46,113 nucleotides of DNA. Origin: Sphingobacteriales bacterium. Lineage in GTDB: Bacteria; Bacteroidota; Bacteroidia; Chitinophagales; JADIYW01. The position numbers were made by a program, and so were the translations under genes. The notes under the pieces were generated by a model. It ran no database searches, was not told where the DNA came from, and saw only the letters and a list, made by a program, of their open reading frames with translations. The DNA lies in contig CANHGL010000014.1 of NCBI GenBank assembly GCA_947460245.1, forward strand, positions 1-46,113. The letters run 5' to 3'. Shown here one piece after another: positions 1-46,113 of this stretch (position 1 is the stretch's first letter; each line of letters opens with the position of its first letter).

Positions 1-2397
1 CAAAAAGATACCACAGTTACCATCTTACCAAAGCCTAAAGCGGGTTTTAATGCCAACTATCTTTGCTATAATCATAATTCCACTTTTACAGATGCCTCTA
101 CTATTTCATCTGGTACTATTGTTGGCTATCAGTGGAATTTTGGAGATGGTGTTACAGACTCTGTCAGGAACCCTACACATGTGTATGCAATTTTTGATTC
201 CTTTCCAGTACGCCATATTGTTATATCGGCATTAGGATGTTCAGATACTATTATTAAAACTATCCGGATGGATGATACGGTGCGCAGGAGTTTTAGTACT
301 TCCCCTGTGGCGCTGTGTGAAAAAAATACAATCACACTTACTAATACTTCTGTGGGCGGAAATCCTACTGCCTTCCAGTGGATTATTAATAACGGCTCTC
401 CCATTAATAATCAGAATGCTGTTTCTCTTCCATTCAACAATGCAGGAACTTATCCGGTTCAACTGATATCTACTAATCGATGTGGTAACGATACTTTAAA
501 TTCATCCATAAAAATAAATCCGAACCCCGTAATTGATCTTGGCGCAACGATCACTGTGTGTAATAAATCTACCAAGACTTTAACTGCTGTTGGTGTATTT
601 GATTCTTTGAGGTGGCATACCAATGAAACCACCGCCACTGTTCTAACTAATGGTTTGAATACACCATACAGTATAACTGTTTATAAAGAGGGCTGTGTGG
701 GTAGAGACACTGTCAGTATTGAAAGGCAGGTTATTCAACCGGATTTCTCTAATACGTATTTATGTCTTAATAAACCTATTGTCTTTGTTAATGCATCCTC
801 TGTAAATATTGGTAGCTTATCGAGCTTTGACTGGGACTTTGGAGATGGGGGTTCTTCTCTTAATACAGCAAATCCTTCGCACACCTTTACCGGCTTTAAT
901 AGTTATCCCATTCGACTTATTTCTACCTCATCGATTGGATGTAAGGATACAATAATAAAAATCCTTGCAATGGATTCTTTACTTGCGGTTGATTTCAATA
1001 CAGCGGTACAAATTTCCTGTCAGCGTAGAGCAGTTCAATTTGTCGACCTAACAACAGGCGGTTTCAATAATTCTAACAACTGGCATTTAGATGGAACATC
1101 TATTGCTGTAAAAGAGGCTAACTATACTTTTAGTGGTTCCGGTAATTTTCCTGTAAAATTAGTAGTGAGCAATAGGTGTTATACGGACTCTCTGACAAAA
1201 AATATTACTGTTCGTCCGCGGCCAAATGTATTTTTAGGTAGAGATACGATCCTTTGTAAAAATCAAATAACTACGTTATCCGTTAATCCTAGCGCCTATG
1301 ATTCTATCCGATGGATTAATGGTTCAATAAATGGTATAGTAGTTGTTGATGGCAGTATTAATCCGTATAAAATAAAAGTTTACCTGGATGGTTGTGATGC
1401 AGAGGATACCATAAATATTACTGCTCAGCAATTTATACTGGATTTTAGCAACACCTTCCTTTGTTACAAAAGCCCTATCACTTTCTTGAACACCTCAACG
1501 GTTAACCCAGGAGTTATTTCTGCTTACGCTTGGGATTTTGGAGATGGTGTCATCTCTACCCAAAATAATCCGATACATTCATATAGTACTTTTGGTCCGA
1601 GAGATATTACAATGATTGCAAGTTCTGATGCAGGGTGTAAAGATACGCTGACGAAGACTATAGCTATGGATGACTCTATTGCTTTCAAGGTGCAACCTTT
1701 GCCAATTGATGTATGTTTGAAGTCTACCGAATACTATTTAAATCAATCTCAGGGAGGAGTAAATACAAACTATATCTGGTCATTAAATGATGATCAACTT
1801 CAGATAGATAGTTTAGCTGCTTTTGTTTTCATAGATACGGGAAGACAAGTCATACAATTGCTTGCTAATAACCGATGTGGAAACGATAGCGTATTTTATA
1901 CATTCAGATCCAAACCACTTCCTTCCATTTCTTTAGCAGATACAATAATTATATGTCCAGGTAATATTCGAACAGTATTTGCAGGTGGCGACTTTGATAG
2001 TGTGTTCTGGAATACAGGCGCGATATCTAATCCGATAGAGATAGATGGAAATATAGCTCCTATTATTTTCAAGGGCTATAAAGACGCTTGTTTTAATACT
2101 GATACACTAGGATTGGTGTTGGATTGTGAGCTTTATATTCCTACAGCATTCTCCCCTAACAATGATGACTCCAATGACTTCTTTGGATTGCTACCTATCA
2201 ATATTTCTACGCTTAGCATGCGCATATTTAATCGCTGGGGGGAGTTGATATATGAAACCAATGATATTAATAAAGGCTGGGATGGTACCTATAAGGGGCA
2301 GCCTTGTCAGATGGATAATTATATCTATTATGCTACAGGAATAAAGAAAGACAATAAGTCTTTCTCCATAAAAGGTTCTTTTTTATTACTTCGCTAA
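1..2397 (+). CDS. PKD-repeat surface protein with T9SS type B C-terminal sorting domain (5' end outside window)
   Basis: The reading frame is open from the first base, so the gene begins upstream; about 798 residues are visible. The sequence is a chain of Ig-like/PKD modules, with the PKD signature W(D/N)FGDG at nt 133, 832 and 1531. Single Cys residues and N/T/S-rich strands are typical of secreted adhesins. The last ~85 residues begin with YIPTAFSPNNDDSNDFFG and contain MRIFNRWGELIYE and GWDGTYKGQ, which match the gliding-motility-associated C-terminal domain (T9SS type B sorting signal). Such proteins cross the outer membrane through the type IX system and are often handled by PorP/SprF partners; none is visible here. 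The likely role is adhesion or a cell-surface matrix protein. The stop codon abuts the stop of nadB with no bases between them. Confidence 0.93.
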   Translation, partial: QKDTTVTILPKPKAGFNANYLCYNHNSTFTDASTISSGTIVGYQWNFGDGVTDSVRNPTHVYAIFDSFPVRHIVISALGCSDTIIKTIRMDDTVRRSFSTSPVALCEKNTITLTNTSVGGNPTAFQWIINNGSPINNQNAVSLPFNNAGTYPVQLISTNRCGNDTLNSSIKINPNPVIDLGATITVCNKSTKTLTAVGVFDSLRWHTNETTATVLTNGLNTPYSITVYKEGCVGRDTVSIERQVIQPDFSNTYLCLNKPIVFVNASSVNIGSLSSFDWDFGDGGSSLNTANPSHTFTGFNSYPIRLISTSSIGCKDTIIKILAMDSLLAVDFNTAVQISCQRRAVQFVDLTTGGFNNSNNWHLDGTSIAVKEANYTFSGSGNFPVKLVVSNRCYTDSLTKNITVRPRPNVFLGRDTILCKNQITTLSVNPSAYDSIRWINGSINGIVVVDGSINPYKIKVYLDGCDAEDTINITAQQFILDFSNTFLCYKSPITFLNTSTVNPGVISAYAWDFGDGVISTQNNPIHSYSTFGPRDITMIASSDAGCKDTLTKTIAMDDSIAFKVQPLPIDVCLKSTEYYLNQSQGGVNTNYIWSLNDDQLQIDSLAAFVFIDTGRQVIQLLANNRCGNDSVFYTFRSKPLPSISLADTIIICPGNIRTVFAGGDFDSVFWNTGAISNPIEIDGNIAPIIFKGYKDACFNTDTLGLVLDCELYIPTAFSPNNDDSNDFFGLLPINISTLSMRIFNRWGELIYETNDINKGWDGTYKGQPCQMDNYIYYATGIKKDNKSFSIKGSFLLLR
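46..2127 (+). repeat. Three tandem 233-aa (699-nt) super-repeats inside the PKD protein
   Basis: Equivalent positions recur at an exact 699-nt spacing. The (Y/F)LC motif lies at nt 58, 757 and 1456, and the W(D/N)FGDG motif at 133, 832 and 1531. Each unit holds three modules in order: a PKD module ending near GCKDT, a module ending in a (G/S)NRC-type motif, and a module with an LG-x-x-x-T-x-C start followed by DS(I/L/V)(R/F)W. The third unit runs into the sorting domain. The copies have diverged at DNA level, so this is an old protein-level duplication. Confidence 0.85.
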
Positions 2398-3993
2398 TTA
2401 CAGCATAGTTTCTTCTGCTTCCATGCTATGCTTCGGATAGTCTGTAGTATAATGTAAGCCCCTGCTCTCTTTACGCAACATGGCACTTCTGGTAATCAGA
2501 TATCCGATAGTAATCATATTTCTGAGTTCGAGTAATTGAGGAGATATAGTTGTTGTGTCGTATAGTTCTTCTGTTTCTTTGAATAAAAGATAGAGTCTCT
2601 CTTGTGCTCTTCCTAAACGTCCGTTATTACGAACGATGCCCACGTAGTTACTCATGATATCTTTTAACTCCCGTATACTTTGTGTGATAACTACCATTTC
2701 TTTCGGGTCGCTCGTGCCTGCGGCATTCCATTCCGGAAATTGCGCCTTAGGAAATTCTATGCTATCTAGTTTTTCAGAAATATCCAGAAATATCCTGTGC
2801 GAAAAAACAAGGGCTTCCAACAGGGAATTGCTCGCTAAACGATTGGATCCATGCAGACCGGTATTGCTGCACTCTCCACATGCATAGAGATTTTTTATAG
2901 AAGTGTTACCATGTGCATCTACATTAATTCCTCCGCACGCATAATGTGCTGCGGGTACTACCGGAATCATGTCTTTAAATACATCTATTCCAATAGACTT
3001 ACATTTTTCGTAGATATTGGGAAAGTGATGCATGAATTGTTCCTTGTCTATATGTCTGCAATCCAGATACATATGCTCCTCTCCACTTTTTTTCATTTCG
3101 TTATCTATGGCTCGGGCAACAATATCTCGTGGGGCGAGAGATCCGCGCTCATCATAATGTGACATAAATTCATTTCCATTGCGCGTCCTTAAAATGCCAC
3201 CATCGCCACGTACCGCTTCTGTTATCAGAAAATTTGGACTCACCCCGGGTTCATATAATGCTGTAGGGTGAAATTGCACAAACTCCATATTGCCAACTCT
3301 GCCTTTAGCTCGATATACCATGGCAATGCCGTCACCCGTTGCAATATCAGGATTGGTAGTTGCCCGATAGATCTGTCCGAATCCGCCCGTAGCCAATACC
3401 ACTACTTTGCTCTCTATTTTTTCTATTTGGTTTGTTTTTAGATTCAGCACATAAGCACCATAGCACTGAATATTGGGCGTTACTCTTGTGATAATTTTTC
3501 CCAGGTGATGCTGAGTGAGTAAATCTATCACAAAATGATGCTGAGAAATTTCTATGTTTTTAGTTTGATGTATTTTTTCCAAAAGAGCCCGTTCAATTTC
3601 CCAGCCGGTAATATCTTTATGGTGTAATACACGAAATTCCGAATGACCTCCTTCCTTACCTAACTTGTAGTCGCCCTCATTGTCTTTATCAAAGCGTGTT
3701 CCCCAAGATATGAGTTCGTTTACACGTTCTCTTCCCTCGCGGATAACCAGGTCTACGATGGCTTTATTGCATAGGCCATCACCTGCCACTAATGTATCTT
3801 CAATATGCTTGTCAAAGTTATCTTTAAGGAAATCGGTTACTACAGCAATTCCACCCTGTGCATACTTGGTATTGCTTTCATCCTCACTGGCCTTAGTTAA
3901 GATTAAGATTTTTTTATCAGGAAATCTTTCTGCTGCTTTTAAGGCGAAACTCAGCCCCGCAATACCGGATCCAATTACTAAAATATCTGTCAT
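2398..3993 (-). CDS. nadB: L-aspartate oxidase
   Basis: This 531-aa flavoprotein oxidises L-aspartate to iminoaspartate, the first step of de novo NAD synthesis, in the cytoplasm. The N-terminal dinucleotide-binding motif is GSGIAG (residues 8-13). The family blocks SNTKYAQGGIAVV, QFHPTALYEP and HGSNRLASNSLLEALVF follow, covering the FAD-binding and fumarate reductase/succinate dehydrogenase-like capping domains. The C-terminal helical domain is complete and the length is normal. The partners nadA and nadC are not in the window. It is divergent from deoC across a 149-bp gap that must hold promoters for both. Succinate dehydrogenase flavoproteins are related, but the short C-terminus and the isolated gene favour NadB. 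Confidence 0.95.
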   Translation of the reverse strand: MTDILVIGSGIAGLSFALKAAERFPDKKILILTKASEDESNTKYAQGGIAVVTDFLKDNFDKHIEDTLVAGDGLCNKAIVDLVIREGRERVNELISWGTRFDKDNEGDYKLGKEGGHSEFRVLHHKDITGWEIERALLEKIHQTKNIEISQHHFVIDLLTQHHLGKIITRVTPNIQCYGAYVLNLKTNQIEKIESKVVVLATGGFGQIYRATTNPDIATGDGIAMVYRAKGRVGNMEFVQFHPTALYEPGVSPNFLITEAVRGDGGILRTRNGNEFMSHYDERGSLAPRDIVARAIDNEMKKSGEEHMYLDCRHIDKEQFMHHFPNIYEKCKSIGIDVFKDMIPVVPAAHYACGGINVDAHGNTSIKNLYACGECSNTGLHGSNRLASNSLLEALVFSHRIFLDISEKLDSIEFPKAQFPEWNAAGTSDPKEMVVITQSIRELKDIMSNYVGIVRNNGRLGRAQERLYLLFKETEELYDTTTISPQLLELRNMITIGYLITRSAMLRKESRGLHYTTDYPKHSMEAEETML

Positions 3994-4096
3994 ACTGCAA
4001 TATTAAGAATTTACTATGTACCTGCCCTTATTTGTTATACTAAAAAACTTATACATCATCAAAAAGATTTCGTGTAGTATATAAATGCTATATTAT

Positions 4097-4104
4097 TACA
4101 TTTG
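4097..4104 (+). promoter_or_regulatory. Candidate Bacteroidota -7 element upstream of deoC
   Basis: TACATTTG matches the Bacteroidota -7 consensus TAnnTTTG and lies 38 nt before the deoC ATG in the nadB-deoC intergenic region. No clean -33 TTTG box is seen at the expected distance, so the call rests on the -7 element and its position. Confidence 0.4.
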
Positions 4105-4142
4105 TTCTGTACTATTGCGATATTTGAATATAAGATAAAGGC

Positions 4143-4808
4143 ATGGAGCTTTCCAGGTATATAGATCATACGCTTTTAAGGCCGACCGCAACCGAAGTGG
4201 ATATTATTAAATTATGCCAGGAAGCAGTGGCTTATAATTTCTATGCAGTTTGTGTGAATGGATGTTATGTTCGCCGAAGTGCACAAGAATTATCCGGAAC
4301 GAATGTCAGTATTGCATCTGTAGTTGGATTCCCATTAGGTGCGATGGTATCTGCTATAAAGATAAGAGAGGCTATCTCTGCTATAGAGTTAGGTGCTCAT
4401 GAGGTAGATATGGTTTTCAATATTGGTTATCTGAAAGCGCAACAGTATACGCTTGTCGAAAAGGAAATTAGCGACATCAAGAAGGCAATAGGTAACAGCA
4501 TCTTAAAGGTAATTATAGAGACGTGTTATCTCTCTAATGAAGAAAAGAAAATTGCAATAGAAATAGTGGGCCACGCAGGAGCAGATTTTATTAAGACTTC
4601 TACCGGATTTGGTACCGGAGGCGCTACCGTAGAAGATATAACGCTAATGAAGGCGCTAAAAAAAGAGAGTTTAAAAATTAAAGCAAGTGGAAGCATACGC
4701 GATGTGTCAACAGCTTTAGAGCTTATCGCTGCAGGATCTGATAGGTTAGGCACCAGCAGTGGTATCGCTATTGTAACCCATCAGGCGGGAGAAAATACTA
4801 AATATTAA
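4143..4808 (+). CDS. deoC: Deoxyribose-phosphate aldolase
   Basis: The 221-aa enzyme cleaves 2-deoxyribose 5-phosphate to acetaldehyde and glyceraldehyde 3-phosphate, a catabolic end step for deoxynucleosides. It is a class I aldolase TIM barrel. The Schiff-base lysine is K151 in [12 protein letters not shown], the assisting lysine is K180 in KASGS, and D89 sits in EVDMVFN. The phosphate-binding C-terminal loop GTSSG is present. The length is normal for the short DeoC form. The ATG at 4143 is the first in frame and aligns with the usual start SRYIDHTLL. It is followed after 8 nt by deoD, so the two form a nucleoside-salvage operon. Confidence 0.96.
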
Positions 4809-4816
4809 ATTCAAAT

Positions 4817-5515
4817 ATGAGTATACATATAGGAGCAAAGCCTGGAGATATAGCAGAGATCATTTTATTGCCTGGAGATCCGCTTAGAGCTAAACATGTA
4901 GCAGAAACTTTTTTGAAAGATGCTGTTTGTTACAATGAGGTAAGGGGGATGTATGGATATACAGGATTTTATAATGGAGTCCGTGTGTCGGTACAAGGAA
5001 CGGGAATGGGCGTACCTTCGATATCCATTTATGTCAATGAGTTAATACAGACATATGGGGTACAGCGGCTCATACGTATTGGAACTGCAGGAGCGATGAG
5101 AGAGGATGTACATGTAAAAGATATTATACTGGCTCAATCCGCGAGCACTACCTCTGGTGTAAATGCTAGAAAATTTAATGGAGCAGATTTTGCAGCTACT
5201 GCAAATTTCGAGTGTTTGCTTAAGGCCTTTCAAACTGCACAGCATTTAGGCATTCCTGTAAAGGTGGGCAATGTACTCACCTCAGATGAGTTCTATGAGG
5301 ATGATTCGGAGGGCTATAAAAAATGGGCACAATACGGCACTTTGTGTGTTGAAATGGAAACATCGGCATTGTATACCATTGCCGCAAAATATGGGGTAAA
5401 GGCCTTATCTATATTCACCATCAGCGATAGCTTAGTGACGCACGAGTCTACTACCTCAGAAGAACGTCAGTTAAACTTCAATGATATGGTAAAGATTGCT
5501 TTGGGGATGCTATAA
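4817..5515 (+). CDS. deoD: Purine-nucleoside phosphorylase, DeoD type
   Basis: This 232-aa protein of the hexameric PNP/UDP family phosphorolyses purine (deoxy)nucleosides to base and (deoxy)ribose 1-phosphate. Family motifs are the phosphate-binding [13 protein letters not shown] near the N-terminus, [24 protein letters not shown], and the sugar/base site VEMETSALY followed by ISDSLVT, where Asp is the expected purine-protonating residue. Full length. It lies 8 nt after deoC, and together they would feed deoxynucleoside sugar into central metabolism, although the deoB mutase needed in between is not visible. It is convergent with the DUF3109 gene, with six bases between the stops. Confidence 0.96.
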
Positions 5516-5521
5516 CTATTA

Positions 5522-6094
5522 TCACTTTTCTTTTGCAGCTTGTTCGAGTGTAGCGTAAAATTCCACACCAAACTTTCGAATAAGTGCATCCTTCAAGAAG
5601 GCATAAACAGGAACTTTTAGTTTTTCGCCAAGTGTACACGCATCACTGCAAATATCCCACACATCATAATTTACCCCTATAACAGTTTCCATTGGCTTTA
5701 GTCGTATTGGATATAAATGACAGCTTATTGGCTTCTGAAAATCGATGATACCATCTTTCCAGGCTTTTTCAATGCCGCAAGTGATTGTACCATCTTTTTC
5801 ATAGTTTACGTAAGCACATGCACCACCATTAATTAGTGGAGTGGCAAAGGGTGTATATTCATCATCGGGTTCATCTACATAGGTGCCTTGTGTCTCGATG
5901 GCAGCAATACCTTCTTTTGTTAGATAATTTTTAATCTTTGGATAAATCTTTTTCAGCACCTTTGTTTCTGAAAGCTCTACTGGAGCGCCACTGTCTCCTT
6001 CCACGCAGCAGATGCCTTTGCATTTTTTAATGTTGCAAACAAATTGCTTTTCTAAAACATCATCACTAATCAGAACATCATCAATAAGAATCAT
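5522..6094 (-). CDS. DUF3109 family cysteine-rich protein
   Basis: This 190-aa cytoplasmic protein of unknown function is common in Bacteroidota. Cysteines cluster as C20, C25, C29 and C30 (FVCNIKKCKGICC), then ACAYV, ITCGIEKAW, SCHLYPIR and DICSDAC. The pattern resembles the YkgJ/UPF0153 group of metal- or Fe-S-binding proteins. No signal peptide or membrane segment is seen. The ATG at 6094 fits the usual family start (IDDVLISDDVL). It lies 55 nt downstream of the RsmI-like gene on the same strand and may be cotranscribed. The metal-binding role is inferred from the cysteines only. Confidence 0.85.
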   Translation of the reverse strand: MILIDDVLISDDVLEKQFVCNIKKCKGICCVEGDSGAPVELSETKVLKKIYPKIKNYLTKEGIAAIETQGTYVDEPDDEYTPFATPLINGGACAYVNYEKDGTITCGIEKAWKDGIIDFQKPISCHLYPIRLKPMETVIGVNYDVWDICSDACTLGEKLKVPVYAFLKDALIRKFGVEFYATLEQAAKEK

Positions 6095-6149
6095 GGAGGT
6101 ATTTAATAAATATTAGCAAGTGTATACAGTCTAAAGATACAGTTAAACT

Positions 6150-6851
6150 TTATTTTCCCAGGATAAAGATCGCAGGTTTTTTATGTAAGTCTATCTTTCT
6201 ATTCTTCCACTCCGCAAGGGGTAATGTTTTTATGAACTCTTCGGAAGAAGTGAGGTTACAGGCTATGCAAAGCATAGTGTCATACTTCAATTGTTTTATC
6301 ATTTCTTCGAGGAGTTTTACATTTCTGTAAGGCGTATCCATGAAAATTTGAGTATTACCTTTTCTAGCTGCAGTTTCCATTTGCAGTAACTTGTTTTTTC
6401 TCTCCGCTTGTTCAATCGGTAAGTATCCATTAAAAGAAAACTGCTGCCCATTAAATCCGCTGCCCATTAAGGCCAATAATATAGAGCTGGGTCCAACTAA
6501 AGGCACTACCTCTATATCCAACTCATGAGCGACTTGTACTACTTTATTACCGGGGTCTGCAATACAAGGTGTTCCTGCATCCGAAAGCAGACCAATATTT
6601 TTTCCTTCAAAGGCTTTTAGAAGAAATGATTCATCCAGTTTGTAATCGCGATGCTTATCCAGCTCAAAGAAGGTACAGGCATCGATATCTTTTTCTTTAC
6701 AGATAGATTTTATAAAACGCCTTGCTGTCTTTAAATTTTCTACAATATAATAGTCAGTTGATACCACCGTCTCTTTTATATATTCAGGAATGGTGTGAGT
6801 TGCATTTTCTGCCAATATAGTGGGTATAAGGTATAATCTTCCTTTTTGCAT
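6150..6851 (-). CDS. SAM-dependent methyltransferase, RsmI-like (tetrapyrrole methylase fold)
   Basis: The protein has 233 aa. It shows the tetrapyrrole-methylase fold motifs of the RsmI group: YLIPT at the N-terminus, GLLSDAGTPCIADPGNKVV (SAM/substrate loop) and PLVGPSSILLALMGSGFNGQQF. RsmI 2'-O-methylates C1402 of 16S rRNA. This protein is about 50 residues shorter than typical RsmI and ends soon after the core (KKPAIFILGK), so it lacks the RsmI C-terminal extension. Bacteroidota often carry such a short paralogue, and the substrate is therefore uncertain. The gene is separated from the upstream cyclophilin gene by a strong terminator hairpin. Confidence 0.85.
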   Translation of the reverse strand: MQKGRLYLIPTILAENATHTIPEYIKETVVSTDYYIVENLKTARRFIKSICKEKDIDACTFFELDKHRDYKLDESFLLKAFEGKNIGLLSDAGTPCIADPGNKVVQVAHELDIEVVPLVGPSSILLALMGSGFNGQQFSFNGYLPIEQAERKNKLLQMETAARKGNTQIFMDTPYRNVKLLEEMIKQLKYDTMLCIACNLTSSEEFIKTLPLAEWKNRKIDLHKKPAIFILGK

Positions 6852-6876
6852 CTGCTATAAAGTTAGGGTTATTCTA

Positions 6877-6913
6877 TAAAAAAATAATCTCTTGTTTGTA
6901 GACAAGAGATTAT
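6877..6913 (-). terminator. Rho-independent terminator after the cyclophilin gene
   Basis: A perfect 12-bp inverted repeat (ATAATCTCTTGT at 6884-6895, its complement at 6902-6913) surrounds a 6-nt loop. Read on the minus strand, the stem is followed by a run of T residues (the plus-strand A tract at 6878-6884). It lies just downstream of the cyclophilin stop and before the methyltransferase start, so it should end the cyclophilin transcript. Confidence 0.75.
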
Positions 6914-6937
6914 ATAGATTGGTTAAAATCGTAGGTA

Positions 6938-7621
6938 TTATTCCACTATTTTTACGGTCATACTAATATCTTTCAGAGGGCGATCTCTCTGGTCTTTGGG
7001 TTCCATAATTATCTTATCTACCACATCCATTCCAGATACGACCTCTCCAAACACAGTGTAATCCTGATCAAGCATCGGCGTACCGCCTATCTCCTTATAT
7101 ATATTTTTCTGTTCTTCTGTCCAGATATTACCTTTTCTGGATGTAAACATTTGTAATTCAGCATCGCTATATTTTTTCCCTTGAGTGATGTAGAACTGAC
7201 AACCAGAAGAAGCTTTTTGCGGATTTCCATCACGGGCCGCAGCCAATACTCCTCTTTTGTGTATTAGGTTCTTATTGAATTCTGCCGGAATACGATAACC
7301 GACATCACCCATACCCAATGCTTGTCCTTGAACAGCAGTTTTTGAGTTTGGATCTCCACCTTGTATCATAAAACCTGGAATGATTCGGTGGAAGAGTGTA
7401 GAGTCAAAGAGTCCTTGTTTCACAAGTTTTAAAAAATTATCGCGATGCAAAGGCGTCTCATCGTAAAGTTTAATTTTTATATCTCCAAAGGTTGTAGAGA
7501 TAATAACGTATTTAGAAGTATCCATAGCAGTTTTTTTGTTGGTTGTTATTGCAGATCCTGGTTGTGCAAACATAACAAATGCAATGCATAAAGCAAGTGA
7601 ACTTAAGATGGTCTTTCTCAT
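6938..7621 (-). CDS. Secreted cyclophilin-type peptidyl-prolyl cis-trans isomerase
   Basis: This 227-aa protein has an N-terminal signal peptide (MRKTILSSLALCIAFVMFA, cleavage near AQPGSA), so it probably acts in the periplasm. The cyclophilin core carries the active-site block FHRIIPGFMIQGGDPN, the CQFYIT strand and the terminal YTVFGEVVSGMDVVDKI. It catalyses proline isomerisation during folding of exported proteins. An insertion between CQFYIT and YTVFG (about 30 residues, including RKGNIWTEEQ) is a common feature of Bacteroidota cyclophilins. The gene is the second of a minus-strand pair, 23 nt from the upstream hypothetical gene, and is closed by a strong terminator. Confidence 0.93.
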   Translation of the reverse strand: MRKTILSSLALCIAFVMFAQPGSAITTNKKTAMDTSKYVIISTTFGDIKIKLYDETPLHRDNFLKLVKQGLFDSTLFHRIIPGFMIQGGDPNSKTAVQGQALGMGDVGYRIPAEFNKNLIHKRGVLAAARDGNPQKASSGCQFYITQGKKYSDAELQMFTSRKGNIWTEEQKNIYKEIGGTPMLDQDYTVFGEVVSGMDVVDKIIMEPKDQRDRPLKDISMTVKIVE

Positions 7622-7644
7622 AATTTACAATTTAATATAGTGAA

Positions 7645-7995
7645 CTATAGGTTTTTGAAATATTCGATAATCATTTTTTTCAGCAGTTGTTCCTGCTGCT
7701 CATTATTGAGTTTAGGCATTTCCCGATTGTATTCAAAGTGGGGCCATCCATCGTCGTCGTCAGTCAGATAAGTGTAATAGTTGGCTTTGCTGAGCAAGGT
7801 GCAAACACCTACATGTATAAGATCCTGCTTCTGTTCTTTCGTAAATTTGGTCTGCAATTTTCCTAATGTTCTGTGACCTACTAAGAATATAATAGATTGT
7901 AAATCTGGTTGTTTTTCAAACTGCTTTTCCAGCGTATTCATTACTTCTTTCCATTCTTCTTCCTTGTAGGTCAAATCTAAATCTATATCTTGCAT
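7645..7995 (-). CDS. Conserved hypothetical cytoplasmic protein
   Basis: A 116-aa acidic, mostly alpha-helical protein without signal peptide or membrane segment. I do not recognise a named family. Notable parts are the central hydrophobic segment IIFLVGHRTLG, the helical stretch KEQKQDLIHVGVCTLLS, the acidic cluster DDDDGWPHFE and a Lys-rich C-terminal helix. The similar size and composition of proteins seen beside Bacteroidota housekeeping genes suggest a conserved small protein. It ends 23 nt before the cyclophilin gene and is probably cotranscribed with it. The ATG at 7995 is the only plausible start. Confidence 0.75.
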   Translation of the reverse strand: MQDIDLDLTYKEEEWKEVMNTLEKQFEKQPDLQSIIFLVGHRTLGKLQTKFTKEQKQDLIHVGVCTLLSKANYYTYLTDDDDGWPHFEYNREMPKLNNEQQEQLLKKMIIEYFKNL

Positions 7996-8065
7996 GTGTC
8001 TGTTGCGTTAAGTCTGTAGTAAAAGTATCTCTATCTTTTCAAAACGGATAATATTTTCTGCGCTT

Positions 8066-8227
8066 TTATAAATTTTTTATAAAAAGGTAAACTATCTCCA
8101 ATCCGATTGAGCCCACTCCGCTTAGCATTTTCAGTATCCTCATATCCAATACCGCATTGTGCCAATTACTTATCTCATTTTGTAAAACAAGGCCTTTGAA
8201 TGATACATCCAGGGCAATCTCATCCAA
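8066..8227 (-). CDS. Possible small ORF or gene remnant (53 aa, TTG start)
   Basis: In the 280-bp gap between the unknown gene at 7995 and the reductase at 8276, one minus-strand frame stays open from an upstream stop to TAA at 8066-8068. It reads as a plausible peptide: NEISNWHNAVLDMRILKML, then a hydrophobic tail SGVGSIGLEIVYLFIKNL. The only start in the right place is TTG at 8227. The frame looks protein-like, but 53 aa can occur by chance. It could be a small membrane peptide or the C-terminal remnant of a lost gene. An AT-rich inverted repeat (8064-8084) overlaps its stop. Confidence 0.22.
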   Translation of the reverse strand: MDEIALDVSFKGLVLQNEISNWHNAVLDMRILKMLSGVGSIGLEIVYLFIKNL

Positions 8228-8260
8228 TAGCGTCTTGATAAAAAATTATATCTTTAATGA

Positions 8261-10306
<2,046 letters not shown>

Positions 10307-10316
10307 TTTATATAGG

Positions 10317-10336
10317 TCTACCGTTCGGTAGATTTT
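10317..10336 (+). terminator. Short hairpin terminator after the dienoyl-CoA reductase gene
   Basis: TCTACCG at 10317-10323 pairs with CGGTAGA at 10326-10332 (effectively a 6-bp stem with a GTTC loop) and is followed by TTTT. It lies just after the reductase stop and before the small gene at 10376. Confidence 0.55.
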
Positions 10337-10375
10337 ACGTATAAAGTTTTTCTATTTTTTACCTATTTTTAAGTT

Positions 10376-10582
10376 ATGAAGAAAGTTACGGTTTCCATCC
10401 CGGATGATCAGGTGCAAGCATTTGAATCGGCTATTCAGCAATTGAATATTTCTATTCTAAAAGAGGATGAGAAATTGCAGGTAGAAGAATGGCACAGAGA
10501 GATAGTGGAGAAAGACCCATCCTCATTAGATTACATCAGTAGTGAAGAGATGGAGAAGACCTCTTTTAGTAGGGAGAAATAA
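10376..10582 (+). CDS. Small hypothetical protein (68 aa)
   Basis: A 68-aa charged, soluble protein. Its first ten residues, MKKVTVSIPD, form a beta-strand-like start such as seen in small DNA-binding antitoxins. The rest is helical and strongly acidic (LKEDEKLQVEEWHREIVEKD). I do not recognise the family. Similar short helical proteins in Bacteroidota are sometimes annotated as antitoxin-like, but no toxin gene lies beside it: the next gene is ybeY, convergent, with 10 nt between the stops. The ATG at 10376 is well placed after an AT-rich leader. Function unknown. Confidence 0.65.
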   Translation: MKKVTVSIPDDQVQAFESAIQQLNISILKEDEKLQVEEWHREIVEKDPSSLDYISSEEMEKTSFSREK

Positions 10583-10592
10583 ACATCACTAA

Positions 10593-11018
10593 TTATTTCT
10601 TAAATAGACGCAGACATGCTTCTTCTTTGCTACGCATCAATGCTACATCTTTCGGTTTTTTATCTTTGTAACCACACAGATGCAGTAATCCATGAGCCAT
10701 CACTCTATGAAGCTCATTTTCCAGCGTTGTTTTGAATTGCTTTGCATTGGCTTCCACCCGTTCCAAAGAAATAAAAACATCTCCTTCCAGTTTTTTTTCA
10801 GTTTCTGAATTATCAAAGGTGATAATATCTGTAAGCGTATTATGCCCCAGATATTCAATATTTATTTTCAGCAATGCATCATCGTTCAGGAAAATATAAT
10901 TCAAATCCAGAATGCTTGCGCTTTCCTTCGCTGCAATATTTTTTAACCAACCTTTAATGGTATTGGGTTTAAAACAAGTAGGCTTTTTACAGCCATCAAA
11001 ATTGAAATGTATTGCCAT
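10593..11018 (-). CDS. ybeY: Endoribonuclease YbeY, rRNA maturation factor
   Basis: The 141-aa protein belongs to the UPF0054/YbeY metalloprotein family, which acts in 16S rRNA 3'-end maturation and ribosome quality control. The conserved block LGHNTLTDIITFD (residues ~57-69) and the metal site AHGLLHLCGYKD are visible. H109 and H113 match the first two ligands of H-x3-H-x5-H, while the third position is D119 instead of His. I recall this variant as common in Bacteroidota. Length is normal for the shorter family members. It lies 46 nt downstream of the RsbW-like kinase on the same strand. Confidence 0.92.
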   Translation of the reverse strand: MAIHFNFDGCKKPTCFKPNTIKGWLKNIAAKESASILDLNYIFLNDDALLKINIEYLGHNTLTDIITFDNSETEKKLEGDVFISLERVEANAKQFKTTLENELHRVMAHGLLHLCGYKDKKPKDVALMRSKEEACLRLFKK

Positions 11019-11064
11019 ATTTGGTAATCACAAAAATGCAAAAAAATAAAGAATAAGAATACGT

Positions 11065-11469
11065 TTAGGGTAGAATAAAAACCATCTCTACTGCTGATCC
11101 ATCCTTTTTGAAGAGCACCTCATCCGCTAGCTGTTGGATAAGAAATACGCCGCGACCACCCGGTTTCTCGAGAAACTCTTCACTGGTAGGATCCGCAAGT
11201 GTATATGGATTAAATCCGCCACCCTCATCGCTTATTTTTAATTGGATGGTGGCCTCTGTTTTAACTAATTCTATGGATACAAATTTCTGTATATCGAGGT
11301 TGTTACCGTGTTCGATGGCATTGGTTACTGCCTCAACAGCAGCCAATAATATATTTGCATACAATTCATCGCTAATTGCATATTGAACTTTTAACGATTC
11401 TAACATATTCTCTACTTTGGCAATCTCTTCCAAATTAGACGGAATCTTTAATTGAAATTGTTCACTCAT
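11065..11469 (-). CDS. Anti-sigma regulatory factor, RsbW-like serine kinase/ATPase
   Basis: About 134 aa, with a single GHKL ATP-binding domain (HATPase_c_2). The N box is AVEAVTNAIEHGN, the G1 box DEGGGFNP, and the G2 box GGRGVFLIQQLADEV. Such proteins bind sigma factors or phosphorylate STAS-domain antagonists in partner-switching circuits. No partner STAS protein, PP2C phosphatase or sigma factor is adjacent; the only sigma gene in the window is 31 kb away. An in-frame ATG five codons upstream (11484) is possible, but MSEQFQLKIPS is the more usual start. It lies between the DUF4175 gene and ybeY on the same strand. Confidence 0.88.
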   Translation of the reverse strand: MSEQFQLKIPSNLEEIAKVENMLESLKVQYAISDELYANILLAAVEAVTNAIEHGNNLDIQKFVSIELVKTEATIQLKISDEGGGFNPYTLADPTSEEFLEKPGGRGVFLIQQLADEVLFKKDGSAVEMVFILP

Positions 11470-11569
11470 AATTAGTCCATTCATTATAGCAGCTAATTAA
11501 GCTGATAAGTTCTAATAAATTAAAAGGTTTGCTTTGCAGTTGACCCAATATATACGTAAGCTGCATAGA

Positions 11570-14500
11570 TTAGTTAACAAGTCGCAAGTATTTTTCTACT
11601 AAATTTTTATAGAAAGGCTTTAAACTGGGGGGTACGGTCTGATATAGTTCAAGGGAAGACTTTCTTTTTTGAAGATATTCTTCAAGATTTGGTGGGAGCT
11701 TTCTAGGCACATCCAATCCTGTATTCGATTGTCTTTTTTCCTCCTGATCCTGTTCGCGTTGTGCCTTTTCCATCTCTAATAGTCTGGTTTCTATCTCTTT
11801 ATGCCGCTTTAATGCTTCGGGGGATAGTCGCTTGATGGCCAACTCTTTTTCTAAGTCATCCATTTTTTTCATCATATCTTCTACGCCTGACCCGTTTTTT
11901 TCTTCTTGTGACATTTTCTCTTTCATTTGTCGTAGAGCCTCTCTAATAGCAGCTTGTTTCTGCACTGCTTCAGCAAAATCTTTTCCCATTTGCTTCGGAT
12001 CTTTTCCCTGTTGCATAGCCTCTTTCATCTTTCCCAACTGTTCTCCCAGTTTCTTCTGTAGCTCGCTCATAGAAGGCTTCTCGCCCTTCCCTCCCGGTTT
12101 ACTACAAGAGCCGGATCCCGGTTTTTTCTGCTTCTGCATCTGCTGCAAATTGTCTAGGGACTCACTTAACATTAGTGCGAGGTTATTTGTGGATGTCATT
12201 ACTAACTGCTGTGCTACGCCTGTGGTATATTTATTTCTCGCTTCCAGATTGTCTAATGCTTTTTTCATTTCCCGGTTTAGTTTGTACATTTCATCGGAGA
12301 TAAAAGTCTGTATCTGGAATTGTCTTTTGCCTAGGCTCTGCAGGCTATCAGCTATCAGCTTCGCATCATCGCGAAGGTCGAATTGCTTCTGCATAATTTG
12401 AATATATTTAGGGCTCTCCGTTTCTGTTTCTTTTAACTCTTTTATTAACTTTTCCTGATCAAAGGATAACTTTACTAAGTTCTCCAGCAGCTGTCTGATC
12501 ATTTGAATATCTTCTGCGTTCTGATCCATCTGCATCTTATCGAGATCATTCTTCATCTTCTGTGCCATCTTCTGCATTTTTTGAGCAGAAGATTTTTGAG
12601 ATTTATAGGCTTTGTCATTTTCTTTCTTTTCCAGCTCTTTACTGCTTTTCTCCATGCTTTCCTGGATATCTTCAGAAGCCTGATTATTGCCTTTAGTATC
12701 TAATTTATTATCATTCTCTTTACTAAGTTTTTCCAGCTGTTTTACGTTTTCCTGTATGGCGTCAAATTTTTTATTCAGCTCCTGTTGTTGTTGAAGATCT
12801 TCCTTGGCTGCCTCATTTTGCTTAGTTGTCTCGCTGAGTTTTTCTTGTTTTTTAGACAATTCATTTAATTGATCTATTGTTTCCTGTGCCTTTTGCTCCA
12901 TTTGAAGTTGCTTAAAAAGTTTCTCCATCTTATCTAATTCCGACTTAAGGTCTTTATTGCTGATTTCCATCTTATCCAGATTTTGAAAAGCATTCTTCTT
13001 ATCCATTTTTTGTAATAGCTCTTCAATTTGCTTCATCAGGTCCTTCATTTCGTCTCCCAGCATATCTTGCATCATCTCTTGAAGTTTTTCCTGTTTCTCT
13101 AGAATTTCTTCATCTGGTTTTTTGTAGTCTAATTGATTTTTTAAGTTCTCATCGTATTTTTCCTTAATCTGTTTTAGTTCTTCTGCCAGTTCATCATGTT
13201 GCTGCTTTATCTTTTCCAGTTGTTTTTTGTCTTCCCAGGATAGCGAGTTTTTGCTGAGTATTTTCTCTTTCATAGCTTTAATCTGGCTAGCTAGTTGCCG
13301 AGCATCTTTAGAGGCAGCAGATAAATCATCTTTTATAGATTCGTTATTCTCCAGCTCTTGTTGTTCCAGTTTTTGAATACTGGGCATCTCATAAGCATAG
13401 AGTTGAGATTTAGTAGACTTAGAGCCTTTGATAGCATCGTTATCCCAGACTTCAAAGTAGTATTCCATTCTATCTCCAGGTCTGATATTATATTTTCTAA
13501 AGTCAAGTTGCTGGTTGAAATCAGTTGCAGATTTGTTGTTTAAAGGAATCAGTTGTTTTTTATTTTCCAATACGGTACCTTTTTCATCTTTGATTGTATA
13601 ATGGAATTCAAGCTTATTTAACCCATAATCATCAGAGGCCGTTCCCAGTAGTATGGCAAAATCTTTTTGTATGCTATCTTTTATTTGTTCTGCATAGATG
13701 GCAGGAAAATTATCTGGAGTAGCCTGTATAGTAAAGGAGATAGAATCACCAATAGCTACTTCATAATTTGATACAAATAGCGTGTACTGTTCATCTTTAA
13801 GTATGCGTTTAGAAAAGCTGAAATTTTCAGCTCCCTTTTTTTCAGCAGTATAGGATTGGCCATCCATAACAATTTTTACGTTATCAGTACCCGAGGTTTG
13901 AAAGTTCCATTCTATAAGTGTTCCGACAGGCACAATTAGATCACCTGTATTTTTTATCTGCTCCTGCTTGCGTCCGGTATAAGATGGATAAGAAAGTTGT
14001 GTGATAAAGTTTGCGAGGATGGGTTTTTTAAAGACTTCAATAGTATATGTATTGCTATTAAACTCATTGGCTGAAAAGCAGAATGGAATATTCTTTTGGA
14101 TATTGGTGAAACGATAAGAAAATCTATCGGCAGCAATTTTTTCCATCTTATAACTTCTGCCACCTTCTCTGATAAATACTTCATTGGGGACTGTTTTGCC
14201 CTCTATTTGCAATTGGATTTGAATATCTTCAAATTGCAGCAACTTCAGTGTTTTGTTTTTAAGCACAAATTCGAATGGCGCCTTTTTCGCATAAATCTTA
14301 TCTGGATGTAATAGTCGGGTGCTGCTTTCTTTTAGTATTTGAGGTGCAATAATTAATAACAGCACAATAACTGCAAGCGGCGGTAGTGCATATTTTAAAT
14401 ATTTCTGATTTTCTTTTAGTTGAATAGCGCTGGTGAAGGGTACTAACTTCAGAGACTCAGTTTTTTGATGAATGCTTGCTTCAATCAAATCTCTGTTGTA

Positions 14501-14866
14501 GGCATTTTGCGATTGTTGTTGAAGTTGTAATATATTTAATAATTTATCTTTTACATCGGAGAAGTGATTGCCTATAATAGTGGCTGCCTGTTCGTGTGAG
14601 ATCTGTTTTCCCAGTTGCAGATAATGTAAAAGAGGGCCTAATAACCATCTCCAACCGCTGAATAATAAGGAGGCAGAAAAAAGTAATAACCAGGCTTTTC
14701 TCGCAGCAGAAGAAAAATATAATTGATACTCGGAGAGAGAGATAAATAGGTATAAGCCCAAGGAAATAGAAAGAAATAGTAAGATGCCACGTAGCAGCTT
14801 GTTCAGATAATATTTTCTGATAAAAGCATCTAGTTTAGCAATCAACAATTGATAGTTGGTATCCAT
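11570..14866 (-). CDS. DUF4175 family large membrane coiled-coil protein
   Basis: A 1098-aa protein. Hydrophobic segments near residues 24-44, 56-76 and 157-175 anchor it in the inner membrane. Residues ~180-500 are beta-rich, Ig/bacterial-surface-like. From ~505 to ~1010 there is an unusually long K/E/Q/M-rich coiled-coil region, with runs such as MKEKILSKNSLSWEDKKQ and QEKLQEMMQDMLGDEMKD, broken near residue 920 by a Gly/Ser/Pro/Cys patch (KPGSGSCSKPGGKGEKP). The architecture matches DUF4175 proteins of Bacteroidota, which have no known biochemical role. The last ~60 residues (LPPNLEEYLQKRKSS onward) form a conserved tail. It is probably cotranscribed with the kinase and ybeY downstream. 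Confidence 0.88.
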   Translation of the reverse strand: MDTNYQLLIAKLDAFIRKYYLNKLLRGILLFLSISLGLYLFISLSEYQLYFSSAARKAWLLLFSASLLFSGWRWLLGPLLHYLQLGKQISHEQAATIIGNHFSDVKDKLLNILQLQQQSQNAYNRDLIEASIHQKTESLKLVPFTSAIQLKENQKYLKYALPPLAVIVLLLIIAPQILKESSTRLLHPDKIYAKKAPFEFVLKNKTLKLLQFEDIQIQLQIEGKTVPNEVFIREGGRSYKMEKIAADRFSYRFTNIQKNIPFCFSANEFNSNTYTIEVFKKPILANFITQLSYPSYTGRKQEQIKNTGDLIVPVGTLIEWNFQTSGTDNVKIVMDGQSYTAEKKGAENFSFSKRILKDEQYTLFVSNYEVAIGDSISFTIQATPDNFPAIYAEQIKDSIQKDFAILLGTASDDYGLNKLEFHYTIKDEKGTVLENKKQLIPLNNKSATDFNQQLDFRKYNIRPGDRMEYYFEVWDNDAIKGSKSTKSQLYAYEMPSIQKLEQQELENNESIKDDLSAASKDARQLASQIKAMKEKILSKNSLSWEDKKQLEKIKQQHDELAEELKQIKEKYDENLKNQLDYKKPDEEILEKQEKLQEMMQDMLGDEMKDLMKQIEELLQKMDKKNAFQNLDKMEISNKDLKSELDKMEKLFKQLQMEQKAQETIDQLNELSKKQEKLSETTKQNEAAKEDLQQQQELNKKFDAIQENVKQLEKLSKENDNKLDTKGNNQASEDIQESMEKSSKELEKKENDKAYKSQKSSAQKMQKMAQKMKNDLDKMQMDQNAEDIQMIRQLLENLVKLSFDQEKLIKELKETETESPKYIQIMQKQFDLRDDAKLIADSLQSLGKRQFQIQTFISDEMYKLNREMKKALDNLEARNKYTTGVAQQLVMTSTNNLALMLSESLDNLQQMQKQKKPGSGSCSKPGGKGEKPSMSELQKKLGEQLGKMKEAMQQGKDPKQMGKDFAEAVQKQAAIREALRQMKEKMSQEEKNGSGVEDMMKKMDDLEKELAIKRLSPEALKRHKEIETRLLEMEKAQREQDQEEKRQSNTGLDVPRKLPPNLEEYLQKRKSSLELYQTVPPSLKPFYKNLVEKYLRLVN

Positions 14867-14871
14867 CGGAT

Positions 14872-14900
14872 CTTAAAAATAGAGAATAGTTCATCTATTC
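14872..14900 (-). terminator. Weak hairpin terminator between the substrate-binding protein and DUF4175 genes
   Basis: GAATAG (14884-14889) and CTATTC (14895-14900) form a 6-bp stem with a 5-nt loop. On the minus strand the stem is followed by TCTATTTTT. The stem is short and AT-rich, so termination would be partial; it may only attenuate transcription into DUF4175. Confidence 0.3.
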
Positions 14901-14933
14901 ACCATCAAATTCTGTTATTTTTATGCTAAGGGC

Positions 14934-16670
14934 TTACTTTTTCTTTTCTCCCGTAGGAACAAAGTAAACAGCCCTAAAGTCTCTGAGCTCCATGGCGTTT
15001 TGGGGACAGTTACGCACATTGGATTGCAGCAGACGAAAATCCATATCATAATAGATAGGTAATACAACAGCATCTTCTATCACTTGTTGATCGGCCTTAG
15101 CATAAAGAAGATTTCTCTTTTCCTCATCTACAGTCGATATGGCTTCATTAAAATAGGCATCAAATATTTTACTCTTATATCGGAAGGAGTTAATATAGGT
15201 TTTCTGCTGAATATCATCAGGTACATACTTGCTGTGAAAGAGATTTAGAAAATTTTCTGCGTCCGGGTAGTCTGCAACCCATCCTAGCCTGTAGAAATCT
15301 GTTTTAGCAGATTCTACTGCCTCTGTATGTTGTGCCCAAGGAACAACAAGTAGTTCTATTTGTATGCCTAAGGTTTCTTCTATCATCTTCTTTAGTGCTT
15401 CTGCTACCTGCGAATTACGTGAGCCACCAGAGTTTAGTTCGAGTGTTGTTGTAGGAAATCCTTTCCCTTTAGGAAATCCTGCCTTAGTCATATATTCCTG
15501 TGCCTTACCGGGATCGAATGAAAACCCCTTCACTAACTTAGAATCGAAACTGCCTGTTCCAGGAGGTACGGAGCCATATATAGCTGGAAATCCTGAGCCC
15601 TTTAACGTAAAATCACATAATTTTTGTCGATCTATAGCATAGCAAAAAGCTTTTCGAACATTTATATTATTAAAGATTTTCCCCTGGTGCTGGAAGCCAT
15701 AATATTGAAGTGAAATAGAAGGTGTGAACTGCAGCTGAAAGTCTTTATAAGCAGGTTTTAGATTTCTCTTGTAATCTATGATTTCATCTATCATTTCTAA
15801 AGGAAATCTGTATACTAAATCGCTATTGCCTTTTTTGAATTCTAACAGTTCGTTTTTTTTCTCTTTTATATAGCTGATTTTTATTGCATCTAGATACGGT
15901 AGCTGATTGCCAAAGCTATCTCTTCCCCAGTAATTCGGATTCCTTGATAAAAAGGTTACCTGGTTTTCTCTGTTGATCTTGATATAGAATGGTCCTGTAC
16001 CAACAGTATGATTTCGCAATTCACCACCATATTTTTGTACAGCTTCGGATGGATAAATTTTCGCGAACACCAATCCCAGCCTGGCAAGAAAAACGGCATA
16101 AGGCTTTTCTAATTCTATTTCTACAGTGTAGTCGTCAATCACTTTAACGCCACTCACACCCTCTTCAGGGATAATACCTTTTGAAGTCAGTGAATCATAA
16201 TTACTTGCACCTTTTACAATATCCTTAAAAATCCAGAATCCTTGATTGTCTGCGGGATTATGAAAGCAGAGCCTGTCAAAACAAAATTTTATATCTGTGG
16301 CTTTTAGTGCTCGTCCTTTCCCATTCGTGAAACAAGGGTCATCATGAAAGAAGACATCCTTTCGCAAATGAAAGGTATATTTTGTGCCTTTCGGGTCTAT
16401 TTCCCATTGTGTTGCAAGACATGGAATCACGGCTAAAGTGTTAACGTCAAAGGTTACTAATCCCTCATAGATTTGGTCGCATAAACGATGTGCAGTAACT
16501 TCTGTGATATTTAAAGGATATAATGTCTTGAAGTATTCTTCTTCATTGTAGCGAAACGTACCCCCATAATATACATCACCCTTCCCTTGTCGTAATTTGT
16601 CATTACGTTTTATTGCACTTTCACAGGAGATCAGTAGAAGGGTAATCAAAAGAAGTGTTAGGTGTCGCAT
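14934..16670 (-). CDS. ABC-type peptide/nickel substrate-binding lipoprotein (SBP family 5)
   Basis: This 578-aa protein starts with a lipoprotein signal (MRHLTLLLITLLLISC) with the lipidated cysteine at C16. The mature part has the family-5 solute-binding fold: YNEEEYFKTLYPLNITEVTA, RLCDQIYEGLVTFD, FHLRKDVFFHDD, VGTGPFYI, and VRKAFCYAIDRQKL near the hinge. It would bind oligopeptides or similar ligands for import by a DppBCDF/OppBCDF-type permease, but no permease or ATPase gene lies nearby. Such orphan binding proteins are frequent in Bacteroidota and pair with permeases elsewhere. It is followed by a weak hairpin and the DUF4175 gene; upstream, 21 nt separate it from the exonuclease gene. 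Confidence 0.92.
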   Translation of the reverse strand: MRHLTLLLITLLLISCESAIKRNDKLRQGKGDVYYGGTFRYNEEEYFKTLYPLNITEVTAHRLCDQIYEGLVTFDVNTLAVIPCLATQWEIDPKGTKYTFHLRKDVFFHDDPCFTNGKGRALKATDIKFCFDRLCFHNPADNQGFWIFKDIVKGASNYDSLTSKGIIPEEGVSGVKVIDDYTVEIELEKPYAVFLARLGLVFAKIYPSEAVQKYGGELRNHTVGTGPFYIKINRENQVTFLSRNPNYWGRDSFGNQLPYLDAIKISYIKEKKNELLEFKKGNSDLVYRFPLEMIDEIIDYKRNLKPAYKDFQLQFTPSISLQYYGFQHQGKIFNNINVRKAFCYAIDRQKLCDFTLKGSGFPAIYGSVPPGTGSFDSKLVKGFSFDPGKAQEYMTKAGFPKGKGFPTTTLELNSGGSRNSQVAEALKKMIEETLGIQIELLVVPWAQHTEAVESAKTDFYRLGWVADYPDAENFLNLFHSKYVPDDIQQKTYINSFRYKSKIFDAYFNEAISTVDEEKRNLLYAKADQQVIEDAVVLPIYYDMDFRLLQSNVRNCPQNAMELRDFRAVYFVPTGEKKK

Positions 16671-16691
16671 GGAAGCTAATGGTTATTGATA

Positions 16692-17468
16692 TTAAAGTTT
16701 AAGTTTAAGATAGATAGGACAGTGATCGGAATGAACTACATCCATGAAGATGGCTGCATCCATAATTTGCTGCTCGAGTTCTTTGGAGGCCACCTGATAA
16801 TCTATACGCCAGCCCTTATTGTTAGTGCGAGCATTTGCCCTGTAGCTCCACCAGGAGTAAGCCGCTTTTTTTTCCGGATGACAATAACGGAAGGTGTCTA
16901 CAAAGCCACTTTCAAAATAGTTAGTCATCCACTCGCGTTCCTCAGGGAGGAATCCGGAGCTGTTTTTATTGCCAATAGGATCATGGATGTCTATAGCCTG
17001 ATGGCAGATATTATAATCGCCTGAAATAATAATTTTCTTTTTTTCTTGCTTCAATGCATGGATATATTGATAGAAATCATTTAGATAATCCATTTTAACC
17101 TGTTGTCGTTCATCCCCACTGGATCCCGATGGAAAGTAGCTATTGATTACCGTAATATCATCTATATCGAATCGGATTAGCCTACCCTCAAAATCATATT
17201 TTTCAATGGACATTCCTTTTATAACACTTGAATGTTCTCTCTTGATGAGAACTCCCACGCCTGAATACCCTTTTTTTTGAGCAGAAAACCAATAATGGGT
17301 ATACCCAATCTCGTCAAATAATTCTTTTGGAATATCTGATTCATTGGCTTTAATTTCCTGAAAGAGATATATGTCGTAGTTGGTTGCCCGGATCCAGTCT
17401 ATCAATCCTTTCGTAATCGCTGAGCGAATACCATTTATATTATAGGATACTATTTCTAAGGTGTTCAT
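16692..17468 (-). CDS. xth: Exodeoxyribonuclease III / AP endonuclease family protein
   Basis: A 258-aa enzyme of the EEP (exonuclease-endonuclease-phosphatase) fold acting in base-excision repair on abasic sites and 3' ends. The catalytic blocks are all visible: YNINGIRSA, LFQEIKANE (metal-binding Glu), ISGDYNICHQAIDIHDP (Asp/Asn pair), GWRIDYQVAS, and the terminal SDHCPIYLKL (Asp-His). Full length. I place the start at the ATG at 17468 (MNTLEIVSYNING), which matches the family N-terminus; another in-frame ATG is six codons upstream at 17486. It is divergent from the DUF5686 gene, whose GTG lies only 52 nt away, so the two promoters must overlap. Confidence 0.94.
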   Translation of the reverse strand: MNTLEIVSYNINGIRSAITKGLIDWIRATNYDIYLFQEIKANESDIPKELFDEIGYTHYWFSAQKKGYSGVGVLIKREHSSVIKGMSIEKYDFEGRLIRFDIDDITVINSYFPSGSSGDERQQVKMDYLNDFYQYIHALKQEKKKIIISGDYNICHQAIDIHDPIGNKNSSGFLPEEREWMTNYFESGFVDTFRYCHPEKKAAYSWWSYRANARTNNKGWRIDYQVASKELEQQIMDAAIFMDVVHSDHCPIYLKLKL

Positions 17469-17520
17469 TTTATAGGTATTCGTCATTATAGATTAGACAA
17501 CTATTAATTAACTTCACGGT

Positions 17521-19998
17521 GTGAGGCTAATTAAGACAAATATACTATTCCTTTTATTTATAGGCTATTTTTCTGCTTTAGGTCAGACTTTTATAGAAGG
17601 ACAAGTTGTGGATGTAAAAACCCGTATGGCTGTGGCGTATGCCAACATCTATATAAAAGGAACAACCATTGGAACTACTACTAATGATACCGGTTATTTT
17701 AAGCTTCAATTAAATGCTTTTTATGATTCTATATCCGCTGCCTATTTGGGTTATGAGGAGTCTACCTTGCCCATAAAAAGGCGGGTTAAACAACAGATTA
17801 ATTTCGAATTGCAAGGCTCCGAAAGTATGTTGGCAGAAGCAGTAATTGTAGCCAGCAAAGAGAGCCTGGAAGATTATTTAATCAGAAAGGTTTTAGAGAA
17901 TAAGGGTAAAAACGATAAAAAGAATCTGCGTAACTATAGTTATGAGTTCTACAATAAGATAGAGCTGGATGTAAAAAATCTTTCTCAGAAGTTTATGAAT
18001 AGAAAGGTGTTTAAACCTTTTAAGTTTGTCTTTGACAATATAGATAGCACCTCAGAGGAAGAGCCATTTCTACCGATGTTATTGTCTGAAAATATTTCTG
18101 AATTTTATTATTCTAATAAACTCAATAGAAAAAGAGAAGTCATTGTGGCTTCTAAAATTTCAGGTATCAATGACGCTAGTTTCTCAGAGTTCCTGGGATC
18201 TACCTACCAGGACATCAATATCTATGATAATGCATATGAAATTATGCAGAAGCAGTTTATAAGCCCTATAGCCAATGCTTGTAAGGCATTTTATCGGTAT
18301 AAGGTAGTAGATACTTTGGTGCTGGATAATGTAGTACACTATAAATTGATTTTTGAGCCTAAAACCAAAGGAGATAATACTTTCTATGGCAGTATGATTG
18401 TTTCAGAAAATAGTTATGCCATTAAGAGCATTCAGTTACGTATGGCGCCTCATGTGAATATCAATTTCATTAAACGAATTGAGCTCAACCAGGAATTTGA
18501 ATTTATTAATAAGCAATTCTGGATGATTACTACCGATCACCTACTGATAGAATTTGCGCCTTTGGAAAAAACTCCTGCGATAGTGGCTCGTAAAAATGCC
18601 TCTTATAGAAATTTCCGAATTAATGATGTTTATAATGACTCCATCATGGCTACGCTTAAAGAGCAGGTAACTATGGATGAGCAGAAAATCAGAAAAGATC
18701 AGGCGTTTTGGGATACGTCAAGATTCATAAGTCTTACTAAGAATGAAGCGGCAGTTTACCATATGATAGACACCATACAGAAACTTCCTGCCTATAAGAC
18801 CTATGTAGATATTATCAACTTCGTATTGAATGGCTATTATAAAACAGGTCCTGTAGAATTTGGGCCTATAGTTAGTTTGGTAAGTTATAATAATCTAGAG
18901 GGATGGCGCTTTGGAATGGGTGTGCGTACTAACTCAAAATTATGTAACTGGGCACAAGCGGGAGGTAATATAGCCTATGCAATACGCGATAAGCGCGTGA
19001 AAGGAGGAATTGGAGTGCAGTTTCTTGTAGATAAATATCCTCGACAGATAATCAGTGCTAGTTATTTGCATGACGTAGGTAAGATGAGCAGAACTAATGA
19101 TCTTCTTTCTTCAGACAACATATTAAATGTAATTATTTTAAGAAGAAGACCTCAATTTCGGCTATTGTACCTCGATATCGCCAAGATAAGCTATGAGATA
19201 GAATATAAACAGGGGTTAAGCATGGGCATTACGCTTCAGAATAGAAGGATAGAGCAAGGCTCAGTTCCTTTTCAGTATCTCTACCTTGGAAGTGAGCCCA
19301 CTCCAGATACAATAGATGGGCTAAATGAAACAGAATTGGTATGGAAGGCCAGGTTTGCAATTGGAGAAAAGTATATCGATAAGCAGTCTTTGTTTAGAAG
19401 CACCTTGAATGCAGGACAAATTCCCGTATTGCAATTGGAGTATGTATATGGCATCAAAGGGTTTTTAGGTAGTCAGTATAATTATCATAAACTCACCTTA
19501 TCATTTACAGATATAATACCTGTGAGAACTATTGGAAGATTTGAAATCAAGCTACAGGCGGGTAAGGTATTTGGCAAAGTCCCTTTTCTACTCTCTGAGG
19601 TGCATGACGGAAATCAGACTTTTGCTTTTAGCAATACCGCATTTAACCTAATGAACGACTATGAATTCTATAGTGATCAGTATTTACAATGGAATTTTTC
19701 ACATCATTTTGACGGATTTTTTCTAAATAGAATCCCAGGGATAAGAAAACTGAAACTTAGAGAGGTAATACATACCCGAGGTGTTTGGGGAAATGTATCT
19801 GCAAATAATATCGAGCAAAATCAACTGAATAACGGGTTTATTCATCCGATAGGGAAGGTGCCTTATGTGGAGGTGGGATTCGGGCTGGAGAATATTCTAA
19901 AATTCATCCGCTGGGACGTAATGTGGAGGGTTACCCACCGAGACAATCCGAGGGCATACAATTGGATCATGACCTTTGGCTTCAACTTTAATTTTTAG
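17521..19998 (+). CDS. DUF5686 outer-membrane protein with CarboxypepD_reg-like N-terminus
   Basis: An 825-aa protein. The signal peptide is RLIKTNILFLLFIGYFSALG with cleavage near GQT. Residues ~22-105 form a carboxypeptidase-regulatory-like beta-sandwich (IEGQVVDVKTRMAVAYANIY, then TIGTTTNDTGYF), the plug-like domain that precedes many Bacteroidota outer-membrane barrels. The rest matches the DUF5686 family, with many aromatic beta-strand segments and a terminal strand WIMTFGFNFNF ending in Phe, typical of an outer-membrane barrel. The start is GTG at 17521; no in-frame ATG precedes the signal peptide. Substrate and role are unknown. The CBS gene follows after 36 nt. Confidence 0.88.
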   Translation: MRLIKTNILFLLFIGYFSALGQTFIEGQVVDVKTRMAVAYANIYIKGTTIGTTTNDTGYFKLQLNAFYDSISAAYLGYEESTLPIKRRVKQQINFELQGSESMLAEAVIVASKESLEDYLIRKVLENKGKNDKKNLRNYSYEFYNKIELDVKNLSQKFMNRKVFKPFKFVFDNIDSTSEEEPFLPMLLSENISEFYYSNKLNRKREVIVASKISGINDASFSEFLGSTYQDINIYDNAYEIMQKQFISPIANACKAFYRYKVVDTLVLDNVVHYKLIFEPKTKGDNTFYGSMIVSENSYAIKSIQLRMAPHVNINFIKRIELNQEFEFINKQFWMITTDHLLIEFAPLEKTPAIVARKNASYRNFRINDVYNDSIMATLKEQVTMDEQKIRKDQAFWDTSRFISLTKNEAAVYHMIDTIQKLPAYKTYVDIINFVLNGYYKTGPVEFGPIVSLVSYNNLEGWRFGMGVRTNSKLCNWAQAGGNIAYAIRDKRVKGGIGVQFLVDKYPRQIISASYLHDVGKMSRTNDLLSSDNILNVIILRRRPQFRLLYLDIAKISYEIEYKQGLSMGITLQNRRIEQGSVPFQYLYLGSEPTPDTIDGLNETELVWKARFAIGEKYIDKQSLFRSTLNAGQIPVLQLEYVYGIKGFLGSQYNYHKLTLSFTDIIPVRTIGRFEIKLQAGKVFGKVPFLLSEVHDGNQTFAFSNTAFNLMNDYEFYSDQYLQWNFSHHFDGFFLNRIPGIRKLKLREVIHTRGVWGNVSANNIEQNQLNNGFIHPIGKVPYVEVGFGLENILKFIRWDVMWRVTHRDNPRAYNWIMTFGFNFNF

Positions 19999-20034
19999 CA
20001 GGGTATTCTATTATTTTATACATTTACAACCAAG

Positions 20035-20694
20035 ATGTTTGTTCAAGACTGTATAGATACCTCCATTCCTTTCCTTCGTTCAACGGATACCATCGGGTAT
20101 GCGTTAGCGTTAATGGAAGAATTTAAGGCAGATGCATTGGCTGTTATAGATAATAATATTTTTCAAGGTACAATTGGAGAAAAAATATTGCAGGAGATGG
20201 ATGAAGAGATGCACATTAATGAGTTATCGCTACATTTTCAGCAACAACGGATTGATGAAGGCACTCATCTTTTTGATGTATTGAAGAAGACTGCTGAAGG
20301 ATCTTCCTACTTCCTGCCTGTAGTATCTGTAGATCAGGAGTATATGGGGAGTATAACGCCTACTAAATTATTAAATGCTGTAGTCATGCAGTCTTCGCTG
20401 GCTAATGTTGGTGGCATTATCGTATTGGAATTGGAAACTAAGGATTATTCTCTTACAGAGATTTCTAAGATAGTAGAATCCAATGGAGCGATGATTCTAC
20501 ATTTTATGATGACTACTTCTGTGAATCAGCATATGATGCAGGTATCTCTAAAAATTAATAAGAACGACTTAAAAGATATACAACTTACCTTTGAGCGCTA
20601 TCGGTATACTGTGGTCGCAGTATTGCATCAATCAGAATATGATTTGCAGTTAAAAGAGCGCTATGATAGCTTGATGAAGTATTTAGAGTTATAG
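20035..20694 (+). CDS. CBS-domain protein with ACT-like C-terminus (AcuB-like)
   Basis: This 219-aa protein has two CBS motifs in its first ~125 residues (SIPFLRSTDTIGYALALMEE; FLPVVSVDQEYMGSITPTKL). An ACT-like regulatory domain follows (GGIIVLELETKDYSLTEISK, then a YRYTVVAVLHQ strand). CBS pairs sense adenine nucleotides and ACT domains small ligands, so a regulatory role is likely, but its target is unknown. In many Bacteroidota the homologue lies directly upstream of NAD kinase and DUF6089; here a convergent aminotransferase gene follows instead. The ATG at 20035 is the natural start. Confidence 0.88.
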   Translation: MFVQDCIDTSIPFLRSTDTIGYALALMEEFKADALAVIDNNIFQGTIGEKILQEMDEEMHINELSLHFQQQRIDEGTHLFDVLKKTAEGSSYFLPVVSVDQEYMGSITPTKLLNAVVMQSSLANVGGIIVLELETKDYSLTEISKIVESNGAMILHFMMTTSVNQHMMQVSLKINKNDLKDIQLTFERYRYTVVAVLHQSEYDLQLKERYDSLMKYLEL

Positions 20695-20734
20695 CACTCG
20701 TAGGCTATCTGATTCCCTATTTTAAGAACTCTTT

Positions 20735-21865
20735 CTATACTTTAAAAAAATTATACAACAAGGGAATGATTCTATTTAAGATGTCCTCTGTATTAAGTTC
20801 ATAAAAAAGTGGTAGTCGTACTAGGCACTCGGAGAAATGATCTGCATTTTTAATTTTTCGCCCATCATGTTTGTCTAGAAAATAGGGACTTTGGTGTAGC
20901 GACTGATAGTGAAACACAGCAAGAATATTATTATTTTTTAAAGTGGCTATCAGTGCATCTCTTTCTTCTGTATTTCTACAGATCAGAAAAAAAGAATGTG
21001 CATTATTGGAGGCATAATCGGGTAATGTCGGCAGCCCTATCCCTATCTTTTTTAAAACTTGTAAGTTATTATTGTAGGTATTCCAAAGCAATAATCTTTT
21101 ATGCTGAATAGTATCGATATGTTCCAGCTGTGCATACAAGAACGCTGCAGTAAGTTCTGAGGGAAGGAAGGAGGAGCCAATATCCACCCAGTTATATTTG
21201 TCTACCTCGCCCTTAAAGAATTTATTTCTATTTGTTCCTTTCTCTCTAATAACTTCTGCTCTATCTATCAATGAGGAGTCATTAATTACGAGCATTCCTC
21301 CTTCACCGGAAATAATATTTTTTGTTTCATGAAAGGAGAATGCTGCGAGATGTCCGATAGAACCAAGCGGCTTATCTTTATAGAAGCTTTCAATTGCTTG
21401 TGCAGCATCTTCAACAATAAATAGATTGTATTTTGTTGACAGCTGCATTATTTTTTCCATATCGCAAGCTATACCTGCATAGTGCACAACTACTATAGCC
21501 TTAGTTTTTGGAGTAATCAGTTCTTCTATAGCATCCTCATCTATCCCAGGATGGTGACTATGACTATCGGAGAAGACAACTTTTGCCCCGCGCAGTATAA
21601 ATGCATTGGCCGTTGATACAAAAGTATAGGAAGGCATTATTACTTCATCTCCGGGGGCTATATTTAGAAGAATGGCTGCCATTTCCAAGGCATCCGTACA
21701 AGAAGTGGTTAGTAAAGATTTCGTAACCCCATACCGTTCTTCGAAGAAAGTCTGGCATTCTAGAGTATAATATCCATCTCCCGACAATTTACCTTTTCTG
21801 ACGGCAGCTTCTATATATGCTGTTTCATTTCCAATCAGAAATGGTTTATTGAATGGTATCTGCAT
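20735..21865 (-). CDS. wecE: dTDP-4-amino-4,6-dideoxygalactose transaminase (WecE/RffA-like)
   Basis: A 376-aa PLP-dependent aminotransferase of the DegT/DnrJ/EryC1/StrS family that makes amino-deoxy sugar nucleotides for surface polysaccharide. K182 in FSFHETKN is the PLP-binding lysine; the FHETKN context is the WecE/RffA signature. N-terminal IPFNKPF, TTSCTDALEMAAILL and PGDEVIMPSYTFVSTANAFI also fit. Full length. The usual partners (RmlA, RmlB, the N-acetyltransferase WecD) are absent from the window, so dTDP-4-keto-6-deoxyglucose must come from elsewhere. It converges on the CBS gene and is divergent from the membrane-protein operon. Confidence 0.9.
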   Translation of the reverse strand: MQIPFNKPFLIGNETAYIEAAVRKGKLSGDGYYTLECQTFFEERYGVTKSLLTTSCTDALEMAAILLNIAPGDEVIMPSYTFVSTANAFILRGAKVVFSDSHSHHPGIDEDAIEELITPKTKAIVVVHYAGIACDMEKIMQLSTKYNLFIVEDAAQAIESFYKDKPLGSIGHLAAFSFHETKNIISGEGGMLVINDSSLIDRAEVIREKGTNRNKFFKGEVDKYNWVDIGSSFLPSELTAAFLYAQLEHIDTIQHKRLLLWNTYNNNLQVLKKIGIGLPTLPDYASNNAHSFFLICRNTEERDALIATLKNNNILAVFHYQSLHQSPYFLDKHDGRKIKNADHFSECLVRLPLFYELNTEDILNRIIPLLYNFFKV

Positions 21866-22086
21866 ATTATTTATTAACTCTATTTGACAATGAACATATC
21901 AAAATTATACAATTACAAGGAATATTCGGTCTAATTATTGCCTTTCTTAAGGCATTTACTGTACCTATATTGTTGATACAAGCATTTTATAAAACGAAGG
22001 TGGGATATGTTTTACGGAATTCATTTACATCATTTTATTACTATCTTTATTTCTACATATCAGGTAGATTAAAATCTATGGGATAA
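21853..22086 (+). CDS. Doubtful small membrane ORF (77 aa), possibly broken
   Basis: This frame carries a plausible membrane segment (GIFGLIIAFLKAFTVPILLI) and a basic, aromatic C-terminus (RNSFTSFYYYLYFYISGRL). Its only ATG lies inside the divergent wecE gene, overlapping it by 13 nt. A second ATG at 21890, in another frame, begins a 14-residue peptide (MNISKLYNYKEYSV) that stops just where this frame becomes hydrophobic, so one base difference could join the two. It sits in the 257-bp gap before the polytopic membrane gene. Alternatives are a small protein, a broken gene, or chance. Confidence 0.3.
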   Translation: MVSAYYLLTLFDNEHIKIIQLQGIFGLIIAFLKAFTVPILLIQAFYKTKVGYVLRNSFTSFYYYLYFYISGRLKSMG

Positions 22087-22122
22087 GTATAATCCAACTA
22101 AATATATTTAAGTATAAGGGCT

Positions 22123-23511
22123 ATGTTGTTAGGGCTATTTACCAATGTTAATGATATACTGAGTGGACAGCATCTCTTTCTCCAAGACTTTATCTTTGGA
22201 CCAATATTTATCGCAATATCTTATTCTATAGTTAAGAACATCGCAGATAAGTATTACAAGGGTACAGTTAATCACACCTATTTAATGTATGCCTATTATG
22301 TAAAGATTGCATCAACTATCCTTTTTACATTAATTTTTGCCTTCTATTATAAAGGGGGCGACACTTTTGCCTATCAAATTAATGTATTGCAGTTGAGGGA
22401 TTTACTTCCTAATGATTTGGCTGCGACCTACAATATAATGTTTAGGCCGAAAAGCTTTGAAGCACAGTATGTAATTAGGGATTACATGTTATCAGGTGGA
22501 ACGTATATGACCGATAATAGTACCCGATTGGTTATTGTTTTCGGGTTCTTTGTCAGTTTTCTTTGTTTCAATTCATTTTTATTCCTAAGCCTTGTGTGTT
22601 CCATGTTAGCACTTATTGGATGCTGGAAGTTATACAGGGCATTTTCCGAATTGTACCCCCACCTGCATAAAGAGATGGCCATCTCCTGTTTATTTATTCC
22701 ATCAGTATGTTTTTGGAGCAGTGGCTTTTTGAAGGATCCTATTTGCTTGGGGGCATTAGGCCTATTTACCTACGCTTCTTATGATTTATTTATTAAGAGA
22801 AGAGCAGTAGTTGCAAATATTTTAATAATCATATTCATGGTTTATGTCATTATGAATATAAAAGTATATATCATTTTAGCATATTTTCCTGCGGTAGTAT
22901 TTTGGATCTTTTCTAGATACAGGTATACTATAAAAAGTAATTTTATAAGAGTCGTTATCGGACCATTACTCGTTGTTATTGGCGTCGGATTGGCTGTTTT
23001 TGTATTGCTGCAAATAGGCCAAGCGGCTAAGCGATATTCTTTTGAGTCTATGATGCGAACGGCTCAGGATACCCAGAACTGGCTCGTGTACTCCTCTAAA
23101 ATGCAAGGCGGATCTTTTTATACTTTAGGTAATATCGATTACTCAGTTGCAGGAATGATAAAAATTTTCCCCAAGGCGGTTAACGTCTCTTTGTTTCGTC
23201 CTTATATCTGGGAAGCCAGGAAGCCCATTCTGATAATCGCATCTATAGAGGGAATGGTAACCTTTTTCTTCACGATTAGATTGTTGTTTAAAGCGGGCTT
23301 ATTCAATTTCTTTAAACTAATAATAGCAAACCCGGAAGTTCAATTTTGTCTTATTTTCTCTATTATCTTTGCTTTTGCAGTTGGTTTCACTAGCTTTAAT
23401 TTTGGTGCTTTGGCAAGATACAAGATTCCTTTTATGCCATTTTATTATATAGCCTTATTTATTTTGGCGGATGCACAAAAGAAATCAGTAGCTGTTGAGG
23501 TAAGAAAATAG
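22123..23511 (+). CDS. Polytopic membrane protein of the polysaccharide locus, unknown function
   Basis: A 462-aa protein with about ten hydrophobic helices: for example FLFLSLVCSMLALIGCWKLY, ILIIIFMVYVIMNIKVYIIL and VVIGPLLVVIGVGLAVFVLL. A periplasmic or cytoplasmic loop at ~295-335 (MMRTAQDTQNWLVYSSKMQG) precedes the last helices, and the end is basic after FGALARYKIPFMPFYYIALF. I do not recognise a named family. Helix number and context (ugd and uxs downstream, a sugar aminotransferase upstream) resemble O-antigen/exopolysaccharide polymerase-like or flippase-like proteins, an inference from layout only. The gap to ugd is 39 nt, so it likely heads a membrane protein-ugd-uxs operon. Confidence 0.8.
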   Translation: MLLGLFTNVNDILSGQHLFLQDFIFGPIFIAISYSIVKNIADKYYKGTVNHTYLMYAYYVKIASTILFTLIFAFYYKGGDTFAYQINVLQLRDLLPNDLAATYNIMFRPKSFEAQYVIRDYMLSGGTYMTDNSTRLVIVFGFFVSFLCFNSFLFLSLVCSMLALIGCWKLYRAFSELYPHLHKEMAISCLFIPSVCFWSSGFLKDPICLGALGLFTYASYDLFIKRRAVVANILIIIFMVYVIMNIKVYIILAYFPAVVFWIFSRYRYTIKSNFIRVVIGPLLVVIGVGLAVFVLLQIGQAAKRYSFESMMRTAQDTQNWLVYSSKMQGGSFYTLGNIDYSVAGMIKIFPKAVNVSLFRPYIWEARKPILIIASIEGMVTFFFTIRLLFKAGLFNFFKLIIANPEVQFCLIFSIIFAFAVGFTSFNFGALARYKIPFMPFYYIALFILADAQKKSVAVEVRK

Positions 23512-23550
23512 CCAAGTTATCCTTAACTTTAACTTCTAAATTTTTTAAAG

Positions 23551-24885
23551 ATGAATATAGCTGTCATAGGTACAGGATATGTTGGTTTGGTAACAGGAAC
23601 CTGTCTGTCTGAAACAGGAAATAATGTTATATGTGTAGATGTTGATCAACAAAAGGTAGAGAAATTAAAATCTGGACAGATAACTATATATGAACCGGGG
23701 CTGGAGACGATATTTCAGCGCAACTTAAGAGAAGGCCGACTACACTTTACTACCAATTTGGAAGAAGCTGTAAAAGATGCTGCGCTTATTTTTCTTGCAT
23801 TACCTACGCCTCCGAATGGAGACGGCGCTGCAGACTTATCTTTTGTATTAGGGGTTGCAGAACACCTGGGCAAGGTGATTAAGGAGTATAAGGTAATCAT
23901 TAATAAAAGCACTGTCCCTGTCGGCACAGCGGAACTCACTAAGCAAGCACTGGCAAAAAATGCTACTGTTCCGTTTGATGTAGTCTCTAATCCTGAGTTC
24001 TTGAGAGAAGGAGTAGCGGTAGATGATTTCATGAAACCAGACAGAGTGGTATTGGGAACTACTTCTGATCGTGCCCGTAAATTAATGGAGGAGTTGTATC
24101 GTCCATTTGTACGTCAAGGCAACCCAATAGTTTTTATGGATGAACGCAGTTCAGAGATGACCAAGTACGCTGCTAATTCTTATCTGGCTACACGTATATC
24201 TTTTATGAATGAGTTGGCAAATCTTTGTGAACGAACAGGAGCCGATGTAGAAACAGTAAGGATGGGGATGGGTAGCGATAACAGAATAGGTAAGAGATTT
24301 CTGTTTCCCGGCATAGGTTATGGTGGCAGTTGTTTCCCGAAAGATGTACAGGCATTGGCTAAAACAGCAGAAGAGCATAACTATGATTTTAAGATTCTGA
24401 AAGCAGTGATGCAGGTGAATGATAAACAAAAACATGTCCTTGTAGAAAAAATAATAAATCAATATGGGAGTAATCTTGTAGGAAAGAAGATAGCCATATG
24501 GGGATTGGCATTTAAGCCCAATACAGATGATATCCGAGAAGCGCCTGCTTTGTTTATAATTGAAGAGTTATTAAATGCGGGTGCTGAAATTGTGGCCTAT
24601 GATCCGGAAGCTATGCCCAATGTGCAAAACTATTTCTCTGCTCTCCCTTCAGAAAAGAAATCAAGATTAAGTTTCGCCGCAAATTATTATAGTGCTATGG
24701 AGGGTGCTGATTTCTTAGCGATATTAACGGAGTGGACAGAGTTTAGAACGCCTGACTTTGCTAAGCTAAAATCATTACTGAAAAATCCCGTTATCTTTGA
24801 TGGGAGAAATCTCTATGATCTCGAGGCTATGCAGCAAGAAGGATTTTATTACAATAGTATTGGAAGAAAAACTATAATATTATAA
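23551..24885 (+). CDS. ugd: UDP-glucose 6-dehydrogenase
   Basis: The 444-aa enzyme oxidises UDP-glucose to UDP-glucuronate with two NAD+. The N-terminal Rossmann motif is GTGYVGLVTGTCLSE. The catalytic cysteine is C261 in GYGGSCFPKD, and K/D residues in NKSTVPVGT and the C-terminal domain IWGLAFKPNTDDIREAPAL match the family. Full length. The uxs gene starts 3 nt after its stop, so UDP-glucuronate is probably passed directly to UDP-xylose-type synthesis. It acts in the cytoplasm, supplying surface polysaccharide. Confidence 0.96.
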   Translation: MNIAVIGTGYVGLVTGTCLSETGNNVICVDVDQQKVEKLKSGQITIYEPGLETIFQRNLREGRLHFTTNLEEAVKDAALIFLALPTPPNGDGAADLSFVLGVAEHLGKVIKEYKVIINKSTVPVGTAELTKQALAKNATVPFDVVSNPEFLREGVAVDDFMKPDRVVLGTTSDRARKLMEELYRPFVRQGNPIVFMDERSSEMTKYAANSYLATRISFMNELANLCERTGADVETVRMGMGSDNRIGKRFLFPGIGYGGSCFPKDVQALAKTAEEHNYDFKILKAVMQVNDKQKHVLVEKIINQYGSNLVGKKIAIWGLAFKPNTDDIREAPALFIIEELLNAGAEIVAYDPEAMPNVQNYFSALPSEKKSRLSFAANYYSAMEGADFLAILTEWTEFRTPDFAKLKSLLKNPVIFDGRNLYDLEAMQQEGFYYNSIGRKTIIL

Positions 24886-24888
24886 CAC

Positions 24889-25845
24889 ATGGCTGAAGTG
24901 GGAAATAAAAAAAGAGTTTTAATAACTGGAGCAGCAGGATTCCTTGGCTCACATTTATGTGACCGATTTATAAAGGAAGGGTATCACGTAATAGGAATGG
25001 ATAATCTAATAACAGGAAACATTAAAAATATAGAGCATCTTTTTCCGCTTAAAGAATTTGAATTCTACCATCATGATGTTTCTCGCTTTGTACATGTGCC
25101 GGGTAACTTAGATTATATACTTCACTTCGCCTCCCCTGCCTCTCCTATAGACTATTTAAAAATGCCGATACAAACTTTAAAGGTGGGTTCTTTGGGTACA
25201 CATAACTTATTGGGTTTGGCAAAAGCAAAAAATGCAAGAATGCTCATCGCTTCTACTTCCGAAGTTTATGGAGACCCTACGGTGCATCCACAACCGGAAG
25301 AATATTGGGGTAATGTTAATCCTGTAGGACCAAGAGGCGTTTATGATGAAGCAAAGCGTTTCCAAGAGGCGATTACTATGGCCTACCATAACTTTCACGG
25401 TGTAGAAACTCGTATCGTTAGGATATTTAATACTTATGGCCCAAGGATGCGTCTTGATGACGGTCGTGCGTTGCCTGCATTCATGAGCCAGGCTTTGAAT
25501 GGGGAGGACTTAACGATGTTTGGAGACGGCTCTCAGACCAGATCTTTCTGCTATGTCGATGACCTTATAGAGGGTATATATAGATTATTATTGAGTGATT
25601 ATCACCTGCCGGTAAACATTGGTAATCCTCAAGAGATAACACTTTTGCAATTTGCGGATGAGATCCTAAAGTTAATTGATACGAAATCCAGGATAAAATA
25701 TTTACCGCTTCCAACAGATGATCCAAAACAACGAAGACCTGATATCACTAAAGCAAGAAATATTTTAGGATGGGAGCCAAAAGTAGAGCGGGCAGAAGGA
25801 CTTGAAATTACTTTAGAATATTTCAAAAAAGAATTGGGCAAATAG
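24889..25845 (+). CDS. uxs: UDP-glucuronate decarboxylase (UDP-xylose synthase)
   Basis: A 318-aa extended short-chain dehydrogenase/reductase. The NAD-binding GAAGFLG lies at residues 14-20, the STSE segment near 122-125, and the catalytic Y152 and K156 in [35 protein letters not shown] and [19 protein letters not shown] are typical of UDP-xylose synthase (UXS) proteins. The family converts UDP-glucuronate to UDP-xylose with internal NAD recycling. The 3-nt gap after ugd supports this pathway. It is convergent with the gamma-carbonic anhydrase gene, with four bases between the stops. A dTDP-glucose dehydratase is the main alternative annotation, but the sequence motifs and operon favour UXS. 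Confidence 0.93.
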
Positions 25846-25849
25846 CCAC

Positions 25850-26374
25850 TCAATCATTTTTATTTTCAAACCAACCTTTGTATTTAACGTAGTTATTAGC
25901 AATGCGTTCATTCTGATCCTTAAAAGTGGATTCCTCTAACTGTTTAACTTTTTTTGCGGGGATACCTGCATAAATACTTCCTGCTTCCACTCTTGTATTC
26001 TCTAATAAAATAGCACCTGCTGCAATAAGGGCATTCTGTTCGATATGACAATTATCCATAATGATGGCACCCATTCCAATTAAGACATTATCTTCAATAG
26101 TGCAGCCGTGCACAATGGCTTGGTGTCCAATAGATACATTATTTCCTATAATGGTCTTGGTTTTTTCATAAGTACAATGGATGACTACGTTATCCTGAAT
26201 ATTTACTTTATTACCTATCCGAATGGAATTTACATCCCCTCGTACTACTGCATTAAACCAAACGCTGCATTCATCTCCCATTTCTACATCACCCACCACA
26301 GTGGAGTTAGGAGCCAGGTAAATATTTTTTCCAAATTTAGGGGAGTATCCTCTGCAGTCTAAAATTAATGACAT
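25850..26374 (-). CDS. Gamma-class carbonic anhydrase family protein
   Basis: A 174-aa left-handed beta-helix protein made of hexapeptide repeats (VVGDVEMGDECSVWF, VNIQDNVVIH, VLIGMGAIIMDN). The three metal-binding histidines of the gamma-CA family are visible: H66 in VIHC, then H84 and H89 in GHQAIVHG. The C-terminal helix (NYVKYKGWF) packs in trimers. Many bacterial homologues (YrdA/CaiE/PaaY-like) bind Zn or Fe; carbonic anhydrase activity is known only for some, so activity here is not certain. The gene is monocistronic. On its far side lies the 112-bp leader of the small lipoprotein. Confidence 0.92.
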   Translation of the reverse strand: MSLILDCRGYSPKFGKNIYLAPNSTVVGDVEMGDECSVWFNAVVRGDVNSIRIGNKVNIQDNVVIHCTYEKTKTIIGNNVSIGHQAIVHGCTIEDNVLIGMGAIIMDNCHIEQNALIAAGAILLENTRVEAGSIYAGIPAKKVKQLEESTFKDQNERIANNYVKYKGWFENKND

Positions 26375-26444
26375 GTTTAACCGTTTTTAGAGCTATGTTT
26401 TTTAGTAATATTGATTTTGATATAGTAAATTTAGTAAATCAAAT

Positions 26445-26472
26445 GCGAAATGCTAAGAATAATAGCATCCGC
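26445..26472 (+). promoter_or_regulatory. Hairpin in the leader of the small lipoprotein gene
   Basis: ATGCTA (26450-26455) pairs with TAGCAT (26463-26468) around a 7-nt loop, and GCG (26445-26447) with CGC (26470-26472) extends the stem across an internal bulge. It ends 14 nt before the lipoprotein ATG, so it could affect translation or RNA stability. It is not followed by a T tract and so is not a typical terminator. Confidence 0.3.
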
Positions 26473-26486
26473 TTAATGAGTTGCAA

Positions 26487-26645
26487 ATGAGAATTTTTTT
26501 CAGAAGGTTGTTTATCCTGATTATTGCTTTGGCTTCCGTATCCTGTGCGGCGTATAAGTCAAAGAAATGCGGTTGCCCAACATTTGGAAATAATAGGTCT
26601 CATGCTTTGGGAGCTCCGCACGAAAAGCATTCTGTCTCTATCTAA
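26487..26645 (+). CDS. Small cysteine-containing lipoprotein (52 aa)
   Basis: This gene is short and easily missed. The ATG at 26487 opens a 52-aa reading frame: a basic start (MRIFFRRLF), a hydrophobic core (ILIIALASVS), and a lipobox-type cysteine at C20 (ASVSC). The mature part is short and basic, with the motif KSKKCGCPTFG. Small lipoproteins ending in a (K/C)-G-C-P motif are widespread in Bacteroidota; their function is unknown. It should be anchored in a membrane facing the periplasm. Its TAA overlaps the stop of the convergent EamA gene by 4 bp. Confidence 0.7.
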   Translation: MRIFFRRLFILIIALASVSCAAYKSKKCGCPTFGNNRSHALGAPHEKHSVSI

Positions 26646-27529
26646 TCTCGGGAGCCAAGATATACCCCTATCAATATGATCAATAAGCCTGCAACATGTA
26701 ATGGCATAATATTTTCTTTGTCCATCAATCCAACAAGGATAGAAACAAAAGGGATAATATAAGTTGTCATGGTGGCAAATAAAGCCGAGGTCCTTTGTGT
26801 TAAAATGTTAAAAAGAACCTGGGCGTATGCAGTTCCAAATATTCCTAATATGAGCAGATATTTTATGCTATCCCAAGCCGGTGCTGGAGATGCTATGATA
26901 TGCTGAAACGCATGCGTATAATATAAATATCCTATGGCAAAGGGTGCGATAAAAGTGTATTGCAGGAGCGCAATAATAATAGGATTTTCTTGTTGAAACT
27001 TTGCCTTGAATATATTAGCATTGATTCCATAACAAACAGTTGCGAGTAAAGGCATCAGTATATAGAAGTTAATCTCTGATAAACTTTTTTGTTTGGAGGA
27101 AACAATAATAAGTGCTCCGACGAAACCAACTATTACGCCAATAATTTTATTCCGCGTTAGTTGTACTCGAAAAAAATAACTTCCAATCAGTAATGCAAAT
27201 AGGGGGGTTGTGGCATTCATAATACCAGTAAGTCCGCTATCTATTCTTGTCTCTGCTGTACAAAATAAAATTGCCGGAATAAGATTGCCAAATAGACCAA
27301 GCAATGGAATAAATTTCCATTTGGCCATGGGAATGCGCATTTTCTTAAAATGTAAAAGTATCAATGGAATGAGCGCAAGGAATGCAATAGACATTCTTAA
27401 GGCGGCAACCTGTATGGGTTCGAAAAATAGAAGGCCCTTCTTTATAAAGAAAAAAGAAAATCCCCACATTACCGATAAGCTCATAAACGTTAGCCAATCT
27501 ACATTCTGTATTTTCTTGTGTTGTTCCAT
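26642..27529 (-). CDS. EamA/DMT superfamily transporter
   Basis: A 295-aa inner-membrane protein with about ten hydrophobic helices in two EamA repeats. The first repeat begins with FMSLSVMWGFSFFFIKKGL, the standard opening of the drug/metabolite transporter family. The second runs from LMPLLATVCYGINANIFKAK. The end VAGLLIILIGVYLGSRD is the typical last helix plus a basic tail. Family members export amino acids, purines or other metabolites; the substrate cannot be read from the sequence. The gene is monocistronic, convergent with the small lipoprotein (4-bp stop overlap) and divergent from the TlpA-like gene. Confidence 0.92.
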   Translation of the reverse strand: MEQHKKIQNVDWLTFMSLSVMWGFSFFFIKKGLLFFEPIQVAALRMSIAFLALIPLILLHFKKMRIPMAKWKFIPLLGLFGNLIPAILFCTAETRIDSGLTGIMNATTPLFALLIGSYFFRVQLTRNKIIGVIVGFVGALIIVSSKQKSLSEINFYILMPLLATVCYGINANIFKAKFQQENPIIIALLQYTFIAPFAIGYLYYTHAFQHIIASPAPAWDSIKYLLILGIFGTAYAQVLFNILTQRTSALFATMTTYIIPFVSILVGLMDKENIMPLHVAGLLIILIGVYLGSRD

Positions 27530-27632
27530 GGGAAGCGCTAAAAATACAGATTAGTAAGAGAAATCCATCGATTCAGGTATATAATAATTACGATTCAGTT
27601 TATATTGGCAGAGTATTTGTATATTTCTACTT

Positions 27633-28115
27633 ATGAGAATAATCACATTTTTGCTCTCCTGTATTATTGTGTGCTCACTGAGTGTTTCCGCTCAGTCTAT
27701 CAGAGTGGTAAGGATACCTGAACTAAAGGAAGCGTACACGCATGCCAATGATACTACATATATTGTCAACTTTTTCGCTACGTGGTGCGGTCCGTGTATG
27801 ATGGAAATTCCTGTATTTAATGCATTTTATGAGCAACATAAAGGAACGGCTATACAGTTGATCTTCGTTAGTCTGGACAATCCGAAGGCCCCAAAAAAAT
27901 TAGCTACAGCGGTAAAGAAGGCTGGCATGAAAGCACCTGTGCTCTTGTTGGAAGAGAGTAATGATTTCTCCTGGTTGCCTCAGGTAGATAAGCGTTGGCA
28001 GGGTAGCATACCGGCAACTATGATTATAAACGGAGAAAAGAAAATAAATACTTTTCTAGAGAATTCTATGGAGAATGGGGATTTGGAAAAATATTTGAAG
28101 CAGTTGGGGCTTTAG
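27633..28115 (+). CDS. TlpA-like secreted thioredoxin-fold protein
   Basis: A 160-aa protein with a signal peptide (MRIITFLLSCIIVCSLSVSA, cut near SAQ) and one thioredoxin-like domain. The redox motif is WCGPC (residues 51-55), preceded by YIVNFFAT, with the cis-proline loop GSIPATMII near residue 130. TlpA/ResA-type proteins reduce disulfides in the periplasm, for example in cytochrome c maturation, or serve as general thiol-disulfide reductases; the partner is unknown here. It is separated by 64 nt from the following gene, which has its own candidate promoter. Confidence 0.92.
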   Translation: MRIITFLLSCIIVCSLSVSAQSIRVVRIPELKEAYTHANDTTYIVNFFATWCGPCMMEIPVFNAFYEQHKGTAIQLIFVSLDNPKAPKKLATAVKKAGMKAPVLLLEESNDFSWLPQVDKRWQGSIPATMIINGEKKINTFLENSMENGDLEKYLKQLGL

Positions 28116-28149
28116 TTTTCGACAAGATTCTTTTTAGTAGCGACTTTGT

Positions 28150-28157
28150 TACATTTG
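28150..28157 (+). promoter_or_regulatory. Candidate -7 element upstream of the 28180 gene
   Basis: TACATTTG matches the Bacteroidota -7 consensus TAnnTTTG, 22 nt before the ATG at 28180. No clear -33 box is seen, so confidence is limited. Confidence 0.35.
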
Positions 28158-28179
28158 TGTAAACAGCGATTTCTTTCTT

Positions 28180-29016
28180 ATGGCCATATTGGATCGTGTA
28201 TTGGGCGGAAATATATTCTTTGACTTCTGGAAGCAGATTCAACAGTATATTTTTTCAGAGAAGAGATTGATGCAATTACTCACCTTCAAGCCTATTGAGA
28301 TCTATAAAACTATTACAGACATAGAGCTCGATGGTGTAAAAATAAAGCTCAGTATTATCAGTACAGTAGAAAATCTGATGCAACGCAGGATAAACCGGAC
28401 GCTCGATTTATTGACGATAAATGCATCCGATAAAAGGAGTCCATCTCTGGAATATAATTTTGATATTCTCATAAAAGCACAGATGGTCTATGAGGAAGTC
28501 TCTAAGTTTTTTTCTAATCATTTTGCCAATAGGATCTATACTATAAAGGAGCAGCGGTATTTTCTTAGGGTGGATGCATTGAAGTTTAATGGTGCCGATT
28601 CGAAGGCATTCGTCTCTATACCCTTTTGTCTATTTGTGCACTGGGGGCCTTTTAAGCGGGAGATATGTGGTGAGGCATTACTCACAGGGGCCATTCATTT
28701 CCATCATCCCAGTGATACGATAAGAACGTGGAATCTAAATTACCTGTTGTATACGAACAGTATCTTGTTGAGGTTTATTGACAGGCTTTACCATAAGGCA
28801 TTGATAGCCTATTTAAGGGATTTTTTACAATATAATTTCAAGGAAGAACTCTTTAACGCCAAAGTGGAGGCGCAACTACAGTTGAATGCCATACAACACC
28901 AGTCGAGCTGGCTGAGCGGCAATATTTATAGCCTTGATTTGGAGCGTCTTTCCTTAGGATCAAATGGCGTGGAGGCCATATTCCTTGCTAAAGGAAAATT
29001 ACATATCGTTAGATGA
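28180..29016 (+). CDS. Hypothetical protein with DUF4403-like features
   Basis: A 278-aa protein without signal peptide or obvious membrane helices. Alternating beta-strands (VKIKLSIISTVENLM, YFLRVDALKF) and the later block GEALLTGAIHFHHP followed by a helical stretch (LLRFIDRLYHKALIAYLRDF) and NIYSLDLERLSL resemble the C-terminal half of the DUF4403 family. That resemblance was judged by eye and is weak; no motif identifies a catalytic role. The gene lies between a TlpA-like thioredoxin gene and a WbpP-like epimerase (29 nt downstream), and could be cotranscribed with the epimerase. Function unknown. Confidence 0.75.
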   Translation: MAILDRVLGGNIFFDFWKQIQQYIFSEKRLMQLLTFKPIEIYKTITDIELDGVKIKLSIISTVENLMQRRINRTLDLLTINASDKRSPSLEYNFDILIKAQMVYEEVSKFFSNHFANRIYTIKEQRYFLRVDALKFNGADSKAFVSIPFCLFVHWGPFKREICGEALLTGAIHFHHPSDTIRTWNLNYLLYTNSILLRFIDRLYHKALIAYLRDFLQYNFKEELFNAKVEAQLQLNAIQHQSSWLSGNIYSLDLERLSLGSNGVEAIFLAKGKLHIVR

Positions 29017-29045
29017 TCCAGAAATATTATTTAATTTTACAATAG

Positions 29046-30038
29046 ATGTATCAGCAAGTATTACATAAATCTTCTTTGGCGCATAGGCACATTTTAGTTA
29101 CCGGAGGAGCAGGTTTTATTGGTTCAAATATTACGGAGTATTTATTATTACACGGAGCAAAGGTCCGGGTTTTGGATAATCTCGCTACAGGAAAGAGAGA
29201 GAATATATCTGATTTTCTTGACCACTCAGGATTTGAATTCATAGAGGGCGACCTCAGAAATCCAAACGATTGCATAAGGGCGTGTATTGGGATAGATGCA
29301 GTATGCCATCAAGCAGCTATCGGATCAGTACCCCGTTCCATCAAGGATCCAATTACCACCAATGATGTTAATATTGGTGGATTCGTTAATATGCTTACGG
29401 CAGCTAAAGATGCGGGCATCAAACGATTTGTTTATGCGTCTTCTTCTTCGGTATATGGTGATGAGCCTAATCTGCCAAAGAAAGAGGACAGGATAGGTAA
29501 TCCCTTATCACCTTATGCGGTCACCAAATTCACCAATGAAGTTTATGCAAGTGTGTTTTCCAGGTGTTTTGATCTGGAACTCATCGGACTTCGATATTTT
29601 AATATTTTCGGCCCAAAACAGGATCCAGATGGAGAATATGCTGCTGTTATGCCATTGTTTATCAAGGACTTAATAAATAACGAGGCTCCTTATATCAATG
29701 GAGACGGAGAGCAGTCCAGGGATTTTACCTTTATCCATAATGCGGTGCAGGCAAATATACTTGCCCTCACAATAGATAATTCTTTAGCCTACAATCAGGC
29801 CTACAATATTGCTTTTGGCGAACGATTTTCAATCAATCAGATGTATGATGCAATAAGAGTATACCTCCAAAAGGACATACAGGCCATCCACAGAGCACCC
29901 CGTGCGGGTGATATCCGGGATTCTTTAGCGGATATTTCCAAGGCCCAGGATTTATTGGGTTATAAGCCCCAATTTTCCTTTGAAAATGGACTACCCATTA
30001 CCATAGAATATTTTCGTAAAATTTTTGCCCAAGGCTAG
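29046..30038 (+). CDS. UDP-N-acetylglucosamine 4-epimerase-like SDR (WbpP family)
   Basis: A 330-aa extended SDR. The NAD-binding motif is GGAGFIG (residues 20-26), followed by the SSSVYGDEP strand, and Y157 and K161 in YAVTK are catalytic. RYFNIFGPKQDPDGEYAAVMPLF and GDGEQSRDFTFI match WbpP/Gne enzymes that interconvert UDP-GlcNAc/GalNAc and their uronic acid forms for surface polysaccharides. The start at 29046 gives a slightly longer N-terminus, as WbpP members have. It is separated by 133 bp from the DUF6089 operon. Exact substrate is uncertain; a UDP-glucose epimerase or UDP-glucuronate epimerase remains possible. Confidence 0.9.
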   Translation: MYQQVLHKSSLAHRHILVTGGAGFIGSNITEYLLLHGAKVRVLDNLATGKRENISDFLDHSGFEFIEGDLRNPNDCIRACIGIDAVCHQAAIGSVPRSIKDPITTNDVNIGGFVNMLTAAKDAGIKRFVYASSSSVYGDEPNLPKKEDRIGNPLSPYAVTKFTNEVYASVFSRCFDLELIGLRYFNIFGPKQDPDGEYAAVMPLFIKDLINNEAPYINGDGEQSRDFTFIHNAVQANILALTIDNSLAYNQAYNIAFGERFSINQMYDAIRVYLQKDIQAIHRAPRAGDIRDSLADISKAQDLLGYKPQFSFENGLPITIEYFRKIFAQG

Positions 30039-30138
30039 CCAAAACTGGCTTTGACTTAAAAAATGTGAAATTTGCAATTTATTATGATGTAAAAGCGTAT
30101 AACTACTTAGTTTGTAGTGCTTTTGTAGCCTAAAAACG

Positions 30139-30146
30139 TATCTTTG
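30139..30146 (+). promoter_or_regulatory. Candidate -7 element for the envelope operon
   Basis: TATCTTTG matches the TAnnTTTG consensus in the 133-bp gap before the DUF6089 gene, 25 nt upstream of its TTG start. TTTG boxes occur at 30111 and 30122, but neither has the usual spacing. If used, this promoter would drive DUF6089-uppS-bamA-ompH-ompH-murI. Confidence 0.4.
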
Positions 30147-30171
30147 TTCCTCTTTTTAATCATTCTTTTTT

Positions 30172-31011
30172 TTGATCAAGATTCTAAAAATAATTTGTCT
30201 TATACTCACCATATTCATGGCTGATAATCTAGCGCACGCTCAAGAAAATGAATTTGGTTTTTGGGGCGGCACTGCCGTTTACCTCGGAGATTTGAATCCC
30301 ACTATGTCATTTAAAGATGCAAGATGGGCTGGTGGGGCTTTTTACAGATATAATATTAACAATAGAATGGCTGTTCGGGTAGGGATGAATTACGGTTACT
30401 TAGATGCTGCGGACAGCAGGATAAAGAATTTTCCTTATCTGCAAGCGCGGAACCTGAATTTTAAGTCACATGTAGCTGAACTTGCAGCAACGTATGAACT
30501 TAATTTCTTTAAGTATTCCTTAGTCTCTTCTAAAGACACCAGAAAATGGACGCCTTATATCTTCATGGGTGCAAGTGTTTTTTATTATAATCCATATACT
30601 TCATTGGATGGAAATAAATACTATCTAGAATCTGTAGGTACTGAAGGACAGAAGACGCCGGATAAGCCAGTACGCAATAAGGGGTATAATCAGTATGCAT
30701 TTGCTATCCCTTATGGAGGAGGTGTAAAAATAGGATTAAGTCAAAATTGGGCATTAAGCCTGGAGGTCAGCAGCAGATTAACCTTCACAGATTACATAGA
30801 TGATGTGAGTGGAAGTTATGCGGAACCAGAGGATATAAATTTTTTCACTAACGGTAAAAATATTGGTCTGGATTTATCTGACCGATCATTAGAAAAAATT
30901 GGTATTCCAGGAAAACAGAGAGGCACCAGCAAGGATAAAGACAGATTTATGTTTGTGGGAGTGTCTTTAACTTATACCATCAATACAATAAAATGTCCAA
31001 AAGTATTATAA
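30172..31011 (+). CDS. DUF6089 family outer-membrane beta-barrel protein
   Basis: A 279-aa protein with a signal peptide (KIICLILTIFMADNLAHA, cut before QENEFG) and a small beta-barrel of aromatic/Gly-rich strands (FGFWGGTAVYLGDLNP, MAVRVGMNYGYLDAAD, FAIPYGGGVKIGLSQNWAL) ending in FVGVSLTYTIN. It matches DUF6089, which in Bacteroidota sits beside isoprenyl transferase and bamA. The start is TTG at 30172; an ATG further in would remove the signal peptide. Its function is unknown but the conserved place next to BamA suggests envelope biogenesis. The uppS gene starts 4 nt downstream. Confidence 0.88.
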   Translation: MIKILKIICLILTIFMADNLAHAQENEFGFWGGTAVYLGDLNPTMSFKDARWAGGAFYRYNINNRMAVRVGMNYGYLDAADSRIKNFPYLQARNLNFKSHVAELAATYELNFFKYSLVSSKDTRKWTPYIFMGASVFYYNPYTSLDGNKYYLESVGTEGQKTPDKPVRNKGYNQYAFAIPYGGGVKIGLSQNWALSLEVSSRLTFTDYIDDVSGSYAEPEDINFFTNGKNIGLDLSDRSLEKIGIPGKQRGTSKDKDRFMFVGVSLTYTINTIKCPKVL

Positions 31012-31015
31012 AAGT

Positions 31016-31795
31016 TTGAGTACAGAATCTATCATATCATACAAAGAAAAAATAGATGCGGCTAAACTGCCACAGCATATTGCCATCATTATGGATGGGA
31101 ATGGCCGTTGGGCAGAGGCTCAGGGCAAGCACCGTATTTTTGGACATAGGAATGGAGTGAAGGCAGTGCGTGAGGTAGCAGAAGGATGCGCTGAGCTGGG
31201 TGTAAAGTACCTCACACTCTATGCATTCTCCACAGAAAACTGGAATCGTCCGAAACAAGAAGTCTCAGCATTGATGGAGCTGTTATTCTTAACAATAGGC
31301 AGGGAGATAAAGACGTTGCAAAAAAATGGTATACGCCTTAATGCCATTGGCAATATTCATACACTGCCTGCTTCCAACCGAAAGGCATTGCAGGAGGTAA
31401 TGGAAGCTACCAAACATAATACAAGAATGACACTCACGCTTGCCTTAAGCTATGGTTCCAGAGAGGAACTTGCGGAAGCTGCTCGTCAGTTGGCAGAAGA
31501 TTATAAGTCTGGTAAAATTACGTTAGAAGAGATAAGCGCTAGCAATATTTCAGCACATCTATATACCAAAGATATGCCGGATCCGGAACTGATGATTCGT
31601 ACAAGTGGTGAGCACAGAATTAGCAATTTCCTGCTTTGGCAGGCTGCCTATACAGAGTTGTACTTTACTGAAAAATTCTGGCCGGAGTTTAACAGAAATG
31701 ATCTTTTTGAGGCAATCTATGATTTCCAAAATAGGGAGCGCAGATTTGGTAAGACCAGTGAGCAAATCCATCAACAAACAACCACCAACTATTAA
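31016..31795 (+). CDS. uppS: Isoprenyl transferase (undecaprenyl diphosphate synthase)
   Basis: A 259-aa cis-prenyltransferase that makes undecaprenyl diphosphate, the lipid carrier for peptidoglycan and surface polysaccharide. D27 in IMDGNGRWA is the catalytic Mg-binding residue. FGHRNGVKAVR, TLYAFSTENWNRP and the terminal PDPELMIRTSGEHRISNFLL are family blocks. Full length. The start is TTG at 31016, four bases after the preceding stop; no ATG precedes the MDGNGRW motif in frame. bamA follows one base after the stop. The link to sugar-nucleotide genes nearby is one of pathway only. Confidence 0.95.
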   Translation: MSTESIISYKEKIDAAKLPQHIAIIMDGNGRWAEAQGKHRIFGHRNGVKAVREVAEGCAELGVKYLTLYAFSTENWNRPKQEVSALMELLFLTIGREIKTLQKNGIRLNAIGNIHTLPASNRKALQEVMEATKHNTRMTLTLALSYGSREELAEAARQLAEDYKSGKITLEEISASNISAHLYTKDMPDPELMIRTSGEHRISNFLLWQAAYTELYFTEKFWPEFNRNDLFEAIYDFQNRERRFGKTSEQIHQQTTTNY

Positions 31796-31796
31796 T

Positions 31797-34451
31797 ATGC
31801 AAATGATATTTAAAAAATACAGACACTTCTTATTGATGCTTGGTTGTTTAATACTGACTCAGTTATCTGGTGCACAGGAAATAGACAGCTCATTGGTAAA
31901 TTATAAAGAACCAAAGAAATATCGTTTGGCATCATTGGAGATTACGGGAACACAATATCTTGATAAAAATATTATCCGATCTCTCTCAGGACTTAAAACA
32001 GGGGATCTGATTTCTATTCCCGGCGATGAAGTCACTAAGTGTATTAAGAATCTCTGGAAACAAGGACTCTTTGGAAACGTTAAGGTTTTTATAGACAGAT
32101 TTGATGGAGATAATATATACCTATCTATTAATGTTCTTGAAAAACCAAGACTCAATGAAATTACCATAAAGGGAATAAAGAAAAGCGAAGCGGATGATAT
32201 TAAGAAGAAGTTGGATGCCTTAAAAGCTAAGCCGCTTACAGATGCATTAAAGCTCAATATACGCAACACGATTATAGATCACTATGAAGAGAAATCTTAT
32301 CTGAATCCTATTATAAATGTTATAGAGAAAAAAGATGAAGGACTGGTAAATAGTGCGTCCGTAGTAGTGAATATTGACAAGGGCAATAAGGTAAAGATTG
32401 ATGATCTTATCTTTTTGGGAAGAGTGAATGGTGAGCTACCAAAAATGCGTAAGGCTATGAAAGATACTAAGGAGCGATCTAAGGTAGAGATACGCATCAA
32501 CGACAAAAGAAGTCGCAAGCAGAAAGCAATAGATGCTTTATATACACTTGCCAATTTAAACTCGAATTCAGTAAAAGATTTTTTCCTGGAGCGTTTCAGA
32601 ATAACCTTTAAGGGGTCTAAGTTTAATGAAGGAAAGTACGAAGAGGATAAACAGAAGCTAATCGATTACTATAATAATAATGGATTTCGTGATGCCAGAA
32701 TTGTATCCGATACGGTTGTTAAAAATGATAATGGAAACGTGAGCGTAATCCTTACTTTAGATGAAGGGCATAAATATTATTTTAGAAATATCGTTTTTAA
32801 AGGGAACTCAAAGTTTTCTACAGAAGCATTAAACAGAGTGCTGAATATTAAGAAAGGGGATGTTTACAATGCTGAATTAATGCAGAAACGTTTAACTATG
32901 GATCAGGAAGGCGGAGATATTAGTTCGCTATATTATGATGATGGTTATCTGTTCTTCAATATTAATCCTGTTGAAACTTCGGTAGAGAACGATTCTATTG
33001 ATATAGAAATACGAATTAATGAAGGGCCACAGGCTACTATCAAAAACGTGATTATTGAAGGTAATGATAAAACTAATGAGCATGTTATTCGCAGAGAACT
33101 ACATACTTATCCCGGAGATAAGTTTAGTCGTTCTGATCTGATTCGTTCACAGCGTGAAATTGCAAACTTAGGTTTCTTTGATCCACAAGAAACGAAGGTA
33201 GAGCCGGTTCCTAATCCTACTGATGGAACGGTAGACATAAAATATACGGTTAAAGAAAAATCAGCAGACCAGGTAGAATTGTCTGCCGGTTGGGGTGGTC
33301 AGTCAGGAGGCCTGATTGGTACACTTGGATTAAAGTTCAATAATTTCTCTCTAAGAAATATCATCAATAAAAAAGCATGGTCGCCACTGCCAACAGGCGA
33401 TGGGCAGCAATTAACGGTTAGGGTAGAAAGTAATGGTAGAGCTTATCAGAATTATAATTTCTCTTTTACAGAGCCTTGGCTAGGAGGTAAGAAGCCGAAT
33501 GCCTTTACCGTTGCGGCATTCCGTTCTCGTTTGCAAGATATTGCCAATGGTACTATATATGGAAAGCAGATAACCAATGGCCTCTCCGTTTCTATTGGAA
33601 CGCGTTTGAAGAAGCCAGATGATTTTTTTATTGTACAAGCTTCAGCTAACTATTACGGCTATCAGTTGAGCTCTTTCAGAAATAGGTATTTTGTGGGTAA
33701 TGTTGCTTTGGATAGTGGACGATTCAATAATTTAAATTTCAAGCTTTCATTAACCAGAAATTCCATCAATCAGCCTATATTTCCAACAGGAGGTGCAAAG
33801 GTAGAGGTGTCATTACAATTTACGCCGCCTTATTCTCTTTTTAGAAAAGATAATAACTATGATGGTAAAACAATAGCAGAGAAATATAAACTCATTGAAT
33901 ACCATAAATGGAAATTCTCTATAGACTGGTATCAGTCGTTAGGTAAGTCAAAATTGGTATTAAGAACCTCCGCTAAGTTTGGATTCCTCGGCTCATTTAA
34001 TAATAAGATTGGTATAACTCCTTTTGAACGCTTTCAGGTAGGCGGTAATGGTATTCCATCTAACGTTACCTTATTTGGTACAGACATTATTGCTCAACGC
34101 GGTTATGAAGGAGCCTATTCTTCCAGTGGAGGAGATCCTTTGTATAATAAATTCTTATTGGAATTAAGATATCCGTTCTCTCTCAATCCTTCTGCAACTA
34201 TATTTGGTTTGGCTTTCTTTGAAGCGGCGAATACGTATACGAACTTTAAAGATTATAATCCTTTTAAACTCAAGAAGAGTGTCGGTATTGGTGTTAGGGC
34301 CATTCTACCTATGTTCGGTTTAATTGGTATAGATTATGGCATACGTTTTGATAGTGCTAATGGTAGTTCGATAAAGTCTACTAACGGTTTCTTTGATTAC
34401 ATAGGTAAAAATGGCAATATTTCATTTATACTTGGATTTGAGCCGGAATAA
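31797..34451 (+). CDS. bamA: Outer-membrane assembly factor BamA (Omp85)
   Basis: About 884 aa. The ATG at 31797, directly after the uppS stop, precedes a good signal peptide (FLLMLGCLILTQLSGA, cut near AQE). A longer in-frame opening upstream overlaps uppS and lacks a signal peptide, so I reject it. Several POTRA domains follow (for example LASLEITGTQYLDKNII, LNEITIKGIKKSEA, ATIKNVIIEGNDKTNEHVIRR), then the Omp85 barrel from ~560 with the lid-type motif FQVGGNGIP, a repeated-strand pattern, and terminal ISFILGFEPE. It inserts beta-barrel proteins in the outer membrane. Flanked by uppS and two Skp-like chaperones. Confidence 0.95.
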   Translation: MQMIFKKYRHFLLMLGCLILTQLSGAQEIDSSLVNYKEPKKYRLASLEITGTQYLDKNIIRSLSGLKTGDLISIPGDEVTKCIKNLWKQGLFGNVKVFIDRFDGDNIYLSINVLEKPRLNEITIKGIKKSEADDIKKKLDALKAKPLTDALKLNIRNTIIDHYEEKSYLNPIINVIEKKDEGLVNSASVVVNIDKGNKVKIDDLIFLGRVNGELPKMRKAMKDTKERSKVEIRINDKRSRKQKAIDALYTLANLNSNSVKDFFLERFRITFKGSKFNEGKYEEDKQKLIDYYNNNGFRDARIVSDTVVKNDNGNVSVILTLDEGHKYYFRNIVFKGNSKFSTEALNRVLNIKKGDVYNAELMQKRLTMDQEGGDISSLYYDDGYLFFNINPVETSVENDSIDIEIRINEGPQATIKNVIIEGNDKTNEHVIRRELHTYPGDKFSRSDLIRSQREIANLGFFDPQETKVEPVPNPTDGTVDIKYTVKEKSADQVELSAGWGGQSGGLIGTLGLKFNNFSLRNIINKKAWSPLPTGDGQQLTVRVESNGRAYQNYNFSFTEPWLGGKKPNAFTVAAFRSRLQDIANGTIYGKQITNGLSVSIGTRLKKPDDFFIVQASANYYGYQLSSFRNRYFVGNVALDSGRFNNLNFKLSLTRNSINQPIFPTGGAKVEVSLQFTPPYSLFRKDNNYDGKTIAEKYKLIEYHKWKFSIDWYQSLGKSKLVLRTSAKFGFLGSFNNKIGITPFERFQVGGNGIPSNVTLFGTDIIAQRGYEGAYSSSGGDPLYNKFLLELRYPFSLNPSATIFGLAFFEAANTYTNFKDYNPFKLKKSVGIGVRAILPMFGLIGIDYGIRFDSANGSSIKSTNGFFDYIGKNGNISFILGFEPE

Positions 34452-34477
34452 TTTTAAATTAAACTAAAATTAAGCGT

Positions 34478-34987
34478 ATGAAAAAGGTGATTTTAACTAT
34501 GGTTTTGTTGGCGGGGTTGACTTCTGCGTTTGCGCAGCGATTTGCTTATGTAGATACTAAATACATCTTGGAAAAATTATCGGATTATAAAGCAGCTCAG
34601 CAGAAGTTGGATGACCAGGCGGCATTGTGGCAGAAAGATATCGATCAGAAAAGTGAGGCGTTAAAGAAGATGTATAGTAAATATCAGGCAGAAGAATTTC
34701 TGCTTACCGCGGATTTAAAGAAACAAAGGGAGGATGAGATTATTAAAGCAGAAGAGGAGTTAAAGGATCTTCAAAAAAATCGTTTTGGTTATAACGGAGA
34801 TTTATTTAAGAAACGCCAGGAGTTAATTCAGCCCATTCAAGATAAAGTCTTTGATGCTGTCCAGAAATTAGCAGAAATACGTACTTATGATTTTATATTT
34901 GATAAAGCTTCTGGAGGAGCAGCCATGCTGTATACCAATCCGAAATATGATGTCAGCGAGGAAGTATTGAAAAGATTAGGAATGTAA
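34478..34987 (+). CDS. OmpH/Skp-family periplasmic chaperone (first copy)
   Basis: A 169-aa protein with a signal peptide (MKKVILTMVLLAGLTSAFA, cut before QRFAYVD). The mature N-terminal strand FAYVDTKYILEKL is the OmpH start, then a long helical hairpin of K/E/Q-rich coiled coil (~45-125), and the closing strand TYDFIFDKASGGAAMLY. Skp-type proteins hold unfolded outer-membrane barrels for BamA. It lies 26 nt after bamA, followed by a second copy after 40 nt. The two are only moderately similar. Confidence 0.93.
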   Translation: MKKVILTMVLLAGLTSAFAQRFAYVDTKYILEKLSDYKAAQQKLDDQAALWQKDIDQKSEALKKMYSKYQAEEFLLTADLKKQREDEIIKAEEELKDLQKNRFGYNGDLFKKRQELIQPIQDKVFDAVQKLAEIRTYDFIFDKASGGAAMLYTNPKYDVSEEVLKRLGM

Positions 34988-35027
34988 ATTTGTATTCAAC
35001 CAAACCAATAATTATAAAAATCAAAAA

Positions 35028-35582
35028 ATGAAAAAAGTAACTACCATTATGATCTTGATGCTTGCAATAGTTGTAAGCACTTATGCGCAAAAAGTAACTA
35101 AGTTCGGTTATCTAAATTCTTCAGAGTTAATTAGCTTAATGCCAGAATCGGCTAAAGCAGATTCTGCTATTGAAAAATATGCTCAAGAATTAGATGCGTT
35201 GGGTCAACAGATGTATGCTGAATATCAGAAGAAGGCAGCAGATGCACAGGATAAGAAGCAAAGAAATTTATTGACTGCTGAACAGGAAGAGTTGGTGGTG
35301 AAAGAATTGGGAGATATGGAAAAAAGAATCACAGATTTCCAACAAACAGCCCAAGATAAAATTGCTTCTAAAAAAGAAAAATTATATAGCCCTATTTTAA
35401 CCAAAGCTAATGAGGGTATTAAGACGGTTGCCAAAACTAATGGATTTACATATGTCTTCGATTCAGGAGCAGGTTCAATACTTTTTGCAGAAGAAAGTGA
35501 TAACATTCTACCTTTAGTAAAGACTTATTTGAAATTGCCGGATCCAAAGCCAGCAGCTCCAAAGCCGGCAGTTAAGCCATAA
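35028..35582 (+). CDS. OmpH/Skp-family periplasmic chaperone (second copy)
   Basis: A 184-aa protein with a signal peptide (MKKVTTIMILMLAIVVSTYA, cut before QKVTKFG). The OmpH core has FGYLNSSELISLMPESA, a coiled-coil hairpin (~40-130) and NGFTYVFDSGAGSILFA at the end. It differs from the first copy in a Pro/Ala/Lys-rich tail (PKPAAPKPAVKP) that may be flexible and interact with the cell wall or other proteins; that is inference. It precedes murI by 13 nt and is likely in the same operon. Confidence 0.93.
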   Translation: MKKVTTIMILMLAIVVSTYAQKVTKFGYLNSSELISLMPESAKADSAIEKYAQELDALGQQMYAEYQKKAADAQDKKQRNLLTAEQEELVVKELGDMEKRITDFQQTAQDKIASKKEKLYSPILTKANEGIKTVAKTNGFTYVFDSGAGSILFAEESDNILPLVKTYLKLPDPKPAAPKPAVKP

Positions 35583-35595
35583 TAATATAATTAAT

Positions 35596-36411
35596 ATGCG
35601 AACAGCTTCACAAGCTATCGGTTTATTCGACTCAGGTATTGGCGGCTTAACGGTCGCCAATGCTATTTTGGGTCAACTGCCCAATGAATCATTGATTTAT
35701 TTCGGGGATACGGCTCATCTTCCATACGGCGATAAATCCGCAGACACTATTCGATATTTCACTAAAACTATTGGCACTTTCTTATTATCTAAGGAGTGTA
35801 AAATAATAGTAATCGCGTGTAATACTGCCTCCTCTGTCGCATATGATATGTTAGTGGAAATGGCAGGAGACAGTGCCTATGTATTCAATGTAATTGATCC
35901 AGTAGTAGAGGAGATTATCCAAAAAGGATATAAGAAAGTAGGTGTTATAGGCACTTTGGGTACTGTACAGTCTAATGTATACCAAAATAAAATTCATCAT
36001 TTAGATTCTTCGGTAGAAGTACATCAGCTGGCTACTCCACTTCTTGTTCCAATGATTGAATCTGGATTTGTAGATGGACAAATTTCGCATCTTGTCATTG
36101 AAGAATATTTGCGCGCACCTGAATTACAGGATATAGAAACGCTTGTACTTGCCTGTACGCATTATCCGTTAATTAAACCAGAAATAGAAGATTTCTATCA
36201 CCAAAGAGGCAGGCAGGTAAATGTATTGGCCACCAATGAAATTGTGGCAACACATATCAGGAATTTTATGATAGTACATGATTTAATAAATATGGAGAAG
36301 AAAGGAAGAGATACTTTCTATGTTTCTGATTATACTACAAGCTTTGAGAAAACAACAAAGTTATTCTATAAGGAATCAGTTAACCTTGTGCAGATTCCAT
36401 TATTCAAATAG
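35596..36411 (+). CDS. murI: Glutamate racemase
   Basis: The 271-aa enzyme converts L-glutamate to D-glutamate for peptidoglycan. D12 in GLFDSGIGGLTV, the first catalytic cysteine C75 in ACNTASS, and the second C187 with H189 in ACTHYPLI are all present, as is YFGDTAHLPYG. Full length. It is the last gene of the envelope operon (DUF6089-uppS-bamA-ompH-ompH-murI), the usual order in Bacteroidota. Its 3' end overlaps the convergent glycosyltransferase gene by 12 bp (36400-36411). Confidence 0.96.
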   Translation: MRTASQAIGLFDSGIGGLTVANAILGQLPNESLIYFGDTAHLPYGDKSADTIRYFTKTIGTFLLSKECKIIVIACNTASSVAYDMLVEMAGDSAYVFNVIDPVVEEIIQKGYKKVGVIGTLGTVQSNVYQNKIHHLDSSVEVHQLATPLLVPMIESGFVDGQISHLVIEEYLRAPELQDIETLVLACTHYPLIKPEIEDFYHQRGRQVNVLATNEIVATHIRNFMIVHDLINMEKKGRDTFYVSDYTTSFEKTTKLFYKESVNLVQIPLFK

Positions 36412-37500
36412 GAGTTCTTCTAGTTCAGCTGATATGCTTTCCTGACTCCCCTCAAATATTGGGAATCCTTCTATTCGCTCCAGTTGCTGCAATGCTTTTT
36501 GTATATCTAAATCTTCTTGTCTGCAGGTTAATGCATAACCCTTTTCAGAAAGGCTGCTGGCTAAGTATTCTTGTTCTGTTTGGCCGGCGGTAGGAATTAG
36601 AAGTGCTTTCTTTCCTAATACGGCAAGATCCATGATACTGCTATATCCTGATCGGCAGATTATTGTAGAAGCCTTCGTGAGTGCAGCATATAAATCGTTA
36701 GTGTTAAGGTAGGAAATGGCAGTAATATTGTTTTCTTCCAGTATATTCTGCTGCTCGGTCTTTCCTTGTATCAATAATATTTTCTCAGAGACATTTTGCA
36801 GTTGTTCTCTTAATGTGTCCTCTAATACTGTACGTTGTGGCTCTGGCCCTGACAGAACTACTGCTATTGAAAAATCCAGAGAATCAATAAAGGACTCTTT
36901 TTTTCTGAAATTTACAAATCTACTCTGTAAGCCAATATACCTATGAGGAATATCGAACGTAATATTGTGGGATAATATTCCAGATAGATTCTCTTTGCTT
37001 GATTCATCCGGAATCCAGAGCATATCAAATTTATTAATTTGCTGCAGGTGTAATTTCAGCAGAAGTGGATTCAAAAATGATACTCTTTTTGGTGCCTGTA
37101 ACGCGACTTGGTGGCACATAAAAACACTCTTGACTCTATCATTACGAACGCCATATCTGTTATCAGAAATTATAAAATCGATATTTTCTTCATTAATGAT
37201 AGATTCCGTTTGCAGCTTTTCTTTTTTTATAGTGCTCAGGATTTTAGGGGCTTGCAGTAAACTTTGTACGGCAGCATTCTTACCGATTGGATAAGAGATA
37301 TTGTATCCCGGAAGTTCATAGTGTTTTAGAGAAGGATACTGTTCTTTTAGGAGATATAAGGATCCGCCATTCCCGGCTATGGTAACATTTGCCCCCTTCT
37401 GCAGCAATAGGTCAATTAGTGGTATGCATCGTGTCGCATGTCCTAAGCCCCAGTCTAGTGGGGCTATTAGTATGCTCTTGTATTTTAACTTTTTAGATAT
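36400..37500 (-). CDS. MurG-like (GT28-type) glycosyltransferase with a non-canonical start
   Basis: The clear ORF has 335 aa from a TTG at 37407, but the same frame continues upstream to 37500 and encodes the conserved nucleotide-sugar transferase opening APLDWGLGHATRCIPLID. Including it gives 366 aa. The segment between that motif and the upstream in-frame stop has no ATG, GTG, TTG or CTG. The best-placed codon is ATA (37498-37500), giving (M)SKKLKYKSILIAPLDWG. The C-terminal domain has the donor-site motif ICRSGYSSIMDLAVLGKKAL and PTAGQTEQEYLA, as in MurG/GT28 enzymes. Acceptor and donor are unknown. Either the gene uses a rare AUA start, the start has been lost, or the sequence has an error. 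The upstream GT2 gene on the same strand ends 51 nt before it. Confidence 0.75.
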   Translation of the reverse strand: MSKKLKYKSILIAPLDWGLGHATRCIPLIDLLLQKGANVTIAGNGGSLYLLKEQYPSLKHYELPGYNISYPIGKNAAVQSLLQAPKILSTIKKEKLQTESIINEENIDFIISDNRYGVRNDRVKSVFMCHQVALQAPKRVSFLNPLLLKLHLQQINKFDMLWIPDESSKENLSGILSHNITFDIPHRYIGLQSRFVNFRKKESFIDSLDFSIAVVLSGPEPQRTVLEDTLREQLQNVSEKILLIQGKTEQQNILEENNITAISYLNTNDLYAALTKASTIICRSGYSSIMDLAVLGKKALLIPTAGQTEQEYLASSLSEKGYALTCRQEDLDIQKALQQLERIEGFPIFEGSQESISAELEELLFE

Positions 37501-37551
37501 GGTTGATAAATTTAGGTTGTAATAAAATTATCTTTTTTGATTGTATACCTT

Positions 37552-38760
37552 TCATTTCAATTTTCTTCCCTTCCAATTATAGGATAAAATATTACCAAAG
37601 GTGCCTACAAAAGGAATGTACCATAGATGTAATAGTTCGCTGTAATAAAAGGTGCTCATTAAATCCATTCGATTGAAGAAGCCTACCGCAGATTTTAGAA
37701 AATGATAATCGATGATACTCTTACAGATTATCTGGAAAATTAACATCAGTAGCGATAAAATAGCAGGTAGAAAAATAAAGAATGCTGCAGTAATATCTGA
37801 TGAAAAAAATAAAGCATGGATTAAAACTCCGAGAAAGAGTACCGCATTCGCCCAGATGCTAATTGTAAATAGATATACCAATCCTAGTATGATGGTTACA
37901 CGTTTATCTTGATAGGAAGCAGATTTAGAAGTCCAGCGAAAACGTTGTTGCAGAAAAGCTCCTAAGGTTTGCATAGGTTGAGTGAAAACGATGGCTGACC
38001 TATTCTTTAAAAAATGCACTCTGCCGGGAAAGTGTTTTGCAATTTTATAGACAAGCAACATGTCATCGCCACTTGCTTTTGTATCGATATCCTTATACCC
38101 ATTCACTTTTAAAAAAGCTTCTTTTTCATAAGCAAGATTTGCGCCATTAGCCATGTTGAATATTTTCATTCTAATCATAGCGGCAGTGATAGCCTGCATG
38201 CCACAGAAATCCAAGGCCTGAAAATACTGAAAGTGTGTTTGCTCTTGGTAATACCCTACGGGAGCTGCAATCAAAGCGCATTGTTCTTTCTCATAAAAAG
38301 AGACGATACTATGTACCCATTGCTTTTGGAGTTTACAATCCGCATCAGTGGTAATAATCAATTTGCCTTTTGCTAATTGTACTGCTGCTTCTATTGCCTT
38401 CTTTTTGTATGCTGTTGTTGGGGTATTGTATGGTAGTATGTCTTTTAGTCGGTATGCTTTTATATAAGGGTGTTGCTGGGAAAATTGCTGGCAAATTTCA
38501 TAAGTATCATCTTCCGAGAAATCATCTATAATAATTACTTCCAGCAAGTCAGTAGGATAGATCTGCTGCGTAATATCCTGTAATAGATGACCTATGTTAG
38601 CCCCTTCATTCCGCGCAGGAACAATAATCGTAACAGTAGTACTAGGGGTATCATTTAAGAGAGATACTTCTGCAATTTCTTCCCATTTATACTTGTAGGT
38701 TCTCATAATGCTGACATAGCAGATAGTGAGCAGTAAGGAGAGGAGCAGTATTGTGAGCAC
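37552..38760 (-). CDS. Family 2 glycosyltransferase, membrane-bound
   Basis: A 402-aa protein. A TM segment at the N-terminus (LTILLLSLLLTICYVSIM) is followed by a GT-A domain: TVTIIVPARNEGANIGHLLQ, VIIIDDFSEDD, and the metal-binding TTDADCK. The acceptor motif QQRFRWTSK near residue 270 fits the Q-x-x-RW-type signature. Three or so C-terminal helices (for example LIFQIICKSIIDYHFLKSAV) anchor it. It acts at the inner membrane in polysaccharide or glycolipid assembly; the product is unknown. It probably cotranscribes with the MurG-like gene 51 nt downstream. Confidence 0.9.
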   Translation of the reverse strand: MLTILLLSLLLTICYVSIMRTYKYKWEEIAEVSLLNDTPSTTVTIIVPARNEGANIGHLLQDITQQIYPTDLLEVIIIDDFSEDDTYEICQQFSQQHPYIKAYRLKDILPYNTPTTAYKKKAIEAAVQLAKGKLIITTDADCKLQKQWVHSIVSFYEKEQCALIAAPVGYYQEQTHFQYFQALDFCGMQAITAAMIRMKIFNMANGANLAYEKEAFLKVNGYKDIDTKASGDDMLLVYKIAKHFPGRVHFLKNRSAIVFTQPMQTLGAFLQQRFRWTSKSASYQDKRVTIILGLVYLFTISIWANAVLFLGVLIHALFFSSDITAAFFIFLPAILSLLMLIFQIICKSIIDYHFLKSAVGFFNRMDLMSTFYYSELLHLWYIPFVGTFGNILSYNWKGRKLK

Positions 38761-38774
38761 AGTCTGTATTTTTT

Positions 38775-38786
38775 GCGTTTAAACGC
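38775..38786. promoter_or_regulatory. 12-bp perfect palindrome upstream of the GT2 gene
   Basis: GCGTTTAAACGC is a perfect palindrome, 14 bp upstream of the GT2 ATG (38760) in the 179-bp gap to the ORF6N remnant. It could be an operator for a dimeric regulator. Nothing else in the gap supports that. Confidence 0.25.
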
Positions 38787-38939
38787 TATTATTGTTTAGC
38801 TATATAATCAGTAAAGGGTATTGTATTCAGAGCATTAACCTCTTTGGATATTTTTAACCCGCAGTCTGATGCAATTTAAAAATTTAGTTGCACTTAATGG
38901 AATTTAACCTCCTTCTGTATCTCAATAGGGAAATATATT

Positions 38940-39460
38940 ATGCTTATGGAGTCAATAATAATTCAGGATCATATTTTTGAAGTTAGTGGTAAAAAGGTAA
39001 TGCTCGACTTTGATTTAGCCAGTCTATATCGGATGGAGACTAAACGTTTAAAACAGGCGCTTAAGCGTAATGCCATCCGCTTTCCTGAAGATTTCATGTC
39101 CCAATTAAATGAAAATGAGTGGATTGCAATTTTAAGGACGCATTTTTCGACCTTTAAACAGCTACTGGTAGACAGACCAAGTATCTTCCGCATGCTTTTA
39201 CCGAGCATGTAGTAGTCATTTTGGCGAGTGTGCTGAACAGTCCTCAGGCAATTCAGCTAAATATTGCCATCATTCGGGCTTTCATTGCGTTACGAATGTT
39301 TGAACTTAACTATAAGGACTTAGAAGAAAAGTTAGAGCAGCTGGAGTATCAGGATCAGCAATAGTTTTCATATGTCTGTGAAGCACTGCAGTATTTGATG
39401 GAAGAAAAAGAAAATGCTGTAAAGCAACAAGAACGAAAATGAATAGGATTTAGAGTGTAG
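38940..39460 (+). pseudogene. Decayed ORF6N-domain gene
   Basis: The first part (38940 to ~39150) encodes a recognisable ORF6N N-terminus: IIIQDHIFEVSGKKVMLDFD, DLASLYRMETKRLKQALKRN and RFPEDFMSQLNENEW. The frame then breaks, and the family continuation appears in another frame (from ~39158): GRQTKYLPHAFTEH, SVLNSPQAIQLNIAIIRAF. That second part meets a TAG at 39361-39363 in front of SYVCEALQYLMEEKE, and a TGA at 39440-39442 inside what looks like an original RKRIGF end. The three lesions show a dead gene. ORF6N proteins are phage/mobile-element-linked and of unclear function. The last stop overlaps the 3' end of dusB. Confidence 0.8.
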
Positions 39461-40445
39461 TTTCTATTCCTGAATAGGTATTTAGCACCTCATCGAGTAT
39501 GGCATAAATCTCCTCTATTTGGTTGGTTGTAACCAGTTGATTTCGGAATGGCTTTATATTGGGTAGCCCTCTCAAATAATTAGAATAATGTTGTCGCATT
39601 TCCAGAACACCCAAGGCATTTCCTTTCCATTCAATCGACTTATTGAGGTGTATTTTAATAACCTCTATTTTTTCTTCTATAGGTGGATCCGGGATGTGCT
39701 CTCCTCTAAATAAGTAAGCTTTTACTTGATTGAAAATCCATGGAGCACCAATGGCTGCTCTACCTATCATAATTCCATCTACTCCATATTTATTTTTGTA
39801 TTCCAATGCTTTCTCAGGAGAGGTGATATCACCATTTCCAAAGATTGGAATTTTTATTCTGGGATTCTCTTTCACTTTTGCAATCATCTCCCAGCGTGCT
39901 TCCCCTTTATACATTTGCTTGCGCGTACGGCCATGTATGCTTAATGCCTGTATGCCAATATCTTGCAATCGTTCTGCAACCTCCACAATATTAATAGTGT
40001 TATCATCCCATCCCAAACGGGTTTTCACAGTAACCGGAAGTGATGTTGCTTTTACTACCTGTTCTGTCAGGCGGACCATTTTTGGAATATCCTGTAATAT
40101 CCCAGCACCTGCCATTTTGCAAACTACCTTATTTACCGGACAGCCATAATTAATATCAATTAGATTTGGATTTGCTGCTTCTACAATGCGGGTACTTTCC
40201 ACCATGGCATCTTCTTCTCCACCAAAAATCTGAATACCTATTGGTCGTTCGTAGTCGTAGATGTCGAGCTTCTGAATGCTTTTATGTGCATTTCGGATCA
40301 GCCCTTCTGAAGAGATAAACTCGGTATACATTAGGTCAGCGCCATATTGCTTACATACCGCACGGAAGGGAGGGTCGCTCACATCTTCCATGGGGGCAAG
40401 CAAGAGTGGGAACTCGCCTAATTCTATGTTTCCAATTTTTATCAT
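39450..40445 (-). CDS. dusB: tRNA-dihydrouridine synthase (DusB-like)
   Basis: A 331-aa FMN enzyme reducing uridines in the tRNA D-loop with NADPH. The TIM-barrel start LLLAPMEDVSDPPFRAVCKQ, the catalytic cysteine C102 in INYGCPVNKVV, VKTRLGWDDN, SIHGRTRKQMYKGEA, PIFGNGDITSPEKAL and GIMIGRAAIGAPW are the Dus family blocks; the NYGCPVNKV context fits DusB. Full length. The ATG at 40445 is divergent from the CPBP gene with 48 nt between the starts. It is convergent with the ORF6N remnant. Confidence 0.93.
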   Translation of the reverse strand: MIKIGNIELGEFPLLLAPMEDVSDPPFRAVCKQYGADLMYTEFISSEGLIRNAHKSIQKLDIYDYERPIGIQIFGGEEDAMVESTRIVEAANPNLIDINYGCPVNKVVCKMAGAGILQDIPKMVRLTEQVVKATSLPVTVKTRLGWDDNTINIVEVAERLQDIGIQALSIHGRTRKQMYKGEARWEMIAKVKENPRIKIPIFGNGDITSPEKALEYKNKYGVDGIMIGRAAIGAPWIFNQVKAYLFRGEHIPDPPIEEKIEVIKIHLNKSIEWKGNALGVLEMRQHYSNYLRGLPNIKPFRNQLVTTNQIEEIYAILDEVLNTYSGIETTL

Positions 40446-40493
40446 GATGCTTGCAGCTAAAGGTATTTGCTATCTTTGAGTAAAGATACGACA

Positions 40494-41441
40494 ATGGAAG
40501 AAAGTAAAATAGATACTGAGGCATATAATCCTCGCGATTTAGCAATCGGAATTAACAGATATAACTTTAGCACCCAACTCCTCATCTGGTCTGGCATTTT
40601 CTTTACATGTTTCATTATAGCACAACTCCTCAGTGGAGTTATTATACTGATGTATTACAAATCCGCAGATATTTCTTCAATAGCAGCTCATCCTCAGGAT
40701 ATGAACTGCCTGAGAGTAGCACAGATGCTCGCATCTTTTTTTGGATTCTTGTTGCCTGCAATTATATTTAGTAGAATGAAAGATGGCAGGAGCTTTAGAT
40801 ATGCTAAGGCAGACAACTTATTTCACCCTGTACTATTTGTAGTGATTCCGCTTTTAGTATTAACGATTTACCCTTTAATTAATGTTTCATTCTTTATTAA
40901 TAAGTGGATGCCATGGAATAATTGGATGCAGGGTTCGCAGGGGGAATACAAAGCTATTGTGGATGCACTGCTGGCAGATAAATCTTTCGGAGTATTTATG
41001 CTCAATTTTCTTACCATTGCAGCAGTACCTGCTATCTGTGAAGAGTGGATTTTTAGAGGAACATTACAAAGATTATTTACCGAGAAATTAAATATTCATC
41101 TTGCTGTTTTTATCGCTTCCTTATTCTTCAGCTTTATCCATTTCGAATTTTCAGGATTCTTGCCTAGATTAATATTGGGACTGCTATTGGGCTATGTATA
41201 TTATTATACACAAAGCTTGTGGGCAAGTATTTATGTGCACTTGGTTAATAATGGTGCCCAGGTTATTATCATGTATTTAAACGCTGTAGGTATTTATAAG
41301 ACAGATATAGATAATCCGGAAATGCCCGATGTTTGGGAGTTCATTGCTTATAGCATCGGATTTGTTCTATTGTCGTATGCTTTTTTCTATTTTGTACGCA
41401 GAAGAAAAATGCTAACTTCGTCAGATACGGTAGATAAATAA
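40494..41441 (+). CDS. CPBP family intramembrane glutamic endopeptidase
   Basis: About 315 aa with eight or so hydrophobic helices. The CPBP/Abi motifs are present: E183 and E184 in ICEEWIFRG (motif EExxxR), H216 in FIHFEF, and the pair H249 and N253 in YVHLVNN. The family includes CAAX prenyl protease and bacteriocin-processing or immunity proteins; the substrate here is unknown. I use the ATG at 40494 (MEESKIDTEAYNP); an in-frame TTG at 40467 would add nine residues without a known counterpart. It is followed after 41 nt by cdsA, so the two likely share a transcript. Confidence 0.9.
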   Translation: MEESKIDTEAYNPRDLAIGINRYNFSTQLLIWSGIFFTCFIIAQLLSGVIILMYYKSADISSIAAHPQDMNCLRVAQMLASFFGFLLPAIIFSRMKDGRSFRYAKADNLFHPVLFVVIPLLVLTIYPLINVSFFINKWMPWNNWMQGSQGEYKAIVDALLADKSFGVFMLNFLTIAAVPAICEEWIFRGTLQRLFTEKLNIHLAVFIASLFFSFIHFEFSGFLPRLILGLLLGYVYYYTQSLWASIYVHLVNNGAQVIIMYLNAVGIYKTDIDNPEMPDVWEFIAYSIGFVLLSYAFFYFVRRRKMLTSSDTVDK

Positions 41442-41482
41442 TTTTCCGTTGGCTGATGCCAAATTAAAAATAACTGATCTGT

Positions 41483-42325
41483 ATGAATGAACTTACCACA
41501 AGAATAATTACCGGATTCTTCTTTTTAATAGTTATGGTAGGAGGTGTGGTGTTCAACGAATATTCTTTCCTCATTTTATTTTCCCTCCTGGTAGTACTCT
41601 GTATCAATGAATATTATGCCATCATCTATAATCTATTAAGTTCTGGAGAAAATTGGAAGCTTTTATATAAGATTATCAATACCATATTTAGTGTTACTAT
41701 CTTTGGTATCATCTATTTGGTTGCCAGTAAGAAGATTCCATTAATCTCTTTATCTATGGTGTCTATTTTCCCGCTCACTTGGCTGATTATCGAAATGTAT
41801 ACGAAGAGTGATCGCCCGTTTTATAATGTATGCTTTAATTCTATGGCGATATTTTATTTAGCAGTGCCTTTGTCTTGTGCTTCGTTACTCGCTTTCCATG
41901 CAGGAGAATATAGCTGGCACTATTTGCTACCCATTATGATTTTTGCCTGGAGTAATGATTCGTTTGCCTATCTATCAGGTCGCCTTCTAGGTAAACACAA
42001 GTTATTTGAACGTATCTCTCCTAAAAAAACGTGGGAAGGTTTCTTTGGAGGAGTAGCTGGAGCTATCTTATTTGCCTATCTTATTTGGTTATTCTTCCCA
42101 AGCTGGACTGGACATGAAGTAGCATTGTCAACCTATATTGTTTTGGCTGTTATTACTGCAGTTACCAGTACCTATGGAGATCTTGTAGAGAGTATGATTA
42201 AACGTAATCTGAAAATCAAAGATACTGGAACTGCATTGCCGGGCCATGGTGGTTTTCTAGACAGATTTGATGGATTGATATTTTCCTTGCCGGCTTGTAC
42301 GTTGTACCTGACTTTTACGCAATAA
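41483..42325 (+). CDS. cdsA: Phosphatidate cytidylyltransferase
   Basis: A 280-aa inner-membrane enzyme with about eight helices that makes CDP-diacylglycerol from phosphatidate and CTP for phospholipid synthesis. The C-terminal signature is complete: STYGDLVESMIKRNLKIKD followed by GHGGFLDRFDG. The SNDSFAYLSGRLLGKHKLF and SPKKTWEGFFGG blocks also match. Full length. It is the second gene after the CPBP protease and is followed by a bidirectional terminator shared with the convergent sigma-factor gene. Confidence 0.95.
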   Translation: MNELTTRIITGFFFLIVMVGGVVFNEYSFLILFSLLVVLCINEYYAIIYNLLSSGENWKLLYKIINTIFSVTIFGIIYLVASKKIPLISLSMVSIFPLTWLIIEMYTKSDRPFYNVCFNSMAIFYLAVPLSCASLLAFHAGEYSWHYLLPIMIFAWSNDSFAYLSGRLLGKHKLFERISPKKTWEGFFGGVAGAILFAYLIWLFFPSWTGHEVALSTYIVLAVITAVTSTYGDLVESMIKRNLKIKDTGTALPGHGGFLDRFDGLIFSLPACTLYLTFTQ

Positions 42326-42326
42326 A

Positions 42327-42351
42327 AAAACCAACCGGTATGGTTGGTTTT
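42327..42351. terminator. Bidirectional terminator between cdsA and the ECF sigma gene
   Basis: AAAACCAACC (42327-42336) and GGTTGGTTTT (42342-42351) form a perfect 10-bp stem with the loop GGTAT. An A tract to the left and T residues to the right make it work on both strands, closing cdsA and, on the minus strand, the sigma-factor transcript. Confidence 0.8.
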
Positions 42352-42370
42352 AGTCTTTATACTGGTTTTA

Positions 42371-42949
42371 TTACACGGCTAAGGCTTTTTCGCCAATCAT
42401 CTTCCTAAGATTCAGTAATGCATAGCGCATTCTTCCCAGTGCAGTATTAATATTAGTACCCGTCATCTCTGCAATTTCCTTAAAGCTCATCTCTGCATAA
42501 TGCCGAAGAATCAATACTTCCCTCTGATCAGCAGGTAGCAATTCAATCATTTCCTTTATTTCCTTCACCGTTTGCTCACGAATTATATTGTCCTCTTTTG
42601 TTTCTTCAGCAAATCGTAGCGTATTAAAAATATCTTTGCCTTCACTGTCAACAATTACTGGCATTCTCTTGTTTCTACGGAAGTGGTCCATACAGAGATT
42701 ATTGGCGATCATCATAACCCAGGGGAGAAACTTTCCTTCCTCGTTATATTTTCCGCCCTTAAGGCTGTCGATTACTTTTAAGAAAGTATCCTGAAAGATA
42801 TCTTCAGCTAATGCACGTTCACGAACCCGCATTAGTATAAAGGAGAAGATTTTTTTCTGATGTTTTTTCAGCAGAGAGGCGAGCGCATTTTCATCCCCAG
42901 TTATATATCTTTGGATGAGCTCATTGTCGTTTTGAATAACAGGATACAT
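42371..42949 (-). CDS. ECF-type RNA polymerase sigma factor
   Basis: A 192-aa sigma-70 family protein with region 2 (LASLLKKHQKKIFSFILMRV, DIFQDTFLKVIDSLKG, FLPWVMMIANNLCMDHFRRN) and region 4 (ELLPADQREVLILRHYAEMS, FKEIAEMTGTNINTALGRMR). This is the ECF architecture without regions 1 and 3. It recognises its own promoter class in response to an unknown signal. No anti-sigma gene follows, as the downstream neighbour is the convergent cdsA. Upstream, 161 bp separate it from the divergent uvrA. Confidence 0.92.
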   Translation of the reverse strand: MYPVIQNDNELIQRYITGDENALASLLKKHQKKIFSFILMRVRERALAEDIFQDTFLKVIDSLKGGKYNEEGKFLPWVMMIANNLCMDHFRRNKRMPVIVDSEGKDIFNTLRFAEETKEDNIIREQTVKEIKEMIELLPADQREVLILRHYAEMSFKEIAEMTGTNINTALGRMRYALLNLRKMIGEKALAV

Positions 42950-43110
42950 GCTACTAGTTTTTTTGTGTTAAACAATAATAATTAGTCGTCATGTAGATAT
43001 TATTCAATAAGCCTTATGTTTTGGTGAGCGATTATTTATACTAAGATTATTAAAAAAATACATACTTGCTCTATCGTTAACAGAATTTAACGAATAAAAA
43101 GTTCTATAAA

Positions 43111-45897
43111 ATGCCAAAAGAAGGGAATCTCATAAAAAGTGGAAACGCTAAAATATCTATAGTAGGTGCACGAACGCATAATCTTAAAAACATTAATGTA
43201 GATATTCCAAGAAACAAACTAGTAGTTGTTACAGGGGTTTCGGGATCCGGAAAATCGTCTCTTACTATTGATACTTTATATGCAGAAGGACAGCGTAGGT
43301 ATGTAGAGTCTCTGTCTTCCTATGCCCGTCAATTTTTGAATAGAATGGATAAGCCTGATGTTGACTATATAAAAGGCCTTTCTCCGGCGATTGCTATCGA
43401 ACAAAAAACAACTACAGGTACTACGCGCTCCACGGTAGGTACCTTGACTGAAATATATGATTATCTGAGATTACTCTATGCTAAAATAGGTAAGACCTAC
43501 TCTCCCATATCCAATAAGCTTGTACATCGCCATCAGGTATCCGATGTCATAGACTATATAAAAACCTTAAACGAATCAGAGAAGATTCAGATTTTATCAC
43601 CCATAAAGGAAATCTCTGAAGCTACATTGGAGACCTGGATGCAGCAAGGTATGCAGCGCCTACTAGTAGCTGATGATGTCTTAAGGATAGAGGAGATAGC
43701 AGACAAGAGTATAGCCGCACTCAATAAGAAACTGGAAAAGTATATATTGATTGATCGTGCTACGGCAGAGCGGACAGAGGATAACCTATATAGGCTTTCC
43801 GACTCAATAGGGCTAGCTCTTTCGGAGAGCGATGGATATTGTGCAATAGATATTCCCGGACATTCCAGGCAGTTGTTTAGTAATCGTTTTGAACTCGACG
43901 GTATACAGTTTGAAATTCCATCTCCACAGTTATTTAATTTTAATTCTCCTTACGGTGCCTGTCAACAGTGCCAGGGGTTTGGTACTATATTAGGGATAGA
44001 CCCGGATTTAGTTATTCCGAATAAAAATCTATCCGTTTATGAAGAAGCAGTAGTGGCCTGGAAAGGTGATAAGATGAGCTGGTGGAAGAAGCAATTAATA
44101 AAAGGTGCGACCTCTTGTAATTTTCCAATTCATAAACCTATCATAGATCTTACTAAGGAGCAATATAAAATACTATGGGAAGGCAATGCCTATTTTTTGG
44201 GAATAAAGGCATTCTTTAAGGATGTGGAATCACAAACGTATAAAGTACAATATAGAGTGATGCTGTCAAAATACAGAGGCCGTTCTGAATGTGATGAGTG
44301 TCATGGAACCCGTTTGAGATTAGATGCTCAATACGTAAAAGTTGCAGATAAGTCTATAGGTGAACTCTTACAGATGACCATAAAAGAGCTGTATGCTCAT
44401 TTTCAGCAATATCAACCTGATAAACATGATGCAGAAATTGCTTCAAGGATTTTGATAGAGATTAATAATCGTTTACAGTTTATGATGGATGTTGGATTAG
44501 AATATCTTACACTAAGCCGTTTTTCCAATACACTATCCGGAGGTGAATCGCAGCGCATAAACCTTACAAGAACTTTGGGCAGTAATTTAACGGATGCACT
44601 TTATATCCTAGATGAACCTAGCGTAGGCTTGCATCCACACGATACCGGAAGACTAATTAAGGTGTTGAAGTATCTCCGTGATTTAGGTAATACAGTGATA
44701 GTCGTGGAACATGAAGAAGAAGCTATTCGATCTGCAGATTATTTAATTGATGTTGGTCCGTTTGCAGGAACATTGGGAGGTGAGATTGTATTTGCTGGTA
44801 ATGCTGCTGATATCATAAAGGATAAAAATAGTTTAACTACTCAATACCTTACAGGTGCATTAGAAATAGCTGTACCAAAAATCCGCAGGAAGCCAAATAA
44901 CTTTATTGCCATCAAAGGTGCCAAGCACCATAATCTCAAAGATATTGATGTTAATATTCCATTGCAGGCACTTACTGTTATTACCGGTGTTTCCGGATCA
45001 GGTAAAACAACATTAGTAAAACAGATTTTATATCCGTACCTAAAAAATGAATTAGAGGGCAGTGGTGTTAAACCAGGATTATTCAAATCCATCAGCGGCT
45101 ACAAGAATAAGATTAAAAAGATTGAATTTGTAGACCAAAATCCAATAGGAAGAAGTTCCCGAAGTAATCCGGTGACTTATATAAAAGCCTATGATTCCAT
45201 TCGTGATTTATTTTCCATGCAGCCACTATCTAAAATTAGGGGTTATCAGGCTAAGCACTTTTCGTTTAATGTGGAGGGTGGAAGATGTGATGCTTGTCAG
45301 GGAGAAGGAGAACAAGTAGTGGAGATGCAATTTTTGGCAGATGTACATTTAGTTTGTGAGGTGTGTAATGGAAAGCGATTCAAGCAGGAAGTATTGGAGG
45401 TTGCGTATAATCAAAAGAATATTTCAGAAGTACTTGATATGACTGTGGATGATGCCATCGTATTTTTTGCAGATAAGAAAGAGGTAGTTAATAGGCTCAG
45501 GCCACTACAGGATGTTGGCTTGGGTTATGTGCATTTGGGTCAGAGTAGTTCAACCCTCAGTGGTGGTGAAGCACAACGTGTAAAATTAGCTTCATTCCTC
45601 TCTAAAGGAACTGCTAAGGATCCGGTTTTATTTATATTTGATGAGCCGACTACCGGCTTACATTTCCATGATATCCATAAACTGCTTAAGGCATTCAATG
45701 CATTGATAGAGATTGGTCATAGCATATTGGTCATAGAACACAATATGGATGTTATTAAATGTGCAGACTGGATTGTGGATCTTGGCCCAAAGGGCGGAGA
45801 AGAAGGTGGTCAGTTAGTTTTTGAAGGTACTCCGGAATTACTTATCAAGAATAAAGCATCTCTTACGGCAAAGTATCTTAAAGACAAGGTGAAGTAA
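43111..45897 (+). CDS. uvrA: Excinuclease ABC subunit A
   Basis: A 928-aa DNA-damage recognition ATPase of nucleotide excision repair. Two ABC modules are visible: the first Walker A GVSGSGKSSL (~42-51) with signature LSGGESQR, the second Walker A GVSGSGKTTL with signature LSGGEAQR. Walker B-type motifs LYILDEPSVGLHP and FIFDEPTTGLHFHD, and Cys pairs CQQCQGFG, CDECHGT, CDACQGEGEQ and CEVCNGKRF for zinc fingers, fit the family. It works with UvrB and UvrC, which are not in the window. Length is at the short end for UvrA. The ATG at 43111 is the natural start. A palindromic repeat cluster follows. Confidence 0.96.
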   Translation: MPKEGNLIKSGNAKISIVGARTHNLKNINVDIPRNKLVVVTGVSGSGKSSLTIDTLYAEGQRRYVESLSSYARQFLNRMDKPDVDYIKGLSPAIAIEQKTTTGTTRSTVGTLTEIYDYLRLLYAKIGKTYSPISNKLVHRHQVSDVIDYIKTLNESEKIQILSPIKEISEATLETWMQQGMQRLLVADDVLRIEEIADKSIAALNKKLEKYILIDRATAERTEDNLYRLSDSIGLALSESDGYCAIDIPGHSRQLFSNRFELDGIQFEIPSPQLFNFNSPYGACQQCQGFGTILGIDPDLVIPNKNLSVYEEAVVAWKGDKMSWWKKQLIKGATSCNFPIHKPIIDLTKEQYKILWEGNAYFLGIKAFFKDVESQTYKVQYRVMLSKYRGRSECDECHGTRLRLDAQYVKVADKSIGELLQMTIKELYAHFQQYQPDKHDAEIASRILIEINNRLQFMMDVGLEYLTLSRFSNTLSGGESQRINLTRTLGSNLTDALYILDEPSVGLHPHDTGRLIKVLKYLRDLGNTVIVVEHEEEAIRSADYLIDVGPFAGTLGGEIVFAGNAADIIKDKNSLTTQYLTGALEIAVPKIRRKPNNFIAIKGAKHHNLKDIDVNIPLQALTVITGVSGSGKTTLVKQILYPYLKNELEGSGVKPGLFKSISGYKNKIKKIEFVDQNPIGRSSRSNPVTYIKAYDSIRDLFSMQPLSKIRGYQAKHFSFNVEGGRCDACQGEGEQVVEMQFLADVHLVCEVCNGKRFKQEVLEVAYNQKNISEVLDMTVDDAIVFFADKKEVVNRLRPLQDVGLGYVHLGQSSSTLSGGEAQRVKLASFLSKGTAKDPVLFIFDEPTTGLHFHDIHKLLKAFNALIEIGHSILVIEHNMDVIKCADWIVDLGPKGGEEGGQLVFEGTPELLIKNKASLTAKYLKDKVK

Positions 45898-45903
45898 ATT
45901 ATA

Positions 45904-46047
45904 CATCCCCCCAACCCCCTTGAAAAGGGGGAGAGATAGCAGCCAACTATATGGAGTGAATTCCCCCTTACCAGGAGGGGGTTAGATAAATAGTTTTGTT
46001 TCTCGATATTGCTATTACCCCTTATCAAGGGGGATACAGGGGGATGA
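45904..46047. repeat. C/G-rich palindromic repeat cluster after uvrA (REP-like)
   Basis: Three short palindromic units occur in about 145 bp. Unit 1 pairs CCCCCTT with AAGGGGG (45915-45931), unit 2 pairs CCCCCT with AGGGGG (45963-45981), and unit 3 pairs CCCCTT with AAGGGG (near 46018-46033). Units 1 and 3, with flanks CATCCCCCC and GGGGGATG, are inverted copies of each other. They contrast with the AT-rich surroundings. Similar CCCCCAACCCCCTT-type intergenic repeats occur in many Bacteroidota genomes. The cluster may also act as a transcription terminator for uvrA. Confidence 0.7.
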
Positions 46048-46113
46048 ATATTTATGCGGTATTAGACCAGGCCGCTTTTATTAGCACACAGGTCATACTT
46101 TGGAAGGCCTGCG

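Follow-up and report, generated by a model that had tools for sequence, protein, structure and literature searches.

Where does translation begin in a gene whose frame encodes a complete conserved N-terminus and offers no standard start codon ahead of it? The question is raised by a minus-strand glycosyltransferase gene at 36400..37500 of the window, by which we mean the whole stretch of DNA analysed, 46,113 nucleotides long. The window is an entire contig of a draft Sphingobacteriales genome (85 contigs, 2.21 Mb), the one draft assembly that represents its species, and because the contig is complete, the ATA triplet that concerns us is present in the assembly. Read along the minus strand, the frame passes from a stop codon (TAA 37530-37528) through FYYNLNLST to ATA 37500-37498 and then SKKLKYKSILIAPLDWGLGHATR, and it stays open to TAA 36402-36400, giving 366 codons from the ATA and a TAA stop. 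Between TAA 37530-37528 and TTG 37407-37405 this frame contains no ATG, GTG, TTG or CTG, and the WGLGHATR motif lies upstream of that first TTG, just as a preliminary description of this DNA had stated. The ATA stands at codon -16, counted back from the W of WGLGHATR, and is the sole ATN or CTG codon in the frame from the TAA to the strand with the sequence ILIAP. In the window and 200 kb of the same genome, a first ATG, GTG or TTG at least 35 codons past the stop occurs in 6 of 182 long ORFs, the glycosyltransferase included; judged by eye within this genome, conserved coding before the start was not seen in the other five.

The identity of the protein bears on what a late start would cost. 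The product matches PF04101, the GT28 C-terminal domain, at 54.2 bits (E 2.2e-14; gathering cut-off 22), and this Glyco_tran_28_C domain is what it has in common with the MurG/GT28 and MJ1255-VC2487 glycosyltransferases. It does not reach the curated cut-offs of either group: with the MurG model TIGR01133 it scores 43.3 bits against 250.25, and therefore falls outside MurG as that model delimits it, and with TIGR00661 (the MJ1255 family) it scores 64.3 bits against 195.9. A separate murG above the cut-off is present in the same genome. A sequence search of the PDB gave three weak matches, two of them murG structures. The AF2 model of the protein (mean pLDDT 90.7) has 50 listed Foldseek matches (E 1e-12 to 2e-10, TMq 0.55-0.71). 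Almost all of these are named as glycosyltransferases, which we take to be GT-B enzymes, and the structural match extends across both lobes, as the GT-B fold requires. Matches at E <= 0.001 were found in 195 of the 198 genomes of the window's order; for eight of them the top match is poor (E about 1e-5 to 1e-9), possibly a paralogue rather than this glycosyltransferase. A search of genome contigs with the window protein as the lone query returned no relative.

In the AF2 model the first beta strand comprises residues 9-14, followed by a loop at residues 15-19 and the first helix at residues 20-34. The first standard in-frame start, TTG 37405..37407, is residue 32, so that initiation there would remove residues 1-31 with WGLGHATR and would delete strand 1, the WGLGH glycine loop and most of helix 1. 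The earlier statement that a TTG start would cost the protein its first strand is thus correct, and we have rejected TTG 37407 as the start on these grounds.

Alignment with close relatives, which had been proposed as a check, gives a divided answer. In the sister genera, ATG or GTG is found at codon -16 in four of five loci and at -15 in one, and the window ATA aligns ungapped with the starts of L021-L024 (three ATG, one GTG), in agreement with the proposal that ATA 37498-37500 occupies the expected start position. The nearest relatives do not share this position: all seven from the window's own genus, 57-68% identical to the window glycosyltransferase, have TTG at codon -13, on the same count from the W of WGLGH. 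This TTG is the only ATG, GTG or TTG near the start in L003, L005 and L008, with a stop codon one or two codons ahead of it in L005 and L008, and in L006, L007 and L009 it shares bases with the stop codon of the GT2 gene upstream. Extra in-frame ATG codons occur in L004 (-18), L006 (-20) and L009 (-20), which the survey described below counts as ATG, and L007 has more ATG and TTG codons at -36 and beyond. The window, in contrast, has AAG at codon -13 and TTA at -12, and its start is therefore not simply that of its genus. In the tree it splits off before the six other full-length members of the genus (SH-aLRT 84, under the starred level). Given this early branching and the alignment at -16 with the sister genera, the ATA would most simply be the ancestral -16 start with its third base altered.

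The preliminary description treated the missing start as an anomaly of one gene, a view that is not borne out by a survey of the family. We scored loci for ATG, GTG or TTG in codons -30..-8, a zone initially set at -30..-6 and tightened because codon -6 sits inside the first strand. From 264 loci entered (L030, L300 and L304 were not, as repeats of L004, L181 and L237), we set aside eight without a recognisable motif (L046, L217, L233, L236, L244, L250, L346 and L352), one truncated at the edge of its contig (L337) and 16 duplicates. Among the 239 scored Bacteroidota loci that remain, 98 have ATG, 124 have only GTG or TTG, and 17 have none of these. Judged by these codons, weak initiation appears to be widespread for this glycosyltransferase among Bacteroidota: slightly more than half of the loci are without AUG near the start, the majority of them having UUG or GUG instead, and in several lineages AUC, AUU or CUG occupies the same or an adjacent place.

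Control genes were scored similarly around their own motifs, infC by a looser listing, and a standard start was present in every case: the loci without one number 0/69 for murI, 0/30 for murG and 0/15 for infC, or 0/114 in total. The murI set held 70 loci (179 genomes had a match), of which L299 has no motif; the murG set is the best 30 of 58 genomes with a match, and infC was scored in 15 of the 16 genomes searched. The excess of absent starts over the controls gives a Fisher p of 0.0011 by locus and of 0.012 on about 11 lineages, the surveyed loci sharing descent. At least ten changes of state are needed to account for the 17 non-standard loci on a 78-row tree, which was chosen to hold all 17 and is uninformative on frequency. 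The distinctive trait of the gene is this total absence of a standard start, not the use of codons other than ATG. Among the controls, murI, the convergent downstream neighbour in the window (35596..36411, plus strand; PF01177), has no ATG near the start in 37 of the 69 scored loci of the order (Fisher p 0.49), and we rejected the idea that this glycosyltransferase is set apart by non-ATG starts in themselves; murG, with 6/30 non-ATG loci, does differ from it (p 6e-5).

Of the 17 loci without a standard start, ten carry ATC or ATT at a codon from -12 to -14, CTG is found in two (at -13 and -10), and the window has its ATA at -16. In the other four (L067, L072, L132 and L316) no convincing ATN or CTG lies near the place expected, so that some of the absences may reflect error or decay. 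A GTG is present in L132, but at -32, beyond the scoring zone. In L072, a Lutibacter MAG, a TTG at -11 is followed at once by an in-frame TAA, possibly a nonsense change or an error at codon 2.

The clearest pattern is found in genus g103, where the N-terminus is readable in six of nine genomes. All six readable species lack ATG, GTG, TTG and CTG from the upstream stop to codon -8, and have ATC or ATT at -13 in five cases and at -12 in one (L305); the frame opens as near as codon -14, and in L302 it does so with a single codon ahead of the ATC. Identity among the proteins is 45-64%, and pN/pS is 0.36-0.52 at a pS near saturation. Six species speak against assembly error, and intact frames at such divergence speak against decay, and non-standard initiation of the glycosyltransferase in g103 therefore appears well supported. 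Across the five sequences aligned at -13, identity at this codon is 87%, the adjacent codons having 47% and 57%. Codons -9, -7 and -1, which are coding, have 87-100% identity, however, matching or exceeding it, so that conservation of codon -13 alone is no proof of a start. A further feature of g103 (L301-L306) is an AACGCAA block about 5-30 nt upstream of the ATC or ATT, intact in five of six and followed in most by AAAA.CATT, which is possibly a promoter, leader or start-site signal.

Two other genera extend the comparison. In g48, ATC is at -13 in both species, a few codons past the stop of an upstream gene that, from its C-terminus, presumably resembles uvrB. Genus g108 is mixed: L335 has ATC codons only, L345 has ATC at -13 and TTG at -10, L336 has ATG at -13, and L316 has nothing convincing. 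An AUH codon is conserved at the start position in six of six g103 species and two of two in g48, whereas the window's genus has TTG at -13 in all seven of its other members; the AUC and AUU starts proposed for g103 are firmer than the AUA proposed for the window.

Taking these observations together, we lean with modest confidence towards an intact window gene that is translated from the weak near-cognate AUA 37500-37498 without a Shine-Dalgarno site, and whose enzyme is likely kept scarce, with an IF3-sensitive synthesis. A real AUA start is favoured because 17 of the 239 loci are startless, through at least ten changes on the tree, with AUC or AUU conserved in two genera, and because the window protein is without a clear excess of unusual changes. 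The family pattern also raises the prior that the missing start in the window is real. The preliminary description had left three options side by side, an AUA start, an inactivated gene and a base error; the comparative data favour the first and weaken the other two.

The strongest of the alternatives, though in our view an unlikely one, is that ATA is a base error or the consensus of a minor variant in the draft, and that the organism has a standard start there. The sequence comes from one draft in 85 contigs, changing a single base of ATA or of TTA would produce a standard start, and the sister-genus relatives have three ATG codons and one GTG at the exact position. Substitution errors in short-read consensus are rare, however, and for one to hit the start of a gene in which non-standard starts already recur would be a coincidence.

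The remaining alternatives draw in part on the DNA just upstream. The preceding gene, a GT2-family glycosyltransferase (37552..38760, minus strand; Pfam PF00535), has a stop that ends 51 nt before the ATA. The two genes share a frame, yet two stops lie between them, and a read-through fusion was rejected. The spacer is occupied by a 20-codon ORF (37493..37555, minus strand), whose ATG overlaps the upstream stop (ATGA) and whose TAA, 37495-37493, lies just behind the ATA. Its peptide resembles the N-termini of relatives to a degree reached by 0.4-0.9% of 3000 random resamplings, and the ORF is possibly a coupling ORF or a relic of an old N-terminus. A tandem DNA duplication of the N-terminal segment was considered and is unsupported (p 0.44).

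A fresh pseudogene, with the start codon recently lost and the body still undecayed, would be in keeping with a start region that is rearranged relative to the genus, 51 nt separating the upstream stop from the ATA, and with an N-terminus-like ORF in another frame. We consider this improbable, since 366 codons are open and matches occur throughout nearly all of the order, the eight weak ones included. The window has unique changes at 13 of 144 otherwise invariant columns, against 0-11 of 131-142 in its six sisters (up to 11/142), which makes it the member of the seven with the most, by a small margin. Against the six genus relatives, pN/pS is 0.31-0.38 at a pS near saturation, indicative of purifying selection. 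The frame is thus unbroken and the changes are in no clear excess over the sisters, measures from which a very recent loss would escape detection.

A start at another non-standard codon is, if anything, slightly more doubtful. The likeliest candidate would be TTA 37486..37488 (minus strand, codon -12), as an altered form of the genus TTG, perhaps reached by ribosomes that re-initiate once they have terminated on the 20-codon ORF; 4 nt separate the stop of this ORF from the TTA. The TTG at -13 in seven of seven genus relatives points this way, as do TTA codons at -14 and -15 in the startless L067 and L132. The TTA is nevertheless offset by one codon from the genus TTG, it is a common codon in AT-rich DNA, and to our knowledge TTA is not a recognised bacterial start. 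Its context is suitable, with A at -3 and -6 as reported to be favoured in Flavobacterium (PMC6847099). Finally, a start at ATG 37555 with a +1 shift before TAA 37495, either programmed or an assembly indel error, would add a 20-residue N-terminal extension and is very improbable: the ATG overlaps the upstream stop like the TTG of L006, L007 and L009, and the ORF peptide has the N-terminal resemblance noted above, but none of the 12 family relatives showed the extension, which would yield a second copy of the first strand, and by eye the spacer has no slippery heptamer or CUU-UGA-like site.

If the gene is indeed translated from the AUA, initiator tRNA would read this codon at low efficiency without a Shine-Dalgarno site, the poor start codon would keep the sugar-transfer enzyme scarce, and its synthesis, gated by the quality of the start codon, would respond to initiation factor IF3. 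As a matter of speculation, the 20-codon ORF ending just behind the ATA could hand terminating ribosomes to it. We infer that AUA itself initiates in the window organism; low dose may be the property under selection, and IF3 may be the gate of initiation. In the predicted leader fold neither ATA nor TTA is paired, and a weak AU stem stops 4 nt short of the ATA (z -1.74, equalled by 14 of 200 shuffles). The window ATA has A at -3 and T at -6; the g103 ATC and ATT codons have C or T at -3, so that the start context would be poor there too.

How does this arrangement compare with known systems? Near-cognate AUH starts have been described in a handful of genes. E. coli pcnB is reportedly an enzyme gene outside the translation machinery that is limited by an AUU start; the pcnB enzyme is unrelated to the window glycosyltransferase, and its host's mRNAs normally bear Shine-Dalgarno sites. 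In infC, the basis of IF3 autoregulation, a conserved AUH start likewise limits translation, the reported codons being ATT for E. coli and ATC for Streptomyces (PMC5472188), and AUA for S. aureus (PMC13009471), although the window gene encodes a glycosyltransferase and not a translation factor. IF3 is reported to repress starts other than ATG, GTG and TTG, as illustrated by infC and sigR (PMC5472188). Streptomyces sigR, a dose-critical gene with a non-canonical GTC start, is reported from experiment to be IF3-repressed (PMC5472188); codon and gene both differ from those proposed for the window. Our infC loci, drawn from the window genus, g103, g48 and g108 (L412-L426, with the window genome as L414), all have TTG at the conserved start position (15 of 15), which may represent a Bacteroidota version of IF3 autoregulation by means of a weak start.

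The closest parallels in codon are in S. aureus, where the AUA starts of ccpN and citZ and the AUU start of cvfC1 are reported to give about 10% of the yield from AUG, and up to 30% for ccpN; those of ccpN and cvfC1 are conserved across species and that of citZ within one strain lineage, and these AUA and AUU mRNAs feature extended Shine-Dalgarno motifs (PMC13009471). By eye, the window ATA and the g103 ATC and ATT codons, in contrast, are preceded by no such motif. Bacteroidetes are reported to be without Shine-Dalgarno sites, and initiation in Flavobacterium to be tuned by A at -3 and -6 together with weak structure (PMC6847099). The main text of this Flavobacterium profiling study contains neither 'non-AUG' nor 'AUU', and among the titles and abstract openings listed for open-licence PMC papers, none names a near-cognate start in Bacteroidota or in this glycosyltransferase.

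A broader proposal, to which we give slightly less than an even chance, is that Bacteroidota hold a near-universal glycosyltransferase low through selection for bad starts, which would wander among UUG, GUG, AUG and the IF3-sensitive AUC, AUU, AUA and CUG at a near-fixed position, with AUC or AUU fixed in some genera and the window as an AUA instance. Near-cognate initiation independent of Shine-Dalgarno pairing would then serve as a permanent means of regulation. A conserved AUC or AUU start in a phylum without Shine-Dalgarno sites would, if true, imply that such starts are chosen by other means, and the gene would offer a ready reporter for start-codon choice in Bacteroidota. Gene finders limited to ATG, GTG and TTG would clip or drop the enzyme, N-terminal glycine loop included, in whole genera.

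Two further features of the DNA deserve mention. A hairpin, AGCCCCA/UGGGGCU, is predicted at 37443-37470 (minus strand; codons 11-20, 30 nt behind the ATA), and is probably forced in part by the coding of APLDWG; Rfam found none of its known RNAs in ten loci. Elsewhere in the window, at 31016-34451 on the plus strand, an undecaprenyl diphosphate synthase ORF precedes one for an Omp85/POTRA protein. Read from the first GTG listed for the latter, the two overlap by 191 nt, and the true Omp85 start probably lies further in than this GTG.
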